A DNA stretch of 22,997 bases from a virus: positions 1 to 22,997 of IMG/VR virus record IMGVR_UViG_3300006793_000297; one strand, written 5' to 3'. The notes under the pieces are model-generated. The model searched no databases. It was not told the DNA's origin and was given only the letters and a program-made list of their open reading frames with translations. This document shows, one piece after another, positions 1-22,997 of the stretch; the stretch's first letter is position 1; the number at the start of each line of letters is the position of its first letter. A program made the translations under genes and the position numbers.

Positions 1-414
1 GTCGGAGGCGCCCGCATACAGTCCAGGGTAGTATAACGGCATCTCAAGTCCCCAAACCTCCTCTAAAGGCTTAAATAGCCCTCTATCAATGATGTTTTGG
101 GCCATGATGCCTGCCTCTTTACCCAATTCAGTCATATCCATATGATTCTCTCCCTTAATATAACCTTCCAGTATTCTATGCATAATAGTACCTCTAGCGG
201 CTGCATCATCACGCACCTTGTCTGCCTTCTTTTCGCCTAATTTTCGCCTCCATTCAGACAACTTTGCTTCACTCTCAGCAGAACGTGTAGCACCCAAAAT
301 GGTCGTTACCGAAGGCAACTTCTCATTGTTAATGTCATAGACCCGTCCATTTTCAGAATCGACTCTCTTAATAGTTTGATAATTAAATTTAGATGTCCCG
401 TTCCATATTGGCAT
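1..414 (-). CDS. PD-(D/E)XK (RecB/Cas4-like) exonuclease, N-terminal part
   Basis: The first 138 codons are in the window and the C-terminus lies beyond base 1. The start ATG (412-414) has a good ribosome-binding site, GGAGGA, about 8 bases upstream. Visible elements in order are PSVTTILGATRS near residues 31-42, RGTIMHRILEGYI near 75-87 (the GTxxH-type helix of RecB-like nucleases), and an acidic region, EVWGLEMPLYYPGLYAGASD, at the window edge. That last stretch matches the E...YAG(T/S)xD pattern carrying the first metal ligands of the PD-(D/E)XK fold. The ExK motif would be encoded outside the window. In phages of this kind such an exonuclease resects DNA for recombination or degrades host DNA alongside the replication proteins. 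The assignment is motif based. The start overlaps the end of the homing endonuclease gene by 26 bases. Confidence 0.75.
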   Translation of the reverse strand, partial: MPIWNGTSKFNYQTIKRVDSENGRVYDINNEKLPSVTTILGATRSAESEAKLSEWRRKLGEKKADKVRDDAAARGTIMHRILEGYIKGENHMDMTELGKEAGIMAQNIIDRGLFKPLEEVWGLEMPLYYPGLYAGASD

Positions 415-808
415 ATTTATATTCCTCCAAGTTTACAATGTTATTTTTTTTTAATTTTTCTTTCGAGTAGTGGGCCATGATTTGATTTAGTTTTGGTAGT
501 TTAACATGAACATATGGCCAAATTAAGCAGGCGACATAGTAAGCATCTCGGTGAGCACAACGCCACCTCCATTGTCTCTTTCGTCCCTTAGGAACTTTCC
601 GTTCTCCAAAGGAGCCACATCCAGTAAACTCATGTACCCAGCGAATAATGGATTGATCCGTCATGGCAATCTCTAGTCTAATCTGCCAGATTTTATGAAC
701 AGGTTTTCCAGGGCGCTGGTGTCGTGTTTGGTTTAATTGTTTATAATAAACTGAGCCTTCCCCATCAAAGAGGCCGGCTAAGTAAGCTACGTCTGTTTCT
801 CTAAGCAT
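389..808 (-). CDS. LAGLIDADG homing endonuclease (single motif)
   Basis: This is a 139-residue protein whose N-terminus, VAYLAGLFDGEGSVYY at about residues 7-22, is a clear LAGLIDADG helix with the catalytic acidic residue in FDGEG. The following region (MTDQSIIRWVHEFTGCGSF, then an Arg/Lys/Trp-rich strand, then LIWPYVHVKLPKLNQI) matches the usual order of small phage LAGLIDADG enzymes. A single motif predicts a homodimer that cuts a near-palindromic site. It is free-standing: no intron or intein boundary is visible. Its start overlaps the methyltransferase end by 22 bases and its stop overlaps the exonuclease start by 26 bases, so it is fitted into the operon rather than sitting loosely between genes. 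A domesticated role is possible but unproven. Confidence 0.88.
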   Translation of the reverse strand: MLRETDVAYLAGLFDGEGSVYYKQLNQTRHQRPGKPVHKIWQIRLEIAMTDQSIIRWVHEFTGCGSFGERKVPKGRKRQWRWRCAHRDAYYVACLIWPYVHVKLPKLNQIMAHYSKEKLKKNNIVNLEEYKYANMERDI

Positions 809-1449
809 ATCTTTTTATTTCCTACTTCTATTGTTTTAAATCCATACGTTGTTAAAGCATAAGCAATGATACTCATGTCGTATGCATGTAGATCATCAAA
901 TATAAATCGTGTGCCAATTCTAGATCTTGGTGCAAAAAAGATAGCCTCCTCCATAACTTTTTCTGTAGTATGGGGTCCATCAAAGAATACTAAATCGTAG
1001 GTATTCATTATTTTTTTCTTGCCGTCTTTGTAGATTGGAACACCACGACCAAAGGCGTTAAAGTATTCCGTATCTTCTAGTTGAAACAAAGTAAAGTTTT
1101 CATGATATTTAAAATCACTAAAAAAGTTTTGCTTCATGGAATTAGGATATGTTGGAACTTGAGGGCTGCCATCTGGATTAACTAACCTATTGCCATCAAA
1201 GTCGGTCCAGAATATTTTTCTCCCCTTGTCATCAATGATGTCTTGTTTATCTAAATGTTTGTAGAGTAAATCACCGTAAGGATCGACACCTATATGAAAA
1301 TGATTTTTGTCCTCTAGCATTTCCATAATAATATTACTACTGTAGCCTTCACGAACCCCTATCTCTAAAGTAAGATAAAAGTCTCGAGGCTTTAATTCTT
1401 TGGTCCACTTGGCTAAATATTTATAATCGCCGCTGTCTCCTTTAATCAT
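787..1449 (-). CDS. Class I SAM-dependent methyltransferase-like protein
   Basis: This is a 220-residue protein with a Rossmann-type layout. A glycine-rich first strand-loop, LEIGVREGYSSNIIMEML, lies at about residues 28-45. A second strand with acidic end, FHIGVDPYGD, follows at 51-60, and a later strand, YDLVFFDGPHTTEKV, at 151-165. These resemble Methyltransf_24 or cephalosporin-hydroxylase-like methyltransferases found in phages and surface-sugar clusters. The substrate cannot be read from sequence: a sugar, small molecule or protein side chain are all possible, and no DNA-methylase catalytic motif (DPPY, NPPY or PC) is seen. The ATG overlaps the stop of the small upstream ORF (ATGA). The only Shine-Dalgarno-like stretch, GAGAGG, lies about 12 bases upstream inside a strong hairpin (see 1453-1494). 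Confidence 0.7.
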   Translation of the reverse strand: MIKGDSGDYKYLAKWTKELKPRDFYLTLEIGVREGYSSNIIMEMLEDKNHFHIGVDPYGDLLYKHLDKQDIIDDKGRKIFWTDFDGNRLVNPDGSPQVPTYPNSMKQNFFSDFKYHENFTLFQLEDTEYFNAFGRGVPIYKDGKKKIMNTYDLVFFDGPHTTEKVMEEAIFFAPRSRIGTRFIFDDLHAYDMSIIAYALTTYGFKTIEVGNKKICLEKQT

Positions 1450-1577
1450 ATATGGTTGCTACCTCTCTGGCCCAGAGAACTTGGTAGCCAACCATCCAGT
1501 GTTGGTCGCAGTGCTAACGTACAGAGGAAAGCGCGAAGCATAACTTGGACGCCTACTAACTGGTCATAAATTTTCAT
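1446..1577 (-). CDS. Small hypothetical ORF, possible leader peptide
   Basis: This is a 43-codon ORF starting MKIYDQLVGVQVM. Its ATG overlaps the stop of the upstream coiled-coil gene (ATGA) and is preceded by AGAAAGGA at good spacing. Its own TGA overlaps the methyltransferase ATG. This chain of start-stop overlaps supports real translation. The product beyond residue 8 does not look like a folded protein. The -1 frame from the same region has no start codon of its own, but from GTTAGTAGG onward it reads RRPSYASRFPLY then STATNTGWLATKFSGPER and ends at TAG, 8 bases before the methyltransferase ATG. The true product may therefore be a frameshifted or mutated version. No function is assigned. 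Confidence 0.4.
   Translation of the reverse strand: MKIYDQLVGVQVMLRAFLCTLALRPTLDGWLPSSLGQRGSNHI
1453..1494 (-). promoter_or_regulatory. RNA hairpin over the methyltransferase ribosome-binding region
   Basis: Read on the minus strand, the 5' arm TGGTTGGCTACC (1494-1483) pairs with GGTAGCAACCA (1463-1453) with one bulged base. After a 4-base bulge (1482-1479), TCTCTG (1478-1473) pairs with CAGAGA (1469-1464) around a 3-base loop. This gives about 17 base pairs, much stronger than expected by chance in such AT-rich DNA. The 3' arm contains AGAGAGG, the only plausible ribosome-binding site for the methyltransferase, and ends three bases before its ATG. Folding should hide that site, and ribosomes translating the upstream small ORF would melt it. 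That would couple the two genes. Function is inferred. Confidence 0.5.
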
Positions 1578-1741
1578 AGCAAACCATCCTTTCTAAGAGG
1601 GTTTAAAACTTGCTCTACGGTATTTTCTAAAGCTTTAATAGTTGCTTTTAAATCCTGTATTTCTTTTCCAGCTCTCCTGCAGGAGTTTTGCAGGATTGCT
1701 TTTTGTTTTTGTAGGTCTTCAACCTGTCTTTTCAGATCCAT
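1574..1741 (-). CDS. Small coiled-coil protein (55 aa)
   Basis: The ORF starts MDLKRQVEDLQKQKAILQNS and continues with KEIQDLKATIKALENTVEQV. Leu, Ile or Val recur in heptad-like spacing along almost the whole length, so it should form an alpha-helical coiled coil, perhaps a dimer. The ATG (1739-1741) has GGAGGA about 6 bases upstream, one of the best ribosome-binding sites in this stretch. The start overlaps the preceding zinc-ribbon gene by 23 bases and the stop overlaps the next ATG as ATGA. No family is recognised. It could be a small adaptor or antirepressor-like protein, but that would be a guess. Confidence 0.65.
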   Translation of the reverse strand: MDLKRQVEDLQKQKAILQNSCRRAGKEIQDLKATIKALENTVEQVLNPLRKDGLL

Positions 1742-1868
1742 TGTCTTCCTCCTCTATCTCCCCTTGAGAGTTACATACTGTACACTGTGCATGTATCTCT
1801 TCTCGGGCTTCTTCGTAGGGAATTCTAATAAAACCATTCCCTTTACACGCTTCACATATTTTTTTCAT
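1719..1868 (-). CDS. Small zinc-ribbon protein, DnaJ-type CxxCxGxG
   Basis: This is a 49-residue protein with two cysteine pairs: CEACKGNGF at about residues 5-13 and CTVCNSQGE at 29-37. This spacing is like half of a DnaJ cysteine-rich domain and predicts one bound zinc. The tail is acidic (EIEEEDNGSEKTG). The ATG at 1868 is chosen over a longer reading that starts 48 bases upstream. It follows a purine-rich AAAGGCAAGG and leaves a 17-base overlap with the preceding gene, as is usual here. Single DnaJ-like ribbons are frequent among phage small proteins. The partner is unknown. Confidence 0.65.
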   Translation of the reverse strand: MKKICEACKGNGFIRIPYEEAREEIHAQCTVCNSQGEIEEEDNGSEKTG

Positions 1869-2151
1869 TGCCTTGCCTTTCAAAAAAAGTCTGAGCCTTT
1901 TTTCTAATGTACTCATGATCGAAGCCGGCTAATGTACACACCATTTTAAAATCTCCATTAGGGTGTGTAAAATATTCTTTAGCGGAAATGGCAAAATGAC
2001 CATGAGGAGACCCATATGTTTTATTTCTCCAATGTCTTCCTACAGCATCTTCTAGCGCAACAATTAAAACATTACGCCAAAGACTTCTTATAGGATCTTT
2101 TTTCTCTCCAAAGTGGTTAAGACTTTTTTGAGCTAGATTTAATTTTACCAT
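1852..2151 (-). CDS. Conserved phage-type hypothetical protein (99 aa)
   Basis: Translation from ATG 2151 starts MVKLNLAQKSLNHFGEKKDP. The central part, SLWRNVLIVALEDAVGRHW, and the C-terminal part, FKMVCTLAGFDHEYIRKKAQ, look like a known pattern in phage proteins: an N-terminal helix with W..VL..A..DA, and a C-terminal VC.LAGxDp.yiR helix-turn-helix-like segment. That resemblance is from memory and no function is known. Longer starts exist at 2172 (ATG) and 2175 (TTG), but they would overlap the ribbon-helix-helix gene more and have no better ribosome-binding site. It overlaps that gene by 35 bases. Confidence 0.65.
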   Translation of the reverse strand: MVKLNLAQKSLNHFGEKKDPIRSLWRNVLIVALEDAVGRHWRNKTYGSPHGHFAISAKEYFTHPNGDFKMVCTLAGFDHEYIRKKAQTFFERQGNEKNM

Positions 2152-2302
2152 TGTATTTCTTTGCTTTCTCATCAACTAACATTCTAATTACTTGCGCCCT
2201 ACTTAATGTGATTCCTGGTGCAAGAATCTTGGTCAACTGATCTATTTTGTCATAGCAGGCGTGATCGACTGCAAGACTTTTATATTTACTTATGTCTGTC
2301 AT
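2117..2302 (-). CDS. Ribbon-helix-helix DNA-binding protein
   Basis: This is a 61-residue protein from ATG 2302, which has AAAGGA 8 bases upstream. A short beta-strand segment, YKSLAVDHACYDKIDQL at about residues 7-23, is followed by a Ser-rich turn, then LSRAQVIRMLVDEKAKKYN at about 33-51. This is the strand-helix-helix order of small ribbon-helix-helix (CopG/Arc-like) repressors, with LSRAQVIRMLV as the second helix. The tail, KIKSSSKKS, is basic. It is the first gene transcribed leftward from the intergenic region at 2303-2369. That region contains a dyad overlapping two divergent promoters, so it is a good candidate for autoregulation and for control of the facing forward gene. Confidence 0.68.
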   Translation of the reverse strand: MTDISKYKSLAVDHACYDKIDQLTKILAPGITLSRAQVIRMLVDEKAKKYNGKIKSSSKKS

Positions 2303-2318
2303 TAGTATATCCTTTCTT

Positions 2319-2368
2319 TTGATATATAAACATATAGGATATTTATATCTTTTTACAAGAGGTGTCAA
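2319..2368. promoter_or_regulatory. Overlapping divergent promoters with dyad operator
   Basis: On the minus strand a perfect -35, TTGACA (2368-2363), precedes TATAAA (2347-2342) with a 15-base spacer, or TAAATA with 17. On the plus strand TTGATA (2319-2324) precedes TTTATA (2342-2347) with a 17-base spacer, so both promoters use the same -10 bases. An imperfect inverted repeat, GATATATAAA (2321-2330) and TTTATATC (2342-2349), covers this core. Each promoter occludes the other. This is the expected layout for a switch controlled by the ribbon-helix-helix protein encoded to the left. The forward promoter is the weaker match. Confidence 0.5.
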
Positions 2369-2369
2369 G

Positions 2370-2603
2370 ATGAAAATTTGGATACTCGCCCTAGTAGTAT
2401 GCAGTGGGGTGGAGCATATCTGTAAACCCGCTATGAAAACTCCTTTAGAGTATGATAGTTATTATACATGTACAGAACAGGCTTATAAGAAGTCCCAAGA
2501 GATTTTATTCGAAGGCGATATTACCCCAGATATAGTAGACAATAAGAGATTATTTACTAAATGGAGTTGTATACCTTTTTTAAAAGACGGTGAGCCCATA
2601 TAA
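2370..2603 (+). CDS. Small exported-type two-cysteine protein (77 aa)
   Basis: This is the only forward gene in the left 14 kb. The ATG at 2370 has AAGAGGT upstream. The N-terminus, MKIWILALVVCSG, is a short positively charged and hydrophobic signal-like segment. The rest is hydrophilic with cysteines in YYTCTEQAYKKSQ and near the end in FTKWSCIPF, which could form a disulfide in the periplasm. It shares length, hydrophobic start and cysteine placement with the proteins at 2606-2818 and 4051-4266, suggesting a small phage family. Strand, own promoter and position opposite a repressor suggest an independently regulated moron-like gene. The function is unknown. Confidence 0.65.
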   Translation: MKIWILALVVCSGVEHICKPAMKTPLEYDSYYTCTEQAYKKSQEILFEGDITPDIVDNKRLFTKWSCIPFLKDGEPI

Positions 2604-2605
2604 TT

Positions 2606-2818
2606 TTATTCGCATAGGACACCTTGCCACGTCCCTCTTCCATCTTTTAAATACCATCCTTGCTTTATACCAATATCCATATATTGAGCAATTTCTTCTC
2701 GATGGTCGTCGGCAAACATTAAACACTCATGCACTTCCATCGATCTTGCAAGATCGTACCTTTCTTGTATTAATGTTCCATCGACCAGAAGTATCAATAT
2801 GACGAGAGTTTTGACCAT
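2606..2818 (-). CDS. Small exported-type two-cysteine protein (70 aa)
   Basis: The ORF starts MVKTLVILILLVDG, a strongly hydrophobic membrane or signal segment. A soluble part follows with one cysteine in MEVHECLMFADDHREEI and one in the last residues, GVLCE. AAGGTGGG lies just upstream of ATG 2818. The stop is only two bases from the stop of the facing forward gene, and no terminator is visible between them. It resembles the products of 2370-2603 and 4051-4266 in size and layout. The first 92 bases overlap the gene to its right in another frame, which is unusually long even for this compact genome. Confidence 0.6.
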   Translation of the reverse strand: MVKTLVILILLVDGTLIQERYDLARSMEVHECLMFADDHREEIAQYMDIGIKQGWYLKDGRGTWQGVLCE

Positions 2819-2915
2819 CAGCCCACCTTTTTATAAGTTTATACCATTTCTCCTTATACTCCGGATTTTTGGTTTTATTCCACATTATAGCTGCTTCGTC
2901 TATTTCTTTCATCAT
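2727..2915 (-). CDS. Small conserved phage-type protein (62 aa)
   Basis: After the double ATG at 2915/2912 it reads KEIDEAAIMWNKTKNPEY then KEKWYKLIKRWADGQNS. From memory, the pattern DEAxxMWxKTxxPxYKxxWYKL is common in small proteins of marine phages, so the N-terminal half is probably genuine. The C-terminal third (RHIDTSGRWNINTRKVRSC) overlaps the next gene's signal segment by 92 bases out of frame. The ancestral stop may have been lost there. The start overlaps the preceding stop as ATGA. The function is unknown. Confidence 0.55.
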   Translation of the reverse strand: MMKEIDEAAIMWNKTKNPEYKEKWYKLIKRWADGQNSRHIDTSGRWNINTRKVRSCKIDGSA

Positions 2916-3097
2916 TTTTTTCTAATAGCAAAATTACAATCTAAACACGTGTATTTATAAGTATCATGTTCTACACAGTGTCCTACTACATTAGATTTAG
3001 GGTTAGACATATCATTCTCGCTTGTACCTTCCTCTGGGCAGGCGCATTGTTTTATATTAAATACTTTACAAATAAAATTTTTTAAAAGTTTTCTCAT
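2912..3097 (-). CDS. Small cysteine-rich protein (61 aa)
   Basis: The N-terminus, MRKLLKNFICKVFNIKQCAC, is basic and amphipathic. The C-terminal half carries GHCVEHDTYKYTCLDCNFAI, with a C/H set (CxxH then CxxC) typical of a small zinc ribbon. GGGAAG sits upstream of ATG 3097. The start overlaps the upstream basic-protein stop by ATGA, so the two are probably translationally coupled. No family is recognised. The zinc-ribbon reading is inferred from cysteine spacing only. Confidence 0.6.
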   Translation of the reverse strand: MRKLLKNFICKVFNIKQCACPEEGTSENDMSNPKSNVVGHCVEHDTYKYTCLDCNFAIRKK

Positions 3098-3234
3098 ACT
3101 CTTCCCTGGCCACGATATTTTTTCTTACGCAGGCGTTTGGTAGCCTTGTTTAAATTTTTCTTATGTCTCCCGGGTCTTTTACGGGGTTGTTGATGATGGT
3201 ATAAATTTACTCCAAATTGTGCTTTCTTAGCCAT
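3094..3234 (-). CDS. Small highly basic protein (46 aa)
   Basis: The sequence starts MAKKAQFGVNLYHHQQPRKR and continues PGRHKKNLNKATKRLRKKKY. About 17 of its 46 residues are Lys or Arg. The PRKRPGRHKKNL core looks like a short conserved protein seen in many marine phage genomes (recollection, not searched). Such charge suggests nucleic-acid binding. The start overlaps the zinc-ribbon gene to the right by 28 bases and the stop forms ATGA with the next gene. GGAAGACAGAG lies upstream of the ATG. Confidence 0.62.
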   Translation of the reverse strand: MAKKAQFGVNLYHHQQPRKRPGRHKKNLNKATKRLRKKKYRGQGRV

Positions 3235-3431
3235 TCTCTGTCTTCCTTTGATATAGAAAGGTATCTTATACTACCATTCTTATATTGTCTAGTATCGTGT
3301 CCACAATTGGTACACCTATAAAAATCAGATACAATCGCCACGAGAATTGTATGCTCGTTACAGTTTTCACACGTGCCGTGAACCGTATCTATTTTTGAAA
3401 AGTTATATTTGTTGAATATTTTATCCGACAA
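3207..3431 (-). CDS. Zinc-ribbon protein, TTG start (74 aa)
   Basis: It contains two CxxC knuckles, GTCENCNEH and RCTNCGHD, spaced about 20 residues apart with a beta-rich stretch (TILVAIVSDFYR) between them, a classic zinc ribbon. The start is placed at TTG 3431, giving an N-terminus of (M)SDKIFNKYNFSKIDTVHG and an 11-base overlap with the M15 peptidase gene. AAAGGCGG lies just upstream of that TTG. A longer reading from TTG 3488 would overlap the peptidase by 68 bases and has no good ribosome-binding site. Similar ribbon proteins occur beside lysis genes in marine phages (recollection). The function is unknown. Confidence 0.65.
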   Translation of the reverse strand: MSDKIFNKYNFSKIDTVHGTCENCNEHTILVAIVSDFYRCTNCGHDTRQYKNGSIRYLSISKEDREWLRKHNLE

Positions 3432-3906
3432 CTTTTCCGCCTTTCCACTCCATATCTGGAAGGCCTTCTGTGTATTTTTTACCGTCAAAAGTTAATACTT
3501 GTTTTCTATTTGAATCTGATTCGTGATAAGATATGTGGACCCATCCGCCGGTAGGATCATCCTTGTCGTAGTACTCCATGATCAGCTGGTCAAAATCCAC
3601 GTTATTAGAAAGCCAGTAAGCTGTCTTAATATTGGGCACGCCAGAAATTTCTAGGTCGACCGCCTGGCCTTTGGCATGCTGCGACGTTTTTTTGCTGCCG
3701 ATCGCTTCACATAACGCCTCACTACGATAGCCGCTGGTGATGGTCACAGGTTTGTCGAAGTGTGCACGTAAAGGTTCCAGTACCTCATAACACAGATCAC
3801 CTAAAGCTTTAATCTCACCTGCACCTGGTGTGTTATCAATGCCCCTACGTTGAGCGGTCATCGATTTGGTCATCTCTTTTAAACTAAAATGTTTACTTAG
3901 TTGCAT
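3421..3906 (-). CDS. Peptidase M15 family endolysin (D-Ala-D-Ala/L-Ala-D-Glu type)
   Basis: The 161-residue protein starts MQLSKHFSLKEMTKS, the usual opening of M15_3 peptidases. It carries ITSGYRSEALCEAIG at about residues 56-70, SQHAKGQAVDLE at 75-86 (zinc ligands H77 and D84 of the SxHxxGxAxD motif), and WVHISYH at 122-128 (third ligand H124, following the acidic DQLIMEYYDKDD). All the key residues are intact. Enzymes of this family cut peptidoglycan peptides, so this is the probable endolysin. There is no signal peptide, so release would need a holin; small membrane proteins are encoded just upstream. GGAAGAGG precedes the ATG. Confidence 0.92.
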   Translation of the reverse strand: MQLSKHFSLKEMTKSMTAQRRGIDNTPGAGEIKALGDLCYEVLEPLRAHFDKPVTITSGYRSEALCEAIGSKKTSQHAKGQAVDLEISGVPNIKTAYWLSNNVDFDQLIMEYYDKDDPTGGWVHISYHESDSNRKQVLTFDGKKYTEGLPDMEWKGGKVVG

Positions 3907-4051
3907 TTTTATACCTCTTCCTATTATACTTCTTTTTGTTTTTAATTACACGCATATTATATTTATTATCTTGTAGTTCAATTGCCATTGGATTATGTTG
4001 ATTTCTGGGTCTATTTTTCTTTAAGAAAAAAGCATATGCTTTCTTGTTCAT
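3893..4051 (-). CDS. Small basic hypothetical protein (52 aa)
   Basis: It starts MNKKAYAFFLKKNRPRNQHN and ends with a very basic MRVIKNKKKYNRKRYKNATK. The pattern (compact N-terminal helix, then xRVxKxKKxYxRK) resembles short unnamed proteins common in phages. Its start shares one base with the upstream stop (TAATG) and it overlaps the endolysin start by 14 bases. It lies in the probable lysis cassette but has no membrane segment. RNA or DNA binding is likely from charge alone. Confidence 0.58.
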   Translation of the reverse strand: MNKKAYAFFLKKNRPRNQHNPMAIELQDNKYNMRVIKNKKKYNRKRYKNATK

Positions 4052-4266
4052 TATTCAAGGATTAATTTTTTAATAGTTACAGAACCATCAATATTTTTTT
4101 CTAGCTCAGCCTTAGACTTAATGCATTTGTACATTACGTTTGGCTGGTACTGACGCTCCGCCGTACGCTTACCTCGTAAGCATTGAGCCATTCCCTCGTG
4201 CTGGATTCTGTGTTCTTTAATTTCTGCCCCTACGAACATAAGCAGGGCGACCACTGTTTCGATCAA
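4051..4266 (-). CDS. Small membrane or exported protein, TTG start (71 aa)
   Basis: The N-terminus, (M)IETVVALLMFVGAEIKEH, is one hydrophobic helix. After it come GMAQCLRGKRTAERQ and NVMYKCIKSKAELE, with two cysteines, then a conserved-looking end, DGSVTIKKLILE. The start is TTG 4266, overlapping the previous TGA as TTGA, with GGGAG 9 bases upstream. No ATG lies nearby. The form (hydrophobic start, AQCLRGKR, YKCIKS, DGS) is familiar from marine phages. It may be a lysis accessory or envelope protein. It shares its layout with the products at 2370-2603 and 2606-2818. Confidence 0.65.
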   Translation of the reverse strand: MIETVVALLMFVGAEIKEHRIQHEGMAQCLRGKRTAERQYQPNVMYKCIKSKAELEKNIDGSVTIKKLILE

Positions 4267-4685
4267 AATTTACTCCCGTTTTTATAATGGATTTCTCTGT
4301 TTGAATCTTTTAATTCTTCTATATCTTCTAAAACTTTATCCATTTGTTTTCTTAAAAATTCTATGTTGACTTTGTTTAAAGCCATGTTCTCAATGTGTGC
4401 ATTTAACTTATCCACGGACTTGTATAAATCCTCGATCATCATAAATTGTTCGCTATCTGCGGGAAGCGACCCAAGTTGGCCCCGCGGCCATTTGATTCTA
4501 AACTCTGTATTCTCAGTCAAGTCTTTTGTCATTAACTCTACTTGTGTTGAAAGTTTATTTTGTGTTTCAATAATACCGAAATAAGCCCAGGTGCCAATCG
4601 CGACCATCGCGATCAAACTGGCAACCGTCTTCATCGGCATCTGTACACGTGCTTCATCTGAAATGTTAAGTGGTTGTTTAGACAT
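4263..4685 (-). CDS. Single-span membrane protein with coiled coil (140 aa)
   Basis: A short cytoplasmic N-terminus, MSKQPLNISDEARVQMPMKT, is followed by one transmembrane helix, VASLIAMVAIGTWAYFGII at about residues 21-39. A long hydrophilic, helical part comes next, including FRIKWPRGQLGSLPADSEQF near 62-81 and a coiled coil over about 85-130. The WPRG.LGSLPADSEQFM segment is a block I recognise from many marine podo- and myovirus genomes, where the protein is unnamed. One transmembrane helix plus coiled coil next to an endolysin fits a spanin-like or holin-accessory role, but this is inferred from position. Confidence 0.72.
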   Translation of the reverse strand: MSKQPLNISDEARVQMPMKTVASLIAMVAIGTWAYFGIIETQNKLSTQVELMTKDLTENTEFRIKWPRGQLGSLPADSEQFMMIEDLYKSVDKLNAHIENMALNKVNIEFLRKQMDKVLEDIEELKDSNREIHYKNGSKF

Positions 4686-4936
4686 TAGTTATAACTATAT
4701 CCTGTGTTGCCTGATTCAAGTTTCTCGAATAATTTTTTATGTTGGTCCATGATCTCTTCATCAGAGTCCATCATACGATCCATTTGATCTTCTAGTTTTA
4801 AAACTTGTTGTTCAATTCTATGTACTTTATCTTCATGCACCGCTTGGATAGTTGAAAGTTCAAAAGTTCTAGATAGACTCCAACCCCCTAATGCAATTAG
4901 GAGTCCAACCAACATCGTTAAAATTTTTTCCATCAT
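4685..4936 (-). CDS. Small membrane-anchored coiled-coil protein (83 aa)
   Basis: A double-Met start is followed by EKILTMLVGLLIALGGWSLS, a transmembrane helix, then a charged helical segment, HRIEQQVLKLEDQMDRMM, that continues to residue 75. One helix in the membrane and a coiled coil outside suggest oligomerisation, as in small pinholin or antiholin-like proteins. The ATG overlaps the upstream stop as ATGA and its own stop overlaps the next ATG (TAATG). It forms a pair with the membrane protein at 4263-4685. A lysis role is inferred only. Confidence 0.62.
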   Translation of the reverse strand: MMEKILTMLVGLLIALGGWSLSRTFELSTIQAVHEDKVHRIEQQVLKLEDQMDRMMDSDEEIMDQHKKLFEKLESGNTGYSYN

Positions 4937-5109
4937 TTTTGCCAGCTAAAAAGCCAGCCTATGAATTTCTTCCATAGGTTTTTGATCATGTTTTTTTCCT
5001 TCTCTGGTTTTACAGCTTCAGGTCCATGTACATGGCCACAATGAGGACATTCTCTTTTTATATTATACTCTGTGAGAACAAATCCCATTCCACAATTTTC
5101 ACACTTCAT
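4933..5109 (-). CDS. Zinc-ribbon protein with amphipathic tail (58 aa)
   Basis: From ATG 5109 (AAGGAG 7 bases upstream) it reads MKCENCGMGFVLTEYN, then RECPHCGHVHGPEAV. The two CxxC knuckles 15 residues apart form a rubredoxin-like ribbon. The last 18 residues, MIKNLWKKFIGWLFSWQK, form an aromatic amphipathic helix that probably lies on a membrane. The methionine opening this tail (4989) has its own GAGAAGGA at ideal distance, so a separate 18-residue peptide could be made. It overlaps the protein to its right by 11 bases. The function is unknown. Confidence 0.62.
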   Translation of the reverse strand: MKCENCGMGFVLTEYNIKRECPHCGHVHGPEAVKPEKEKNMIKNLWKKFIGWLFSWQK

Positions 5110-5797
5110 CTTTTGTCTCCTTAACAAAACCCCAACTATTTTCTTTTGTAGTGGGACGTTTTTCTTCTATTTCGTAAAAGAAGTTATCAGTGTTTTCTGT
5201 TCTCCACTTACTACTATCTTCTACGTTCCAATCACTCGTCTGTACTTTCCAATCCGGAATTTCATCTTTCACCGTGAAAGAAGGTATATCCCAAAGTATA
5301 CGATTGTTAGGTTGTGCTGCATAATTACCATCATCTAATGCTAATATATGAGCGCACTTATGTTCGTGCGGTATTTCTGAATGATCAGTATCTACTATAT
5401 TACTCTCTGGATGTGCCCAGTCAACAGTAAATAAATATTTACCTGTGTGCGTTTTTTTATCTTTTCCGAAGTATTTGCCGGCTTGCCCGTCTAAGATATC
5501 ATAAGAAGTAACAGAAGGATAGTAACTAAAACAATTCCATAACTCCAATTCATCAAGCCTACGTCCAGGTACTTCTTTTGCTTCAAATTCTCTTTGTATA
5601 AATGCAGAGATTGGTAAGCGGTAGAAGACTGCACCATTTTCCATAATTGCATGGAACAGAAGCGGGCGACCAGTAATCGAAGCGAAGCCGAAGATAATAC
5701 AATCTTCAACTTCACCATGATGAGCTTTAAGATCATAGAGATACTCTCTCCTGATCTGTGCATAAGTCACAGGTATATTCGCATTTAAATAAGCCAT
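5099..5797 (-). CDS. Conserved marine-phage protein of unknown function (232 aa)
   Basis: This soluble protein starts MAYLNANIPVTYAQIRREYL. Notable blocks are EVEDCIIFGFASITGRPLLF at about residues 29-48, FYRLPISAF, LDELELWNCFSYYPSV, KYLFTVDWAHPESNI and NRILWDIPSFTVK near the end. I recognise this as a well-conserved unnamed protein located after DNA polymerase in pelagiphage-type genomes, but no biochemical function is known to me. There are no membrane segments or cysteine clusters. Its ATG follows the tiny membrane gene at 5807-5911 by nine bases, so they are probably co-translated. Confidence 0.72.
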   Translation of the reverse strand: MAYLNANIPVTYAQIRREYLYDLKAHHGEVEDCIIFGFASITGRPLLFHAIMENGAVFYRLPISAFIQREFEAKEVPGRRLDELELWNCFSYYPSVTSYDILDGQAGKYFGKDKKTHTGKYLFTVDWAHPESNIVDTDHSEIPHEHKCAHILALDDGNYAAQPNNRILWDIPSFTVKDEIPDWKVQTSDWNVEDSSKWRTENTDNFFYEIEEKRPTTKENSWGFVKETKDEV

Positions 5798-5806
5798 GAC
5801 TTTTCA

Positions 5807-5911
5807 TTATAATATTATTGCACCAATTATTACACCGGCTGCAAAACAAACAAGTTCTCTTCTGTTATGTAATTGCCAGATCATAAATTGATTTATATAT
5901 TTTTTAATCAT
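5807..5911 (-). CDS. Tiny membrane protein (34 aa)
   Basis: The product starts MIKKYINQFMIWQLHNRREL and ends VCFAAGVIIGAIIL. A basic N-terminus is followed by one hydrophobic C-terminal helix. GGAGGACAT gives a strong ribosome-binding site before ATG 5911, so translation is likely despite the small size. It fills the space between the polymerase gene (stop at 5921) and the 232-residue protein. A tail-anchored inner-membrane peptide of this form could be a holin-like or host-inhibitory protein. This cannot be decided here. Confidence 0.62.
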   Translation of the reverse strand: MIKKYINQFMIWQLHNRRELVCFAAGVIIGAIIL

Positions 5912-5920
5912 TATGTCCTC

Positions 5921-7852
5921 CTATTTTATTGTACCCCAGTTTGGTCCAAGTTCACAGTCTACTTTATTAGGCAACTCTAAGTCAACCGCGTTTTCCATTA
6001 TTTCTCTTATTTTTTCTTGATTACCATCAACTGAAATATCTAATTCATCATGTATTTGAATATGGGGAAGAATTCCTTCTTTATATAAATCCAACATGGC
6101 TTTCTTGGTCATATCCGCCGCACTACCTTGAATTAATTTATTTAAAGCTTTGTATGTAAAAGCCCTACGTGTAGGATTGTTATGCCAATAATTTTTATGT
6201 GGATTTCCATCTGTATCTTTTATTAATTCTCCCTCTTCGTCTTTTAAAAATTCTCCCATCTGTTGAAGCTCTAACATTCTTTCTTGATCCTCAGCGGGTA
6301 CGTATTTTCCCCAATCACTGCCACGTAAGATTGGCTCATATTTAGGAAACCTACATCGTCTCCCTAATAAAGTTTTAATCTGACCTTTAGTTGAACCTGC
6401 GTTCATAATCTTATTCATTAATTGTTTTACAAATGGAACTTTAGAATGATATCTATCAAAAAGTTCTTCGGCTTTAGATTTAGTTACACCTAATTCTGCT
6501 TGAAGCTTTGCTTTACCCATTCCATAAAATAATCCTAAATTAATTGTCTTAGCTTGCGATCGAGGAATGTCGGCCATATCGGCAACAATTCTGTGAAAGT
6601 CTGTTGAAGCATCACTCTCATAAGAGTCGGCAATAGTATTGACTGAGGGTAAACCAAATTTTAAAGCATAGTGTGCTACAAGTCTTGGTTCCTGTTGCGA
6701 GTAGTCAAAACAACCCCACTGACATCCTTCCTCTGGAATAAATAAAGATCTAATTAATGGTCCTGTATCTGGATCTCGCGAAGGGATTTGTTGTAGGTTT
6801 GGATTCTGGTAAGAAAATCTACCTGTAACCGTTCCTCCATCATCAGATCTTATCTGATTTATTTCCGCGTGAATTCTCCCTCTATGTTCAAAATTTAAAA
6901 TAGTATCTATAAAGGTTGTATTGACCTTGTTAATTTTTCTAGCTTCTGCTATCATCTTCACTATTGGATGTTCATGATTAGAAAGAAAATTTTTTGTAAA
7001 TGAAGGAGAATCAGTTTTTGTTGTACGTTCGTAAGGTAGTTTTAATTTTTCAAAAACTTTGGCAATCGATCTTGCTGCCCATATTTGAGTATCTATTCCT
7101 GTTTCTATTTGTACTTGGTGGATTAATCTTTCTTCTTTTCTGGTCAATTCTTTTTTTAATTCAGTCGCTCTTTGAACGTCCACTCTCACTCCAAGAAATC
7201 TCATGTCCACAAGACAAGGAAAAAGATCTGTCTCAAGATTAAATATATCCTGCAGATCATTTTCAATTAATAATTTTTTAACGTGTTGCCATAACTTAAA
7301 AGTTAAAGTAGCATCTTTCTCTGCATAAGCACCTACCTCTTGAGCAGGTAACATCCACATATCTTTTTTAGGATCAATACCTCTAGCTTTAGCTGCTTCG
7401 TTTAATGCTCTTTCATTTTTTCCTTCATTTAAAAAATGCCATGCTAAAGTATTTAAGGTGTAAGAGAATCTGTTTTCATCTAATAAAGAAGAAGCAATCA
7501 TAGTATCAACGATTAAACCATTGATTTTTAAACCTAAATTACGAATCCAACATACGTCGTACATAGCATTATGAAATATTTTTGTAGCAGGGCACTCAAG
7601 AATATCTTTAAACCACTCTAAAGTTTTTGCCCTATCCATATTAGGTCCTTCTCCATGAGCAATAGGAAAGTACCAACTGTCATTATAAGTGGCAACAGCT
7701 ATTCCTACTACTTCTCCTCTACCTACTACAGCGCCTGATCCTCGAGATTTTAATTCTGTATCACGTGTCTCTAAGTCAATTGCTATTTCGTCATGAGATC
7801 TTAAGTCTGGGTATTCGGTATGTGCAACCCATTCTGTAGCTGGTAATATCAT
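5921..7852 (-). CDS. polA: Family A DNA polymerase with 3'-5' exonuclease
   Basis: The protein has 643 residues. An N-terminal DnaQ-like exonuclease is shown by AIDLETR (D26, E28), FHNAMYDV (N95, D99) and YAEKD (Y176, D180). The polymerase domain has the TGRFSYQNPNLQQIP block at 343-357, motif A CFDYSQQEPR (D383), motif B RSQAKTINLGLFYG (R431, K435, Y443) and motif C QIHDELD (H601, D602). All catalytic residues are present, so it should be a proofreading replicase. There is no 5'-3' exonuclease domain. The residue equivalent to E. coli Pol I F762 is L439, a state discussed for virioplankton polymerases. Its ATG overlaps the DUF3310 gene stop by ATGA. Confidence 0.97.
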   Translation of the reverse strand: MILPATEWVAHTEYPDLRSHDEIAIDLETRDTELKSRGSGAVVGRGEVVGIAVATYNDSWYFPIAHGEGPNMDRAKTLEWFKDILECPATKIFHNAMYDVCWIRNLGLKINGLIVDTMIASSLLDENRFSYTLNTLAWHFLNEGKNERALNEAAKARGIDPKKDMWMLPAQEVGAYAEKDATLTFKLWQHVKKLLIENDLQDIFNLETDLFPCLVDMRFLGVRVDVQRATELKKELTRKEERLIHQVQIETGIDTQIWAARSIAKVFEKLKLPYERTTKTDSPSFTKNFLSNHEHPIVKMIAEARKINKVNTTFIDTILNFEHRGRIHAEINQIRSDDGGTVTGRFSYQNPNLQQIPSRDPDTGPLIRSLFIPEEGCQWGCFDYSQQEPRLVAHYALKFGLPSVNTIADSYESDASTDFHRIVADMADIPRSQAKTINLGLFYGMGKAKLQAELGVTKSKAEELFDRYHSKVPFVKQLMNKIMNAGSTKGQIKTLLGRRCRFPKYEPILRGSDWGKYVPAEDQERMLELQQMGEFLKDEEGELIKDTDGNPHKNYWHNNPTRRAFTYKALNKLIQGSAADMTKKAMLDLYKEGILPHIQIHDELDISVDGNQEKIREIMENAVDLELPNKVDCELGPNWGTIK

Positions 7853-8088
7853 TTAGTATCTTTCATTTTTTTAATTTCTAATTCACAGTAATGAATTATT
7901 TTTTCCAAGTCCTCTACTTTATTTTTAAATAAATATCTGCAAACATATTTTACAACGTTCCCTTGAAAGAAAGAAAGATTATTCTTTGAAATAAATTCAT
8001 AGGGTTGAATTTTAAATTTTTTATAATGACTTCCTCCCACCTGCTTATCTTGTGGAAATGCGTCATCAAATATATTTTTATTGGTCAT
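7849..8088 (-). CDS. DUF3310 family protein
   Basis: This 79-residue protein matches the DUF3310 pattern. QVGGSHYKKFKIQPYEFI at about residues 16-33 is followed by NNLSFFQGNVVKYVCRY and KVEDLEKIIHYCELEI. The family is widespread in phages and forms part of T7 gp1.7-type nucleotide kinases, so a role in nucleotide metabolism during DNA replication is possible. The short form here contains only the domain and no recognisable nucleotide-binding loop. It sits between helicase and polymerase with ATGA overlaps on both sides, which ties it to replication. Confidence 0.85.
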   Translation of the reverse strand: MTNKNIFDDAFPQDKQVGGSHYKKFKIQPYEFISKNNLSFFQGNVVKYVCRYLFKNKVEDLEKIIHYCELEIKKMKDTK

Positions 8089-9518
8089 AGCTGATACTCC
8101 TTTAATTTCTTTTTACTTTTTAATTTATATAGATTATTTCTTGCTCTCGTAATGCCAACATACCACACTCTATTCTCTTCATCTTGTTTGTCAATACTTA
8201 ATCTAATTCCCTTTTGAACTTTTCTTCCTTGATGTAAAGATAAAATTACATTATCCTCTTCTCCACCTTTTGAAGCATGAATAGTGGATAACCAAATTCT
8301 TGCTCGTTCATTTAATTTTTCCTCTGTACTTAATAAATTTCTTAAATATAAAATTTCTTTTTGGTCAGCTACAAAAATATCATACCAGGGAATCTTAGCG
8401 TCCCAATTTCCATTAGGAATATATTCTCTTACTTCATTTATTTCTTTAGATTCTAATACTCCTTCCATTGTCCATTTAGTATAGGCAACAGCCGCATTAT
8501 GTAATCCTACCTTAAAACTTTTTCCTTTATTACTTTGATAATATAAATTTTTCTTTTTTAATTCTTTCATAATTTCCAAAAGATTACTTTTAGTTCTAGT
8601 GAGAATAAGCCACTTACCTGTGGTAAGATCAACTTGACCTAGATTACTAATCGTAGACGCAAGACCCTCTTGCGCTCGTGGAAGATATTCTTTATGTTTC
8701 CTGATGCCTGCTATACGATTCACTGGTATTTGTGATTCCTGTTGCACGGCTCTTGATATTCTACGCGAGTATCTTAAAACACGTTCCTTAGCTGGCTCAT
8801 TAATAAATCTATTAACATCAGCTCCGGCCCAGGCAAAGATAGCTTGATCATCATCACCAGCTAGATAGATTTGTTCACAATGGTTTTTTAATTTATCGTA
8901 AAGTTTCCATTGCAAAGGTGATAAGTCTTGTGCTTCATCAATAAAGATGGCTTTAAAGGAAGGCATCTTCTCCGGTGAAATATTTATAATCATTTCAATC
9001 ATGTCATTAAAATCTAAAATAGAATTCTTTTTTTTAAATTCCTCTAAATTAAGTGCTATATGTTTTAACACATCCCAATCTATTTCTTTTTTATCATGCT
9101 CATTTCTATCAAACTCTTCACGTATACTAATTCCTCTATTAATGGCTCTTCCTATTAATTGAAAATATGGATTATCACATGTAAGAAAATGAGTTTCTTC
9201 CTCATTATATTTATCAGAGAAGTTTACACGAATGTTTAATTTTTTACCAAGTTCTTCATAGTGGTAGGGTTGCATAACTTGTTCATCAGTTAATCCAATT
9301 AAATGATAACAAAAAGCATGTAGAGTTTGAAAGTATGGAACTTTTTTGTCCGAGACACCTATTCGGTTTCTTGCTTCCCCCGCAGCCTTTTTGGTAAACG
9401 CAAAGTAACCTATTTTATGGTAAGGTGTTCCAGTTCTGATGTAAGCTTTAACTCTTTTTAGGAGTCTAAAAGTTTTACCTGTACCTGGAGGTCCGTATAT
9501 TTTATTTATCTTTTCCAT
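8085..9518 (-). CDS. UvrD/Rep-like superfamily 1 DNA helicase
   Basis: The product is 477 residues from ATG 9518. Walker A, GPPGTGKT, lies at residues 9-16. Next come IGYFAFTKKAAGEARNRI (motif Ia region), LDFNDMI, FIDEAQDLSPLQW (Walker B, DEAQ at 194-197), YLAGDDDQAIFAWAGAD (motif III), STIHASKGGEEDNV (motif V) and VWYVGITRAR (motif VI, near 451-460). All helicase motifs are intact, so an ATP-dependent 3'-5' translocase is expected. At 477 residues it is shorter than bacterial UvrD (about 720), with reduced insertion domains. A longer reading from TTG 9539 has no ribosome-binding site. It is probably the replicative or recombination helicase of the phage. Confidence 0.93.
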   Translation of the reverse strand: MEKINKIYGPPGTGKTFRLLKRVKAYIRTGTPYHKIGYFAFTKKAAGEARNRIGVSDKKVPYFQTLHAFCYHLIGLTDEQVMQPYHYEELGKKLNIRVNFSDKYNEEETHFLTCDNPYFQLIGRAINRGISIREEFDRNEHDKKEIDWDVLKHIALNLEEFKKKNSILDFNDMIEMIINISPEKMPSFKAIFIDEAQDLSPLQWKLYDKLKNHCEQIYLAGDDDQAIFAWAGADVNRFINEPAKERVLRYSRRISRAVQQESQIPVNRIAGIRKHKEYLPRAQEGLASTISNLGQVDLTTGKWLILTRTKSNLLEIMKELKKKNLYYQSNKGKSFKVGLHNAAVAYTKWTMEGVLESKEINEVREYIPNGNWDAKIPWYDIFVADQKEILYLRNLLSTEEKLNERARIWLSTIHASKGGEEDNVILSLHQGRKVQKGIRLSIDKQDEENRVWYVGITRARNNLYKLKSKKKLKEYQL

Positions 9519-10206
9519 TGGCTTTTTTAAATGAATCAATTAATTTACCATTCCATCCAAAATAACCATGATGAGTGGTTTCTCCATCGGCTACACCATA
9601 TAATTTAAAACCTGCTCCTTTAATTAAATTACAGAAGTGAACATCCTCTCCCCACCACATTCCATCTTTATCAAACGTAGTATCCCAGAAATTATAAAAA
9701 TAATTATTTGCTTCCGGTGATATTATTTCTTTTTGTTTTATTTTTAAATGAGGCAAGTCTTTCATTAATCGTTCATAGACACGTCTATGAATTAAAGTCA
9801 TACCCGCAGGGCCTCTAATCAATTCAACCAATCCTTTATTATCAACATTTATATTTTGATGATCTTTAAATTCTACAGAAAATTTTACAGATTGATCTTG
9901 AGTTTTTTTTCTGTAAGGAACACAGATGGCATCTTTCTGCGCTACAATCATTCTTCCTACAATCCCTGGTTCAAATTCCATATCAGCATCAATAAATAAT
10001 TGATAATCCATTCCCGATTCTAAAAACATTGCAGTCAATACGTTTCTTCCATATCCAACATACGGACTTTTAAAAGTATTAATGGTTGATTTTATTTTAG
10101 CTGTTGTAAATTTATCCATTAATTTAATTAATGATAAACATGTTGCTACTTGCATCGTATCATATGCAGGCATACATACAGATACACTTGGTACTGGTGT
10201 CGTCAT
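9502..10206 (-). CDS. GT-A fold glycosyltransferase-like protein
   Basis: The protein has 234 residues. SVSVCMPAYDTMQVATC at about residues 7-23 is the first strand of a GT2-like nucleotide-sugar fold. YGRNVLTAMFLESGMDYQLF leads into FIDADMEFEP with D73-A-D75, the metal-binding DXD. A later WWGEDVHFCN (E187-D188) is the usual catalytic ED pair. RGPAGMTLIHRRVY lies between. No membrane anchor is present. Sugar donor and acceptor are unknown: capsid, host surface or modified DNA bases are all possible. It is placed inside the replication operon, overlapping the primase stop by 4 bases (ATGA) and the helicase start by 17. Confidence 0.8.
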   Translation of the reverse strand: MTTPVPSVSVCMPAYDTMQVATCLSLIKLMDKFTTAKIKSTINTFKSPYVGYGRNVLTAMFLESGMDYQLFIDADMEFEPGIVGRMIVAQKDAICVPYRKKTQDQSVKFSVEFKDHQNINVDNKGLVELIRGPAGMTLIHRRVYERLMKDLPHLKIKQKEIISPEANNYFYNFWDTTFDKDGMWWGEDVHFCNLIKGAGFKLYGVADGETTHHGYFGWNGKLIDSFKKANGKDK

Positions 10207-11831
10207 ACTATATTCTCCTTATCTTCTATTTGTATTTTCTCATCTGGAATTTCTTCTTTTTCCAAATCAGTTATTGGTAGTTTTAAAACCCTTAATGGTG
10301 GGAAAGATTTCTCATTTTCTTTTTTGGGAAATCTTTTTTGGCAATCAAAGTCTCCTTTGAAAAATTGTTTGATCATCGTACCTGTACGTGATCTATCTTT
10401 ACTCCATTCATTTCTTCTTATCTCTTCATAAAATTTATCATAATCAAAGTAATAAAATTCTTCATCCTTTAGAACAGCACCACTTTTAAACGCAGCAAAA
10501 GTAGTAGCCTGAGGTCCATTTACATAATCAATGACATATTTTTTTAACATATCAATTGGATTAGTCCCTGCTACAGGTTTTAAGTTTTCCATGTTGGCCC
10601 AGAGGCCATCTAAAATTATTTGATACTCTTGATTTTTAATTATAGGTGGAAATACTGAAGTTTGCTCTGCAATTAAAGCTCTCATTTCTTTCATCTCAGC
10701 AATCTTTTTAATATGTTTTGCATGTACTTGTTTAACTTTCCCACTTTCTAAATTTACATTGACCATAAATTCTGGCTCGGGTTTATAATTAATTCTTATT
10801 AACCCAGATAATTCTGGCCAGGTGGTACTCCGATGGCTACCTACGCCATACTTTCTCCTTAAACAAGTTCCCTTCGCACAATAAGATGAAATAGGTAAGT
10901 CACTACATTTAAATCCTTTAGTTTCATTCTTCCAATATTTTATTTTTTCATTTACTTTACTATCTCCCCACACATCATCATATTCAATATATTTTCTAGC
11001 TGCTTCTAATACTTTCTTTTCCCAAACCTCTGCAAATTTCTTTTTCGCAAACACCATATAGTTATATAAAAATCTATCTCTTTCATCTTTTAATTTTTTT
11101 CCACTCTCCTCAATCTCTTTACATATCATTTGAAGACATGGTGGTCCGTCATTAAATTCCTCTGGCCCACCTGTTATAATTTCATTTATTTTTTTTACAC
11201 TTATATCTTTTAAGCTAGTTTTAGTTTGGAGATTTAGACCAACAACCTTTATAAATTCAGCAAGATCCATCTTAGTGCCGTCGGGTTTGTATGCCCGTCT
11301 TTCAATACTTTTGTAATAAGGAAGATTTATAAAACTTCCAGATGTTTTCTCATTATTTTGATTCATACCTAGTGTAGTTTGTTTAGGAAAAATTTCTGTA
11401 TTGTGTGGAAGCTTAAATAAAAATAGTAAATTGGATAAGAACTCTCTTATTAAAGTGGTAGGAACTTTTTCTTTAGTAAAGACGTAAATATGAAGCCCCC
11501 CACTTTTAGATTCTATTGGAATAACTGGTAAATTTTTTTCATCGATAACTTTTAAATATTTTTGAAGATCAAAATTTTTATAATCTTTCGGATCAATATC
11601 TATTGCTCCAAAACTAGCTTGAGAGTTATCATCACACGCTTGGATTCCAATTGCTTTTCTTCCACCTAAATGATCTTCATAATCTTGGATAGTAATAGGG
11701 CGTTTGGCCCAACCATAATCACCTGGTTCAAATTTTAATTTACCACTTTCAGGTTCAATATAACCATTCTCAACGTTACAAAAACCAAAGTCTCTTTCTA
11801 GTCCATTAAAATATTGTGCAAATTCTTTCAT
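10203..11831 (-). CDS. Archaeo-eukaryotic-type primase with PriL-like cysteine cluster
   Basis: The protein has 542 residues. The AEP catalytic domain shows FGAIDIDPKDY (D78, D80), IESKSGGLHIYVF (G111, G112, H114) and TEIFPKQ (E146, K150, Q151) followed by GSFINLPYYK. This is the arrangement of TOTE-type and phage primases. A second domain has C232 in GPPCLQMI, a helical part, then CSDLPISSYCAKGTC (C309, C318, C323). The order recalls the metal-cluster domain of the primase large subunit. The C-terminal 200 residues include a helical region, NPIDMLKKYVIDYV, and an acidic tail. It should make primers for the polymerase. No separate primase gene is seen. The start lacks a Shine-Dalgarno sequence and follows a hairpin (11843-11874). 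Confidence 0.87.
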   Translation of the reverse strand: MKEFAQYFNGLERDFGFCNVENGYIEPESGKLKFEPGDYGWAKRPITIQDYEDHLGGRKAIGIQACDDNSQASFGAIDIDPKDYKNFDLQKYLKVIDEKNLPVIPIESKSGGLHIYVFTKEKVPTTLIREFLSNLLFLFKLPHNTEIFPKQTTLGMNQNNEKTSGSFINLPYYKSIERRAYKPDGTKMDLAEFIKVVGLNLQTKTSLKDISVKKINEIITGGPEEFNDGPPCLQMICKEIEESGKKLKDERDRFLYNYMVFAKKKFAEVWEKKVLEAARKYIEYDDVWGDSKVNEKIKYWKNETKGFKCSDLPISSYCAKGTCLRRKYGVGSHRSTTWPELSGLIRINYKPEPEFMVNVNLESGKVKQVHAKHIKKIAEMKEMRALIAEQTSVFPPIIKNQEYQIILDGLWANMENLKPVAGTNPIDMLKKYVIDYVNGPQATTFAAFKSGAVLKDEEFYYFDYDKFYEEIRRNEWSKDRSRTGTMIKQFFKGDFDCQKRFPKKENEKSFPPLRVLKLPITDLEKEEIPDEKIQIEDKENIV

Positions 11832-11842
11832 ATATTTTTTAT

Positions 11843-11874
11843 AAGGGCGGATCCACTCTCGCTTCCCCGCCCTT
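11843..11874 (-). promoter_or_regulatory. GC-rich hairpin in the primase leader
   Basis: Arms AAGGGCGG (11843-11850) and CCGCCCTT (11867-11874) pair perfectly over 8 bases around a 16-base loop, within a 66-base gap between the single-strand-binding-type gene and the primase. The hairpin ends 11 bases before the primase ATG and no purine-rich ribosome-binding site lies between. On the minus strand it is followed by ATAAAAAATA, not a T run, so it does not look like a Rho-independent terminator. A second small stem, TCCC-TTAT-GGGA, follows the upstream stop (about 11886-11897). Processing or translational control is inferred. Confidence 0.4.
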
Positions 11875-11897
11875 CTTGCAAGTATCCCATAAGGGAA

Positions 11898-12668
11898 TTA
11901 GACTATGTCCTGTTTAGGTTGAGTCTTATCGTATTTTGGTTTAGCCACCCCTTTAGAAACTGATTTCTGAAGTTGTGCCGCTACCTCATAGATAGATGCA
12001 TCATCCTTATTAGTAACATCAAGATTTCTAACTCTTGATGGTTTATAGACATGCCAGCTTTTACTCCCCGCTGTTTTACCCATCGTGTTTAATTTATAAA
12101 CCGCTGAATATGTTGCAGGATTAAAAGAGCCGTCTGAATCTGTGAATCTTAAATTCTTAATCAGATTATTCAACTCTCTAGCTGGAGTAAGATTAGAAGA
12201 TCTCATTGGAACAACCGCTGGTTTTAACTCGTTACCCACTATTGCTAGTACATAAAAGTATGCAGTCTTCTCAACATAATTACCATTTGATAATCTGTAT
12301 CTTCCATTTCTCTCCTCAACAGCATCATCTGGAATCTCTAAGTGAGTTCCAACTGGAGCAGAAGCACTATCGCCTCTCTCCTGCCATTCAGGATATCTAG
12401 TTTGTGCATGAGCCACTACTATATCAAGACCTTTATCTCCCTCAATCAGTTGCCCGAAGCCTGATGCATAGATCATTCCCGGTTTTGCCCCTGATACATG
12501 TTTAGGATCTCTCTCATTACATTCAGGGGAAAGTTGATGAAGAATTTTTAATATCGGAGTCGATACATCGTCCGATTTAATTTCTTCAGAACCCTTACCT
12601 GAGTCCGCTCTGAGATTGATATTAGCTAGTGCACCTGCACTATTCTTTTTAACTACTTCTTTTTCCAT
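11898..12668 (-). CDS. Probable single-stranded DNA-binding protein
   Basis: The protein has 256 residues. DDVSTPILKILHQLSPECNE at about residues 33-52 is followed by GAKPGMIYASGFGQLIEG, a strand-rich part with YPEWQERGDSAS, then YFYVLAIVGNELKPAVVPM and a Lys/Arg-rich C-terminal third (PARELNNLIKNLRF, then YKPSRVRNLDV). This layout is familiar from phage proteins beside primase and polymerase genes that are annotated as single-strand DNA-binding, which is why I favour that role. No OB-fold residue can be identified with certainty, and a strongly acidic C-terminal tail is lacking. AAAGGAG lies before the ATG. Confidence 0.5.
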   Translation of the reverse strand: MEKEVVKKNSAGALANINLRADSGKGSEEIKSDDVSTPILKILHQLSPECNERDPKHVSGAKPGMIYASGFGQLIEGDKGLDIVVAHAQTRYPEWQERGDSASAPVGTHLEIPDDAVEERNGRYRLSNGNYVEKTAYFYVLAIVGNELKPAVVPMRSSNLTPARELNNLIKNLRFTDSDGSFNPATYSAVYKLNTMGKTAGSKSWHVYKPSRVRNLDVTNKDDASIYEVAAQLQKSVSKGVAKPKYDKTQPKQDIV

Positions 12669-12702
12669 TTTTACTCCTTTGTTAGTTTGTTGGTTTAGTA
12701 GT

Positions 12703-13254
12703 TTATTTTTTGGTTTTTATTTTCGTTTGATTTCCTTCAAACGTTCTGAAAAACTCTGAAGGAATTTTACCACCACGTGTATGGAAATCCTCCAGAGTTG
12801 TTCTAAGAGTTGAGGCATGAACTGCAACCTTACGGTCGGGCTCATAACCTTGTCCTCTTGCAAGGGTCGCATAATGCTCCGCCTTGTTATCTTCGTTTAG
12901 ACCGAACTTAACTGTGATTTCATTTTTCACAATCGCTCCCAGTCCATTATTTCGAAGCCAGTTATGTGCTTCTTGCTTTTTATCAGCAATGATTGAAGCA
13001 CCAAATATATTTTTAACTTCTATCTGTGACCCATCTTGTAATGTTAAAGTCTTAAGATTAAGTTGTTGCATTAAATCGGGAATTATCATTCCAGAATAAT
13101 ATTTTTCGCGTTCCTTTAATTCTTTAAGTTTTTCTTCTTGATTAAATATCTCTTGTTGAATGTCTTGAAGAGTATTTATTTCTTTAGATAGTTGGTCGGG
13201 GTTTACTTGTGACACCTGATTAGGTGCATCTGCTCTTAGATCAATGTCTTTCAT
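12703..13254 (-). CDS. Conserved coiled-coil phage protein, first gene of replication operon
   Basis: The protein has 183 residues. An N-terminal coiled coil (EINTLQDIQQEIFNQEEKLK then ELKEREKYY, about residues 25-53) is followed by a compact domain. That domain has LMQQLNLKTLTLQDGSQIEV, EAHNWLRNNGLGAIVKNEIT and TVKFGLNEDN, then VAVHASTLRTTLEDF and GKIPSEFF near the end. I recall proteins of this form next to single-strand-binding proteins in small marine phages, without known function. TAAGGAG lies before the ATG and a strong promoter sits about 50-70 bases upstream. Being first in the operon, it should be made abundantly. Confidence 0.62.
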   Translation of the reverse strand: MKDIDLRADAPNQVSQVNPDQLSKEINTLQDIQQEIFNQEEKLKELKEREKYYSGMIIPDLMQQLNLKTLTLQDGSQIEVKNIFGASIIADKKQEAHNWLRNNGLGAIVKNEITVKFGLNEDNKAEHYATLARGQGYEPDRKVAVHASTLRTTLEDFHTRGGKIPSEFFRTFEGNQTKIKTKK

Positions 13255-13298
13255 TATGTCTCCTTAGTGTTTTAATAGTTTAATTTATAATCGCACTA

Positions 13299-13328
13299 CT
13301 TATATATAGGAGATATTTTGATTGTCAA
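13299..13328 (-). promoter_or_regulatory. Strong sigma70-like promoter for the replication operon
   Basis: On the minus strand a perfect -35, TTGACA (13328-13323), is followed by TATATA (13306-13301, 16-base spacer) or TATAAG (13304-13299, 18-base spacer). It begins one base after the TAG stop of the upstream gene. The untranslated leader of about 40 bases ends in TAAGGAG before ATG 13254. It is one of the best promoter matches in the window and would drive the genes from 13254 leftward by host RNA polymerase. This fits the absence of a phage RNA polymerase in view. Confidence 0.65.
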
Positions 13329-13664
13329 CTATTTTTGAAAAATATTTATTTCGATTGGATAGTAAGTTTTTTCTTGACGATCCCATTTTAAAAGTTTGTA
13401 CTTACCATTAGTTGTATCTGCCACAATTGAACATACTACACCTATGATTGCAGGGTCGCCTGATAATAAAAGATAATCATTTTCAGTAAAGTCTTTTAGA
13501 AGCGTTCTAAGTTTCATAACTAAAGGACCAGGTGACATTATCATTTGTGAAAACTCTGGAAGCATTGTCACGATGTCGCCATATTTCTGCGCACCTACAA
13601 TATTATATTTAGGCTCTCCTCTACTAGAGCCTGGGATTTCTTGTATTAAATAAACTTTGCTCAT
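13329..13664 (-). CDS. Conserved marine-phage hypothetical protein (111 aa)
   Basis: It starts MSKVYLIQEIPGSSRGEPKY. Notable blocks are YGDIVTMLPEFSQMIMSPGP at about residues 28-47, KLRTLLKDFTENDYLLLSGD at 51-70 and KLLKWDRQEKTYYPIEI near the end. The pattern VYxIQEIPG, MLPE, SPGP, YLLLxGDP, LKWDxQExxYYPI is a block I recognise from marine phages, always unnamed. It has no catalytic motif I can identify. The start overlaps the oxygenase stop by ATGA, so the two are co-translated. The replication promoter follows immediately. Confidence 0.7.
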   Translation of the reverse strand: MSKVYLIQEIPGSSRGEPKYNIVGAQKYGDIVTMLPEFSQMIMSPGPLVMKLRTLLKDFTENDYLLLSGDPAIIGVVCSIVADTTNGKYKLLKWDRQEKTYYPIEINIFQK

Positions 13665-14212
13665 TTAATCTCTTTATATTGAGCTATGATAGAATATCTT
13701 TTACTTTTATTTTCATCACACCACGTTAATGGGCTATGAAATACAGGAGAATACCAAAAGATAGCTCTGTTTTCATTAAAACCAATATGAGTATTTAACT
13801 CATATTTATTATTTACTTCAGTATAAAAACCTGTTCCTCTATGTAACCCTCTATCTCCTCTAATATATACAATTATTTGATGAGTGCAAGTATCCCTTGC
13901 ATCACAATGAACCATTGGTTTCTCACGTGGTAGTACCAGCGTATAACTACAATATCTTAGTTCTAACTTTTTGTTATACAATTTTTCACATCTTTTTCTA
14001 ATATAATCGGCTATCTCTGGTTCAGCACTTGTTCCAAACCATATATGACGTTCATTTCCAAATGGTGTTGTTTTAATTTCTCCAGCTATATCATGGGTAT
14101 ATCGATGAGAAGAATCTGAATACTCATAAAATGGTATTTTGTCGTAAATAGATTTAAATATTTTAGGCTCTATGAAATTGTCTTTTATATTAATATCAAA
14201 TTCTGTTTGCAT
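13661..14212 (-). CDS. 2OG-Fe(II) oxygenase-like protein
   Basis: This is 183 residues from ATG 14212. A longer reading would run through the promoter region into the divergent helicase start and is rejected. The double-stranded beta-helix pattern is visible: YTLVLPREKPMVHCDARDTC with the HxD pair H102/D104, GTGFYTEVNN, NRAIFWYSPVFHSPLTW with the distal His H159, and KSKRYSIIAQY with R172 as the 2-oxoglutarate-binding arginine. This fits Fe(II)/2OG dioxygenases of the DUF6445 type carried by marine phages. The substrate is unknown; protein, small molecule or nucleic acid are all possible. The gene is the first leftward gene from the divergent promoter region at 14213-14269. Confidence 0.7.
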   Translation of the reverse strand: MQTEFDINIKDNFIEPKIFKSIYDKIPFYEYSDSSHRYTHDIAGEIKTTPFGNERHIWFGTSAEPEIADYIRKRCEKLYNKKLELRYCSYTLVLPREKPMVHCDARDTCTHQIIVYIRGDRGLHRGTGFYTEVNNKYELNTHIGFNENRAIFWYSPVFHSPLTWCDENKSKRYSIIAQYKEIK

Positions 14213-14213
14213 C

Positions 14214-14242
14214 TTGACTTTTTTACTTTCAGCTAATATATA
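14214..14242 (+). promoter_or_regulatory. Promoter of the SNF2-type helicase gene
   Basis: TTGACT (14214-14219) and TATATA (14237-14242) are separated by 17 bases on the plus strand, giving transcription from about 14249 and a leader of about 20 bases. On the minus strand TTTACT and TATATT over the same bases could form a weaker promoter for the oxygenase gene. The two would share the central TATATA, so the pair is probably mutually exclusive. Confidence 0.5.
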
Positions 14243-14269
14243 ACAATTAGAAAGCAAAAGTAAATAGAT

Positions 14270-15709
14270 ATGAATTATAAATTTAAAACAAAGCCATACG
14301 CGCATCAATTAAAAGCATTAGAGCGCTCTTGGGATAAAGAGTATTTTGCCTATTTTATGGAAATGGGGACAGGTAAATCTAAGGTATTATTAGATAATTG
14401 TGCGATGCTCTATGATAGGGGAGAAATTAATGGATTACTTTTGATTGCTCCTAAAGGTGTATATAAAAATTGGTATGAACAAGAAATTCCTCAACACCTT
14501 CCCGATCACATAGAAAAGAAAGTAGTCCTTTGGAAAACCTCTGATAAATCTGGAGAGCAGGTTAAAAAATTAAATACTTTGTTTTCCACTGGAACAGACT
14601 TTCATATTCTTATAATGAATGTAGAAGCTTTTTCTTATCCCTTTGGATGTGAGTTTGCTAAAAGATTTTTGAATTCCCATAAAGCGATGATGGCAATTGA
14701 TGAATCAACTACAATTAAAAATCCTAAGGCCAAAAGAACTGGTAATATTTTAAAGTTAAAACCTTTAACTAAATATAGAAGAATTTTAACAGGGTCACCT
14801 ATTACTAATTCTCCATTAGATTTATGGAGTCAGGCTCAGTTTCTTGATGCATGGCTCTTGGGGTTTGATTCTTTTTGGGCGTATCGTGCTCATTATTGTA
14901 TAATGAAAACTATGAACTTAGGCTCTAGAAGTGTAAGCGTTCCAATTGGACCCAATAGAAGAAACTTACCAGAATTAGAAAAAAAGATAGCCGTCTTTAG
15001 TGAACGAGTTTTAAAAGATGATTGTTTAGATTTACCACCTAAGACTTATGTAACTCGTCATATTCAATTAACTGATATACAGAAAAAACTTTATAAAGAA
15101 ATGAGAAAGTATGCCATTTCAGAATTAGAGGGAAAAGTATGTTCTACTTCTACAGTAATGGTGCAGCTATTAAGACTTCATCAAATATCATGTGGTTATC
15201 ACGCTACGGATGATGGTAAAACTCAAGAGCTTCCTTGTAATAGATTAACTGAGCTAATGGATATTATTTATGAACTATCTGGTAAATGTGTTATCTGGTC
15301 ATTCTATCAAAAAGATGTTCAAAGAATTATTGGAGAAATAAAAAAACAACATGGAGAAAATTCGGTTGTAGATTATTATGGACTAACTCCGCAGGAAGAT
15401 AGACAAAAAAATATTAAAAGATTTCAAGAAGACCCCGAGTGTAGATTCTTTGTAGGTACAACTCAAACAGGTGGTTATGGAATTACTCTTACTTCAGCTA
15501 GTACTATGATTTATTATTCTAATGGTTATGATTTAGAAAAACGTTTACAATCAGAAGCACGTATAGATCGTATTGGTCAAACTAAACCGATGACTTATAT
15601 TGATTTAGTTGCTGATGAAACTATTGATTTAAAAGTTCAAAAGTCTTTAAGAAATAAAATGAATATTGCTACCGAAGTTATGGGCGAAGAATTAAGAGAT
15701 TGGATTTAA
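14270..15709 (+). CDS. SNF2-type superfamily 2 helicase/translocase
   Basis: The protein has 479 residues. The Q-like opening, KPYAHQLKAL at about residues 8-17, precedes Walker A MEMGTGKS (30-37), motif Ia LLLIAPKGVYKNW, motif II MAIDESTTIKN (DEST at 144-147) and motif III LTGSPITNSPLDLW. The second RecA lobe has VVDYYGLTPQEDRQ, FVGTTQTGGYGITLTSA (motif V) and SEARIDRIGQ (motif VI, R431 and R434). It is a complete SNF2-like ATPase that may remodel or reset DNA forks and remove bound proteins. It is the only large forward gene, with its own promoter, diverging from the oxygenase and converging on the late genes. The ribosome-binding site is weak (AAAAGTAAATAG). Confidence 0.93.
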   Translation: MNYKFKTKPYAHQLKALERSWDKEYFAYFMEMGTGKSKVLLDNCAMLYDRGEINGLLLIAPKGVYKNWYEQEIPQHLPDHIEKKVVLWKTSDKSGEQVKKLNTLFSTGTDFHILIMNVEAFSYPFGCEFAKRFLNSHKAMMAIDESTTIKNPKAKRTGNILKLKPLTKYRRILTGSPITNSPLDLWSQAQFLDAWLLGFDSFWAYRAHYCIMKTMNLGSRSVSVPIGPNRRNLPELEKKIAVFSERVLKDDCLDLPPKTYVTRHIQLTDIQKKLYKEMRKYAISELEGKVCSTSTVMVQLLRLHQISCGYHATDDGKTQELPCNRLTELMDIIYELSGKCVIWSFYQKDVQRIIGEIKKQHGENSVVDYYGLTPQEDRQKNIKRFQEDPECRFFVGTTQTGGYGITLTSASTMIYYSNGYDLEKRLQSEARIDRIGQTKPMTYIDLVADETIDLKVQKSLRNKMNIATEVMGEELRDWI

Positions 15710-15780
15710 CCACCCCATCCATGAGTATCATCATGTACGACGCAGTTTGAAGTTACAGTATGTGCTCCCGGTTTTTCCAT
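15706..15780 (-). CDS. Possible 24-residue peptide
   Basis: The short ORF starts MEKPGAHTVTSNCVVHDDTH and ends GWGG. Its stop overlaps the stop of the facing helicase gene. The composition (Cys, two His, Asp-Asp, Gly-rich end) is unlike random AT-rich translation and could bind a metal. There is no convincing ribosome-binding site, and it lies beside a dyad cluster. It could be chance, a leader or a remnant of a larger gene. Confidence 0.25.
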   Translation of the reverse strand: MEKPGAHTVTSNCVVHDDTHGWGG

Positions 15781-15782
15781 AA

Positions 15783-15874
15783 TTGACTACTAATTTACTT
15801 ATAGTCAACGTGCAATAAAAAAATCAAATGATTTTGTAAATCGTGTAAATAATTTGTAAATTAAAATTTACAAA
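15783..15874. repeat. Cluster of dyads and repeated TGTAAAT units, candidate origin or operator
   Basis: Within 92 AT-rich bases between converging genes I see three dyads. The first is TTGACTA (15783-15789) with TAGTCAA (15802-15808). The second is AAATCA (15821-15826) with TGATTT (15829-15834). The third has perfect 10-base arms, TTTGTAAATT (15853-15862) and AATTTACAAA (15865-15874), separated by two bases. The unit TGTAAAT recurs at 15835-15841, 15844-15850 and 15855-15861 on the plus strand and inverted within 15865-15873. Repeated units, dyads and high AT content are typical of replication origins or multi-site operators. They could also serve as a weak bidirectional termination zone. 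Only the sequence pattern is certain. Confidence 0.5.
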
Positions 15875-16087
15875 CTAAAAAATAAAACCCTTTATATCTA
15901 GTATTCTTTCTAAAAGAACTAGTGACACAGCCCCCACCGTGCCTAATAATACCCAATAGATCCTGTCTATCTTGCCGCCCAAATCGTGAATTCCATTATG
16001 CATATGATATTGTGATTTCTTTAGGCCTTTGATGTGGCCATAAAGCGAAAGGATATGTTCTCTGGTAGTTTTAGGTTTGATATCCAT
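15875..16087 (-). CDS. Small membrane protein, XhlA/holin-like layout (70 aa)
   Basis: It starts MDIKPKTTREHILSLYGHIK. A helical, His-rich part, SQYHMHNGIHDLGGKIDRIY, follows at about residues 25-44, then one membrane helix, WVLLGTVGAVSLVLLERIL at about 45-63. A short soluble helix followed by a C-terminal membrane span resembles the XhlA family and small proteins found at the end of tail operons in marine phages (recollection). A lysis or virion-membrane role is plausible. It shares one base with the stop of the giant structural gene (TAATG) and is the last gene of the late block. Its stop adjoins the dyad cluster. Confidence 0.6.
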   Translation of the reverse strand: MDIKPKTTREHILSLYGHIKGLKKSQYHMHNGIHDLGGKIDRIYWVLLGTVGAVSLVLLERILDIKGFIF

Positions 16088-19000
16088 TAGGTTGTAATTC
16101 CTCTTTGTCTTAGACGTATTTGTTTTTCTTCTTCACTCAACAATGCATTCTCACTTGTAGTTAATCCATTCGCCGTTAAATTAGCTTGAGCGTTCATTCC
16201 TTGATTAAGAATATTTTGTCCCTGTGTTATTACTCCGGTATTAGGTTGAGCAGATGTAACTGTTTGAGGTAGCGGTGGTGTCTGGATTTCTGTTTCTTCA
16301 ATATAGTCACTTACATTAATTTCAAAATTATCATCTAAAGTTAATTGACTTAATTCTCTTCTAATTTGCTGTAATGCAGGTCTTACTTCATTGAATACAT
16401 TTACATCTCCTAAGTCTCTCGCTATTTCCGCAAATCTTAATTGAATATCATCAGACGGATAGTAGGGTTCAAACTTTCCTTTTTGTAAATTAAAATAAGT
16501 ATCTGGAGAAATTTGTCTATCTCTAAATTCTCTTAGTAGCTCTCCTCTAGTTGTTCCTAAAATATTGGCTGCCGTTATATTTTTAAACATTTCTTGCTGA
16601 ACATTAAATCGAGCTGCATTTGATGCAACATATCTTTTAATAATGTCATTAGGTTTAATAGGTCCTCCTTTTAATAATCCAAAATATCCACCTGTAAATT
16701 CTCTTCTCGCTTCCCTTATCCCTCTTTGATATTCTGCAATTTTAAAACCCATTGCTTTTAAAGGCTCAACACCTACAGGTCTGAATCCTACAAGACCCAG
16801 CATTTGATCGTTCATTCCTAAAGTTTTTCCTTCTAAAAATTCACCGGTTTTAGTAGGGGTGTCAGTAAGTGATCTTGCCATTCTACCATATTGTCTAAAT
16901 CCTCCAGGCTCTAATGCCTTCCATAAATGTGCACCTTTAATATGGAGCTTGTCTCCTAATGATGTTTGATCCGTATATAAAATTCTTCCATCTTTTGTTC
17001 GCCCTCCTCTACCTGGAATAAATGGATATAAATTTATGTCAGCTGCAGCCGTTGTCCAAATCGATTCATCAATAAAAGGGGCGGCTACTTCAGTTAATGC
17101 TTCATCAGCACCTTTAGCAAAACCAGCTAAGATAGTGTCACCATCTTTTGTAGATGCAGCAATTTCATTAGCTAATGTTCTAAAAGGTCTAGACATTAAA
17201 TCATATGCATTAGAGTGACTAAAATCTATATATTTTAATTCCCCTGTATTATCATCACGAATAGGAATAAGTGTAGAGTTTCTAGACCACTCAGGTACGA
17301 ATTGTCTTAAAGCATTAATTTCATCTTCGGTTACGTTGTATAAAGTCTTAGCTCCTTCTACCATCATTGTGGGAACGGTTCCTAAAGTAAATGCCATACC
17401 TGTCGCTCTAGTTACACCAATTCTGTACATTGGATTATTATTACTTACAAAACCTTTTCCTTCTATATAAACCACCGGAGCAATATCACTACCTCTAATT
17501 ATTTCTCCTCGTCCAGGTATGTGTTTCATTTCTTTTATAGCTTGTTCACCAATGTTTGTAGTTGTTCTAATCATTTCTGAAGGGAACGACATGAAGTTAC
17601 CTACCGGTAAAAGTCTAGCTGCTCTTACATACTCTCCAACATAAGAATAGTTAGGAACAGTATTTTTAACTATATCCGCTGCTTCTTTTTTTAATTCACT
17701 AAGAGGTTTATTAATACGGGCTTTTTTATATGCATCATTTCTTCTATTTAATTCAACAAAGTAATTTGTAATTTTCCAAAAGTCATCTTCTGCTACATAC
17801 TTGCCTTGTAAATATTCAGGTACTTTTTTAAGCTTAGCCATCATTGGTCTTAAGACAGCGTCTACATCTGCAATCTTATCTCCAAACTTAACATCTCTCA
17901 TTAAGTTTTTTAAATCTCCTATTTGAACTTGAGAGTTTACAATTCCTAATTCTAATAATTCTCGGTAAGCTTTTTCAAATTCTTTATCATTAAATCTTGA
18001 TCCTCTAAAAGGATTAACCCCTGAAATAGTCCAACCTTTTCTAAAAGATTGACCTAATAATTTAGGGTTAAGAAGTCCTTCAAATAAAATTCCATTTGCT
18101 GCAGCAAATGCACCAGCACTTAACAAATTACGTAAGTGAGTGGGGATAGATAAAACAGTTTTAGCTAACTGAGCTGTGGCTTTAGGAAGTAGTAATAAAT
18201 TTCTATATAACCAAGTCATTCCTTTTTCTGTTCCAGTTGCACCTTCTCTTCCTCTAACGGCTGCTGTAAAATATCCTTCTTTAAGAGAGTTGGCTCTTGC
18301 TAAAGCTTCGGCCATAGGTCTAGTAGTCCACATATCAGCTAAAGGATTTACTAAATTTCCTCCTCTAAATTTTGTAAGCTCCCCCATAATTTTATTAACC
18401 GAAACTATATCGGCTACGCCATTGGTAGCATCGATAGCTTCTTTTTCACTTCTCCAAAAAGAACCTTTACTTGGACCTGCTTCTTTTTGTACCAAGGCAT
18501 TAGTTTGTCCCATTTCATCTAGCATGGCGCTCATTCTAGCCATTCCAGATAAATGAGTTATTGAATTAAAAATTGAATATCGTGGATCTGACATTTCCCC
18601 TAAAAGTTTTTTAACAACTTTATTAGGAGCCCCTGTGCCGTCCATTACATCATCTATGAATCTCTCATAACCCATATCCTCTAAAGTTTTTTTAACATAA
18701 TTTGCATCTGGCACTGTCACTCTAGACTTAGAAACCTTTACTCCATCTTCTAAAATTTTTTCTACAAGTTGTCTTGATTCTTGTTCCGCAGTACTTGATG
18801 CCATCTTTGGATTATCTTTACGTAATAAATTTTTAAAGTAATTACCCGCTGCTTCCTTAACTTCATCGGTTGGTTTATATCTACCAAAGATTCCTAGAAT
18901 AGGATTCTGTTCAAATATTTTGTATGTATTCCCTGTATAATCTTTAATTCTAGTTTTTAAAAGTTTAACTAATTCATTTTGTCCATCATATTTTCCAACA

Positions 19001-20097
19001 GTGTCAATTAAATTAGAAAAAGTTTGACGTGCCTCAGTTAAAACATTTACTATTTCAGTTGAGGTATTTTTATCTACTCCTTTGTTTTTTAATGTAGTGA
19101 CCAATTGATTGGTTTTTTTAGGATTCCATATATCAGTTACATCGCCGTCAAATATCATTTCATTAACTTCTTTTAAAAAAGAATCTTTTTCTTTAGAAGT
19201 TAAACTTCTATCTAAAACTTTTTGCATTTGAGGAAATGCTTTATCTATACTTCGAGTTAAATTTTTTACTAACTCTGTTGCTCTATTAGCATCAGAATTT
19301 CTAAATCCTTCCATTACTCTTTGAGAACCAAATACTTCTTTAGTTAAAGCGCCTTCAGGTGTTACGGCTTCAACAAATTTATTAATCCATCTTTCTACAG
19401 CAGAATCACTATAGGCTAACTCTTTTCCTTTATTGCCCATAGCTTTAATAGTTTTACCTGCACCAGCTACAAAGGGAGTAACCAATAAAGATTCACTACC
19501 AAATTTAACCCTGTTCATTAATTTACGAGCTGCATCTTCTCGGCCTCGAGTTTCCCATCTATCTAATCGAGTAGGTCCACTGTCAAATAATTCTCCAAAA
19601 CTTCCAATGTCTTCTACGTCTGCAACAAAAACTTCCCCTGTTGCACCTCCTAAAGTCCCTGCAGCAAATCGCGCAGTCCCTGCTTGTTTATTTAATTTTT
19701 TAGCAAGGTCTCCTTTTTTAAACCATTCTGCAGATGCTTTATTTCTTCCTATGCTTGCAAGCTTACCAGCTTTTCTAGCATCCATATAACCTTTAGCTAA
19801 TCTACTTCCTAGCTTAAATCCATAAGTTCCAGGAATACCAATTGAAGTTAAAGCCTCAGTTAATCTGCCGGCTCCATGTTGTTCTGCTACTTCTTCAAAG
19901 GGATTTAATTTGTCAAAAAATTGTTCTACGTCTGCCGCTGTATCTGTGTCTAAACCTAAATCAATAAGTTCTGCCGCTAATGAAAAAACTCCTTCAGGAA
20001 CTTTAAGAATACCTGAAGCTATACCAGCGGCACCTGCTTTGTACCAACTAACTTCATTATCTTGCTCTGCGGGAATGATGGGATTAAATACAGCCAT
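16087..20097 (-). CDS. Large internal virion / DNA-ejection type protein (1336 aa)
   Basis: The protein starts MAVFNPIIPAEQDNEVSWYK and continues with a Gly/Ala-rich hydrophobic stretch, AGAAGIASGILKVPEG. Further weakly hydrophobic helices lie near residues 145-160 and around 640-690 (LLLLPKATAQLAKTVLSIP, then LLSAGAFAAANGILFEGLL). Between them are long helical, Lys/Glu-rich parts. The last 70 residues are Gln/Asn/Thr-rich and end EEEKQIRLRQRGITT, an ending I know from capsid- or tail-associated phage proteins. No lytic transglycosylase or peptidase motif was found. Size, helix content and position after tail genes fit a podovirus internal core protein ejected with the DNA. GGGAG precedes the ATG. 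Confidence 0.6.
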   Translation of the reverse strand: MAVFNPIIPAEQDNEVSWYKAGAAGIASGILKVPEGVFSLAAELIDLGLDTDTAADVEQFFDKLNPFEEVAEQHGAGRLTEALTSIGIPGTYGFKLGSRLAKGYMDARKAGKLASIGRNKASAEWFKKGDLAKKLNKQAGTARFAAGTLGGATGEVFVADVEDIGSFGELFDSGPTRLDRWETRGREDAARKLMNRVKFGSESLLVTPFVAGAGKTIKAMGNKGKELAYSDSAVERWINKFVEAVTPEGALTKEVFGSQRVMEGFRNSDANRATELVKNLTRSIDKAFPQMQKVLDRSLTSKEKDSFLKEVNEMIFDGDVTDIWNPKKTNQLVTTLKNKGVDKNTSTEIVNVLTEARQTFSNLIDTVGKYDGQNELVKLLKTRIKDYTGNTYKIFEQNPILGIFGRYKPTDEVKEAAGNYFKNLLRKDNPKMASSTAEQESRQLVEKILEDGVKVSKSRVTVPDANYVKKTLEDMGYERFIDDVMDGTGAPNKVVKKLLGEMSDPRYSIFNSITHLSGMARMSAMLDEMGQTNALVQKEAGPSKGSFWRSEKEAIDATNGVADIVSVNKIMGELTKFRGGNLVNPLADMWTTRPMAEALARANSLKEGYFTAAVRGREGATGTEKGMTWLYRNLLLLPKATAQLAKTVLSIPTHLRNLLSAGAFAAANGILFEGLLNPKLLGQSFRKGWTISGVNPFRGSRFNDKEFEKAYRELLELGIVNSQVQIGDLKNLMRDVKFGDKIADVDAVLRPMMAKLKKVPEYLQGKYVAEDDFWKITNYFVELNRRNDAYKKARINKPLSELKKEAADIVKNTVPNYSYVGEYVRAARLLPVGNFMSFPSEMIRTTTNIGEQAIKEMKHIPGRGEIIRGSDIAPVVYIEGKGFVSNNNPMYRIGVTRATGMAFTLGTVPTMMVEGAKTLYNVTEDEINALRQFVPEWSRNSTLIPIRDDNTGELKYIDFSHSNAYDLMSRPFRTLANEIAASTKDGDTILAGFAKGADEALTEVAAPFIDESIWTTAAADINLYPFIPGRGGRTKDGRILYTDQTSLGDKLHIKGAHLWKALEPGGFRQYGRMARSLTDTPTKTGEFLEGKTLGMNDQMLGLVGFRPVGVEPLKAMGFKIAEYQRGIREARREFTGGYFGLLKGGPIKPNDIIKRYVASNAARFNVQQEMFKNITAANILGTTRGELLREFRDRQISPDTYFNLQKGKFEPYYPSDDIQLRFAEIARDLGDVNVFNEVRPALQQIRRELSQLTLDDNFEINVSDYIEETEIQTPPLPQTVTSAQPNTGVITQGQNILNQGMNAQANLTANGLTTSENALLSEEEKQIRLRQRGITT

Positions 20098-20105
20098 TTA
20101 GCTCC

Positions 20106-20978
20106 CTATGCCATAGCGTCTTCTACATCAGGGGAGAAAATATCTGGACGAGGTTTTTTAGGGCTTATGGGTACATCTTCTTTAACTTCTTCTTTTAAAG
20201 TTACTGATTCTACTGTTCTACCAAAATTTTTAAAATAAATTCCTTTTTCATCTTGTACTAATTGTTTAAATATACCATCTACAGGATCAAAGAAAACTTT
20301 GCCTATTTTAGATCCTCCTCTTTCATTTGTAGCCCATTTTCTAAATTTCTCGTCAGTAGAGATATCTTGCTCTATAACCCCTCCTAATCTTTTACGGTCA
20401 ATTTTTTCTATTAGTTTTCCTTCAAAGTCTACGTCATAGTTTGCTTTATTTGTAGCAACTGTATGACTATCACCAGCTTTTCTAAACGTTTCATAAGATG
20501 CAATTTTAAATGGATCTGGAGTTTCTTTGTTATCACCAAATCTACCAGCATCAATTTGCATTTGTAATAATTCTTTATCGGACTTGTCTTTTTGTGTTTG
20601 AAGATCTCTTTGCATTTCACCTTCTAAACCAAACTGCGCTGCACCTGTTTTTAAGTTTCTAATTAATTCTGCTCTCTTGTTTTGTTGCTCTATTAAAGCT
20701 TTATTAGGCCCTTCTAAGTTACCAATAGCGTCAGCAAATGAAGTAGACTTAGAAATTTGTGGACCAGCTGCTAGTAAATAAGAAGTTAAAGGATCCATAC
20801 CTTGAGGTAAGCCTCCCGCTCCTACTACTTTTTCCATAAATCTTTGTTCGTAATCTACTGGCTCTGAACTTACAATTGGATTATCTTTGTGCATAGATCT
20901 ATCAACAATACCAGTCATGATACCTGTACCGACGTTTCCGCCTTTTCTAAACATTGGTCTTTTAAAAGTTCTGCTCAT
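20106..20978 (-). CDS. Structural (tail-region) protein with FRKGG motif (290 aa)
   Basis: It starts MSRTFKRPMFRKGGNVGTGI. The N-terminal (M)FRKGG followed by GIMTGI is a feature I have seen in unnamed virion-region proteins of marine phages. A helical, Gln/Lys-rich middle (about residues 85-150) follows, including KALIEQQNKRAELIRNLKTG. A strand-rich C-terminal part (KIGKVFFDPVDGIFKQLV) ends in a proline- and acid-rich tail. It lies between two other probable structural genes with only a few bases between them. The precise role is unknown. Confidence 0.55.
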   Translation of the reverse strand: MSRTFKRPMFRKGGNVGTGIMTGIVDRSMHKDNPIVSSEPVDYEQRFMEKVVGAGGLPQGMDPLTSYLLAAGPQISKSTSFADAIGNLEGPNKALIEQQNKRAELIRNLKTGAAQFGLEGEMQRDLQTQKDKSDKELLQMQIDAGRFGDNKETPDPFKIASYETFRKAGDSHTVATNKANYDVDFEGKLIEKIDRKRLGGVIEQDISTDEKFRKWATNERGGSKIGKVFFDPVDGIFKQLVQDEKGIYFKNFGRTVESVTLKEEVKEDVPISPKKPRPDIFSPDVEDAMA

Positions 20979-20980
20979 TA

Positions 20981-21823
20981 TTACGCCTGTTGAAAAGTAA
21001 AATTTTGTGGTTGAGGATTAAACGCTCTGTAAATTCCAGCTAATGTTGTCCCTGCTCCTAACGCTGTATTTATTGGACTTGGACCAGGTGCAGTGATTTG
21101 AGATGTTTGACCTGGATATCCAGCAATTAAACTCGTAACTCCAGATCCATAAGTTTGTGCTGCAGTTAAAGGTTGCATTAACTGTTTTTGTAATAATTGT
21201 TGTTGCGCTGTTAGAGCTGCTTGTCTTTGAGCTTGATTTAATGCACCCATAGTTGAAAGGGCAGCTATATCTTGACCCCTGAATTGTTGTCCTTGAGAGG
21301 CGAAGTTTAATTGATTTTGTAAAGCTTGTTGTCTTAAATTTTGTGCTTGTGTAAATCCTTGTGATAATAGATTTGCCTGTAAAGCCGCTCGGTTTCTGTC
21401 GCTCCCTGTTTGATAATTAGCTAATTGAACTCCTTCTCTTCCTCCACCAAATGCACCTGCACCAATTGCTCCAGCTCTTAATGAAGGTAAACCTTTTTGA
21501 GCTTGTATGTCAAATTCTTGCATAGTTGCATCAATGACATCTTTTTGATAAGGAGATTCAAATTGTTTGTAAGCATCTGGAGCTGCATAACCTTCAGCTG
21601 TTTTAAGATAAGGTTCATATGCACCTATACCTTTTTCAGCTAATGTTTGTGCTCGTTTTTGTAAAGCATCCATATCAGCCACAAATTGTGGACCATATAT
21701 TTTACTTAAATCAGCCTCTTTAAATTTACCTGTCGCTGTTGCTAGATCACTTAAAAATGTTTTACCAGCAGCTTCTATAAACTCTGGTGGTAATACTCGT
21801 GTTGATGTTACTTCTTCAGCCAT
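20981..21823 (-). CDS. Structural protein, probable DNA-ejection or tail component (280 aa)
   Basis: The protein is rich in Ala, Gln and Gly. The opening MAEEVTSTRVLPPEFIEAAG is followed by YEPYLKTAEGYAAPDAYKQF. A conserved-looking core then covers residues about 87-150: FESPYQKDVIDATMQEFD, KGLPSLRAGAIGAGAFGGGR, and NRAALQANLLSQGFTQAQ. A long Gln/Ala helical region and a Gly/Pro/Gln-rich C-terminus come next. The core is familiar from marine phage virion proteins, but no function is established to my knowledge. The composition suits an extended helical protein that is threaded through the tail. Its ATG shares one base with the upstream stop (TAATG). Confidence 0.58.
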   Translation of the reverse strand: MAEEVTSTRVLPPEFIEAAGKTFLSDLATATGKFKEADLSKIYGPQFVADMDALQKRAQTLAEKGIGAYEPYLKTAEGYAAPDAYKQFESPYQKDVIDATMQEFDIQAQKGLPSLRAGAIGAGAFGGGREGVQLANYQTGSDRNRAALQANLLSQGFTQAQNLRQQALQNQLNFASQGQQFRGQDIAALSTMGALNQAQRQAALTAQQQLLQKQLMQPLTAAQTYGSGVTSLIAGYPGQTSQITAPGPSPINTALGAGTTLAGIYRAFNPQPQNFTFQQA

Positions 21824-22997
21824 TAAACTACCTTACTCTCTAATTGTTTCATTTGATCGTGTAATATTTGAGCACCCTTATTAACGCTTCCGCCTCCGGC
21901 CGCTCTTACTGCATCTGCCGTCCAAACAAATTCATTGTTAGATAACATCGCTGGGACATCATCTGCTTTTTCTTTTACACCAACTGGAGGAATAAATCCA
22001 CCTGTTTCTCTAAGATCTAATTCACTAATTCCAGCTGAATTCTGTCTAAGAGGTAAATTACCTAGAAGGCTTGCTGCCTGAGCCGTGTCTTCAGATCCTA
22101 AAGCTAATCCAATTCTTCCGCCATCAGCTACCATGGTTTTTTGTTCTTTTACCTTATGTTTCCTTTTATCCTCTTCATATTCTTCTCTCATCTTATTATC
22201 GCGATTCATCCACTCCATCATTCTTCTTCTGTACATGTACTCGTCCATGTTAGGAAAGCCTGTAGCTAATCCAATTCTTCCGCCTTGAGCGAAACTTCTT
22301 TCACCCTTAGCTCGTGCAATAGCGTCTTTAGTTTCTTCCATTAATTTTTTTCTTAATTTGTCTGTATTTTCCCCTTGTTTCATACTATCAATATAGGCAC
22401 TAAGGTCCCCATGTCTTTTATTTATCATCCGCAGGTTCTCCACTTGAGTAGCTTTTTGTTGTGCATGTTCTCTAAAATCTGGTTCGTTTTGAGGGGTTGG
22501 TAGGAATCCATCCTTTAAACCTACTCTTCCACCAGTCGCGTATTCAGATACATTTGTTTCAACCATTTCTTCTATTTGTCCATCAGGTAAACTAGGATTT
22601 AATTTTTTAAATAAGTCTCTTAAGTAAGGTCTTAGTTTATTTGGATCTCTTTGAACTTCTTCAATTTGTTCTTCTTCCATACCTTGACTTCCAAGATAAG
22701 TAGCTAGTGCGGTACCTATTCCTACTTTAGAACCTGTACCCATTTTGCCAAATAAATTTTTTGCCATACCAAATAAACCGGGATTTGTGGTAGCGGCGCC
22801 CTTCATAGCTGCTGTGGCCCCAGGTAAAAATTGTGTAGCACCACCAAATAATGCATTACCGAAAGCAGTGCTTCTTAATCCGGCCGCTGGACCGAAACCT
22901 GCTAAACCAGCCCCACCTATTAATAAAGCAGCTTTACCTACTGGTGACTTAACAATTTTTTTAATACCTTTACCTATTTTTTTAACAAAGCTTCCAA
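21823..22997 (-). CDS. Tail-type structural protein with GGR(I/V)GL repeats, 5' end missing
   Basis: The frame is open through base 22997, so the true start lies beyond the right edge. About 390 residues are visible; the internal ATG at 22806 should not be taken as the start. A Gly/Ala hydrophobic segment, GKAALLIGGAGLAGFGPAAG, comes first. Next are acidic helices and three copies of an [aromatic]-x-x-GGR(I/V)GL unit: YATGGRVGLKDGF, FAQGGRIGLATGF and VADGGRIGLALGS. Between the second and third is a charged Met/Arg/Glu-rich helix. The C-terminal domain, VPAMLSNNEFVWTADAVRAA then GGGSVNKGAQILHDQM, looks well conserved. The arrangement is typical of unnamed tail-region proteins in marine phages. 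Confidence 0.6.
   Translation of the reverse strand, partial: GSFVKKIGKGIKKIVKSPVGKAALLIGGAGLAGFGPAAGLRSTAFGNALFGGATQFLPGATAAMKGAATTNPGLFGMAKNLFGKMGTGSKVGIGTALATYLGSQGMEEEQIEEVQRDPNKLRPYLRDLFKKLNPSLPDGQIEEMVETNVSEYATGGRVGLKDGFLPTPQNEPDFREHAQQKATQVENLRMINKRHGDLSAYIDSMKQGENTDKLRKKLMEETKDAIARAKGERSFAQGGRIGLATGFPNMDEYMYRRRMMEWMNRDNKMREEYEEDKRKHKVKEQKTMVADGGRIGLALGSEDTAQAASLLGNLPLRQNSAGISELDLRETGGFIPPVGVKEKADDVPAMLSNNEFVWTADAVRAAGGGSVNKGAQILHDQMKQLESKVV
22102..22284 (-). repeat. Exact 21-base direct repeat coding GGRIGLA
   Basis: Bases 22102-22122 and 22264-22284 are identical over 21 bases and encode GGRIGLA in the same frame of the tail-type protein. A third, diverged copy encodes GGRVGL near 22516-22536. 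Identity at silent positions suggests recent duplication or gene conversion of the motif rather than independent selection for the peptide. Confidence 0.75.

Follow-up and report, generated by a model that had tools for sequence, protein, structure and literature searches.

The AT-rich repeat cluster at positions 15783-15874 of the viral DNA analyzed here (the window, 22,997 nt in length) is best explained, with a probability of roughly three in four, as a captured SAR11 promoter and operator that responds to the regulator ScfR and drives a viral microprotein encoded at 15706-15780 of the minus strand. Homology with a host intergenic region, the offsets of its boxes, a source found only in SAR11, peptide cores common to host and phage and isocitrate lyase genes retained in some phages show the descent of this control region from the host.

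The cluster is located between two convergent genes, a SNF2/DEAD-type helicase (14270-15709, plus strand) and an ORF of 70 amino acid residues (15875-16087, minus strand), which is the last gene of a minus-strand operon. These flanks, as well as all dyads and repeat units described in the original prediction, were confirmed. The 92 nt of the cluster have an A+T content of 80%. Dyad 1 (TTGACTA/TAGTCAA, 15783-15789 and 15802-15808, 7-bp arms) surrounds a -10-like TATAAG (15798-15803, minus strand), and is intact in the viral contigs L152, L162, L166, and L171 and disrupted in L002. Dyad 2 (AAAATCA/TGATTTT, 15820-15826 and 15829-15835, 7-bp arms) shows no conservation in relatives and probably arose by chance. 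Dyad 3 (15853-15862 and 15865-15874) has perfect 10-bp arms with a 2-nt center, and is the longest short-loop palindrome of the window, equaled in 10 of 2000 shuffles. TGTAAAT units are found at 15835, 15844, and 15855 in direct orientation and at 15866 in inverted orientation; with four units in 92 nt, this is the densest cluster of the window, as had been claimed, and none of 5000 dinucleotide shuffles of the region matched it. The conserved elements of the cluster are 6-nt boxes, and dyad 3 is made of two of them. Searches of the window with Rfam gave no matches, and no tRNA was found.

The claim that no annotated gene explains the cluster stands for annotated genes only, because an overlooked ORF of 24 amino acid residues (MEKPGAHTVTSNCVVHDDTHGWGG, 15706-15780, minus strand) adjoins it. 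Its ATG is 2 nt away from the cluster and its stop codon overlaps the helicase stop codon by 2 nt. The cluster region and the 24-residue ORF together are referred to as the cassette, and the 70-residue ORF is directly upstream of it.

We searched prokaryote genomes (257 Gb, 85,000 species genomes) for a box pattern common to the window and to unrelated phages. The matches were eight loci, all of them in Pelagibacteraceae (SAR11) and in a single intergenic context: a divergent gene of the ScfR/RamB type, the boxes, a small ORF, and then a gene encoding an isocitrate lyase (aceA) of 424 residues. In locus L192, the regulator matched ScfR (PF09856) with an E-value of 1.6e-59 and the RamB model with 397 bits (below the strict cut-off, 700); the enzyme matched isocitrate lyase with 725 bits (cut-off 562). 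Both genes are present and divergent in 71 of 73 host loci, and each host genome tested has a single copy of the box pattern. The small ORF between scfR and aceA (L191-L263) has about 42-64 residues with the core GxYxxDDxxDWGxxG; it was found in 62 genomes of a family sample of 197 and in only three of 289 genomes of the class, at least two of which also belong to the family sample. No significant match to it was found among the models of Pfam, NCBIfam, and PHROGs, nor any structure match in PDB. Many SAR11 genomes show TATAA(G/A) 6 nt before the ATG of the small ORF, which would give a leaderless mRNA.

The region upstream of the viral ORF (15781-15872, minus strand) is homologous to the scfR-aceA intergenic region of SAR11. 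A host promoter profile, built only from SAR11 loci fetched by protein search, matched positions 15875-15811 of the window with an E-value of 1.3e-6, while the best reversed decoys reached 0.13 and 0.18. It also matched contigs with the cassette in the same slot as the window, a sister group and unrelated phages (to 1e-11), each time on the 5' side of the peptide. In a region with 80% A+T these E-values are approximate, with an nhmmer bias term equal in size to the score. Reversed sequences serve as the real control, so the argument rests on the decoys and on positions.

Box positions were compared as offsets from the ATG. On the minus strand, the window shows TGTAAA at -92 (15867-15872) and TTTACA at -80 (15855-15860) and -60 (15835-15840), all of them at offsets identical to those of the host; dyad 3 is formed by the boxes at -92 and -80. 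The TTTACA at -69 (15844-15849) has a counterpart in some host genomes only, as TTTAC at -70, and the AGTAAA at -19 (15794-15799) stands where the host has TGTAAA. The host offsets are -101, -92, -80, -60, -28, and -19, and the boxes at -101 and -28 are missing from the window. This base-exact agreement also supports the start codon chosen for the viral ORF. The host promoter and the unrelated phages show a tandem TTTGTAAA-T-TTTGTAAA, and the window has one member of each tandem pair (-92 and -19) together with the inverted boxes at -80, -69, and -60. The descent of the window boxes from an intergenic region between scfR and its acyl-CoA-related target agrees with ScfR/RamB control. The host version of dyad 3 keeps the two boxes, and not the inner part or the exact palindromy; an RNA hairpin was rejected, since the inner arms are not complementary in most host sequences and the boxes are kept. 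The host has TATAAG 6 nt before the ATG; the window has TAGTAG there and another TATAAG 11 nt further upstream. A sigma-70 scan gave only weak sites, not above shuffles, and the -10 and -35 assignments are tentative.

Viral contigs were searched with a back-translated NCVVHDD pattern, which gave 38 contigs, and with the palindrome, which gave 31 contigs, almost none of them related to the window. In the latter, the palindrome stands at the start of about 125 conserved nt that precede an ORF of 47-55 residues (MYADKKKSQKVYVESKCVSRDDCCWDETP...), and an independent protein search gave largely the same contigs. In marine viral contigs the cassette was found in three settings: the same slot in relatives of the window (L152, L161, L162, L166, L169, L171, L174, and L176), another place in a sister group whose PolA is about 60% identical, and phages unrelated to the window. 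A profile was built from five same-slot relatives, covering the 5' region and leaving out the window and its two nearest contigs; it matched positions 15872-15782 of the window with an E-value of 1.2e-19 and unrelated phages with E-values up to 1.5e-6. In turn, the profile of the unrelated phages matched every same-slot contig extending into this region, even where the contig had been retrieved by the peptide pattern only. All relatives with the cassette have kept the boxes, as has the SAR11 source promoter, which bears out the operator array of the original prediction, with the boxes as predicted binding sites. An origin of the sister group from a second SAR11 clade was dropped, as L156 alone had a higher score with the second host profile. 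Some members of the sister group (L151, L163, L173, L177, and L184) show a hairpin around CTGGAATTCTTTCGGACAGAGAG before the module, and in L172, L179, and L182 the peptide follows directly after a CTGGAATTCTTTCGGACAGAGAG hairpin, with an AAAGG ribosome site.

Two of the unrelated phages, L188 and L110, have, like the host, an isocitrate lyase gene immediately after the peptide. The gene of L188 (L188:1468-2712) is complete and its product scores 699.7 bits, shows KKCGH and is 56% identical to the SAR11 enzyme; that of L110 is located at the contig end. Among the viral loci, isocitrate lyase was found in L188/L136 and L110/L137 only, and no ORF of the window encodes isocitrate lyase or malate synthase. 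Other genes were seen around the cassette. In L188, a ClpP-like ORF is located further downstream of the isocitrate lyase. Many unrelated phages (L085:4394-6220, L090:34-1959, L082, L103, L108, L109, and L112) have a CHASE2/adenylate-guanylate cyclase gene convergent to the cassette, an assignment that Pfam confirmed in L085 and L090; the pairing of such a gene with a carbon-state promoter is suggestive. In L185, ORFs judged by eye to be TctC- and TctA-like tricarboxylate transporters lie about 0.4-2.9 kb downstream of the cassette.

All of the 38 contigs found by the peptide pattern, except L170 and L178, show a short ORF ending in ...NCVVHDDx(H/F)(D/G)WGG (about 35 marine viral contigs). Codons that the search pattern left free encode an invariant W and GG but differ at third positions, in support of translation of the viral peptide. 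It has retained the DDxxDWG core seen in the small ORF of SAR11: the host cores read Y(M/L/V)(R/N)(D/E)D(H/D)(C/Q)DWG and those of the window type VVHDDTH(D/G)WGG. A viral-peptide profile run against 2022 host ORFs ranked members of the host small-ORF family in the top 23 places and in 58 of the top 60, and against 3097 ORFs of the unrelated phages its top three were their peptides. With the host peptide profile, viral peptides took first rank in both the same-slot and the sister group, and there was no match in the unrelated phages with long peptides, a group that is linked through the regulatory region and the window-type peptide profile. The similarity between host and window-type peptides is significant by rank only, with weak E-values (0.01-0.6) because the core has about 10 residues. 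The viral peptide pattern was absent from prokaryote genome contigs because the host version differs, and the DNA box pattern then located it. Conversely, no viral contig showed the host-type peptide pattern, which indicates that the phage versions have diverged and are not recent copies. When 50,697 isolate phage records were searched for the cluster and the peptides at the DNA and protein levels, no relevant match emerged. We read the 24-residue ORF as a reduced viral relative of the small ORF located before isocitrate lyase in SAR11.

The peptide bears on whether the boxes could act as DNA alone, that is, as a decoy in which phage ScfR boxes titrate the host regulator and alter host aceA expression, with the peptide secondary. 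Operators multiply with the phage genome while each host genome has one box pattern, and an ScfR gene was not found in the viral loci fetched, as a decoy would have it. The peptide frame, however, is kept with variation at third positions and an invariant W-G-G, and L172, L179, and L182 of the sister group retain the peptide after loss of the upstream module, which argues that it has a role of its own; we therefore regard the decoy as unlikely. An array for a phage-encoded regulator, similar to the SAR11 promoter by convergence, would agree with the presence of the same boxes in phages with no gene in common with the window. It is made very unlikely by box offsets that agree with the host to the single base, by a peptide core common to the host small ORF and by the isocitrate lyase retained in two phages.

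The helicase is 70% identical to that of Pelagibacter phage HTVC027P and the window is a fragment of a related phage; given this relationship, its host is likely a SAR11 bacterium. HTVC027P lacks the cassette, and its helicase gene shares 4 nt with the small convergent gene. Similarly, these genes abut or overlap with no gap in 43 of the 59 IMG/VR relatives that have both, and of the 73 regions downstream of a closely related helicase, only those of L001 (nearly identical to the window) and L002 contained the cluster. Other relatives carry different inserts at this place. In L003, L004, L008-L010, L039, L042-L047, and L187, the slot between the helicase and the 70-residue ORF is a hypervariable cargo slot; its variants include a different insert of 130 nt with another small ORF and a plus-strand small ORF like that at 2727-2915 of the window, and in L187 the peptide is joined to the other insert. 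Elsewhere in the window, the minus-strand ORF at 389-808 has a LAGLFDGEG-like start, resembles a LAGLIDADG homing endonuclease and adjoins an exonuclease-like ORF; it had no Pfam match at an E-value of 0.001.

This slot also weighs on a terminator, either of the late operon or bidirectional between the convergent genes. A dyad does begin at the stop codon of the 70-residue ORF, and the minus strand has a T-rich stretch, TGATTTTTTT. Nevertheless, positions 15783-15874 contain no terminator-like site with a G+C-rich stem and a T-run, the stems are nearly devoid of G-C pairs, the same two genes end without intergenic DNA in most relatives, and dyad 2, which lies beside the T-run, is unconserved, while the host keeps only the boxes of dyad 3. 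A terminator is thus highly improbable. A replication origin with iterons and an AT-rich unwinding region, the first candidate of the original prediction, is scarcely credible: the cluster is AT-rich with short repeated units and dyads, but the intergenic region is missing from most close relatives (71 of the 73 lack the element, and the repeat units are not conserved in the lineage as a whole), which is not the behavior of an essential origin, the element occupies another slot in the sister group and is always upstream of the same peptide family, and the GC-skew bend at about 14-16 kb matches one plus-strand gene in an otherwise minus-strand region.

The captured host promoter has parallels in known systems. 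The glyoxylate operon of Paracoccus is activated by RamB, which acts through two boxes of a divergent intergenic region (PMC10370305), and characterized ScfR proteins bind paired boxes and short-chain acyl-CoA (PMC6765138, PMC3420887). PrpR of Mycobacterium tuberculosis binds TTTGCAAA N TTTGCgAA, with one base between the two halves, a sequence also found upstream of icl1, and the binding of MtRamB was mapped to TTTGC(A/G)AA (PMC6765138, PMC3420887). SAR11 resembles these systems in that a divergent regulator and isocitrate lyase share one intergenic region with paired, near-identical boxes, and its TTTGTAAA T TTTGTAAA resembles the PrpR site with T in place of C. In contrast to them, SAR11 shows a small ORF before aceA, and the window lacks both regulator and enzyme. 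The ScfR sites of SAR11 are putative, assigned only by position and by resemblance to TTTGCAAA, and the viral boxes are presumed ScfR binding sites. The binding of paired boxes and acyl-CoA by characterized ScfR proteins, together with the tandem arrangement in SAR11 and in the unrelated phages, leads us to propose ScfR control of the viral unit.

Cyanophages place genes under control of host PhoBR (Zeng and Chisholm 2012, as cited in PMC12753301; S-PM2d, PMC10976474). The likeness is that genes of a marine phage stand behind boxes of a host nutrient regulator, so that expression tracks host physiology; the window also has boxes homologous to those of the host regulator before a phage gene. 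The two differ in that the cyanophage system involves PhoB, a phosphate signal and binding shown by gel shift, whereas that of the window presumably involves ScfR/RamB and carbon (acyl-CoA) in SAR11; furthermore, the product is a microprotein in the window cassette and a metabolic enzyme in the PhoB case. The genes aceA and aceB have been found in marine viruses (PMC4053976, PMC5332604), and L188 and L110 are like such viruses in carrying isocitrate lyase, unlike the window. The infection transcriptome of HTVC027P, the phage without the cassette, was reported with PhoB-related effects and does not mention isocitrate lyase. In the literature searched, we found no report of the capture of ScfR boxes or of this host control region, nor of the small ORF.

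According to the mechanism we propose, the control region and the small ORF would have been captured together from a SAR11 host, in which TGTAAA/TTTACA boxes would control the small ORF and then aceA, divergent from the ScfR/RamB-type gene. Host ScfR, whose homologs sense short-chain acyl-CoA, would bind the phage boxes, so that the microprotein would be made when the host runs the glyoxylate shunt, according to its acyl-CoA state, and would act on the same physiology as its host counterpart. As a more tentative extension, which we hold to be possible and rather less probable than not, unrelated SAR11 phage lineages may repeatedly have captured the acyl-CoA-responsive aceA switch with its microprotein, discarded the enzyme, and come to use a shortened microprotein under the host regulator that would interfere with the glyoxylate shunt or retune it.

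SAR11 is described as the most abundant marine bacterial group and pelagiphages as a major influence on it. Capture of the cassette suggests that these phages plug into a switch of host carbon metabolism. The established example of such capture is phosphate, and, as far as we found, a phage with boxes of a host carbon regulator would be the first known to sense carbon state through a captured host promoter. In addition, a small ORF that is specific to SAR11 and recurs in viruses would offer a direct handle on the control of the glyoxylate shunt in streamlined bacteria.
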